Positions 1 to 45,800 of a stretch of DNA of 45,800 nucleotides are shown here, piece after piece. The translations under genes were made by a program, and so were the position numbers. How positions within the stretch are numbered: position 1 is the first letter of the stretch; every line of letters starts with the position of its first letter. The notes below the pieces were generated by a model, which saw only the letters and a program-made list of their open reading frames with translations, did no database searches and was not told where the DNA came from. The stretch covers positions 1 through 45,800 of the forward strand of contig JAHEJV010000005.1 in NCBI GenBank assembly GCA_024638705.1. The letters are read 5' to 3'. This DNA comes from Deltaproteobacteria bacterium (GTDB lineage Bacteria; Myxococcota_A; UBA9160; SMWR01).

Positions 1-146
1 ATGCTGCGCTGGCCCTTTCCCTTGATCCGCAGGGTGAAGGGCAGATAGCGCATCTCGACGTCGTAGCGCTTCGGCAGGTCGAGCGCGGGCTGTATCGCGA
101 GATAGGCGTAGGGGCTCTTGTAGTCGAAGTAGAGTTTGAGTTCCAA
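1..146 (-). CDS. DsbA-family / 2-hydroxychromene-2-carboxylate isomerase-like protein, partial (N-terminus only)
   Basis: Reverse-strand translation from TTG at 146: MELKLYFDYKSPYAYLAIQPALDLPKRYDVEMRYLPFTLRIKGKGQRS; 'FDYKSPYAYLA' is typical of the DsbA-like HCCA isomerase family; runs off the window edge. Confidence 0.7.
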   Translation of the reverse strand, partial: MELKLYFDYKSPYAYLAIQPALDLPKRYDVEMRYLPFTLRIKGKGQRS

Positions 147-168
147 GGCGTCTCCGGGAGGGGTCGTG

Positions 169-2124
169 CTAATCGGGCGCTTCGCGCTCGAGCGTCTCGA
201 TCTCCGCCGCCGCCGCCTCCCAGTCGACGTAGTGTGCATCGATCGCGGCGCGCACCTCGTCGCGCTCGGCGAGGGTGGCGCGCACGAAGTCGCCGTCGCT
301 GTAGACGTCGGGCTCGGCGAGCTGGGCGGTGAGCGCCTCGATGCGCTCCTCGCGTTCGAGGATCTCCTCTTCGAGAGCGGCGAGGCGCTTGCGCGCGCGT
401 TCGAGGGCGCGGGTGCGCTGCTTCTCCCGCTCGCGCGCCGCGATGCGCTCCTGCTTCGTCGTCGGGAGGGTGGACTCGGCGTCGCCCGTGGCCGAGGCGA
501 TCGGTTCCGACGCGCGCGACGACGCCCGCGCGTAGTCCGAGTAGTTCCCCGGGTAGTCGTTCAGCGCGCCGTGCTTCACCTCGACCACACGCGTCGCGAG
601 CGCATCGATGAAGTCGCGATCGTGGGAGATGAAGAGCAACGTCCCGGTGTAGGCGCGCAACGCCTCCTCGAGGACGTCGCAGGAATCGACGTCGAGATGA
701 TTCGTCGGCTCGTCGAGGACGAGCAGGTTGCGCGGACGCAGGAGCAGCTTCGCGAGCGCGAGCCGCGCCTTCTCGCCGCCGGAGAGCACCGACACCTTCT
801 TCTCGACGTCGTCGCCCGTGAACAGGAAGGCGCCGAGATGGCCGCGCAGGCGTGGGACGTCGTCGGTGTTGGCTTCGTGTTCGATCTCCTCGAGGACGCT
901 GCGCCGCGGGTCGAGGGATTCGAGCTGATGCTGTGCGTAGAAGGCCAGATCGACGTGATGGCCGAGGACGCGCTCGCCGCCGTCCATCGGCAGCACGCCG
1001 GCGGCGATGCGCAGGAGCGTCGACTTTCCGGCACCGTTCGGGCCGACGAGCGCCAGGCGCTCCCCGCGGCGCACCATGAGGTCGACGCCGGAATAGACCG
1101 TCACCTCGCCGTAGCGCTTCTCGACACCGGAGAGCGTCAGCACCGTCTCACCCGAGCGCCGCGGCTCGGGGATGCGCATGCGCATCGACTTCGACGCCGC
1201 TTCGGGCACCTCGACGCGTTCGATCTTCTCGAGCGCCTTCACCCGGCTCTGCACCTGGCGCGCCTTCGACGCCTTCGCGCGGAAGCGTTCGATGAAGCGC
1301 TCCTTCTCGGCGATCTCGCGGGCCTGGTTCGACGCCCGCGCGCGCAATTCCTCCCGGCGTGCAGCACGGGCGTCCTGGTAGCGGTCGTAGCCGCCCTCGA
1401 ACACGACGACCCCACCGCGTTCGACTTCCGCCATCCGGTTCGCGTGGCGACGCAGGAAGGCCCGATCGTGCGAGATCACGATCACGCCGCCGCGATAGTC
1501 GAGGAGCGTCTCCTCGAACCACTGGATCGACGGCAGATCGAGGTGGTTCGTCGGCTCGTCGAGGAGCAGGACGTCCGGCGCGCCGAGCAACAGCTTCGCC
1601 AGCTCGACGCGCATCAGCCATCCGCCGCTGAACGTCGCGAGGGGCCGATCGAAATCGTCGGGGGCGAAGCCGAGCCCGGCCAGCACGCGCTCGACGCGCG
1701 CGCCGCGCTCGAAGCCGCCGGCGAAGGCGAAGGCGTCGCGCTCGCGGTCGTAGCGCTCGGCGAGGTCGGCGGGCACGTCCTCTCCGCGCTCGCCGAGCGC
1801 CGCCAGCTCGCGCTCCAGCGCCGCGATCTCCTCGGCCAGTGCATCGATGTGCTGCGTGGCGAGCAGCGCCTCCTCGCGGACACTGCGATCCGCCGCCGGG
1901 TCGATCTCCTGGCGCAGCAGGCCTGTGCGGACGTCGCGACCGCGCAGGACGCGCCCCGCGTCGGGCTCGTCTTCGCCGGCCGCGATCCGGAGCAGGCTCG
2001 TCTTCCCGGCGCCGTTGCGACCCACCAGGCCGATGCGGTCGCCGGCGGCAACGTGGAGGTCGACGCCCTGGAAGAGCACCCGCGCCCCGAACGAGCGGGT
2101 CACACCTTCGAGTCGCAGCAGCAC
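169..2124 (-). CDS. ABC-F family ATP-binding cassette protein
   Basis: Two ABC domains: GRNGAGKTSLL / GPNGAGKSTLL Walker A, LSGGEKARLALAKLLL signature, LLVLDEPTNHLD Walker B; C-terminal coiled coil. Confidence 0.93.
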   Translation of the reverse strand: MLLRLEGVTRSFGARVLFQGVDLHVAAGDRIGLVGRNGAGKTSLLRIAAGEDEPDAGRVLRGRDVRTGLLRQEIDPAADRSVREEALLATQHIDALAEEIAALERELAALGERGEDVPADLAERYDRERDAFAFAGGFERGARVERVLAGLGFAPDDFDRPLATFSGGWLMRVELAKLLLGAPDVLLLDEPTNHLDLPSIQWFEETLLDYRGGVIVISHDRAFLRRHANRMAEVERGGVVVFEGGYDRYQDARAARREELRARASNQAREIAEKERFIERFRAKASKARQVQSRVKALEKIERVEVPEAASKSMRMRIPEPRRSGETVLTLSGVEKRYGEVTVYSGVDLMVRRGERLALVGPNGAGKSTLLRIAAGVLPMDGGERVLGHHVDLAFYAQHQLESLDPRRSVLEEIEHEANTDDVPRLRGHLGAFLFTGDDVEKKVSVLSGGEKARLALAKLLLRPRNLLVLDEPTNHLDVDSCDVLEEALRAYTGTLLFISHDRDFIDALATRVVEVKHGALNDYPGNYSDYARASSRASEPIASATGDAESTLPTTKQERIAAREREKQRTRALERARKRLAALEEEILEREERIEALTAQLAEPDVYSDGDFVRATLAERDEVRAAIDAHYVDWEAAAAEIETLEREAPD

Positions 2125-2204
2125 GAAGGGACGGTAGCGCGGGGCTCCGGCCGGGCGTCCGGCTCCCTCGGCGACGACGGGCGTGCCGCGTTACGCTGCG
2201 CCCC

Positions 2205-2837
2205 ATGCCCGAACCCGACCCGACGCGCGAACGCATCCAGCAACTCATCGCCGATCATCCGGTGATGCTCTTCATGAAGGGCGATCGCAGCGCCCCCCAG
2301 TGCGGATTCAGCGCCAACGTCGTCGGCCTGCTCGACCAGCTCGTGCCCGAGTACGCCACCTTCGACGTGCTCTCCGATCAGGCCGTGCGCGAAGGCGTGA
2401 AGGAATTCAGCGAGTGGCCGACGATCCCGCAGCTCTACGTGCGCGGAGAATTCGTCGGCGGCTGCGACATCGTGAACGAGCTCTACGAGAGCGGCGAGCT
2501 GCACACCCTGCTCGGTGCGCCGAAGGGACGCGAGACGGCGCCGAGCATCGCGTTGACGCCCGCGGCGGCCGCCGCGCTCTCCGACGGTCTGTCGCGCGCC
2601 GGGGGCGACGGCGTGCTGCGGCTGTTGATCGACGCCCGCCACCAGGCGCGCATCGTGGTCGCGCCGTCGGACGCGAGCGACTTCACCGTCGAATCGTGCG
2701 GCGTGACGCTCCACGTCGATCCGCTGACGGCCGCACGCGCGGACGACGCGCAGATCGACGTCGAGGAGACGCGGCGCGGCCCGCGACTCAAGGTGCTCTT
2801 GCCGCACGCCTCGCCCGACGCCGCTCAGGGCGCGTAG
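2205..2837 (+). CDS. CGFS monothiol glutaredoxin (Grx4/GrxD type) with C-terminal HesB/IscA-like domain
   Basis: MLFMKGDRSAPQCGFSANVV...WPTIPQLYVRGEFVGGCDIVNELYESGEL is Grx4; C-terminal SIALTPAAAAALSDGL...GVTLHVDPLTAARADDAQIDVEE...LKV resembles the IscA fold. Confidence 0.88.
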   Translation: MPEPDPTRERIQQLIADHPVMLFMKGDRSAPQCGFSANVVGLLDQLVPEYATFDVLSDQAVREGVKEFSEWPTIPQLYVRGEFVGGCDIVNELYESGELHTLLGAPKGRETAPSIALTPAAAAALSDGLSRAGGDGVLRLLIDARHQARIVVAPSDASDFTVESCGVTLHVDPLTAARADDAQIDVEETRRGPRLKVLLPHASPDAAQGA

Positions 2838-3406
2838 CCGAGTCCGTAGAAGACGATCCAGCCCGACACGGACACCGCGCAGACCGAGGCGAGCGCGATG
2901 CGCCCGCCGAGCGGCGCGTGGCGCCACAGCACGGCGGTCGACGCCAGCACGACGACCGTCTCGAAGCCGGCGCCGAGGTGTCCGTGATGCGCCGGGTCCC
3001 AGTACGAGACCGGACTCTCGAAGCGCCACGTCGACAGCGGCCACAGATGGCGGTGGCCGTCCTCGCGATGGAGGAACGCGTCGCCGAGCGCGTGCAGCAG
3101 CACGCTCGCGCACAGCCAGGCCGGTCCGGTCTGGCGCAGGGCGATCGCGAGGAGTCCGAGCGCGGCGAAGATCGGCACCGAGTTGAACGCGTCGAAGACG
3201 TGCTGCCAACTCGCCTCGAAGTAGGCGGCGCCCCAGATCTCGCGGTGCGACACCTGAAGCACCCAGCGCTGCCAGAAGAAGAACGCGAACATCGGCAGGT
3301 CGGGAAGCAGCGCGCCCACCGCGACCCAGCCCCCGACACGCTGCCCTTCGGGCGCGATCCGTCGCAGGACCGCGAGGTTCATCACGAGATGCACAGGCGT
3401 GTTCAA
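2825..3406 (-). CDS. Membrane protein, zinc-dependent phospholipase C / YdjM-like metal-dependent hydrolase type
   Basis: Multiple hydrophobic segments; 'NTPVHLVMN', 'GALLPDLPMF', 'LLHALGDAFLHREDGHRHLWPLS' resemble membrane-bound metal-dependent hydrolases. Confidence 0.55.
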   Translation of the reverse strand: MNTPVHLVMNLAVLRRIAPEGQRVGGWVAVGALLPDLPMFAFFFWQRWVLQVSHREIWGAAYFEASWQHVFDAFNSVPIFAALGLLAIALRQTGPAWLCASVLLHALGDAFLHREDGHRHLWPLSTWRFESPVSYWDPAHHGHLGAGFETVVVLASTAVLWRHAPLGGRIALASVCAVSVSGWIVFYGLGYAP

Positions 3407-3533
3407 GTCACCCCTTCCGCGTCGTGAAACGCGATGAGCGAATCGGAAGCGGATCGGCGCCTGCGAAGAGTCACCGACGTCATTCTTGCACCCACCGCTC
3501 GATCATTGCATGCTCGTGCGCCCGGAGGGCCAG

Positions 3534-4529
3534 ATGCCGAACGCGCAGCGATCACCGCGCTATGCCTGGATCGAAGAGAATCACGAAGAACGGCAGGAGT
3601 CCTTCGCCGCATCGGTCGACGCGGGACTCGGCAGCGAGGCACCCTCCCTCCCCTGTCGCTTCCTCTACGATGCGAAGGGGTCCGCGCTGTTCGAGGAGAT
3701 CTGCGACCTCCCCGAGTACTACCTGACCCGTGCCGAGCACGAGATCCTCGCGAACCACGCAGACGCGATCGTCGCGCGCTGCCCGTCGCCGGCGGCGCTC
3801 GCCGAGCTCGGCAGCGGAAGCTCCTCGAAGACGCGTCTGTTGATCGAGGCGTTCCTGCGCCGTCAGGGGCGCCTGCGCTACGTGCCCGTCGACATCTCGC
3901 GCACCGCGCTCGACGACGCTGCGAAGGCGCTGCTCGCCGACTACGGCGGCCTCGAAGTCCTCGCGATCGCGAGCGAATACAGCGAGGGGCTGCGCCACGT
4001 CGGTCGCGAGACGCGTCTCCCGAAGTTGATCGCCTGGCTCGGGTCCAACATCGGGAACTTCGAGCGCAGCGAGGCGAAAGGCTTCGTGCGGTCGATTCGC
4101 GACGCCATGTCGGCGGACGATCGCCTGCTGCTCGGCATCGACCTGCGCAAGGAGGCGAAGGTCCTGGAAGACGCCTACGACGACCCGAAGGGCGTCACGA
4201 GTCTCTTCAACAAGAATCTCCTGGCGCGCATCAACCACGAGCTGGGAGGCGATTTCGATCTCGGCGCGTGGCGACATCGGGCCCGCGTCGTCGAGGACGG
4301 CGGCCGCGTCGAGCTCGGGCTCGTGTGCGAGCGGCCCGACGAGGTGCGGATCGACGCGCTCGAGCAGGAGTACTCCTTCTCACCCGGCGACTTCATCCAC
4401 ACCGAAGACTCGATCAAGTATTCCCCGGAGGAGATCGCCGAGCTGGCCGATGCGGCGGGTCTCGGCGTCGAGGAGCGCTGGCTCGATTCCGACGAGCGCT
4501 TCAGCCTCACCCTGCTCTCGGCCCGCTGA
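3534..4529 (+). CDS. egtD: L-histidine N-alpha-methyltransferase (EgtD)
   Basis: FLYDAKGSALFEEICDLPEYYLTRAEHEIL, ELGSGSSSKTRLLIEAF, WLGSNIGNF, LLLGIDLRK, FIHTEDSIKYS are EgtD hallmarks; start ATG 3534 after an AGG-rich RBS. Confidence 0.92.
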   Translation: MPNAQRSPRYAWIEENHEERQESFAASVDAGLGSEAPSLPCRFLYDAKGSALFEEICDLPEYYLTRAEHEILANHADAIVARCPSPAALAELGSGSSSKTRLLIEAFLRRQGRLRYVPVDISRTALDDAAKALLADYGGLEVLAIASEYSEGLRHVGRETRLPKLIAWLGSNIGNFERSEAKGFVRSIRDAMSADDRLLLGIDLRKEAKVLEDAYDDPKGVTSLFNKNLLARINHELGGDFDLGAWRHRARVVEDGGRVELGLVCERPDEVRIDALEQEYSFSPGDFIHTEDSIKYSPEEIAELADAAGLGVEERWLDSDERFSLTLLSAR

Positions 4530-4623
4530 CCGGCCCGGGCGCGACCCGCCTGGGCCGACGGGCGGACCGGGAATCTCCCTCGTCCGGAAGCCTTCGGATC
4601 CGTCGGGGCCCCCAAAAGCAAGC

Positions 4624-4647
4624 GGCCCGGAGCCGAAGCTCCGGGCC
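4624..4647 (-). terminator. Rho-independent terminator hairpin with UUCG tetraloop
   Basis: On the minus strand GGCCCGGAGC-TTCG-GCTCCGGGCC (perfect 10 bp stem) followed by GCTTGCTTTT; downstream of the minus-strand CDS ending at 4787. Confidence 0.72.
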
Positions 4648-4718
4648 TCCCTGGGAAGGGGATATTTTTGCTGTCTGATAGGGATGTGGCCATCCCGAGT
4701 AGTTGGTGTCGAAGAAAG

Positions 4719-4757
4719 TCGAGAAAGTTCTCGATCCGGGCGAGAAAATTCGCGCCC
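4719..4757. repeat. Two adjacent palindromes (operator-like)
   Basis: TCGAGAA-AG-TTCTCGA (4719-4734) and GGGCGAGAAAATTCGCGCCC (4738-4757); centres 21 bp apart. Confidence 0.6.
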
Positions 4758-4786
4758 CGCAGGAACAGGCGCGTAACTGACCGGAA

Positions 4787-5254
4787 TCACTCCTCGTAAT
4801 CGGGCTCGATCGAAATCGCCAGATTGCCGCCCTGATACGCCCCGGCGCCGATCACCACCTTGTGATGGTTCGCCGCCCGGGCGTCGAGCTTCACCGCGCC
4901 CTCGACGTCGACGGCGATCAGCACGCCGTGGCGGTTCTTGTGGAGGGGCCGCATGCGCACCGCGCGGCCGTCCGGCAGGTCCACCTGGCCGACCTCGTTC
5001 AACCTCAGATCGACCCGCTCCTCGCGGATCACGCGCATGCTCTTGTAGCGGAGCTGACGCTTGAGCTTCTCGTCGAGCGCGCGCGCGCGGGGGTCGATGC
5101 CGCCCTCGCCGTCGCTGGTGTGGACGACCATGACGTTGACGGGCACCCGGTCGTCCTTCGCGTTCTGGGAATCCTCGTTTGCGGCGCTCGCGCCCGCGAC
5201 CCACAGGATCATCGCCGCCGCCGACAGAAGAGACCCGATGCAGCTAGCTCTCAC
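4787..5254 (-). CDS. Hypothetical secreted protein in a sigma/anti-sigma operon
   Basis: Signal-peptide-like VRASCIGSLLSAAAMILWVAGASAA then a soluble domain; start overlaps the anti-sigma stop. Confidence 0.6.
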   Translation of the reverse strand: MRASCIGSLLSAAAMILWVAGASAANEDSQNAKDDRVPVNVMVVHTSDGEGGIDPRARALDEKLKRQLRYKSMRVIREERVDLRLNEVGQVDLPDGRAVRMRPLHKNRHGVLIAVDVEGAVKLDARAANHHKVVIGAGAYQGGNLAISIEPDYEE

Positions 5255-5768
5255 GCTCGGCTCCTCGTCGGGCTGCGGTGCCCGGGCCATCGATCACCCA
5301 GATGATCGTAGTATCGGGCGCTCCTTCGAGCACCATCACGTCGCGCCCCCCGGTATCGAGCCAGTGGACGACGCCGCCCGCGGCCGGGGCCTCTTCGTCG
5401 AACCATCCCAGCGAAACCGCGAGGGCGAGTCCGGCCGTCGCCGCCACCGCCGCCCCGGGCCAGGCCAGCCACCAGCCGGGGCGACGCCGGGTGCCCGTCT
5501 CGGCGCGGCGCGCATCCTCGGCGGGCAGGCGCATCGCGATCTGATCCCAGAGGTCGGGGCTCTCCGGCTCGGCGTGCCCGGCCCGGACCCACTCGCCGAC
5601 GCGAGCGATCTCGGCGAGCTCACGCTGCAACGCGGGCGACTGGCGCAGCCGGCGCTCGAAACGCCGGCGCGCGAGACCGGTCAGCTCTCCGTCGTGGTAC
5701 GCGTGGAGCCGCTCCAGCTCGGAAGCGGCTTCGGCGCCGCGATTCCGGGGCTGGGTGGGTTCGGTCAT
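5244..5768 (-). CDS. Putative transmembrane anti-sigma factor
   Basis: LERLHAYHDGELTGLARRRFERRLRQSPALQRELAEI anti-sigma N-domain, one TM segment (WPGAAVAATAGLALAVSLGW); ATGA overlap with the upstream sigma gene. Confidence 0.8.
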   Translation of the reverse strand: MTEPTQPRNRGAEAASELERLHAYHDGELTGLARRRFERRLRQSPALQRELAEIARVGEWVRAGHAEPESPDLWDQIAMRLPAEDARRAETGTRRRPGWWLAWPGAAVAATAGLALAVSLGWFDEEAPAAGGVVHWLDTGGRDVMVLEGAPDTTIIWVIDGPGTAARRGAERES

Positions 5769-6400
5769 TTCGGATCTCCGGATTCGTCTTCGGGGGAGCC
5801 GGCGACGGCGCCGTTCTCGAGCAGGGTTTCGCGCACCCGCTTGCGGGCGTAATGGAGGCGGCTCATCACCGTGCCCTTCGGAATCTCCAGCGCGGCTGCA
5901 ATCTCTGCGTAGGAGAGACCGTCGACCTCGCGCATCACGAGGGTCCGACGTGCGTCCTCGGGAAGAGATTCGATCGCGGCCGCCAGCGCCTCGCGAAGCT
6001 GGGTCCGGTGGTAGGCGTGGGCCGGGTCGGCGAGGTCGCCCTGTGCCGGCAAGCCGACGGCATCGGCTCCCGGGGCCACCGAGCGCGCCACCTCGTCGTT
6101 CCACTCGACGGGCGCCTCCTTCTTCTCGCGGCGCTTCACGTCGATACAGGTGTTGAAGACGAGCCGGTAGAGCCAGGTGTAGAAGGACGAGCGGCCCTCG
6201 AAGCGGTCGAGCGCCGCGTAGGCCTTGAGGAAGGAGTCCTGGACGGCGTCCCGGGCGCGATCCGGGTCGCGGAGGATCCGCAGGGCGAGCCCGTGGGCGC
6301 GACCCTGATAGCGCTCGACCAGCACGCGAAACGCCTCGTGATCGCCGGCCCGGGCGCGTTCGACCGCTTCGGCGTCCGACGGGCCTTCCTCGGCCGTCAC
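5765..6400 (-). CDS. ECF RNA polymerase sigma factor
   Basis: FRVLVERYQGRAHGLALRILRDPDRARDAVQDSFLKAYAAL (sigma2) and LPEDARRTLVMREVDGLSYAEIAAALEIPKGTVMSRLHYARKRVR (sigma4). Confidence 0.93.
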   Translation of the reverse strand: MTAEEGPSDAEAVERARAGDHEAFRVLVERYQGRAHGLALRILRDPDRARDAVQDSFLKAYAALDRFEGRSSFYTWLYRLVFNTCIDVKRREKKEAPVEWNDEVARSVAPGADAVGLPAQGDLADPAHAYHRTQLREALAAAIESLPEDARRTLVMREVDGLSYAEIAAALEIPKGTVMSRLHYARKRVRETLLENGAVAGSPEDESGDPK

Positions 6401-6401
6401 G

Positions 6402-6462
6402 CAGTGGGCCTCGCGCCCGTTGCGACCGACACTCAGTGGGCCTCGCGCCAGTTGCGACCGAC
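6402..6462. repeat. 29 nt tandem duplication, period 32 bp, of the polA 3' end
   Basis: cagtgggcctcgcgcccgttgcgaccgac (6402-6430) and cagtgggcctcgcgccagttgcgaccgac (6434-6462), one mismatch. Confidence 0.9.
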
Positions 6463-9123
6463 CCCGACGTCGACGCGCAGCGGCACCGAGAGGGGCATCA
6501 CGCCTTCCATCACCTCGGCGACCCGCTCGCGGACGCCGTCGACCTCGCGCTCGGGCACCTCGAGCACGAGCTCGTCGTGCACCTGGAGGACGACCCGCGC
6601 ACCGGACCCGCTCTCGTGCAGCGCGGCCGAGACCGCGAGCATCGCGCGCTTGATGAGATCGGCGGCGGTGCCCTGGATGACGGTGTTGACGGCCATCCGC
6701 TCGGCCGCCTGGCGCAGCCCGCGATTGCGCGAGGTGATGTCCGGCAGCACGCGGCGACGCCCGAGCAGCGTGCGCACCGAGCCTTCCTCCTTCGCGCTCT
6801 CGATCGTGCCCTCGATGAACGTCTTCACCCCCGCGTAGCGCGCGAAGTAGGCGTCGATCGTCTCCTGCGCTTCCGCCGAGGCGATGCCGAGCTGGTTCGC
6901 GAGACCGAAGGCGGACAGGCCGTAGATGATCCCGAAGTTCACCGCCTTCGCGCGGGCGCGCTGATCGGCGCTGACGTCGCCCTGCTCGACCTCCCACACC
7001 TCGGCCGCGGTGCGTCGGTGGATGTCGTCGCCAGCGCGGAACGCCTCACGCAGGCCCTCGTCGGCCGAGTAGTGCGCGAGGATCCGCAGCTCCACCTGGG
7101 AGTAGTCGGCCGACGCGAGCAGGCAGCCCTCGGCGGGCACGAACGCCTCGCGGATGCGGATGCCCTCCTCGGTGCGGATCGGGATGTTCTGCACGTTGGG
7201 GTGGGTGGCGGACAGGCGGCCGGTGGCGGCGCCGAGCTGGTTGTAGGTGGGATGCACGCGGCCCGTCGTCTCTTCGATGAGCGGCGGTAGCGCGTTGATG
7301 TAGGTGCTCACCAGCTTCGAGAGCCGGCGGTAGGCGAGAATACGATCGGGCAGCTCGTGCTTCGCAGCGAGCTGCTCGAGGACGCTCTCGTCGGTGGAGT
7401 AACCGGTCTTCGTCTTCTTCACGGGCGGGAGCTTCAGCTTCTCGAAGAGGATGTGCTGGAGCTGCTTCGGCGAAGAGATCAGGAAGGGTTCGCCAGCGAG
7501 CTCGTGGATCTCCTTCTCGATCGAATCCAGCTTCGCGGCGTACTCGGTGGAGAGGGTTTCGAGGACGGCCTCGTCGACGCGGACGCCGTCGCGCTCCATG
7601 TCGCCGAGGACGACGGTGAGCGGCAGCTCCACCTCGGTGAAGAGGTCCGCCTGCCCCTGCGCCTCGAGCTGCGCTTCGAGCGGGGCGCGCAGCGCGGCGG
7701 CGGCCGCCGCCTGCTCGCCCGCCCACTTCGCGAGGTCGTCCGCCGTGAGCTCCTCGGGCGCCTTCGCCTTCGCGCCGCGGCCGGCGAGCTCCTCCCACGT
7801 CGCCACCTCGCGACCGAGATGCTGGATCGCGAGGGCCGCGACCCCCTGCGGGCCGGAGTAGTCGACGAGCTTCCCGGCGAGGTCGATGTCGAACCACGGC
7901 GGCGGCAGCACGGCGCCCTGCTCGGCGAAGAGCGCGCGCGTGCGCTTCGCGTCGACGCCCACCCAGGCGACGTCGCCGCCGAGCACCGGGGCGAGCGCCT
8001 GCGCGAAATCCTCGAAGTCGAGCCCGTCGCCGAAGCGCACCCAGAACGACCGCTCCTCCGACGCGGCGATCGCCACGCCGAGCGGCCGCGCCGCCATCAC
8101 GCTGCCGCCCGAGTCGACGCAGGCGAGCGTGACCGAGGGCAGCGTCGCGATCTCCTTCGAGAAGGCGGCGAGACCCGCCGCGTCGGCGAGCGTTTCCACC
8201 GTCACGTCGGACGCCGCGGCCGCCGGCCGCTCGCCGTCCGGGCTCTCGGCGTCGAGCGCCTCGACCAGGCGCACGAAGCCGAGCCGGCGGTAGACCTCGC
8301 GCAGGCGAGCGCGGTCGGGCTCGCGCAGGCGGTAGTCGTCGAATCCGCCTTCGAGGGGAACGTCCTCGCGCAGCGTGGCGAGCTCCTTCGAGAGGCGGGC
8401 GTCGTCGGCGTGCGCTTCGAGCGCCTCGCGGGCGCGCTTCGCCTTGATCTCGCCGGCGTGCTCGAGCACCGACTCCAGATCGCCCCACTCCTCGATCAGC
8501 TTTGCCGCGCCCTTCTCGCCGATCCCCTTCACACCGGGGATGTTGTCGCTCTTGTCGCCGACGAGAGCGCGCACGTCGAGCACCTTCTCCGGCGGCACCC
8601 CGAAGCGCTTCTCGACCTCGCCGGGCGTGTAGCGGCGGTCGCGGATGCCGTCGAGCAGCTGGACGCGATCGGTCACGAGCTGCATCAGGTCTTTGTCCGT
8701 CGACACGACCGAGACCTGCGCCTTCTTCGGCGCCTGCCGCACCAGCGTCGCGATCACGTCGTCTGCCTCGAAATCGGGAATCACCAGCGTCGGCAGTTCG
8801 AGCGCGTCGACGATCTCGCGCGCGAGCGGCATCTGCGCGGTGAGATCTTCGGGCTGGGCGTCGCGGCCGGCCTTGTACTCGGGATAGGCCTCGTGGCGGA
8901 ACGTCTTCCCGCGCGCATCGAAGACGACGACGCAGAAGTCGGGCTGCTCCTCGCGCAGCGTCTTGAGGAGCATGTTGGTGAAGACGAGCACCGCCTTCGT
9001 CGGGGTGCCGTCGGGCGCGCGGAGGTCGGCCATCGGCGCAAAGAAGGCGCGGTAGAGGGCGTTGGTGCCGTCGATCAGGACGACGCGCGGGGCTTTGGCC
9101 GGCACGCCTCGAACCCTAGCCAA
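6433..9123 (-). CDS. polA: DNA polymerase I
   Basis: N-terminal 5'-3' exonuclease (LIDGTNALYRAFFA...DFEADDVIATL...GDKSDNIPGVKGIGEKGAAKL) and family A polymerase motifs (ASADYSQVELRILAH, AKAVNFGIIYGLS, VLQVHDELVLEV). Confidence 0.97.
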   Translation of the reverse strand: MARVRGVPAKAPRVVLIDGTNALYRAFFAPMADLRAPDGTPTKAVLVFTNMLLKTLREEQPDFCVVVFDARGKTFRHEAYPEYKAGRDAQPEDLTAQMPLAREIVDALELPTLVIPDFEADDVIATLVRQAPKKAQVSVVSTDKDLMQLVTDRVQLLDGIRDRRYTPGEVEKRFGVPPEKVLDVRALVGDKSDNIPGVKGIGEKGAAKLIEEWGDLESVLEHAGEIKAKRAREALEAHADDARLSKELATLREDVPLEGGFDDYRLREPDRARLREVYRRLGFVRLVEALDAESPDGERPAAAASDVTVETLADAAGLAAFSKEIATLPSVTLACVDSGGSVMAARPLGVAIAASEERSFWVRFGDGLDFEDFAQALAPVLGGDVAWVGVDAKRTRALFAEQGAVLPPPWFDIDLAGKLVDYSGPQGVAALAIQHLGREVATWEELAGRGAKAKAPEELTADDLAKWAGEQAAAAAALRAPLEAQLEAQGQADLFTEVELPLTVVLGDMERDGVRVDEAVLETLSTEYAAKLDSIEKEIHELAGEPFLISSPKQLQHILFEKLKLPPVKKTKTGYSTDESVLEQLAAKHELPDRILAYRRLSKLVSTYINALPPLIEETTGRVHPTYNQLGAATGRLSATHPNVQNIPIRTEEGIRIREAFVPAEGCLLASADYSQVELRILAHYSADEGLREAFRAGDDIHRRTAAEVWEVEQGDVSADQRARAKAVNFGIIYGLSAFGLANQLGIASAEAQETIDAYFARYAGVKTFIEGTIESAKEEGSVRTLLGRRRVLPDITSRNRGLRQAAERMAVNTVIQGTAADLIKRAMLAVSAALHESGSGARVVLQVHDELVLEVPEREVDGVRERVAEVMEGVMPLSVPLRVDVGVGRNWREAH

Positions 9124-9159
9124 GCCTGTCCCGGACTTCGCTCGACGGGGCGGTGTCGC

Positions 9160-9402
9160 CTAGGCGGCGACGTTGGAAGCGACGTAGCGCTCGACGTCGG
9201 CGATGGTTCGGAGTGTTTCGACCTCGGCGTCGGGCACTTCGATCTCGAAGGCTTCTTCGAGCGTCATCACCATCTCGACGACGTCGAGGGAATCCGCGCC
9301 GAGATCGTCGAGAATGCTGGCTTCGGGGCGCAGCTCCGCGAGCTCGACCCCCAGCTGCTCGGCCAGGATCGCGCGCACTTCGGTCTCGATCCGGTCACTC
9401 AT
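9160..9402 (-). CDS. acpP: Acyl carrier protein
   Basis: 80 aa, phosphopantetheine motif LGADSLDVVEMVM. Confidence 0.93.
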   Translation of the reverse strand: MSDRIETEVRAILAEQLGVELAELRPEASILDDLGADSLDVVEMVMTLEEAFEIEVPDAEVETLRTIADVERYVASNVAA

Positions 9403-9721
9403 GGTGCTCCCCCTTGCCCGTCGGTGGCGGCACCCGGATCAAAAAATGACCCGGAGTCACCCCGTGCCGGCAAGATCCCGCACCGTCGCCGGGCTGTCAA
9501 CGCCAACCGCGGTCGCAGAGCCTCCGTCGCCTTGGCACAGGGCCGGCGCGCGTTGGATCGCTCGCGCCGTTCACAGCCTGACGTTCCCATCACGAGACCG
9601 ACGATGCCCGAGGGCTGGCGCGGCACCGACTCCGGCACCCACCCGCAACCGAGCAAGCCGCCTCGATGCGCGCACCGCCCCGCACTTCCCCGCGCCGACG
9701 CCCACGCATCGACGGCGCGCA

Positions 9722-9740
9722 GCATCCGCAAGGCGGATGC
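9722..9740. terminator. Hairpin just downstream of the TetR gene (weak terminator candidate)
   Basis: GCATCCGC-aag-GCGGATGC perfect 8 bp stem, no clear U-tract. Confidence 0.35.
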
Positions 9741-9749
9741 GTAGCCGCG

Positions 9750-10400
9750 TCAGGTCTTTTCTGCGAGGCCGGCGAGCACGAGGTCGATCGCGCCGACGAA
9801 CGACTCCTCGAGCGGGCGCTTGCGTATCCGGACGTGCGCCGGGCTCGCTTCGCTCTGGATCAATCCGTTGGCGAGCGTCCACAAGAGGTTCGCCGCCTCC
9901 CACGGATCGCACTCGACGAGCGTACCCTCGCGGATCCCGCCCTCGACGATCTCGGCGAGGATCTGCAGACAGCTCTGCCACAGGCGGGTCACCTCGAGCA
10001 GCACACCCTCGGGCAGCTCGCCGATCACCGGCTGGTTCTCGAGCGCCCAGAAGATCTGGAAGTACTGCCGGTTCTGGGTCCAGTGCTCGAGATAGAAGCG
10101 CGCGATGCGCCGGATGCGATCGGGGGCTTCGAGGGTCTCGTCGCTGCCCGACTCGCGCAGCTTGCGCTCGAAGAGCTCGCCGTTCGTGGCGAGCACCGCC
10201 ACGTAGAGCTCGGCCTTGTTCTCGAAGTAGCGGTAGAGGGTGCCCTTCGCGACGCCGGCGCCCTTCGCGACGTCGTCGAGGTTCGCGTCCATGAAGCCGT
10301 CGCGGAAGAAGATCTCGCGCGCCGCATCGAGGATGCGGTGGCGCGACTGTGCCTTGCGCGCCTCGCGTCGCTCGGCGGGGCCCGAATCGTTGTCGTTCAC
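9750..10400 (-). CDS. TetR/AcrR family transcriptional regulator
   Basis: RHRILDAAREIFFRDGFMDANLDDVAKGAGVAKGTLYRYFENKAELYVAV HTH; GTG start overlapping the upstream stop. Confidence 0.92.
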   Translation of the reverse strand: MNDNDSGPAERREARKAQSRHRILDAAREIFFRDGFMDANLDDVAKGAGVAKGTLYRYFENKAELYVAVLATNGELFERKLRESGSDETLEAPDRIRRIARFYLEHWTQNRQYFQIFWALENQPVIGELPEGVLLEVTRLWQSCLQILAEIVEGGIREGTLVECDPWEAANLLWTLANGLIQSEASPAHVRIRKRPLEESFVGAIDLVLAGLAEKT

Positions 10401-10960
10401 GACGCCTCCGCGTGTTGGCGCGCGGTCTCGACATAGCGCAGCGTGCGCTCGCGCTGCTCGCGACACTCGGCCGCGTCGAGCTTCCGCGCCTCGCGTGCCG
10501 GGACGCCCTGGACCAGCGTGCCCGCCGCGACGACCGCCCCGGGCGGCACCAGGGCTCCGGCGGCCACCCACGCGTCCTCGCCGACGTGCGCCCCGTCGAG
10601 GACGATCGCGCCGATCCCGATCATCGCCCCCTCGCCGACCCGGCACCCGTGGACGACCGCGCGGTGCCCTACGGTCACCTCCTCGCCGATCTCGCAGGGG
10701 AAACGGTCGGCGGTCACGTGGAGCACCGAGAGATCCTGCACGTTGCTGCGCGCACCGACACGGATGTGGTGCACGTCGCCGCGCAGGACGCTGCCGTACC
10801 AGATCGACGCGTCGGCGCCGATCTCGACGTCGCCGACGACCGTTGCGCCCGGTGCCACCCAGGCCGTCGGATCGATGCGCGGCGCGACGCCGCGATAGGA
10901 GCGCACCACCGACCCGTCGCTCGCGCGCGGGCCCCCGGTCCTGCTAGGCGACGTCGTCAC
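10397..10960 (-). CDS. Gamma carbonic anhydrase family protein (YrdA-like)
   Basis: Left-handed beta-helix hexapeptides; [36 protein letters not shown]...[15 protein letters not shown]. Confidence 0.9.
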
Positions 10961-11900
10961 TCCCCTCGTACCGGTAGGGATCGAAGAGCGGCGTCTGGAT
11001 GTAGCGCTCTCCGAAGCTCGGGATCACGACCACGATGATGTCGTCGTCGGCTCCTTCGGCCTTCGCGTACTCGATCGCAGCCACGACGGCGGAGCCCGAA
11101 GAAATGCCGCACAAGAGCCCTTCCTCGCGGGCGAGACGACGCGCCATATCGAAGGTGGCTTCGTTGTCGACCGGGATGACGCGATCGATCAGCGACTGGT
11201 CGAGCACGTCGGGAATGAACCCGGCGCCGATGCCCTGGATGGGATGCATGCCGGGCGGCCCGCCCGAGAGCACCGGACTGCCCGCGGGCTCGACGGCGAT
11301 CGCGCGAAAGCCCGGCTTCTTCTCCTTGAGCGCCTGGGCGACGCCCGTCAGCGTGCCCCCGGTGCCGACGCCGCCGACGATCGCGTCGGCGCGACCGTCG
11401 GTGTCCTCCCAGATCTCGAGCGCCGTCGTGCGGCGATGCACCTCCGGGTTGGCCGGATTGCGGAACTGCTGCGGCATGTACGCGTTCGGCACCTGCTCGC
11501 AGATCTCGATCGCCTTCTCGACGGCGGCGGGCATGCCCTTCGTCGGGTCGGTCAGGACGAGCTTCGCGCCGAAGGCGCGCAGCACCGCGCGACGCTCCGG
11601 GCTCATCGACTCGGGCATCGTCAGGATGCAGTCGTAGCCCTTCACGGCGGCGACGAAGGCGAGAGCGATCCCGGTGTTGCCACTGGTCGGCTCGACGATG
11701 ATCGACGTCCCGGGCGTGAGCAGGCCATCGCGCTCGGCCGCCTCGATCATCGCGAGACCGATGCGATCCTTCACGCTGTTGGCCGGGTTGCGGCTCTCCA
11801 GCTTCGCGACCACCAGCGGCTTCACGCCGGCGACCACACGGTTGAGCTGCACGAGCGGCGTGCGACCGACGAGTTCGGTCGCGTCACGGGCGATTTTCAC
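10944..11900 (-). CDS. cysK: Cysteine synthase A
   Basis: [81 protein letters not shown]. Confidence 0.95.
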
Positions 11901-11919
11901 GGGGTCTCCTGGGCGGCGG

Positions 11920-12933
11920 TCAGCATACCCCGCGCGCCGTCGACGTGTCATGGCCTCCGGCATCTTCCACCGGCCCGAAGATCTCCTCGACGACCACCGA
12001 CGCGAACGAGCCCGCCGGAAGCGAGAAGGCGAAGCGCACCGCGTCCGGCTCGGACGCCAGCGCGACGTCGGACAGGCGCATCCGCATCGGACGGCGCGCG
12101 CCGCGCGCCCGCACGCCGGGCAGCTTCAACGCGTCCGGGTCGAGCCCGTGGTCCTCCATCACGCGGCGCTCGCGGAGTGCGACCTCGCCGGTCGGCCAGG
12201 ACATCTTCGGTCCGAAGATCGGGCCGGACGGACTGATCTCGAAAGCCGTCGCGCGGGGCTGTTCTGCGGCCGGGTCTTCGACGACGAAGGCGCCGCCCGA
12301 GTCGTGGCGCATGGCGAGATCACCCGCTTCGAGCACGTCGAGCGGAGCGGGACGCGCCGCCAGCACCGCGTTGAACACCTCGGACTGCCAGGCCGACACC
12401 AGGAAGCGCGCCTCGCGTTTGTCGCGCACCCGCAGCGTCCCTGCGCAGTAGCGTCGCGCGCGATCGGCGTTGTCCCCCTCGCGCCCGAAGCGCTGTGCGC
12501 CGAAGCGGTTGGGCAGGCCGCGCCGTTCGGCGTCGGCGAGGCGCTCGCGCGCCGAAGCGAGCGTCCCTTCGTCGACGCCGCGCAGACACAGCGTGAACCG
12601 GTTTCCCCGCAGCTGGCCGGTGCGCAGCTTGTGCGGGTGACGCACCGCTTCGAGCACCTTCACCTCCGCGAGCGACAGGCCGAGTGCCGTTTCGGGATCG
12701 AGATCGGGAACCGAGAACCACTGTGTCGTGACGGCGACGCGGTCCTTGCGTCCCGCGTATCCCACGTCCTTCGCGCGCACCCCCGCCTGGCGAGCGAGGT
12801 CGCGCGCGACGGCCTCGGTCGTGCGCAGGCGCTTCTCGACGCGCACGAAGGTGTGTCCGCCCTCGCCCCCCGGCGGATAGAGCGGCTCCTCGTCGACCCG
12901 GAAATCCTCGGGCGTCGTGCGGACGCGGATCAT
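11920..12933 (-). CDS. truD: tRNA pseudouridine(13) synthase TruD
   Basis: [66 protein letters not shown]. Confidence 0.92.
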
Positions 12934-12940
12934 CCGCGCG

Positions 12941-13744
12941 CTACCGCGGCGGTCGCGCGCACTGGGACACCGGCGCGAAGCTCGCGCGATGCTCGGGGCA
13001 CGGGCCGAGCGCCGCGAGCGCGCGCAGGTGATCGGGCGTGCCGTAGCCCTTGTGCCGGGCGAAGCCGTAGCCGGGATGCGCCGCGTCGAGCTCGCGCATG
13101 CGCGCGTCGCGGAACACCTTCGCGACGATCGACGCCGCGGCGATCGAGCCGTCGCGTCCGTCGCCGCCGATCAGCGGCGTCTGCGGCGCCGCGATACCGG
13201 GGATCGTGCGCGCGTCGACGAGCACGTGATCGGGGAGAGCCGCCAGGCCGACGACCGCGCGGCGCATCGCCTCGAGCGTCGCGCGCAGGATGTTCACGCG
13301 ATCGACTTCCGCCGTCGTCACCTCCGCGATGCAGAGATCGAGTGCCTGCTCGCGAATCGCCGCGTCGAGCTCGTTGCGCTGCGCCTCGGACAGGCGCTTC
13401 GAGTCGTCGAGCCCGGGGAGTGCCACCCGCTCGGGCAGCACGACCGCCGCAGCGACGACCGGACCGGCCAGCGGTCCGACGCCCACCTCGTCGACGCCGG
13501 CGACGTGACGCGCCCCCGCGGCGAAGAGCTGCCGGCGCCGCGTGAAGAGTCGCGCGACGCGACGCATCTCCCGCCGGCGCGCCTCGCGCCGCTTCGCCAG
13601 CGTCTCCGCCAGGGATCGCGCGCCGCGCCGCGCGTCGCCTTGGAGCAACCGCAACCAGCGTCCTTCGAGGCGCGGCGAGAGATCCGCCGATACGCGTTCG
13701 CGCAGCTCGGCGATCGAGAGCGCACTCGGATCGACGTCGCTCAA
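12941..13744 (-). CDS. rnhB: Ribonuclease HII
   Basis: [70 protein letters not shown] overlap with lpxD. Confidence 0.92.
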
Positions 13745-14769
13745 GACTTCTCCTCGCGGGCGCGTTCGAGCTTGCGCACGCGCTTGAGGAGTTCGGGCAG
13801 TCGGCGCAGCGCCGCGACCTCGCGCTGGAAATCGGCGGCATCGCGCTGCGGAGCGCCGAGCATGCTCGCACCCGCCGGGATGTCCTTGTGCACACCGGCC
13901 CTCGGACCGACGACGGCGCCGGCTCCGATCCGCAGATGTCCCGTCACTCCGGCCTGCGCCATCACCACGGCGCCGTCTTCGAGCACCGTCGAGCCGGCGA
14001 TGCCCGCCTGGGCGACCACGACGCAGTTCTCGCCGAGCACGCAGTTGTGTCCGATCTGCACGAGGTTGTCGATCTTCGTGCCCGAGCCGATGCGCGTGTC
14101 GCGCAGCGTGCCGCGATCCACGGTCGAGTTGGCGCCGATCTCGACGTCGTCGCCGATCCACACGCTGCCGACGTCGGTCACCTTCGCGAGACCGCCGCCC
14201 TCCTGACCCGTGTAGCCGAAACCGGCGCCGCCGATGACGACGCCCGGTTGCAGCACGACGCGGTCGCCGAGGCGTGCGGCGGCCGCCACCACCACGCGCG
14301 CGTGGAGCACGCAGTCGGAGCCGACGCGCACGCCGTCGGAGAGTGTGACGCCGGGATGCAGCACGCTGCGCGCACCGACTTCGGCGCCGGCGCCGACGAA
14401 GCACCCCGCCGCGACGTGGGCGCTCGGATCGATGCGCGCGTCGGTCGCGACGTGGGCGGCCGGGTGCACGCCGGGTGCGAAATCCGGCTCCGGCACGAAG
14501 ATGCGCGCGGCGCGATAGAAGTCGCGGCCCGGGTCGGACGAGCGCAGCGCCGCGCGTCCGCCGACGTCGACGCCCTCGGGCGCGACGACGGCGCGCGCCG
14601 GCGAATCGCCGATCTTCGCGGCGTACACCTCGGTGCGCACGTAGATCAGGTCTCCGGAAGCCGCGTCCTCGATTCCGGCGACGCCCGACACGACGAGGTC
14701 GGCATCGCCCTCGAGGACGAGGCCGAGGCGCTCGGCGAGCTCGCCCAGCCGGAGCTGAAGACCACTCAC
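13741..14769 (-). CDS. lpxD: UDP-3-O-acylglucosamine N-acyltransferase
   Basis: Hexapeptide-repeat acyltransferase with LpxD N-domain; [37 protein letters not shown]-type motif. Confidence 0.93.
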
Positions 14770-15594
14770 CTAGCGCGCGAGCAGCACCGCGATCGGCGAA
14801 GTGCGGACCACGGCGGCGGCGTTGCTGCCGAGGAAGTACTCGGTGATGCGGTTGCGACCGAAGGCGCCCATCACGATCAGCCCGGCGCGCACTTCGCGCG
14901 CCGAGTCGACGATCTTCACGTCGGGGCGGCCCAGGGTCGACGAGATCTCGCGCACCGGCACCGGCAGCGTTCCGACGATGCCGCGCACTTCGTCGAAGCG
15001 CGCGACCGCGCGTCCCTTGTCCTTCGAGTCGACGAACACGTGGATCGGCTCGCCGAGGCGCGTCGCGATCTGCACGGCGAGGTTCGCGCCCGTGCGCGAG
15101 CCGGGCGAGCCGTCGAAGGCGAGCACGATCGGCCCGGAGAGCTCTGCGGATTGCGGCACGACGAGCGAGGTCTTCGTCGTCTTGCGGATCACGCCGCTCA
15201 CCGTCGATCCGATCAGCGCGACGCTGCGGTTCGGCGCCGACGCCCCGTCGCGTCCGATCACCGTCACGTCGGCCTGCTGTCCGCGCTCGACGATCGCGTC
15301 GTCGGCGATGCCCGCGAGGGTGTCCACGCTCTGCTCGATCTCCTCGGCGCTCGCGAGCGACCCGAGGCGTGCGCAGGCCGCGTCGGCACGCTGGCGGAGA
15401 TACTTCGCGACCGGCTCGGGCGAAGGCGGCGTCACGCCGAGACCGTCGTCCGAGAAGCCGCGAGCGAACCGGTCCTCCACGACCGAGATGCCGAGCAGGC
15501 GCGCCTTCATGCGCGCCGCGAAGTGCACCCCGAAGCGTTCCGCGCTGCCGGCTGCAAGGGATCCGTCCGTCGCCACCAGAACCGTCGAGATCAT
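14770..15594 (-). CDS. Universal stress protein, two UspA domains
   Basis: STVLVATDGSLAA..., second-domain IVLAFDGSPGSRTGANLAV and ATP-loop VMGAFGRNRITEYFLGSNAAAVV. Confidence 0.88.
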   Translation of the reverse strand: MISTVLVATDGSLAAGSAERFGVHFAARMKARLLGISVVEDRFARGFSDDGLGVTPPSPEPVAKYLRQRADAACARLGSLASAEEIEQSVDTLAGIADDAIVERGQQADVTVIGRDGASAPNRSVALIGSTVSGVIRKTTKTSLVVPQSAELSGPIVLAFDGSPGSRTGANLAVQIATRLGEPIHVFVDSKDKGRAVARFDEVRGIVGTLPVPVREISSTLGRPDVKIVDSAREVRAGLIVMGAFGRNRITEYFLGSNAAAVVRTSPIAVLLAR

Positions 15595-15613
15595 CGCGTA
15601 CTCCGCATCTGCA

Positions 15614-17146
15614 TCAGGCGAGCCAACGCCCGATTGAAGTGCCCCAGACGGTGCGAAGGATCCTCTTCATCCACGCCGTCTTCCTGGCCGTATACGGGAA
15701 CCAGATCGCCTCGGCGCGACTGCCGACGCGGTCGATCAGGATCGATCGCGTGTGGCTCATGCCGAGCAGACCCTGCTCTCCGTTGACGCGACCGATGCCG
15801 CTCTGCTTCACGCCACCGAAAGGCGATTCGGTGACGCCGTAGGTGATGGTGCAGTCGTTCACGACCGCACAGCCGGACTCGATCGCCTTCGCGAGCTGGG
15901 TCCCGCGCCGTTTGCTCCTCGTCCACACGTTGGCGTTGAGCCCGTAGGGCGAGTCGTTGGCGAGGGCGAGCGCCTCGTCGACGTCGCGCACGCGCATGAT
16001 CGGGAGCACCGGTCCGAACGTCTCCTCGCGCATCACCAACATGTCGTGGGTGACGTCGTCGAGCACCGTCGGCTCCCAGAAGAGCCCGCGATAGTCGGGG
16101 TTGCGCCGTCCGCCGGCGAGCACCCGCGCGCCCTTCACGACGGCGTCGCGCACGTGCTCCTCGACGGTGTCGAGCTGCTCGGCCTGGATCATGGGCCCGA
16201 TGTCGAACTCGCCCTCGGCACCCTGGCGCAGCTGCGCAGTCTCCTCGATCACCTTGCGCGTGAATGCGTCGGCCACGGCGTCGACGACGTAGACGCGCTC
16301 GGTCGAGGTGCAGATCTGGCCGGCGTTCGCGAACGCGCCGTACACGGCGCCCTTCGCCGCGCGATCGAGGTCGGCGTCGTCGCAGACGATCATCGGATCC
16401 TTGCCGCCCAATTCGAGGGTGCACGGGATCAGGTTGCGCCCGCACGCCTCGGCGACGCGCCGTCCGGTCGCGACGCTGCCGGTGAAACAGATCTTGTCGA
16501 CGCCGGCTTCCACGAGCGCAGCGCCCGTCTCGCCGTCGCCCTGCACGAGTTCGAAGACGCCTTCGGGAAGCCCGGCCTCGGCCCAGAGTTCGGCGACGAG
16601 TCGACCCGAGTCGGGCGTCACTTCGGAGGGCTTGAGCACGACGCTGTTGCCGGCGACGAGCGCCTGGGCCGAAGGGTTGAGCGCGAGCAGGAAGGGGAAG
16701 TTCCAGGGCGTGATGATGCCGACGACGCCGAGCGGGGAATGCGTGACCCGAAGCTTCTTCGTCTTGAGCAGATGCACCGGCACGGTGCGGTCGGCGAGGA
16801 TGTGGCGCGCGCGCTTCGCGTAGAACTGGAGCGCATCGGCGGCGGTCAGGATCTCGGCCGCCAGCGCTTCGGTGCGCGGCTTCCCCGTCTCGGCGATGAT
16901 CCGATCCACGAAGGCGTCGGCGTTCGCAGCGAGCAGACGCGCCGCTTTCTCCAGCGGACGCGCGCGTTCGGAGAAGTCGGCGGCGGCCCAATCGACCTGG
17001 GCCTTGCGCGCGCGGTCGACGGCATCGCGCACGGCGATCGCGTCGTCGATCTCGAGGACGCCGAGCGGCTCGAGTGTGGCCGGGCTCGCGAGGCGTACGC
17101 GTCTGCGCTCGCCCGGCTCGCCGTCCAATCGCTCGACCACTGCCAT
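15614..17146 (-). CDS. NAD(P)-dependent aldehyde dehydrogenase family protein
   Basis: VGIITPWNFPFLLALNPSAQALVAGNSVVLKPSEVTP, FTGSVATGRRV, TLELGGKDPMIV, ANAGQICTSTERVYV. Confidence 0.93.
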   Translation of the reverse strand: MAVVERLDGEPGERRRVRLASPATLEPLGVLEIDDAIAVRDAVDRARKAQVDWAAADFSERARPLEKAARLLAANADAFVDRIIAETGKPRTEALAAEILTAADALQFYAKRARHILADRTVPVHLLKTKKLRVTHSPLGVVGIITPWNFPFLLALNPSAQALVAGNSVVLKPSEVTPDSGRLVAELWAEAGLPEGVFELVQGDGETGAALVEAGVDKICFTGSVATGRRVAEACGRNLIPCTLELGGKDPMIVCDDADLDRAAKGAVYGAFANAGQICTSTERVYVVDAVADAFTRKVIEETAQLRQGAEGEFDIGPMIQAEQLDTVEEHVRDAVVKGARVLAGGRRNPDYRGLFWEPTVLDDVTHDMLVMREETFGPVLPIMRVRDVDEALALANDSPYGLNANVWTRSKRRGTQLAKAIESGCAVVNDCTITYGVTESPFGGVKQSGIGRVNGEQGLLGMSHTRSILIDRVGSRAEAIWFPYTARKTAWMKRILRTVWGTSIGRWLA

Positions 17147-17310
17147 CGCTTCTCCCGCAGCTCGTCGGCGCGACGGCGTTCCGCGCGCTCCCCTCGTCAC
17201 CCGGGTTCGATCACTCCCCACAGGTGGCACATGGAAGGGTACGAGATCCCCGCGGGACATGTCAATCCAATCCACCGACGGAGACGAGTCCTCGCGCAAA
17301 GACCACCGGA

Positions 17311-17415
17311 GGTGGGTTCGGGGAGAGACGTCCCCGATGTTCAGCGCGCCATGCGTTGGCGAAAACCAGGCCCAGCCCGCCGGCCAGGTAGGGGACGTCT
17401 CTCCCCGAACCCACC
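17311..17415. repeat. Perfect 25 bp inverted repeat with 55 nt spacer
   Basis: ggtgggttcggggagagacgtcccc (17311-17335) and its exact reverse complement ggggacgtctctccccgaacccacc (17391-17415). Confidence 0.95.
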
Positions 17416-17433
17416 GGCTACGCGGCAACCCGC

Positions 17434-17859
17434 CTACGAGACCAACCCCGCGAAATACCGCAGCACATCCGTCTCCGTCAGCATTCCCACGAGCTTCGTC
17501 TCGTCGAGCACCGGCAGGCACCCGATCTTGCGCTCCGCCATCACCCGGGCTGCCTCCTCCGCCGTGGCATCCGGCCCGATCACGATCGGCGGTGCCGACA
17601 TCACGCGTTTGATCTCGACGACCTGGAGGAAGGCGCGGCGCTGCTCGGTGCCGAAGGCGCTCAGATTGGAGAGCGAGGCGCGCAGCAGGTCGCGTTCGGA
17701 CACGACGCCCACGAGCTGACCGGCCCGCACCACGGGCATGTGCCGGACTCCGCCGAGCGTCATGATATCTTCCACGGTCGACAGCGAGTCGTCGCTGCTG
17801 ATCGTGACGATGTGCTTGGACATGATGTCGCGAACGCGTGTTTCGCTCGTTTCGCCCAT
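17434..17859 (-). CDS. CBS-domain pair protein
   Basis: VRDIMSKHIVTISSDDSLSTVEDIMTLGGVRHMPVV...LVGVVSERDLL and VMSAPPIVIGPDATAEEAARVMAERKIGCLPVL...LVGMLTETDVL. Confidence 0.92.
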   Translation of the reverse strand: MGETSETRVRDIMSKHIVTISSDDSLSTVEDIMTLGGVRHMPVVRAGQLVGVVSERDLLRASLSNLSAFGTEQRRAFLQVVEIKRVMSAPPIVIGPDATAEEAARVMAERKIGCLPVLDETKLVGMLTETDVLRYFAGLVS

Positions 17860-17912
17860 ACCCGTGTCGTCTCGTTTCGAGGCCCGGTGCGTTAGGCAGA
17901 GGATTCTACTCC

Positions 17913-18320
17913 ATGGCTTCCGACCGATGGAAAGAAAGCGACGAGGCCGTGGGCCGGCAGGACGGCAAGGAGACGCCGGGCGAGGCGGGCCCGAGTCCGG
18001 CGATCCCCGACTTCGTGCGACGCGCCCTGACCGCGGGCTTCTCGAGCTTCTTCCTCACCGGCGAGGCGTTGCGCGAAGCCCTCGGGGATTCCCTCCCCAA
18101 GGAGTGGGCGGATTTCGCGGCCGAACAGAGCACGCGCGCCCGCAGCGAGCTCATCGAGCGGCTCAGCGTCGAGCTGGGGCGCGCCGTCGAGGACGTCGAC
18201 TGGACCGCCGTGCTCGCCAAGCTGCTCGCCGGACACACCCTCGAGGTGAATGCGCGCGTGCGGGTCGTGGAGAGCGACGAGGGCCGACCCGGCCTGCGCG
18301 TCAAGCTCGAGGACGACTGA
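17913..18320 (+). CDS. Conserved-looking hypothetical protein
   Basis: ATG 17913; 135 aa MASDRWKESDEAVGRQDG...LRVKLEDD; codon-biased and fills the gap between neighbours. Confidence 0.65.
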   Translation: MASDRWKESDEAVGRQDGKETPGEAGPSPAIPDFVRRALTAGFSSFFLTGEALREALGDSLPKEWADFAAEQSTRARSELIERLSVELGRAVEDVDWTAVLAKLLAGHTLEVNARVRVVESDEGRPGLRVKLEDD

Positions 18321-18344
18321 GCGGGCGCCCCTCGGCGCGGCGTC

Positions 18345-18527
18345 TCACTCGCCGCCGTCCTCGCGGGTGAAGGTGACGAACGCCATCGTCGGGCGACGCG
18401 ACACCTCGCTCACCACGAAGCGCATGCCGTCGTACTGCCAGCCCTGGGCCGTCCACTCGTTGAGGATCTTCTCGAGATCCTCGTCGGTCACCGAACTCGT
18501 CTCGACCACCTTGTATCGCACCGTCAT
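18345..18527 (-). CDS. Small DUF4177-like protein
   Basis: MTVRYKVVETSSVTDEDLEKILNEWTAQGWQYDGMRFVVSEVSRRPTMAFVTFTREDGGE; ATGA overlap with upstream cobA-hemD. Confidence 0.75.
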   Translation of the reverse strand: MTVRYKVVETSSVTDEDLEKILNEWTAQGWQYDGMRFVVSEVSRRPTMAFVTFTREDGGE

Positions 18528-20067
18528 CCCCCCTCGGATTCTCGCGGCGCGTCCCCGAGCGCGCCCGTGAGCGCTTCGACCAGTCCCGCCGCCGTCGACT
18601 GCGTCGCCACGACGTCGGCGGGGAGCCCGACACTCTCGAGCGTACGCGCCGTGACCGGACCGATCGCCGCCACCGTGCAGCGCGCCGCGGCGTTGCGCGC
18701 CGGCGCATCGAGCAGGTCGACGAAGCGTCGCGCGGCGGACGGACTCGCGAAGGTCAACACGTCGAAACGGCCGGCGACGAGATCGGCGCGGAGCGCCGCA
18801 CCATCGACTTCGGCCGGGACGTTGCGATAGGCGACGACGGCGTCGACCTCGGCGCCCGCTTCGCGCAGACCGGCGGGTAGCACCTCGCGCGCGAGGTCGG
18901 AGCGCGGGATCAGGAAGCGCCTCCCGCGAATGCCCTCGGCACCGAGCAGCTCGGCGAGCACGCCGTCGGCATCGAAGCGCGCCGCAGGAACGCGATGGAC
19001 GGGAAGCCCGGCGTCGATCGCGGCGCGCGCCGTCACCGGCCCCACGCAGACCACGCGCGCCGCACCGACGTCGATCGCGTTGCCGCGCGTCGCCGCGCGC
19101 TCGGCGGTGAAACGCACGGCGTTCGCGCTCGTGAACACGATCGCGTCGTAGTCGTCGAGCCGGTCGAGAGCCGCGTCGAGCGGGGCGGGATCGTCGGGCG
19201 GCGCGAGATCGATCATCGGGACGCGATCGGTCTCCGCGCCCGCCGACGAAAGAGCGCGCTCGAGCTCGACGGCCTGCTCCGGCGAGCGCGTCACGAGGAC
19301 ACGTCGTCCGAAGAGTGGCTGACGCTCGTACCACGCGAGCGCTTCGCGAAGCGACACGACCTCGCCCACCACGACCACCGCGGGTGATCCGATTCCCGCG
19401 CGCTCGACTTCCGCGACGAGCTCTCCCAGCGGCGCCTCGACGACGCGCTGCTCGGGCAACGTCCCGGACATCACGACCGCGGCGGGCGTTTCGGGCGCGC
19501 GTCCCGCATCGAGCAGGCGCTTCGTGATCGCCTCGAGATTGCGCATGCCCATCAGGATCAACAGGGTGTCGGCGCTCAGGGCCAACAGGTCCCAGCGCGT
19601 CTCGCGCGTCACCTGGGTCGGATCGCTGTGGCCCGTCACCACGGCGAAGGACGCGCTGTGACGCCGATCGGTGACCGGAATGCCGGCGTAGGCGAGCGCC
19701 CCGAGCACGGACGACACGCCCGGGATCACTTCGACGGGGATCCCGGCGGCCGCGCACGCGCTCGCCTCCTCGCCGCCGCGACCGAAGACGTAGGGGTCGC
19801 CGCCCTTGAGACGCACGACGGTGCGCCCTTCCCTTGCGAGACGCAGCAGGAGCGCCGTCGTGTCCTCCTGCGGCAGCGTCGGCGGCCCGTGTCCGCGTTT
19901 GCCGGCGTCGATGCGCAGCGCCTCGGAGGGCGCGAGGTCGAGCAGTTGCGGCGAAGCCAGCGCGTCGTAGACGACGGCATCCGCGCGGCGCAACGCCTCG
20001 GCGCCGCGCACGGTGATCAGGTCGGGCGCGCCCGGCCCGGCGCCGACCAGGATCACGCGGCCGGTGC

Positions 20068-20071
<4 letters not shown>
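18524..20071 (-). CDS. Fused uroporphyrinogen-III C-methyltransferase / uroporphyrinogen-III synthase
   Basis: VILVGAGPGAPDLITVRGAEALRRADAVVYD, VVRLKGGDPYVFGRGGEEA, PVTDRRHSASFAVVTGH (CobA/SUMT) followed by a HemD-like C-terminal half. Confidence 0.93.
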
Positions 20072-20993
<922 letters not shown>

Positions 20994-20997
<4 letters not shown>

Positions 20998-22328
20998 GAT
21001 TCCTCCGCGTCGCCGTCGTCGCTTTGGTCGGAGCCGATGTCGGCGGTCGATTCGTCGCCGGTCTCGTCGAGCGCGAAGAGCAGTCGCGCCGTCTCGAGAT
21101 GCGCCATGCCCTCCTCGCGCTCGGCCTCGCGGCGAAGTCGCGACAACGGGGCGTGCAGGATCTTCTTCACGATCGCGCGGGTGAGGGCTTCGACGGCATC
21201 GCGCGTCGGATCGTCGAGGGGAAGCTTCGCGAGCGTCCGCTCGAGCTCCGCCGCGCGGATCGCCTCGACGCGCGCGCTCAGGTGCTTGATCGTCGGCACC
21301 GCGCGCAGCGCCGAGAACCAGCCGTCGAAGCGCTGCTGCTCGGTGTCGACGATCGCCTCCGCGCGAGCCTGTTCGCGGCGGCGCTCCTCGGCGTTCTCGT
21401 CGGCCACCGCCGCGAGGTCGTCGAGGTCGTAGCGGTAGAGCTCGTCGATGTCGTCGATCGCCGGATCGGCGTTGCGCGGCACGCCGATGTCGATGACGAA
21501 GATCGGGCGACCGCGCCGCGAAGACAGCGCGGCCTCGGCCAGCTCGTGCGTGAGCCACGGCTCGTGACCGCCGATCGAGGTGAGCACCACGTCCGCGTCG
21601 GCGAGCAGCACCGGAAGCTCATCGAGCCCGTGGGCGGTCGCGCCGAACTGCGCGGCGAGGTGCTGGGCGCGCTCGGCGGTGCGGTTGGCGACGCTCACGT
21701 CTTCGAGCCCGGCGTCGCGCATCGCCCGCAGCGCCAGCTCGATCATCTCGCCCGCGCCGACGAGCAGCGCGCGCTTCTCGGCGAAGTCCTCGAAGATCTG
21801 CCCGGCGAGTCCGACGGCGACCCTCGCGACCGACACCGGACGCTCGGCGATGCGCGTCTCGTTGCGCACCCGCTTCGCAGTGGTGAAGGCGTGCTGGAAG
21901 AGGCGTCCCAGGATGGCACCCGAGGCGCCGCACTCGACCGCGGCGCGATAGGCGTCCTTCGTCTGGCCGAGGATCTGCGGCTCGCCGACCACCATCGAGT
22001 CGAGCGCCGACGCGACGCGGAAGAGGTGCCGCATCGCGTCGCGGTTCGTGTGCTCGTAGAGCGATCCGTCGAGGTCGAGCTCGCCGGGAGCGTCGCCTGT
22101 GGCGAGCTCGCGGCGGAAGAACGAGCGGACGCGCAGCCGGGCCGATTCGAGATCGCGGGTCAGGATGCACAGCTCGACGCGGTTGCAGGTGGACACGAGC
22201 ACCGCTTCGTCGATCTCGTCGCTGGCGACGAGCTTGCGCAGGAGCGGCGCCGGGTCGTCGACGGCGAGCCTCTCGCGCAGGGCGAGCGGAGCAGAGCGGT
22301 GGTTCATCCCGACCAGCAGCAGCTTCAC
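20994..22328 (-). CDS. hemA: Glutamyl-tRNA reductase
   Basis: LVGMNHRSAPLALRERLA, LVSTCNRVELC, MVVGEPQILGQTKDAY, LLVGAGEMIELALR. Confidence 0.96.
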
Positions 22329-23122
22329 GCCAGCAGCTCCACACCGAGCACGGCGACGCCGAGCAGCGCAAAGCCGCCGAGCGCCGACACCGCCAGACGT
22401 CGCGCCGGCAGCCGCGCGGCGAAGCGCTGCGCGACCAGCACTCCGTAGATGGCCCAGGCGACGAGGCAGAAGGTTTCGTGCGCGCTTCCCGAGAAGAAGA
22501 CGCCGACGTCCTCGCGCAGCCAGAGTGCGCCGGTGAGCACGCCGACCGTGAGGAGCGGGAAACCCGCCGCGATCGCGAACGCACCGGCACGGTCGAGCGC
22601 CTCGAGGGACGGCCAGGCGCCGCCCCCGGAGAGCGGTCGCTTCCGCTTCAGACGACGGTGCTCGACGAGGAAGAGCGCGCCGGCCAGACCGGCCAGACCG
22701 AGCAGCGCGAGCCCGGCGCTCGCGAAGAGGACGTGGGCGTGCGGCATGGAGCCGGCGCCGGTCACGATCTCGGCCGTCTGGCCTCCTTCCCGACTCCACC
22801 ACGCCGCCATCACCCCGAGGAAGGCCATCGGCGCCACGAGCACGACCAGTCCGGCGAGCTTCGCGCGCCACACCAGCACGAGGAATCCCAGCGTGCCGAC
22901 CCACGCCATGAAGGAGAGCGCGCTCGGCAGATGGGTGAGCGGCGGCGGCGGATCGAGGGTGTGGAGCAGCGAGAAGCTCGCGCCGTGGGTCAGCGCGCCG
23001 GCGGCCAGCGCCCAGATCGCGGCGCGGTTCCAGGCCGGACGCGCGGTGGCGAACCCGATCCCCGAAGCGAGGCAGGCGAGGAAATAGGCGATTGCCGTGG
23101 AGATATGGAGCGTGTCGACCAT
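22325..23122 (-). CDS. CcsA/HemX-like cytochrome c assembly membrane protein
   Basis: Polytopic; 'LHILLS'-like THGASFSLLHTL, SMPHAHVLFASAGLALLGLAGLAGALFLVEHRRLKRKR; directly upstream of hemA. Confidence 0.83.
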   Translation of the reverse strand: MVDTLHISTAIAYFLACLASGIGFATARPAWNRAAIWALAAGALTHGASFSLLHTLDPPPPLTHLPSALSFMAWVGTLGFLVLVWRAKLAGLVVLVAPMAFLGVMAAWWSREGGQTAEIVTGAGSMPHAHVLFASAGLALLGLAGLAGALFLVEHRRLKRKRPLSGGGAWPSLEALDRAGAFAIAAGFPLLTVGVLTGALWLREDVGVFFSGSAHETFCLVAWAIYGVLVAQRFAARLPARRLAVSALGGFALLGVAVLGVELLA

Positions 23123-23149
23123 GGGCGGATCCCGGAAGCGCGACGCGCA

Positions 23150-23221
23150 GGGGGCCGTGCTCGGGGGTGTGAAGAGCGTGGGGAAGGATCGGGGGCGGGC
23201 CGGGGGAGTCTCGGCCGGGGG
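23150..23221 (+). promoter_or_regulatory. G-quadruplex-forming candidate tract
   Basis: Seven G3+ tracts in 72 nt; core GGGG-AAGGATC-GGGGG-C-GGG-CC-GGGGG (23180-23206) fits G3+N1-7. Confidence 0.6.
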
Positions 23222-23274
23222 CGTCGCGCCCGCAAGCGGCGCGGCTCGGGCCCAGCGGCGTGCCGGGCCGCGGC

Positions 23275-23820
23275 TCAGCGCCGGTTTCGCATCCGCTCCA
23301 TCTGGAGACGCACAGCGTAGGCGTCCTTCGCGCTCTCGAAGACGCGGAACATCGGCTCGCCGTGGAGCACGAAACGGATCTCCTGGAGGGAGGTCTCGCC
23401 GTCCAGATGCGTGCGCGCCTCCTCGATCATCACTTCCGCGCAGCGCTGGGGAGAGAAGCCGCCGATGCCCGCCCCGATGGCCGGCACCGCGATCGTCGCG
23501 CAGCCCTTCTCGGACGCGAGGGCGAAGCTGTGGCGGGTCGCGCTGCGCACGCTCGCCTCGCTGGCGCCGCTCCCCAGGGACATCCCCGCGGCGTGGATCA
23601 CGAAGCGGGCCGGCAGGTCGCCGGCACCGGTGACCGCCGCTTCGCCGACCTGGATCGGCCCGTGCGCGTCGCATTCGGCCTGGATCGACGGCCCGCCCTT
23701 CTTCCGGATCGCGCCGGCCAAGCCCGAACCGAGCTGCAGCTCGCTGTTCGCCGCGTTCACGATCGCGTCCACTTCCTGCGCGGTGATGTCGCCCTCGACG
23801 AGTGTCAGGCGCCCACTCAC
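23275..23820 (-). CDS. Macrodomain (ADP-ribose binding/hydrolase-like) protein
   Basis: LTLVEGDITAQEVDAIVNAANSELQLGSGLAGAIRKKGG, FVIHAAGM, VPAIGAGIGGFSPQRCAEVMIEE. Confidence 0.9.
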   Translation of the reverse strand: MSGRLTLVEGDITAQEVDAIVNAANSELQLGSGLAGAIRKKGGPSIQAECDAHGPIQVGEAAVTGAGDLPARFVIHAAGMSLGSGASEASVRSATRHSFALASEKGCATIAVPAIGAGIGGFSPQRCAEVMIEEARTHLDGETSLQEIRFVLHGEPMFRVFESAKDAYAVRLQMERMRNRR

Positions 23821-24431
23821 GTCGCTCCGTTCTCCGGAAACAGGGCTTCGTCGACCAGCTCGCACAGCACGTGGAGGATGGCGATGTGGGTTTCCTGGAT
23901 GCGCGCGGTGACGTCCGACGCGGCGACGATCGGCACGTCGACGCGCGCGGCGAGCTTTCCGCCGCCCTTCCCGGTGAGGCCGATCGTGGCGAGGCCCCGC
24001 TCGCGCGCGACTTCGACCGCTTCGATGACGTTCGGCGAATTTCCCGAGGTGGAGATCGCGAGAGCGACGTCGCCCGCGCGGCCGTGCGCCTCGACGAGGC
24101 GGGCGAAGACGCGGTCGAAGCCGTAGTCGTTGCCGATCGCGGTGAGGTCGGAGGTGTTGGCGGTGAGCGCCATCGCGGGCAGCCCCGGGCGCTCGCGCAC
24201 GTAGCGTCCCGCGAGCTCGGCGCACAGGTGCTGCGCGTCCGAGGCCGAGCCCCCGTTGCCGAAGGCGAGCAGCTTGCCGTCGCCGCGGAAGGCCTCGATC
24301 AGATGCGCTGCCGCCCGCTCGATCGCCGGTCCGCTCGCCTCGAGGGTCGCGCGCTTCGCGGCGATGCTGTCCTCGAAGACCGCGCGGATCCGCGTCAGGC
24401 GTTCCGCCCGCTCGTCGTCCGGCTTGCTCAT
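23817..24431 (-). CDS. gmhA: SIS-domain sedoheptulose-7-phosphate isomerase
   Basis: LLAFGNGGSASDAQHLCAELAGRYVRERPGLPAMALTANTSDLTAIGNDYGFDRVFAR, ALAISTSGNSPNVIEA. Confidence 0.93.
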   Translation of the reverse strand: MSKPDDERAERLTRIRAVFEDSIAAKRATLEASGPAIERAAAHLIEAFRGDGKLLAFGNGGSASDAQHLCAELAGRYVRERPGLPAMALTANTSDLTAIGNDYGFDRVFARLVEAHGRAGDVALAISTSGNSPNVIEAVEVARERGLATIGLTGKGGGKLAARVDVPIVAASDVTARIQETHIAILHVLCELVDEALFPENGAT

Positions 24432-24597
24432 GCGCCTGGCGCCTCCCGTCGCCGAGACCGTTCCACACGTAGGGCGACCGCGCTAGCGTCCCCCCGTCCC
24501 GTAACCGGACGCGCGTCTCCGGAATCCCAATCCGCGCGCGCCCCCCAACGCCCGCGATGGATTCCTGAAAAAGGGCGATCGAAGAGAGGAAATCGGC

Positions 24598-24924
24598 ATG
24601 GCCAAGGTTGCAGAAGTCACGGACCAGAACTTCCAGAGCGAGGTACTCGATTCGGACACGCCGACCATCATCGATTTCTGGGCCGAATGGTGCGCCCCCT
24701 GCCGCCAGATCGCCCCGATCATCTCCGAGCTCGCCGAGGAGTACGGCGACCGCGTGAAGATCGTGAAGATGGACATCGACGCCCATCCCAACACGCCCGG
24801 CCAGTACGGCGTCCGCGCGATCCCCACGATCCTCGCCTTCAAGAACGGCCAGGTCGTCGAACAGCTCCAGGGCGCGCGGCCGAAGGCGGACTTCAAGGCG
24901 ATGGTCGAGGGGTTGCTCGCCTAA
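24598..24924 (+). CDS. trxA: Thioredoxin
   Basis: IIDFWAEWCAPCRQIAPIISELA (WCAPC), GVRAIPTILAFKNG. Confidence 0.97.
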   Translation: MAKVAEVTDQNFQSEVLDSDTPTIIDFWAEWCAPCRQIAPIISELAEEYGDRVKIVKMDIDAHPNTPGQYGVRAIPTILAFKNGQVVEQLQGARPKADFKAMVEGLLA

Positions 24925-24993
24925 CCCCCTTCCTTCACGGGGTGCGACGGTCGGAGGCCACCCGCTTCTAGCGCCTTTCAGTGACCTCGAGAA

Positions 24994-25390
24994 CCCACGG
25001 GGTTGCCCGGTATTCCTCCGGCCAATGGCTCGCTTCGACGTCACGTGCCGTAGCCAGCTCGTTGCCCGTCGCGCCGCGCAGGCGTAACGGGAGTTCTCCT
25101 CGGGCTGCGCTTCAGTTGGCCTGCGGAATACCGGGCAACCCCGTGGGCGGCAGCGACGGAGTCCCTGCGCGAGCGCTGGGCAGTTCGCCACCCACTCACA
25201 CCGGAGGTCAGCGGCCGGGCTCACGGACCCGCGCGGCGCGGGCGGCCGGGATTTCTTCCGGCCAACTCAGCGCAGCAGGCCGCGCGATAGTCAGCTTCCG
25301 CGGCGCTCCAGCCTCACCTCGGCTTGGTACTCCGGAGAAACAGGCGAGCCATTGGCCGGAGGAAATGCCGGTCGACCGCGACGCTCTCCG
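24994..25390. repeat. Cluster of four ~45 bp repeats in alternating orientation (noncoding structured element)
   Basis: Copies at about 24994-25033 (+), 25105-25147 (-), 25238-25275 (+), 25344-25385 (-), sharing core CCGG.ATT(T/C)C..CGGCCAA; perfect 23 bp IR (24994-25016/25125-25147) and perfect 21 bp IR (25013-25033/25344-25364). Confidence 0.9.
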
Positions 25391-25455
25391 AAGATCCGAA
25401 CGGTAACCACTCGGGTTCGGACCGTATACGAAAACGGGCCGAACAGAATCACGAC

Positions 25456-26163
25456 CTAACGCGTCGGGGGGGTGAAGAAGCGGACCGGCCAGTTGCGGCG
25501 GGTGGCTTCTCGGTAGAGCATCGGATCGGGATTGGTGGCGACGGGGTGGCCGACGAGGTCCATCAGGGGGCGGTCGGTGATCGAGTCGGTGTAGAAGAAG
25601 CTCTTCGCGAGATCGATCCCTTCGTCCTCGATCAACTGCTGCACCCAGTAGATCTTCCCCTCCTCGAAGCAGATCGGCTCGATCACGCGCCCCGTGAACA
25701 GCCCCCCCTCCACTTCGAGCCGCGTGTAGAGCATGTGCGCGATGCCGAGCCGCTCGGCGAGCGGGCGCACCACGAACTTCGTCGCGCCCGAGACGATCGC
25801 GACGACGTGCCCTGCCTCCTGGTGATCGCGCACCAGCTTCGCGGCCTCGGGATAGAGCGCCGGCATCACGAGCTGATCGAACCAGTTGGCGGCCTGCGCT
25901 TCGAGGTCGGCTTCGCGCTGCCCGCGAAATTCCTGCATCAGCGACTTCGTCCAGCTCTGGATGTCGAGGACGCCGAGCTTGTACTGGAGATAGGTGGCGA
26001 CGCCCTTCGCCAGCTCGAGATTGCCGATCTCGCCCTGGCGGTAGCGGTGCTTCATCCACAGGCTGCCCGAGTTCTCGGCGATCAGCGTCTTGTCGAGGTC
26101 GAAGAACGCGCCGATCCGAGGGCGACGACGGGACGTCTTCTGGACGACGGCGGAAGCGGCCAT
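25456..26163 (-). CDS. HAD-IB family phosphatase (SerB-like)
   Basis: IGAFFDLDKTLIAENSG, VAIVSGATKFVVRPLAERLGIAHMLYTRLEVEGGLFTG, YTDSITDRPLMDLVGHPVATNPD. Confidence 0.9.
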   Translation of the reverse strand: MAASAVVQKTSRRRPRIGAFFDLDKTLIAENSGSLWMKHRYRQGEIGNLELAKGVATYLQYKLGVLDIQSWTKSLMQEFRGQREADLEAQAANWFDQLVMPALYPEAAKLVRDHQEAGHVVAIVSGATKFVVRPLAERLGIAHMLYTRLEVEGGLFTGRVIEPICFEEGKIYWVQQLIEDEGIDLAKSFFYTDSITDRPLMDLVGHPVATNPDPMLYREATRRNWPVRFFTPPTR

Positions 26164-26186
26164 GGCGGAAGCCTAGGTCAGCGGCG

Positions 26187-27284
26187 CTAGAAGACGTAGC
26201 GTCGCATCGACACGTTCATCAGCAGCCCGAGCAGCGCGAAGGTGACGACGAGCGCCGACCCGCCGTAGGAGAAGAGCGGGAGCGGCACGCCGATGACCGG
26301 CGCGAGCCCGATCACCATCGCGATGTTGAGCACCGCGGGCCAGAACAGACACCCGACCACCCCGACGGCGAGCAGGGCCCCGAAGTCGTCCTTCGAATTG
26401 CGCGCGACGACGAGCCCCCAGATGAGGAGCGTCACGTAGAGCGTGAGCGTCACGCAGGTGCCGACGAAGCCCCACTCTTCGGCGAGCACCGAGAAGGCGA
26501 AGTCGGTGTGCTGGGTGGGGAGGAAGCGGAGCTGGGTCTGGGTGCCTTCGCCGTAGCCGCTGCCGAGCACGCCGCCCGAACCGATCGCGATGCGCGACTG
26601 GGTCGCCTGGTAGCCCGACGCCAATGGATCGCGCCCCGGGTCGACGACGACCAGGATGCGCTCCTTCTGATAGTCGGCGAGGCCGAAGGTCCACAGCGCG
26701 GCGAGCGCGGCGACGCCGACGGCGGCGATGGCGAGCCACGCGCGGAACGGGATCCGCACGAGGGCGAAGTAGGTGCTGCCGACGAGGAGCGTCAGGAGAG
26801 CCACGCCCATGTCGCCCTGGGCCACGATCAGCGCGACGGGCACCGCGATGATCGCGCCGGGCCACACGAGTTCGCGCAGCCTCGTCGTCTGGCCCGGCGG
26901 GTAGCGCTGGAAATAACGCGCCAGGCCGAGCACGAGCGCCACCTTCGCCAGCTCCGAGGGCTGGACGCGGCCGCCGAAGAGCCAGCTCTGCGAGCCGCGC
27001 GTGACGGGCGCGAGCACGAGCGTCAGGGCGAGGAGTCCGATCGCAATGCAGAAGGCGGGCAACGCGAGCCGCTCGAAGTGCCGATAGTCGACGGCGGCAC
27101 AAACCATCGCGACGGTCATCCCGAGACCGAGCGAGAAGAGCTGACGCCGCATTTCGTCGGACAGGCCGTCGGGCGTCGAGGTCGCCGAGGAGAGGTTCAC
27201 CAGACCGAAGACCGTCAGGATGGTGATCAGGCCGAGGAGCGTCCAGTCGAAGTTCTGGATCGAGCGGCGGTCAATGCCCAGCAA
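26187..27284 (-). CDS. rodA: Rod shape-determining protein RodA (SEDS glycosyltransferase)
   Basis: DWTLLGLITILTVFGLVNLSSA, RVQPSELAKVALVLGLARYFQ, FLPTQHTDFAFSVLAEEWGFVG, LPLFSYGGSALV; likely TTG start at 27284. Confidence 0.95.
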   Translation of the reverse strand: MLGIDRRSIQNFDWTLLGLITILTVFGLVNLSSATSTPDGLSDEMRRQLFSLGLGMTVAMVCAAVDYRHFERLALPAFCIAIGLLALTLVLAPVTRGSQSWLFGGRVQPSELAKVALVLGLARYFQRYPPGQTTRLRELVWPGAIIAVPVALIVAQGDMGVALLTLLVGSTYFALVRIPFRAWLAIAAVGVAALAALWTFGLADYQKERILVVVDPGRDPLASGYQATQSRIAIGSGGVLGSGYGEGTQTQLRFLPTQHTDFAFSVLAEEWGFVGTCVTLTLYVTLLIWGLVVARNSKDDFGALLAVGVVGCLFWPAVLNIAMVIGLAPVIGVPLPLFSYGGSALVVTFALLGLLMNVSMRRYVF

Positions 27285-29178
27285 CGGGAACCTCCACGAA
27301 GGCCACCTCGGCGGGGATCTGCTGAACCGCGCGTTTCTCGAAATAGCGCGCCAGCACCTTCTGCACGATCGGCCCCGCGGCCGACCCGCCGTGGCCGCCG
27401 TGCTCGACGATCGCCGCGACCGCGATCTCCGGCGCATCGGCCGGAGCGAAGCCGACGAACCAGGCGTGGTCGCGCAGCTCGAAGGCGATCTCGTCCTCAT
27501 CGAGATGTTCGGTGTGCTTGAGGCCGACCACCTGCGAGGTGCCCGTCTTCCCCGCGACCTTCACACCCTCGACGCGCGCTCGCCCGCCCGTGCCGCCGAC
27601 GTCGTGAACGACCCCGGTGAGTGCCTCGCGCACGATGTCGAGGTGCTCGCGATTCACCGGAACGCGGCCGTTCTCTTCCGGCTCGGGTCCGTCGACGAGG
27701 CGTCCCTCGGCGTCGGCCACGCGCAAGACCAGCCGCGGCCGGACCAACGTGCCGCCGTTGGCGATCGCGGCGTAGGACACCGCGAGCTGGAGCGGCGTGG
27801 CGAGGTTGAAGCCCTGCCCGATCGACGTCGAGATCGTCTCGCCGGGCACCCACTTCTCCTTGAACCGCCGCTCCTTCCACGCGCTCGTCGGCACCAGGCC
27901 GGCCATCTCCTGGGGCAGGCGGATGCCCGTGCGACGGCCGAGATTGAATCCGCGCGCGAAGAACGCGAGGCGATCGACGCCGAGCTCCCGGCCGAGGTGG
28001 TAGAAGTAGACGTCGCACGACCGGACCAGCGCCTCGCGCATGTCCACCCAACCGTGGCCGGCGCGCTTCCAGCAGCGGTAGGTGCGCCGGTGCAGGCGGT
28101 AGTGGCCGGGGCAGAAGACCTTCTTCTTCGGATCGACGAGCCCCTCTTCGAGCCCCGCCGCGGCGACGAAGGCCTTGTAGGTGGAGCCGGGCGGATACTG
28201 GCCGGAGATCGCGCGGTTCTGGATCGGTTTCCAGCGATCCTTCGTCAGGTAGTTCCACGTCTCCGTGTCGATGCCACCGGCGAAGTCGTTCGGGTCGAAG
28301 CCGGGCTTGGACGCCATCGCGAGCACGTCGCCGTTGTGAACGTCGAGCGCGACGATGGCGCCGATCTTCGGCAGCTCACCGATCACCTCGGGCAGGAAGG
28401 CCGACTCCGCGGCCTCCTGGAGATCGAGGTCGAGCGTGAGCTGCACGCTGCCGCCCGGGACGGGCCGGATCTCGTCGAGCGTGCCGACGACGCGTCCGGC
28501 CACGTCGACGATCTGATTCCTTCCGCCGGCGCGGCCGCGCAACGCCTCCTGCCGGAGGCGTTCGATGCCGGCCTGCCCGATCACCTCGCCTGGGCGATAG
28601 TCGGCGAACTCGCGCGTCTCGAGCTGCGACGCCTGGATCTCCCCGATGAAGCCGAGAACGTGCGCGGCGAGGTCGCGCGCGACGTAGTGACGACGCGGTC
28701 GCACGTCGGTGACGACGCCGGAGAGCGCGTAGAGATGCGACTCGACCCTCGCGAGCTGGTCGTAGGTGAGGTCGCCGGCGAGGCGGATCGGCTGGAAGCG
28801 GCGGCGTCCGCGCGGCGTGCCGACCTTCTGGATCACCGTCTCGGCGTCGGTGTCGATCAGCTGCGCCAGCGCGGGGAACACGACGTCGGCGTGCCGCACG
28901 TCGTTCGGCATCACCTGCACGCCGAAGGCGGGGCGCGTCGTGGCGAGCACGCGCCCGTCGCGGTCGAGGATGTCGCCACGCGGTGCCTCGAGGCGCACCG
29001 TGCGCACCGAGTTGCGCACCGAACGCAGCCGCAGATCGTCGGTCTGGATCACCTGGAGCTGGAAGAAGCGGCCGAAGAAGATCGCGAACACGACGAGGAT
29101 GAACGCGGCGATCCACGGGATGCGCCCGTGGAGCTCGGAGTCGCCCCCGCTGCCGAAGCGGCGATCGGGACTCCTCAC
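27271..29178 (-). CDS. mrdA: Penicillin-binding protein 2 (transpeptidase)
   Basis: APRGDILDRDGRVLA, ISGQYPPGSTYKAFVA (SxxK), VAGKTGTSQVV (KTG), next to rodA. Confidence 0.95.
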   Translation of the reverse strand: MRSPDRRFGSGGDSELHGRIPWIAAFILVVFAIFFGRFFQLQVIQTDDLRLRSVRNSVRTVRLEAPRGDILDRDGRVLATTRPAFGVQVMPNDVRHADVVFPALAQLIDTDAETVIQKVGTPRGRRRFQPIRLAGDLTYDQLARVESHLYALSGVVTDVRPRRHYVARDLAAHVLGFIGEIQASQLETREFADYRPGEVIGQAGIERLRQEALRGRAGGRNQIVDVAGRVVGTLDEIRPVPGGSVQLTLDLDLQEAAESAFLPEVIGELPKIGAIVALDVHNGDVLAMASKPGFDPNDFAGGIDTETWNYLTKDRWKPIQNRAISGQYPPGSTYKAFVAAAGLEEGLVDPKKKVFCPGHYRLHRRTYRCWKRAGHGWVDMREALVRSCDVYFYHLGRELGVDRLAFFARGFNLGRRTGIRLPQEMAGLVPTSAWKERRFKEKWVPGETISTSIGQGFNLATPLQLAVSYAAIANGGTLVRPRLVLRVADAEGRLVDGPEPEENGRVPVNREHLDIVREALTGVVHDVGGTGGRARVEGVKVAGKTGTSQVVGLKHTEHLDEDEIAFELRDHAWFVGFAPADAPEIAVAAIVEHGGHGGSAAGPIVQKVLARYFEKRAVQQIPAEVAFVEVPVAGH

Positions 29179-29714
29179 GAGGCCCACCGCCGGGTTTCGA
29201 GGCGCAGCAGGCGTCGGCTCTTGTCGTCGCCCGCGACCCAGGCGGCGACGACCGCGACGGCCGTCGTGACCATCGGCGCGAGGATCGCGTTCACGAGCAT
29301 GAGCGGAACGAGCGTCGCGGGACGCAACCAGTCGAAGCCGGCGCCCGGCGTGAAGAAGGAAGTGAGCGCGGTGAGCGCGGTCGCGTGCGCAGCGGTCAGC
29401 GCGGCGGCGAAGAGCATGCGGGATAACACGCCGGCGAGACTGACATGCACCGAGAGCACGCGCGACGCCGCGAACGCCACCACCGAGAGCAGCGCGTGCT
29501 GCCCGAGCAGCCCGGCCGAGAAGAGATCGACGACGAAGCCGCAGCCCGCGGCGAGTACGAGGCCGGTCGCCGGGTTGCGCCAGCACAGCGACAGCCCGAG
29601 CACGACGAGCAGCGCGAGGTCGGGTCGGAAGGCGGCCGGGAAATAGGGCGCGAGGGCGCCCTGGAGCATCGGCACGACGAATACCAGGATCACGATCCCG
29701 GCGACGCGCTTCAC
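29175..29714 (-). CDS. mreD: Rod shape-determining protein MreD
   Basis: Small polytopic protein between mreC and mrdA; FRPDLALLVVLGLSLCWRNPATGLVLAAGCGFVVDLFSAGLLGQHAL. Confidence 0.88.
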   Translation of the reverse strand: MKRVAGIVILVFVVPMLQGALAPYFPAAFRPDLALLVVLGLSLCWRNPATGLVLAAGCGFVVDLFSAGLLGQHALLSVVAFAASRVLSVHVSLAGVLSRMLFAAALTAAHATALTALTSFFTPGAGFDWLRPATLVPLMLVNAILAPMVTTAVAVVAAWVAGDDKSRRLLRLETRRWAS

Positions 29715-29736
29715 GAGGCGCTCCCGGCGACGCGCG

Positions 29737-30639
29737 TCACGGCGTGTCGGCCGCGGCGAGCTCGTCGTCCGCGAGATCACCCGTGCCGGTGGCGTAGAGG
29801 AGGTCCATCGTCGGACCGCGCCGGAGCATCACGAAGACCTGCTCCAGCCGGCCGAAGTCGACCGCCGGCTCGACGGTCGCCACGCGCAGGAGCTGCGCGC
29901 CTTCGGGCTCGACTTCCGTGATCACGCCCACGCGCAGGCCTTTCGGGAACACGCCGCCGAGACCGGAAGTGATCAGGAGGTCGCCCTTCGCCACGTCGGC
30001 ATCGCGTCCGATGAACTCGAAGACGAGACCGTCGCCGTTGCCGCGCACCATCCCGCGCGACCGACTGCGCTGCACCACCGCGCCGACCGCGCTCTGGTGG
30101 TCGATCAACAGCATGCCCTTCGCGGCGTTGCGCGACGTCGCGGTGATCAGGCCGACGAGCCCCTGCTCGGAGATCAGCGGCATGCCCGAGTGGACGCCGT
30201 GGTTGCGACCGCGGTCGAGCAGCACCGAGCGGAACCAGGTCGACGCATCGAGGCCGACCAGCTCGGTCGGCAGCATCGGCACGTCGAACTCCTCGCGCAT
30301 CTCGGCGATGCGATCGAGGCGCCCGCTGGTCTTGAGCGCCTCCGAGAGCTGGAGATTCGTCTCCTCGAGCGCGGCGATGCGCTCCTCGAGCGCTTCGTTC
30401 TCGCGGTTCACGTCGACGAGCGCGACGTACTCGTCCCACGAGCCGCGCGCCACCTCGAGCGGAAACGCGACCATCTTCTGGACCGGCACCGCGACGTCGA
30501 GGACGAGCCCACTCCACCACGAGAGCTCACGGCCGCCCTCGGTCCGGGCGCGCCGGTCCACCACCATGTTGATGAGCGCCACCCCGACCAGCACGGCGGC
30601 CAGCCCGGCGAGGAGCATCCGACTTCGGATCTCTGTCAT
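29737..30639 (-). CDS. mreC: Rod shape-determining protein MreC
   Basis: N-terminal TM and coiled coil; LVGLDASTWFRSVLLDRGRNHGVHSGMPLISEQGLVGLIT, LLITSGLGGVFPKGLRVGVITEVE. Confidence 0.94.
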   Translation of the reverse strand: MTEIRSRMLLAGLAAVLVGVALINMVVDRRARTEGGRELSWWSGLVLDVAVPVQKMVAFPLEVARGSWDEYVALVDVNRENEALEERIAALEETNLQLSEALKTSGRLDRIAEMREEFDVPMLPTELVGLDASTWFRSVLLDRGRNHGVHSGMPLISEQGLVGLITATSRNAAKGMLLIDHQSAVGAVVQRSRSRGMVRGNGDGLVFEFIGRDADVAKGDLLITSGLGGVFPKGLRVGVITEVEPEGAQLLRVATVEPAVDFGRLEQVFVMLRRGPTMDLLYATGTGDLADDELAAADTP

Positions 30640-30669
30640 GAAACCTGCGCCAGACCGGCGGCAGGAACG

Positions 30670-31809
<1,140 letters not shown>

Positions 31810-32114
31810 CTAAGTGGTCGGTTTTGAAAGTTGTTTACCGGCCACCCGGCCGTCTCTGCGATGCTATCAGCCCGCCGATCGCGCATCAAGCAAGAAGCTT
31901 CGCGGCGCTTCCCCTCCGCTTGCTGCGCCGTGCGGCCGTCCGTAGTCTCCACCCGCTCCTCCGAGGGGTCCTTCGACCAGATGGCGCCCGGAGCTGAGCC
32001 CCGAGCGGCCCGGCCGCGCAGCACGCGACCCGCTGGTGCGACCCGCGAACCACCCATACGCCCCGAGAACCCGCACCGAGACCCGCCCCTCGAGCCCGAA
32101 AGGAAACACTCCGG

Positions 32115-33629
32115 ATGCTTCGATTCATGCGCGGCGGACAGCGCTGGCTGACCTTCTTCATCGTGATCGGCGTCGGCGGCGTCTTCGCCGTCTTCCTCGG
32201 CCTCCAGGGGCCGATGAACTTCACCGCCACGCGAACCGTGGTGAAGGTCGGCCCGCACGAGTTCGGTCTGCAGGAGTTCGAGCGCGTGCGCGCCCGCCGC
32301 GAGGCCGCCATCCAGAACGAGCTGGGCGGCAACTTCGACGCCCGCGCCCTGCGCGACACGATCGACAACCTCGCCACCCGCGAGCTGGTCGACCAGGCCC
32401 TGCTCGCGCTGGCCGCGGAGGAGATAGGGCTCCAGGTGACGAAGTCGGAGATCGAACGGCTGGTCCTCTCCGACCCGACCTTCCGCGACGCCGACGGCCG
32501 CTTCGACCAGGAGCGCTTCGAAGACATCGTCGAGTACTCGTTCGGCAGCCAGCGCGCCTTCATGGACGATCAGCGCCTGATGCTGCTCGCCTACAAGATG
32601 CTGGGCCTACTGCGGTCCCAGCCCGAGGTGTCGCTCGGGGAGGCGCGCAGCGCGATCGAGCGCGAGCTCGAGCAGGTGAAGCTGGCCTTCGTGGCGATCG
32701 ACCCGGAAGACGGGGAAGCGGGGCTGGAGATCACTCCCGAGGCCGTCGCCCTGGCGCTCGAGACGCGCGCCGAGGAGGTCGCCGCGTACTACCGCGAGCA
32801 CGACGAGGAGTACAACCGCCCCGAGCGCGTGCGCGCCCGCCACGTCCTGCGCGCCGTCGACCGCAAGTCCTCCGACGAGGCCGTGGAGACGGCCCGCGCC
32901 GAGATCATCGCCGCGTCGTCGCGGCTGGCCCAGGGCGAGTCCTTCGAGGCGCTGGCCACCGAGCTCTCCCAGGATCCGGGCTCCCAGATCCGCGGCGGCG
33001 ACCTCGGCTTCTTCGCCCGCGGTCAGATGGTGCGCGAGTTCGAGGAGGTCGCGTTCTCGCTCGAACCGGGCGAGACGAGCGAGCCGGTGCGGTCCGACTT
33101 CGGCTTCCACCTGATCCGGGTCGAGGAGCGCGAAGAGGCCGTCAACCGACCGCTCGAGGAAGTGCGCGAGGAGATCGCGACGGCGATCCTGCGCGAGGAG
33201 GCGCTCCGCGAGGAGGCGAAGCGCGAGGCCGAAGCCCTCGCCGAACGCGTCGCGAACGGCGCGTCGCTCGAAGTGGCGGCCGCGGAGTCCGACCTCGAGT
33301 TCCGACGCAGCGGCTGGATCGCGCGACGGAGCAACGGGTTCGTGCCCGGTCTCGGCGCGTCCCCGGAGCTGCTCGCCACGGCGTTCACGCTCGAGCCGGG
33401 AACGAGCTCTCCCGAGGTCTTCGAGGTCGGCGATCGCTTTGCCCTCGTACAGGTCCTCGAACACCAGGACCCGGACCCCGAGCAGGTCGAGCCGCTCGTC
33501 GAGGCGAAACGCGAAGAGCTGCTCCAGGCGAAGCGCAACGACCGGACCGAGGCCTGGGTCAATCTGCGCCGCCAGGAGCTCACCGAATCGGGCGACCTGA
33601 TCGTGAACCTCGCCGCCATTCAGGGTTAG
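32115..33629 (+). CDS. SurA/PpiD-like peptidylprolyl isomerase, membrane-anchored
   Basis: N-terminal TM ([20 protein letters not shown]), SurA-N-like helices, parvulin domain [28 protein letters not shown]...[54 protein letters not shown]. Confidence 0.9.
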
Positions 33630-33680
33630 GCCAGTGGGCGCCCCGCCGCGCCCATCCACCGACGCGAGGGGGAGGGCAGC

Positions 33681-34544
33681 GTGTCGACCGCCATTCCCGA
33701 CGCGACCCGAGATCGCGCTGTCGAGCGCACGCTCCTCGTCGAGGGGTTCGCGAACCTGGTCGTGCTCGTGGCGAAGGTCGTCGTCGGCGTGGCGACGTCG
33801 TCCGCGGCCGTGATCAGCGATGCGATCCACTCCCTCGCCGACCTCGCCAACAACGGGGTCGCCTTCGGCGCCGCTCGGCTCGCCGCCGCTCCGCCCGACC
33901 GCGAGCACCCCTACGGGCATCGCCGCTACGAGACCCTCGCCGTCTTCGCGCTCGCCACCCTGCTCGCCGTGCTCGCCGTCGAGATCGCTGCGCGCGGGCT
34001 CACCGCCGACCGCGAGGTCGTGCAGAGCGGTTGGACCCTGGCGCTGATGCTCGGCGTCCTGGGCGTGAACATCTCGATCGCTCTCTGGGAGGGCGCCCGC
34101 GCGCGTCGGCTCGATTCGGACCTCCTGCTCGCCGACGCGCGGCACACGCTCTCCGACGTGATGGTCACCGTCCTCGTGATCATCGGCTGGCAGCTCGCCG
34201 CGCGCGGTCATGTCTGGCTCGACTCCGCGCTCACGCTCTTCGTCGCCTTCCTGATCCTCACGCTCGCCTTCGGCCTGTTCCGTCGAGCGATCCCCGTGCT
34301 CGTCGATCACGTGGCGGTGGAGCCCGAAGAGCTCGAGGCGGCGGTCGACGCGGTGCCCGGCGTGCACTCGGTGCGCAGCGTGCGGTCGCGTACCGGCGCG
34401 AGCTCCCCGCGGATCGACGTCGTCGTCGCCGTCGAGGGAACACTCTCCACCGCCGAGTCCCACGACATCGCCGAGGCGATCGAGATCGAGCTGCGCCGCC
34501 GTTTCGACTCCGAGGACGTGACCGTCCACATCGAGCCGACCTAG
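33681..34544 (+). CDS. Cation diffusion facilitator family transporter
   Basis: KVVVGVATSSAAVISDAIHSLADLANNGVAF, HPYGHRRYETLAVFALATLLAV, DLLLADARHTLSDVMVTVLVI. Confidence 0.93.
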   Translation: MSTAIPDATRDRAVERTLLVEGFANLVVLVAKVVVGVATSSAAVISDAIHSLADLANNGVAFGAARLAAAPPDREHPYGHRRYETLAVFALATLLAVLAVEIAARGLTADREVVQSGWTLALMLGVLGVNISIALWEGARARRLDSDLLLADARHTLSDVMVTVLVIIGWQLAARGHVWLDSALTLFVAFLILTLAFGLFRRAIPVLVDHVAVEPEELEAAVDAVPGVHSVRSVRSRTGASSPRIDVVVAVEGTLSTAESHDIAEAIEIELRRRFDSEDVTVHIEPT

Positions 34545-34641
34545 CGGCGCGCATCGCTGCAGGGAAGGTGGGACTCCGCGCCCCAGTCTGTCCCGCACCG
34601 CCGCGAACGCTGCGGCGAAGCTGCGTCCGCGGGCTCCCCAT

Positions 34642-34657
34642 TGGCACGACTCCTGCT
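34642..34657 (+). promoter_or_regulatory. Sigma-54 (-24/-12) promoter P1 upstream of Yip1-USP
   Basis: TGGCACG-ACTC-CTGCT versus TGGCACG-N4-TTGCW; 26 nt before ATG 34683. Confidence 0.75.
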
Positions 34658-34682
34658 CTCGCCTGTCGGGAGGAGGTGCTGC

Positions 34683-35255
34683 ATGCAGGTCGAGGAAATC
34701 TCCGAGACGAGCGAGCCGACGGACGCGGCGCCGCGCAGCTTCGCCGCGCGCTTCTTCGGAGCGTTTCGCCTCGACGCCTCGGTCTTCGAAGAGGTCGAGC
34801 ACGACGCGAGCGCGCGTCCGCAGGCCGCGGCCGTGGTCACGATCGCGGGACTCGCGCGGGCGGTCCAGGTGCTGCCGGAGCAGGGCATTCTCGGCGCCGT
34901 GGCCAGCCTGGTCGCGGCCTGGGTGTTCTGGTTCGCGGTCGCCGCCGCCGTGACGGCGGTGGGTGTGCGCATCCTGCGCGCGACGTCGGACTACGACGAG
35001 GTGCTGCGCACCGTGGGCTTCGCCGGCGCCCCGCTGACCCTGCTCGCACTCGGCGTCCTGCCGCTCGGCCCCCTCGCCAGCGCGCTCACCCTCGTCGCGC
35101 ACGCCCTAGCCGTCACAGCGCTCGTCCTGGCCGTCCGCCAGGCCCTCGATGTCGACACGACGCGCGCCCTCGCTGTGTGCACCGGGGCGATCGCGCTCGG
35201 CCTCGGGCTGCTCCTCTTGCTGAGCGTCGTGTTCCTCGGTCGGGCGCTCGCCTAG
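34683..35255 (+). CDS. Yip1-family-like integral membrane protein
   Basis: Five or so TM helices, YDEVLRTVGFAGAPLTLLALGVLPLGPLASALTLVAHALAVTALVLAVRQALDVDTTRALAV is Yip1-like. Confidence 0.7.
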   Translation: MQVEEISETSEPTDAAPRSFAARFFGAFRLDASVFEEVEHDASARPQAAAVVTIAGLARAVQVLPEQGILGAVASLVAAWVFWFAVAAAVTAVGVRILRATSDYDEVLRTVGFAGAPLTLLALGVLPLGPLASALTLVAHALAVTALVLAVRQALDVDTTRALAVCTGAIALGLGLLLLLSVVFLGRALA

Positions 35256-35286
35256 CGCCCGGCTCTCTGTCACCATGGAGGTCGCC

Positions 35287-36204
35287 ATGAAGACGATTCG
35301 CCGCATCCTCGTCGCCCTCGACCTCGCGCCCAAGGGGCAGGCGCTCACCACAGGCAGCCGCCTCGCCCTCGAACAGGCGCTGCGTTTCGCCCCGGCCCTC
35401 GAAGCGCAGGTGCTGCTCTTCCACTCCACCGCCGCAGACGAGGCGTGGGACGATTCGGGGCAGGAGTATGTCGACGTGCCCGAGCGCTCCGGGGACGCCC
35501 TCGCGCCCGCCATCGAGGAGGCGCTCCAACGCACACGCGCTGCCGGCCTCCAGACCGACACCGCATCCTCTCCCGAGCCGGCGGCCATCGCGATCATCCG
35601 CCGCGTCCTGAAGGACGAGATCGATCTCGTGATCTCGGGCAAGCGCAACGAGCCCGATCGCCGCGGCCGACGGATCGGCAGCGTTTCGACGAAGCTCCTG
35701 CGAAAGTGCCCGTGCGCCGTCTGGGTGGTGAAGCCGGAGAGCGATCCCGTCCCGCAGCGCATCCTGGCGGCGACCGACCTCACGCCCGTCGGCGAGCAGG
35801 TGATCGGCTACGCCGCCTTCCTCGCCGACCACTGCGACGCGGAGCTGCATGTCGTGAACGCCTTCCAGCGTCCGCTGGCGATCCAGCTCGAAGGCGAGGA
35901 AGCGAGCGCGCAGTTCGAGCGCCTTCAGCGCAAAGAGCGCAGGGAGAAGATCGAGGCGCAGCTCGCCGATGCGAAGTGCACGCGCGAAGTCGACATCCAT
36001 ATCGGACTCACCTCGCCTTCGCGCGCGATCATGGCCTGCGACGAGCGCATCACACCCGATCTCGTCGTGATGGGCACGGTCTCGCGCGGCGGCGTCGCCG
36101 GTCTGCTGGTGGGCAACACCGCCGAGCGTCTCCTCGGCCACCTCGACTGCTCGCTGCTCACCGTGAAGCCGGACGACTTCGTCTGCCCGGTGACGCTCGA
36201 CTGA
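35287..36204 (+). CDS. Universal stress protein, two domains (UspE-like)
   Basis: RRILVALDLAPKGQALTTGSRLAL ... QRILAATDLTPVGEQVIGYAAFLADHCDAELHVVNAF ... VVMGTVSRGGVAGLLVGNTAERLLGHLDCSLLTVKPDDF. Confidence 0.9.
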   Translation: MKTIRRILVALDLAPKGQALTTGSRLALEQALRFAPALEAQVLLFHSTAADEAWDDSGQEYVDVPERSGDALAPAIEEALQRTRAAGLQTDTASSPEPAAIAIIRRVLKDEIDLVISGKRNEPDRRGRRIGSVSTKLLRKCPCAVWVVKPESDPVPQRILAATDLTPVGEQVIGYAAFLADHCDAELHVVNAFQRPLAIQLEGEEASAQFERLQRKERREKIEAQLADAKCTREVDIHIGLTSPSRAIMACDERITPDLVVMGTVSRGGVAGLLVGNTAERLLGHLDCSLLTVKPDDFVCPVTLD

Positions 36205-36226
36205 ACCGGCAGTCGTCGGGAGGCGC

Positions 36227-37600
<1,374 letters not shown>

Positions 37601-37633
37601 GGGCGTTCTCCCTGTGGATCCGGTTCGGAACGA

Positions 37634-37649
37634 AGCATCGACCGTGCCA
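37634..37649 (-). promoter_or_regulatory. Sigma-54 promoter P2 upstream of the NtrC-type regulator
   Basis: Minus strand TGGCACG-GTCG-ATGCT. Confidence 0.7.
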
Positions 37650-37707
37650 GCCCCGCGTGGCTGGGGAGCCACGGTGGAGCGCCGGGCTGTAGCAATATGT
37701 CACATCC

Positions 37708-39354
37708 ATGGGGCGAGCCGTGCCCGTGACGGATCCGCGCGCCTTGCGCGCCGGGAGAGACTCGGGGAGCCTTGCGCCGCCCGTCCGCGGGCTCCCCCGA
37801 GGTGCGATGACCCCCGAGAGGCAGGGCCGGCCGCCCGACCCGCTGGACACCGAGACGGTCGAGGCGATCTTCGAGATCACCCAGCTGCTGGTGGTGGTCC
37901 TCGACCGCGATGCGCGCATCCGGCGGTTCAACCCGGCGTGCGAGCGGACGACGGGCTATCGCGCCGACGAGATGCTGGGCCAGACGGTCTGGAAGCTGGT
38001 CCCCGACGACGAGCGCGACAGCGTCGAGTTCGTGTTCCATGAGCTGGTCGAGACCGGCCGCGCCAACCTGCACGAGAACGACTGGCTCGCGAAGGACGGC
38101 GAGCGGCGCTGCATCGCCTGGACGAACACGGCGATCCTCGACGACGACGGCGAGATCGACCAGGTGATCGGCACGGGCATCGACGTGACCGACCTGCGCG
38201 CCAGCGAGGCGCGGGCGCGCACGAGCGACACGCGCCTCGGCGGCATCCTGCACTCGGCGATGGACGCCATCGTCTCGATCGACGAGGAGCAGCGGATCAT
38301 GCTCTTCAATCCCGCGGCCGAGAGGATGTTCGGCTGGCGCCCCGACGAGATCCTGGGACGCCCGATCGACGACCTGATCCCGGCGCGGTTCCGGGACCTC
38401 CACCGCGACCACGTCGAGCGCTTCGCCGCGTCGGGCCGCACGAGTCGCCGCATGAACCAGCTCGGCGAGGTCTGGGGGCTGCGCGCGGACGGCGAGGAGT
38501 TTCCGATCGAGGCCTCGATCTCCCAGGTCTCGTCCGAGGACGGCACGCTCTTGACCGTGATCGCGCGCGACATGAGCGAGCGGCGCGATCTCGAGGAGCA
38601 GCTCCGCCAGACGCGCGAGCTCGCCGCGATCGCAACGCTCGTCGCCGGCATCGCCCACGACATCGGCACGCCGATGAACGTGATCCTCGGCTACACGGAC
38701 ATGCTCGCCGGCTCGATCGAGGGCGAGAAGAACCGCGAGCGGCTCGCGATCATCCGCGCGCAGGTCGAACGGGTGACCCGATTGATCGGAACGCTGATGA
38801 ACTTCGCCCGGCCCGGGGAGGAGCTCGCGCGTTCGGCGCGCGTGGAGGACATCCTCGAGCGCGCGCTGGGACTGATCGGGGAGACCGCGCGGAAGCGCGG
38901 CATCACGATCACGCGCGACTTCGCACCGGCCGCCCCGCTCCTCTGCCAGCCCGAGCGGCTCGAGCGGGCCTTCCTCGATCTCTTCGTCAACGGCTGCGAC
39001 GCCATGCAGGAGAAGGGCGGGACGTTGGGCGTGACGACCCGCGATCGCGCCGAGGGCATCGAGATCGAGATCGCCGACACCGGCATGGGCATCCCGCCGG
39101 ACGTGCTCCGGCGGATCTTCGAGCCCTTCTACACCACGAAGCCGCGCGGCCAGGGAAGCGGGCTCGGTCTGCTGGTGACGCGGGGCATCGTCGCCGAGCA
39201 CGGCGGCACGATCCACGTGAAGAGCGAGCCGGGCGTGGGGACGTCGTTCACGATCCGGTTTCCCGGGGAGGGCGTGGGCGCCGACGGGGCGCGGCGCACC
39301 GACGATGCGCAAGGTGGCGCTGGACGCCCCAGCGATCCGTCCGCTGCGCCCTGA
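37708..39354 (+). CDS. PAS-domain sensor histidine kinase (start could be 37807)
   Basis: Two PAS domains (VVVLDRDARIRRFNPACERTTGY; IVSIDEEQRIMLFNPAAERMFGWRPDEILGRPIDDLIP), H-box GIAHDIGTPMNVILGY, ATPase DTGMGIPPDVLRRIFEPFYTTKPRGQGSGLGL. Confidence 0.94.
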   Translation: MGRAVPVTDPRALRAGRDSGSLAPPVRGLPRGAMTPERQGRPPDPLDTETVEAIFEITQLLVVVLDRDARIRRFNPACERTTGYRADEMLGQTVWKLVPDDERDSVEFVFHELVETGRANLHENDWLAKDGERRCIAWTNTAILDDDGEIDQVIGTGIDVTDLRASEARARTSDTRLGGILHSAMDAIVSIDEEQRIMLFNPAAERMFGWRPDEILGRPIDDLIPARFRDLHRDHVERFAASGRTSRRMNQLGEVWGLRADGEEFPIEASISQVSSEDGTLLTVIARDMSERRDLEEQLRQTRELAAIATLVAGIAHDIGTPMNVILGYTDMLAGSIEGEKNRERLAIIRAQVERVTRLIGTLMNFARPGEELARSARVEDILERALGLIGETARKRGITITRDFAPAAPLLCQPERLERAFLDLFVNGCDAMQEKGGTLGVTTRDRAEGIEIEIADTGMGIPPDVLRRIFEPFYTTKPRGQGSGLGLLVTRGIVAEHGGTIHVKSEPGVGTSFTIRFPGEGVGADGARRTDDAQGGAGRPSDPSAAP

Positions 39355-39368
39355 GCCGGCCCGAGGGC

Positions 39369-39384
39369 TGGCACGGACACTGCA
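39369..39384 (+). promoter_or_regulatory. Sigma-54 promoter P3 upstream of the lone receiver
   Basis: TGGCACG-GACA-CTGCA, 16 nt before ATG 39400. Confidence 0.72.
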
Positions 39385-39399
39385 AACGAAGTCGCCAGG

Positions 39400-39780
39400 A
39401 TGCGACGCGCACTCATCGTCGACGACGACCGGATCCACGCCCACATGCTGGTCGAAGGCCTGTTCGAGTGGGGCGTCCCGGCGGACGCGGCGGGCGGCGT
39501 CGCGGAGGCGCTCTCGAGCCTGCGCGCCCGGCAGCACGGACTCGTCGTGAGCGACGTCCGCATGGACGACGGCGACGGCTTCGATCTGCTCGCCGCGCTG
39601 CGCACGGAGGGGATCCTCGTGCCGGTGATCCTGATGTCGTCCTTCGGCACGGGCGGGACGCATGGACGGGCGATGGCCGCAGGCGCCTTCGCCTATCTCA
39701 CCAAACCGTTCCCGCTCCACGAGCTGCTCGCGCTGGTCGAGAACGCCTTCGGAGAATACGCGTCGTCGAAGGTGCGCTGA
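39400..39780 (+). CDS. Single-domain response regulator (receiver only)
   Basis: RRALIVDDDRIHAHMLVEGL...LVVSDVRMDDGDGFDLLAAL...AYLTKPFPLHELLALV. Confidence 0.92.
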   Translation: MRRALIVDDDRIHAHMLVEGLFEWGVPADAAGGVAEALSSLRARQHGLVVSDVRMDDGDGFDLLAALRTEGILVPVILMSSFGTGGTHGRAMAAGAFAYLTKPFPLHELLALVENAFGEYASSKVR

Positions 39781-39784
39781 GGCG

Positions 39785-40225
39785 TCAGCTCCGACGCAGC
39801 GCGCTCATCACGTCCGCGCGCGAGACCATACCGACGAGGCGGTAGTCGGCGTCGACCACCGGGAAGCTCTTGTTGCGGGTGCGCACCATCTTCTCCATCG
39901 CGCGGGACAGCGGCGTGCGCGGCTGCACGACGAGGGGATCGATCCGCATCACCGAATCGACGGGACGCCCCAGGATGCGACCCGCCGAGGGGAGCGTCTC
40001 CTCGTCGTCGGTGAACGCGCGCAACAGATCGAGCGACGTCACGAAGCCGACCAGCACGCCGCCCTCCACGACCGGAAGTCCGTTGAAGCCGGTCTCCTCC
40101 AGGATGCGCTCGACCTCGGCGAGCTTCGTCTCGGGACCGATCGAAAGCGGCTCGGACATGACGTCCGCCACCTCGAGCTCGAGGAAACCGTAGTCGGCTT
40201 CGGCAGTGCCCGCGGCGAGGGTCAA
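39785..40225 (-). CDS. CBS-domain protein
   Basis: VADVMSEPLSIGPETKLAEVERILEETGFNGLPVVEGGVLVGFVTSLDLL...VDSVMRIDPLVVQPRTPLSRAMEKMVRTRNKSFPVVDADYRLVGMVSRADV; TTGA overlap start. Confidence 0.87.
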   Translation of the reverse strand: MTLAAGTAEADYGFLELEVADVMSEPLSIGPETKLAEVERILEETGFNGLPVVEGGVLVGFVTSLDLLRAFTDDEETLPSAGRILGRPVDSVMRIDPLVVQPRTPLSRAMEKMVRTRNKSFPVVDADYRLVGMVSRADVMSALRRS

Positions 40226-40947
40226 AGCGCCGCCCGGATGCGGCGATAGCCCGCGCGCAGGTCGTCGGCGAGCTTGCGCGCGTCGGCCTCGAGCTGATGG
40301 AGCGGCTCCTCGGCGGCGCGGGTCACCTGCTTCGCGCGACGCTCGAGCGAGGCGAGGCCCTTCTCGGCCTCCTCCCAGCGGTCGCGCACCTCCGCCTTGG
40401 CGAGGTGCACCTGCACGCGCAGCTCGTCGCGCGCGCGACGCAACTCGTCGATCTCGCCGTCCAGCCACTCGCTGAACTCGGACTTCTTCTCCATTGCGGT
40501 CTCCTCTCGTTCCAGCCCGTCGAGCCCGTAGGCCGCCGCGAGCAGATCCGTCTGTGTCACCAGCCCGACCAGCTCCCCATCGACCACGACGGGAAGCGCC
40601 CCGATCTGTCGCGAGACGAGCAGCTCGGCCGCTTCGGCGAGCGACGTCGCAGGGCGCACGGTGACGACCTCGCGCGCCATCACGTCGGCCACCCGGACGC
40701 CCTCCAGGAAGGCGCGCCGCGCCGCCGGATCGAAGCCGAACGCCTTTGCGAGCGACACGGCGAGGGTGTCGCTCCGCGAAACCATTCCGACGAGCCGACC
40801 GCCGTCGACCACCGGCAGGTGGCGGACGCGGCCGAGGTTCATCACGTCGTCGCCGAGATCGAGATTCTCGTCCGGCGCGAGCGTGGCGACCTCGCGGCGC
40901 ATGATCTCCGAGACATGGCGTTGACCGAGCGGCATGGCGTTCCTCAC
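40222..40947 (-). CDS. CBS-domain protein with C-terminal coiled-coil
   Basis: VSEIMRREVATLAPDENLDLGDDVMNLGRVRHLPVVDGGRLVGMVSRSD...VADVMAREVVTVRPATSLAEAAELLVSRQIGALPVV followed by a ~90 aa charged helix. Confidence 0.9.
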   Translation of the reverse strand: MRNAMPLGQRHVSEIMRREVATLAPDENLDLGDDVMNLGRVRHLPVVDGGRLVGMVSRSDTLAVSLAKAFGFDPAARRAFLEGVRVADVMAREVVTVRPATSLAEAAELLVSRQIGALPVVVDGELVGLVTQTDLLAAAYGLDGLEREETAMEKKSEFSEWLDGEIDELRRARDELRVQVHLAKAEVRDRWEEAEKGLASLERRAKQVTRAAEEPLHQLEADARKLADDLRAGYRRIRAAL

Positions 40948-40976
40948 TTCGTCGATGACGTGACGGGACGAGGAAG

Positions 40977-40992
40977 TGCAGATTCGGTGCCA
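40977..40992 (-). promoter_or_regulatory. Sigma-54 promoter P4 upstream of the CBS operon
   Basis: Minus strand TGGCACC-GAAT-CTGCA. Confidence 0.72.
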
Positions 40993-41074
40993 GGCTCGGA
41001 CGCCGTGGCGTGCGCCGACGCGGGGCGCCGCGTGCCCCCCTGTCCCGCGACGGCGCTGCGTGTAGCAAAGCGCC

Positions 41075-42676
41075 TCAGGCCCGGGAGACGCGTGCCAGGA
41101 GGGCGTCGAGGGAAGCGGGCCAGTCCGGGAGGGTCGTGTCCACGAGGGCGGCGGGCGTGTCGATCTTCTCGAAGGCGGCGAGGCTCGCGTCGAGGGCTTC
41201 CGGGCCGGCGTCGGACGGATCGTCTCCCGCCTTCGCGCGGCGCGCCAGTCTCTCGCGCGCCACGTCGGGATCGCAGCGCACCTCGACGAGGAAGGGCTCG
41301 GCGCCGAGGCGGCGCGCGGCCGCGAAGGCGCGATCGCGATGACGCGCCCGGGAGAAGGTCGCGTCGAGGATCGCGGGGCGACCCGAGCCGAGCACCGGCT
41401 CCACGCGCTCGAGCATCGCCTCGTAGGTGCGATCGGTCTGTTCGGGCGCGTAGACCCCCTCGCCCCATCCGCGCGCCAGGCGGTCGGTCGGCGCCGCGCC
41501 CCACAAGCGCTTGCGCACCCGATCCGAACCGATCACGACCGCGTCCAGCCGATCGGCCAACTCCTCGGCGACGCTGCTCTTCCCGCTGCCGACGGCCCCG
41601 GACACCGCGATCAGCGCCGGGCAGCCCGCACGAGGCGCCAGCGCCTCGTGCGCGAGCTCGAGGTGGCGCCGCGCGCTGGCGACGGCGCTGTGCCGCTGCT
41701 CCGTCGCGATCGCCGGGTCGCGAGCGGCGAGCGCCGCGACCTTCGCCCGCACCGCCGCCCGATAGGCGAGGTAGTAGTCGACGAGTGCGTAGAGATCGAA
41801 GTCGTCGCGTTCCCGCGCATAACGCCGCAGGAAGCGCGCTGCCAGCTCGTGCGCTCCGCGGTAGCGCAGATCCATCGCGAGGAAGGCCACCTCGGAGGCC
41901 GAGTCGATCTTGCGCAGCGATTCGCTGAACTCGAGACAGTCGATCGCGATCGGCTCCGCCGCGTCGTCCTCGAAGAAGACGTGCTGGAGGTGCAGGTCTC
42001 CGTGGCCTTCGACGGCGCGCCCCTCGCGGCGCCGACGGTCGAAGCGATCGGCATGGTCGCGGACGAAGGCCTCGGCGCGCTCGCGGGCGGTCGCGAGCAG
42101 CTCCGGGGGCGCCGCCTCGACATCGGCCTCGGCGAGCGACGCGAAGTTGTCCGAGGCGGGACGCGTGCAGCGCGCGAGCCAGGCCTCGCGCGAGAACGGG
42201 GCCGGCGTCCCGAGACCGCAGCCGTCGTGGAAGTGCGCGATCCGCACCGCCAGCGTGTCGACGTGGCGGGGGGCGAGGCGTCCGGCCTCGAGCAACGAGA
42301 GTGCGTCGCGCCCGTCGGCGAGCCGACGCATCACCACACAGTGCTCGACCCGGTCGTCGGCGAGGGATTCGGCGCAGGCGCCCACGCGTGCGCCGCGCAG
42401 CGGAGCGACGCCGAGGTAGACGTCGGGCGCGAGCCTGCGGTTGAGCGCCACCTCGCGCAGACAGTCCGCGTTGCGCTCGGCGCGCGTGGCGAAGCGGACG
42501 AAGCCGAGATCGACCGGCTTGCGGAACTTGTAGACGCGCTCCCCGGTCCTGAAAACGTGGGAGATATGCGTCTGGATCCACTCGACGCCCGACGCGGCGC
42601 TGGGATCGCCGGGATAGGCCGCGGCCGAAGCGAGCGCCGACCACTCGGGTTCTCCGGCGGACGGCTCCGCGCTCAA
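41075..42676 (-). CDS. Bifunctional aminoglycoside phosphotransferase-like / P-loop kinase fusion (COG2187-COG0645 type)
   Basis: HGDLHLQHVFFEDDAAEPIAIDCLEFSESLRKIDSASEVAFLAMDL (APH-like) and LIAVSGAVGSGKSSVAEELADRLDAVVIGSDRVRKRLWG (P-loop); TTGA overlap with the USP gene. Confidence 0.9.
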   Translation of the reverse strand: MSAEPSAGEPEWSALASAAAYPGDPSAASGVEWIQTHISHVFRTGERVYKFRKPVDLGFVRFATRAERNADCLREVALNRRLAPDVYLGVAPLRGARVGACAESLADDRVEHCVVMRRLADGRDALSLLEAGRLAPRHVDTLAVRIAHFHDGCGLGTPAPFSREAWLARCTRPASDNFASLAEADVEAAPPELLATARERAEAFVRDHADRFDRRRREGRAVEGHGDLHLQHVFFEDDAAEPIAIDCLEFSESLRKIDSASEVAFLAMDLRYRGAHELAARFLRRYARERDDFDLYALVDYYLAYRAAVRAKVAALAARDPAIATEQRHSAVASARRHLELAHEALAPRAGCPALIAVSGAVGSGKSSVAEELADRLDAVVIGSDRVRKRLWGAAPTDRLARGWGEGVYAPEQTDRTYEAMLERVEPVLGSGRPAILDATFSRARHRDRAFAAARRLGAEPFLVEVRCDPDVARERLARRAKAGDDPSDAGPEALDASLAAFEKIDTPAALVDTTLPDWPASLDALLARVSRA

Positions 42677-43122
42677 GACGCGTCGTCCTCCCTGACGGTG
42701 AGCACGGGACAGGGGGCGACCTGCACGGTGCGCTCGGCGACGCTCCCGAGCAGGACGTGCTTCAGCCCCGTCAGCCCGCGCGTTCCCATCACGACGAGAT
42801 CCGCGTCCAACCGCTCGGCGAGAGCGGGAATCTCCTCCGTGGGAAAGTGCGGCGAGAGGTGCTCCGCGACGCGAACCCCCTCCGCCTCGACGCGCTCCTT
42901 CTCTTCGTCGAGCTTCTTCTTCGCGGCCTCGCGCAGGTCGCGCTCGAAGGTTTCGGGGACGACGATGCCGTAGGGGGTCAAGGTGGCCGGCGTCACCTGG
43001 TAGCAGTGGAGCAGATGCACCTCCGCGTCGAAGGACTTCGCGAGCCCGATGGCGGCGTCGACGGCGTGCTGGGAACCGCTCGAGAAGTCGACCGGGACGA
43101 GGATCTTCGAAACCTTGAACAT
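42673..43122 (-). CDS. Universal stress protein, single UspA domain
   Basis: SKILVPVDFSSGSQHAVDAAIGLAKSFDAEVHLLHCY and GTRGLTGLKHVLLGSVAERTVQVAPCPVLTV (G2xG9xGS ATP-binding motif). Confidence 0.95.
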   Translation of the reverse strand: MFKVSKILVPVDFSSGSQHAVDAAIGLAKSFDAEVHLLHCYQVTPATLTPYGIVVPETFERDLREAAKKKLDEEKERVEAEGVRVAEHLSPHFPTEEIPALAERLDADLVVMGTRGLTGLKHVLLGSVAERTVQVAPCPVLTVREDDAS

Positions 43123-43147
43123 GGACGGAACCTCCGACCCGAGACGA

Positions 43148-43163
43148 AGCATTCCGCGTGCCA
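43148..43163 (-). promoter_or_regulatory. Sigma-54 promoter P5 upstream of USP-APH/kinase
   Basis: Minus strand TGGCACG-CGGA-ATGCT. Confidence 0.72.
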
Positions 43164-43274
43164 TCGTCTGTGCGCGCGGCAGCGCGACACGGCACGCGTC
43201 GTAGCGTTCCGCCCCAGTGCGGGACATCCCGTCCCAGGTCGCGGGCCGCGCATTCGCGTGGAGCGGTTGCCTGC

Positions 43275-43290
43275 TGGCCTCCGTTTTGCA
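43275..43290 (+). promoter_or_regulatory. Sigma-54 promoter P6 upstream of hemerythrin-DASS
   Basis: TGGCCTC-CGTT-TTGCA, invariant GG/GC at -24/-12, 25 nt before ATG 43316. Confidence 0.62.
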
Positions 43291-43315
43291 CGATCTCCAG
43301 TCAGGAGGTTCCGTC

Positions 43316-43774
43316 ATGCAGCCGAGCGAAGTCCGCGAACGCATCCTCGCCGACCACGCGGTGCTCCGGGCCGATCTCGATCGGCTCGAGCTCATGGCGG
43401 CGGCGGCTCGCGAACCCGACCCGGACTCCGGGCGCGTGGCCGGGTTGCGCGAGGAGGGCCAGCGCTTCCTCGAGCGACTCGAGCTCCACATGCGCTGGGA
43501 AGAGGCCTACCTCCTGCCCATGCTGCGCGAAATCGACGCCTGGGGGCAGGAGCGCGCCGACCGCTTCGTAGCCGAACACCGCGAGCAGCGCGAGATCCTC
43601 CAACTCATCCTCACCCGGCTGCGCGACGCAGGGCGGCCCGACCCGATCATCGCACGCGACCTCGAGGGCCTCGTGGGCCTCCTGCGCAAAGACATGCACG
43701 AGGAGGAGTCCGACTTCCTCGACGACCGCGTGCTCCGTGACGACATCATCGCGATCGAGGTCGAGACGGGTTGA
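43316..43774 (+). CDS. Hemerythrin HHE-domain protein
   Basis: ILADHAVLRADLDRLE...LELHMRWEEAYLLPML...FVAEHREQREIL...DMHEEESDFLDD: H...HxxxE...HxxxxE pattern of HHE domains. Confidence 0.88.
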   Translation: MQPSEVRERILADHAVLRADLDRLELMAAAAREPDPDSGRVAGLREEGQRFLERLELHMRWEEAYLLPMLREIDAWGQERADRFVAEHREQREILQLILTRLRDAGRPDPIIARDLEGLVGLLRKDMHEEESDFLDDRVLRDDIIAIEVETG

Positions 43775-45270
43775 CGTCCCCGCGCAATCCCACGGGTCGA
43801 CTCGCCGCGTGGGGTTGGTGGGGCGGCCCGCTGCTCGCGCTGGCGGCGGGCTTCGCGCTCCCGGACCACTACGTCGCGACTTCGGGCGCGCGCGTCGAGC
43901 TGACGGAAGCCGCGCGGGCGACCGCGGCGCTCGGCGTCTGGATGGCCATCTGGTGGCTCAGCGAAGCGATCCCCGTCTACGCCACCGCCCTGCTTCCCCT
44001 CGTGGTGCTGCCGCTCTCCGGCGCGACACCCGTCCACGACGCCGCCGCGCCCTACGCCCACGAGCTGATCTTCCTCTTCCTCGGCGGCTTCCTCGTCGCG
44101 CTCGCGATGGAGCGCTGGGAGCTCCACCGACGCGTCGCGCTCGGCGCGCTGCGCGCGGTGGGCGACGCGCCGCGGCGCATGATCGGCGGCTTCATGGCCG
44201 TGACGGCGGCACTCTCGATGTGGGTCTCGAACAGCGCCACCGCGATCATGATGATGCCGGTGGCGCTCTCCGTCATCGATCTGGTGGCGGAGCAGGTCGA
44301 CGACGAGGAGACGAACCGGCGCTTCACCCTCTCGCTTCTGTTGGGCGTCGCCTACGCCGCGTCGATCGGCGGCGTCGCCACGCCGATCGGCACACCGCCG
44401 AACCTGCTGCTGCTCTCCTACGCGAAGTCCGAGCTCGGCGTCGACATCGGCTTCGCGCGCTGGACGGCGACCCTGCTCCCCCTCGTGCTGCCCCTTCTCG
44501 TGCTCGCCTGGCTCCTGCTCACGCGCGTCCTGCATCCGATCGGGCTCGAGCGGATCGAGGGCAGCGCTGCGCTGGTGCGCGAGCGGCTTCGCGCGCTGGG
44601 ACCGATGACCCGGCCCCAGTGGACCGTAGCCGCCGTGTTCGCCGCGACCTCGCTCGCCTGGATCACCCGGCCGCTGCTCGCCGCGATCGAGATCGGTGCG
44701 CACCGACCCTTCGCCGGCCTCACCGACACCGGGATCGCCGTCGCCGCGGGACTCGCCCTCTTCGCCGCACCGACCGGGCGTTCCGACGCGCGCTTCGTCC
44801 TCGACTGGGAGGCGACGGCGCGCCTTCCCTGGGGCGTGCTGCTCCTCTTCGGCGGCGGCCTGAGCCTGGCGGCGGCCATCGAGGCCCACGGCCTCGGCGC
44901 CTGGCTCGGCGCAACGGTCGGCGGCAGCGTCGACGTCTCTCCGGTCGCGCTCGTCGTGGCCGCCGTGACGCTGACGATCTTCCTCACCGAGCTGACCAGC
45001 AATACGGCGACCACGGCGACGCTCGTCCCCGTGCTCGCCGCGCTCGCGCCCGGGCTCGGACTCGACCCGCTGCTCCTCGCGGTGCCGGTCGCGCTGGCGG
45101 CGAGCTGCGCGTTCATGCTCCCGGTTGCGACGCCGCCGAACGCGATCGTCTTCGGGTCCGGACGGATCTCGATCCCGGAGATGAGCCGCGCGGGGTTCTG
45201 GTTGAACTGGATCTCGGTGCTCGCGATCTCGCTCTTCGCGTTCGCCGCGGTCGGATCGCTGCGCGCCTAA
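43771..45270 (+). CDS. SLC13/DASS family anion transporter
   Basis: WMAIWWLSEAIPVYATALLPLVVLPL, MWVSNSATAIMMMPVALSV, ASIGGVATPIGTPPNLLLL, ELTSNTATTATLVPVLAAL, LPVATPPNAIVFGSGRI. Confidence 0.94.
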   Translation: MTSPRNPTGRLAAWGWWGGPLLALAAGFALPDHYVATSGARVELTEAARATAALGVWMAIWWLSEAIPVYATALLPLVVLPLSGATPVHDAAAPYAHELIFLFLGGFLVALAMERWELHRRVALGALRAVGDAPRRMIGGFMAVTAALSMWVSNSATAIMMMPVALSVIDLVAEQVDDEETNRRFTLSLLLGVAYAASIGGVATPIGTPPNLLLLSYAKSELGVDIGFARWTATLLPLVLPLLVLAWLLLTRVLHPIGLERIEGSAALVRERLRALGPMTRPQWTVAAVFAATSLAWITRPLLAAIEIGAHRPFAGLTDTGIAVAAGLALFAAPTGRSDARFVLDWEATARLPWGVLLLFGGGLSLAAAIEAHGLGAWLGATVGGSVDVSPVALVVAAVTLTIFLTELTSNTATTATLVPVLAALAPGLGLDPLLLAVPVALAASCAFMLPVATPPNAIVFGSGRISIPEMSRAGFWLNWISVLAISLFAFAAVGSLRA

Positions 45271-45485
45271 CGACGGAACGCCGTCGCGGCGGTCGCGGCC
45301 GGACCTTCGCGAGCGAGGCTTCGCAACGCGCTGCGGACCTCATCGCAAGCCGCCGGGCCGACGATGCGGAAGCCGCGGTCGCGCGGGGCCACCAGAAGCG
45401 CCTGGAGCGCCTCCCGCGGGAGGAACCGTTCCTCGGACTTGCCCGTCCCCCAGGCACGCTGCGTGCCATCGGTCTCCACCGGCAC
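45267..45485 (-). CDS. Small hypothetical protein (uncertain)
   Basis: 72 aa ORF convergent with DASS, stop codons overlapping; LPREALQALLVAPRDRGFRIVGPAACDEVRSALRSLA is protein-like. Confidence 0.4.
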   Translation of the reverse strand: MPVETDGTQRAWGTGKSEERFLPREALQALLVAPRDRGFRIVGPAACDEVRSALRSLAREGPAATAATAFRR

Positions 45486-45508
45486 GCGGGTTGCACGAGG
45501 ATAGGGAC

Positions 45509-45800
45509 ATGAACACGCACGCTCTCGCCGTCCTGTCCCTCGGAATCCTCCTCGCGTCGACCGCGTCGGCGCAGAACACGCCCGCCGACCCGGTGCTCGC
45601 CGAGCTCGGACAGCCGGTTTACACCCGGTACTGCGTATCGTGTCACGGCGCGAGCGGACAGGGCGACGGACCCGTCGCTCCGGTGCTGCGACCGATGCCG
45701 GCCGACCTCACGAAGATCGCCGAGCGGCGCGGTGGCACCTTCCCAGCCGGCGAGATCGCGCGCACGATCGACGGGCGTTTCGCGATCGCAGCCCACGGCA
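45509..45800 (+). CDS. Secreted cytochrome c, partial
   Basis: Signal peptide MNTHALAVLSLGILLASTASAQ, heme motif YCVSCHGASGQGDGPV; runs off the window. Confidence 0.88.
   Translation, partial: MNTHALAVLSLGILLASTASAQNTPADPVLAELGQPVYTRYCVSCHGASGQGDGPVAPVLRPMPADLTKIAERRGGTFPAGEIARTIDGRFAIAAHG

Follow-up and report, generated by a model that had tools for sequence, protein, structure and literature searches.

The interval between trxA and the HAD-family hydrolase gene in the window (the whole 45,800-nucleotide stretch of DNA that was analysed) holds, at 24994-25384, a ~152-nt hairpin unit twice, in inverted orientation, and not four copies of a ~45-bp repeat. The region is best explained as a doublet from a family of REP/BIME-like extragenic hairpins that belongs to one bacterial order and whose core is read by a protein on one strand, a reading whose probability we place a little short of even. 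An earlier note had described inverted repeats at this locus, and these were recovered in the order and orientation given there. The repeats that it counted as four copies are real; they are, however, the arms of two inverted units with two arms each. Its "heads" and "tails" likewise pair as described, but the heads are each unit's own arms, while the tails are the core strands plus a few neighbouring bases, and they look inverted-repeated because two inverted copies of one unit share the same core. The stretch folds far better than shuffled versions of itself (z of -5.4 as DNA and -4.8 as RNA, with none of 100 shuffles as good), and an element of ~440 nt recurs in the genome at 78-95% identity; the repeat is therefore not a product of chance.

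Table 1. Features of the trxA-HAD interval, in window coordinates
Feature	Position	Strand	Remark
trxA (thioredoxin, PF00085)	24598..24924	+	converges on doublet
Unit 1 hairpin	24994..25147	-	32-nt arms 24994-25025 / 25116-25147 (inverted repeat, 94%); minus-strand order arm-ACTGAAGCGCAG-loop-CGAGCCAT-arm
Cross-unit inverted repeat	25013..25033 / 25344..25364		21 nt, 100%
Core strand A, unit 1	25025..25032	-	CGAGCCAT on minus strand; invariant in alignment
Core strand B, unit 1	25105..25116	-	ACTGAAGCGCAG on minus strand
Inter-unit spacer	25148..25232		recurs together with doublet elsewhere in genome
Unit 2 hairpin	25233..25384	+	33-nt arms 25233-25265 / 25352-25384 (inverted repeat, 85%); reading order of unit 1, on plus strand
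Core strand B, unit 2	25265..25275	+	ACTCAGCGCAG
Core strand A, unit 2	25345..25352	+	CGAGCCAT
HAD-family hydrolase (PF12710)	25456..26163	-	converges on doublet

Each unit is a complete hairpin, with a stem of ~28-33 bp, a fixed asymmetric core and a loop of about 73 nt, arranged as arm, core strand B, loop, core strand A and complementary arm. In relatives, strand B reads A.T[CA]AAGCGCAG and strand A reads CGAGCCAT (5' to 3'). This core is invariant throughout the order, asymmetric and not self-complementary, and it is found on unrelated stems. Its conservation among loci derived from the core pattern is in part by construction; the same core is also present in covariance-model hits, and the models do not demand an exact core. 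The stems are wholly different from site to site, yet nearly always complementary. Loop length is narrowly distributed (median 73 nt, interquartile range 71-76) over variable loop sequence, and in one minimal copy (L248) the loop is reduced to a GAA triloop. At 6-8 bp outward from the core, the stem often carries G.A/A.G mismatches on the plus-oriented strand, and these non-complementary positions are maintained in many genomes next to paired positions that change freely. Beyond the arms, no conserved bases were found among 44 non-redundant units, including any terminal GTAG or CGTC tag.

Two alignments show that the pairing is conserved independently of the stem sequence. In a set of 13 units from the host genome (G000, which carries the window), picked by DNA similarity and core and not by pairing, 20 of the 33 stem pairs have changed on both sides and 92% of cells pair, as against 29-46% when the partner is slid by 1-3 columns. 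In a diverse set of 38 units, filtered to stem scores of 13 or more, both sides vary in 26 of 28 pairs, and the covariation score is 0.686, compared with 0.178 for shuffled and 0.12-0.19 for slid controls. This filter should matter little, because the stem scores of core-pattern hits fall into two groups: those of 13-29, nearly all from Myxococcota or Deltaproteobacteria MAGs, and those of 7 or less, to which belong copies cut off by a contig end, stray hits in unrelated groups and a single copy that has apparently decayed. Since the sequences are related, simple p-values overstate significance, and calibrated E-values are rough. With compensatory changes beyond both shuffled and slid controls, the units are a structure-conserved nucleic-acid element. 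The earlier note had named, as grounds against its proposal, a single occurrence with neither covariation nor a transcript, or homology to a known annotated element; the element is multi-copy and covarying, and has no Rfam match, whether the window was searched at a relaxed E-value or eight relatives' loci at the gathering threshold.

The earlier note had also proposed a switch between two adjacent hairpins and one long nested hairpin. The 21-bp tail complementarity that this calls for does exist, but it consists of the shared core and adjacent bases of the two inverted units. Across 18 doublets, within-unit arms match at about 89% of positions, whereas the partner arms of the 18 adjacent pairs are identical at only 58% of positions once the inner 6 nt are set aside (unrelated units, 41%), so that nested pairing is kept up only within the core. 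For the window sequence, the nested fold is also the less stable one, by about 4 (RNA) or 8 (DNA) kcal/mol, and single units without a partner are common. With within-unit pairing conserved and covarying, and cross-unit pairing confined to the core, a two-state switch is very improbable.

Orthologous sites show how the stems change. At one such site (L146 and L172, 86% identical over 6.2 kb), seven stem pairs differ between the two copies, and every one is paired in both, one of them as G.T. Units are similarly retained with changed stems at two further sites (L134/L167/L082 and L142/L183). Such sites are occupied in two or three congeneric species, and the stem changes are paired. Between orthologues the arms are better conserved than the loop, whose sequence drifts like intergenic DNA. 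Could the pairing be a mutational by-product, with template switching or intrastrand conversion copying one arm onto the other and no selection involved? The stem changes in doublets, which are clustered, mirrored in both arms and almost free of unpaired intermediates, are what such neutral upkeep would produce. It would not account, however, for the G.A/A.G positions 6-8 bp from the core being kept in many genomes, for a core that is invariant without being self-complementary, for the better conservation of arms than loop between orthologues, or for the strand asymmetry of the mismatches described below. This explanation is accordingly judged quite improbable.

At another site (L102/L118/L127), one species has the complete (-) unit, a second has none and a third keeps a collapsed remnant. 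In the remnant (L127, about 310-345, genome G016), set beside L102 and L118, pieces of the outer arms survive but the interior of the hairpin has been lost, a sequence arrangement consistent with deletion of a palindrome. Because the third species keeps this remnant, deletion does occur, and the precise absence that separates L102 from L118 is not readable as an empty insertion site. Neither a duplicated target site nor a clean junction of insertion was established. In two loci (L134 and L167), a gene lies between two units in the order (-)gene(+). It was rejected as part of the element, since it looks like a gene for a secreted protein and genome G011 has the same two units as a doublet without it.

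The trxA-HAD pair itself is convergent in eight members of the bacterial family. The gap without a unit is about 1-147 nt (G002, G004, G007, G008, G012 and G014), compared with 274 nt in G005, which has one unit with a different stem, and about 530 nt with the doublet in the host. In G006 the gap is 293 nt and holds two hairpins of unrelated core, to which we return below.

Several asymmetries bear on which strand is read. Among 988 stem pairs of non-redundant units, read on the plus-oriented strand, there are 21 G.T and 6 A.C mismatches; the corresponding p of 0.006 applies if the pairs are independent, which they are not fully, and the mismatches are few and the sequences related. On the same strand the loop has more A than T in 40 of 44 units and more C than G in 34 of 44, and the G.A mismatches near the core fall on the strand that shows the G.T excess. 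Predicted fold energy was dropped as an indicator of strand, since the stem slightly favours the plus-oriented strand and the loop favours the other. Judged from these sequence biases, recognition of one folded strand is suggested, although not proved.

A folded strand with an invariant unpaired core, a covarying helix and a loop biased to A over T and C over G could also belong to a multi-copy structured non-coding RNA that has its own promoter and a protein-binding core. Several observations count against such an RNA. Besides the absence of Rfam matches, no sigma-70-type promoter was matched in the inter-unit spacer, the loop drifts between orthologues, and wobble pairs are few for an RNA helix, with 27 G.T or A.C among the 988 pairs. 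A tRNA search returned nothing. We regard a dedicated RNA of this kind as distinctly unlikely.

Single units lie between convergent genes in 33 cases, tandem genes in 25 and divergent genes in 4, according to the crude calls of a simple GC-frame gene caller. They are mostly at gene 3' ends, often 15-60 nt from stop codons, and adjacent units are always ordered (-)(+) with core strand A outward (18/18; 14/14 in the gene-context count). The proximity to stop codons and the avoidance of divergent regions bring in the main rival to protein recognition of DNA, in which an RNA-binding protein would bind the core and the hairpins would work at the RNA level at gene 3' ends, terminating transcription, insulating against antisense RNA or stabilising the 3' end. 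Transcripts that read through into a (-)(+) doublet from either gene would then carry a unit in its folding orientation just before the opposite gene. The apparent preference for one strand of core and loop fits this explanation, and the loop, being C-rich and G-poor on the favoured strand, may resemble a Rho site by analogy; Rho-binding sites are C-rich and G-poor. In tandem settings, however, either orientation is equally common (12 versus 13), a count that also led to rejection of a fixed sense orientation to the neighbouring gene, as had first been suggested. Neither a U-tract nor an intrinsic terminator (hairpin plus U-tract) was matched at the window locus, and the flank logo of the units has no T-run after the arms. 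Intrinsic terminators are similarly rare at gene ends with a unit (4/58) and without one (9/176), which does not support the units as replacements for such terminators. The simplest form of a role in RNA is thus disfavoured by the random orientation between tandem genes and by the missing U-tracts; such a role is one that we consider unlikely, although less so than the other alternatives.

The host genome contains at least 32 distinct units by the covariance model R1, among the best-scoring candidates examined; about a dozen of them are nearly identical to one another and form a second subfamily. The copy-number check proposed in the earlier note bore it out: the ~440-nt doublet is present in seven copies including that of the window, the six others lying on contigs C245, C171, C282 (twice), C190 and C161 (in part), with fuzzy boundaries. 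DNA-level searches returned no match in 60 relatives and none in the same-genus genome. With seven doublets 78-95% alike here and none detected in that genome, the doublet has been amplified within this genome's lineage. Two of the doublets, on C190 (15038-15107; L046) and C282 (23032-23100; L045), have an insert of ~58 nt in one unit each, where the stem meets core strand B; the two inserts occupy mirror positions in opposite orientation, and the insert is itself able to fold into small hairpins. Single units with other stems also stand alone in the host, for example two on C130 and one on C500, the latter beside a gene reading as a main sigma factor. The two similar C130 units (L039, 388-535 and 2490-2619) are about 2 kb apart in (+)(-) order and flank a gene that reads by eye as thiC. 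This gene was rejected as transposon cargo, as it reads as an ordinary thiC and the units are in (+)(-) order.

Beyond the host, R1 matches were found in 19 of 61 genomes of near relatives at E<=0.1, the weakest of which need caution. By the covariance model, members of the family occur in many genomes of this order, whereas the genomes sampled from outside the order gave no match. Scanning 85,488 species genomes for the core pattern gave 86 stretches, mostly in MAGs labelled Myxococcota, Myxococcales, Deltaproteobacteria or Proteobacteria; no stem accompanies the stretches from groups that are clearly unrelated. Three pattern hits in viral contigs all lack a stem, and plasmids and phages gave no match. 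No published description of this hairpin family was found in the open literature searched. One small core, carried at many gene ends in the order on a stem that differs from site to site but matches itself, suggests a structure-read, REP-like element that has not yet been catalogued.

An invariant, asymmetric core within a stem that is free in sequence but kept paired argues for a partner that reads structure plus core. In the preferred explanation, a protein would read the folded core on one strand, either as single-stranded DNA during replication or as DNA extruded by supercoiling. If the folded core is what the protein reads, selection would act on the pairing of the stem and not on its sequence. 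An enzyme would copy the elements in trans, and the insertions that persist may be chiefly those between convergent or tandem genes, which do little harm.

The trxA-HAD gap of G006, a genome of the same family as the host, contains a second hairpin family (L226, 840-1061), whose core, TTGCGCTCCCTT...ACGGTCGCGAAA, is unrelated to that of the first. Eight exact-core copies occur in this genome (also L262-L269), with stems that are locus-specific and complementary, pairing having been judged by eye. At the same convergent trxA-HAD site this second family, too, forms an inverted doublet. A broader proposal would be that structure-read hairpins occur across the order and function at each site, a stem of free sequence, selected for pairing, presenting the core to a protein that reads one strand, as single-stranded DNA or as RNA, and that the second family follows the same strategy. 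This proposal is tentative, and we hold it to be possible rather than probable. If it is true, a second family with free stem and fixed core would point to a strategy of general use in the group and not to a single repeat family.

The family offers a natural multi-copy data set with orthologous sites, where pairing is kept although the stem sequence is free. It allows selection on structure in bacterial extragenic palindromes to be tested, together with strand and partner, which is an old question for REP/BIME elements. Should the partner be a transposase, structure-guided mobility would extend beyond RAYTs; should it be a host protein, or should the function lie in the transcript, the units would form a new class of gene-end element in a poorly studied group.

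A RAYT transposase is the usual partner of REP elements, and the earlier note had suggested that one be sought. None was found in the host genome, an assembly about 90% complete, either by the Y1_Tnp profile PF01797 or by a RAYT profile built from RAYT-like proteins of relatives, nor in several other unit-rich genomes, whose assemblies are incomplete. Some genomes of the order (G042, G028 and G006) do encode RAYT-like proteins of about 205-262 aa, many copies each (L218, L219, L221 and L222), which match Y1_Tnp weakly and REP_Tyr_transpos below its cut-off. No convincing flanking hairpins were seen beside the RAYT-like genes examined in relatives.

In kind, the evidence supports the suggestion of an unusual REP/BIME-type or nonautonomous mobile element: the units are dispersed, extragenic, palindromic and multi-copy, they form inverted doublets, and a unit may be present or absent at an orthologous site. 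REP elements measure 20-40 bp, with stems of 5-13 bp, short loops and an unpaired terminal GTAG or CGTC tag (PMC3733652). REP/BIME elements form inverted dimers, lie mainly between convergent or unidirectional genes and are sometimes without a dedicated transposase (PMC3733652). The units described here share the extragenic, dispersed distribution at moderate copy number, the inverted dimers and the mostly convergent or unidirectional context. In contrast to REPs, however, they have a stem of ~28-33 bp and a loop of ~73 nt, outside the REP size range, and lack a terminal tag, the invariant part being an internal core and the stem sequence being free. The family is thus filed as REP-like in behaviour but not as a REP, having failed the tests of size, tag and transposase. 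REPINs are inverted doublets with sequence-conserved ends, a variable spacer and RAYT partners (PMC3116915). The present doublets resemble them in that the inverted pair looks like the unit of spread, in their compensatory changes and in their extragenic preference; they differ in that each half makes a complete hairpin of its own, in which the ends vary and the middle is conserved, and in the host's lack of a detected RAYT. With the subterminal hairpins at the single-stranded DNA ends of IS200/IS605 they share a hairpin specific to one strand, whose mismatches are a plausible signal for recognition, although no Y1 transposase was found in the host and the doublet partners are oppositely oriented.

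MITE-like repeats such as ERIC and Correia/NEMIS are palindromic intergenic elements of roughly 100-150 nt that spread in trans, and MITE terminal repeats are conserved in sequence and read as duplex DNA. The arms of the present units, in contrast, are unconstrained in sequence save for pairing. Integron attC sites are sequence-variable hairpins with a variable loop, recognised through structure on one strand. Here no RYYYAAC/GTTRRRY boxes or cassette array were seen, and, unlike in attC, the conserved part is an internal loop within a long stem.
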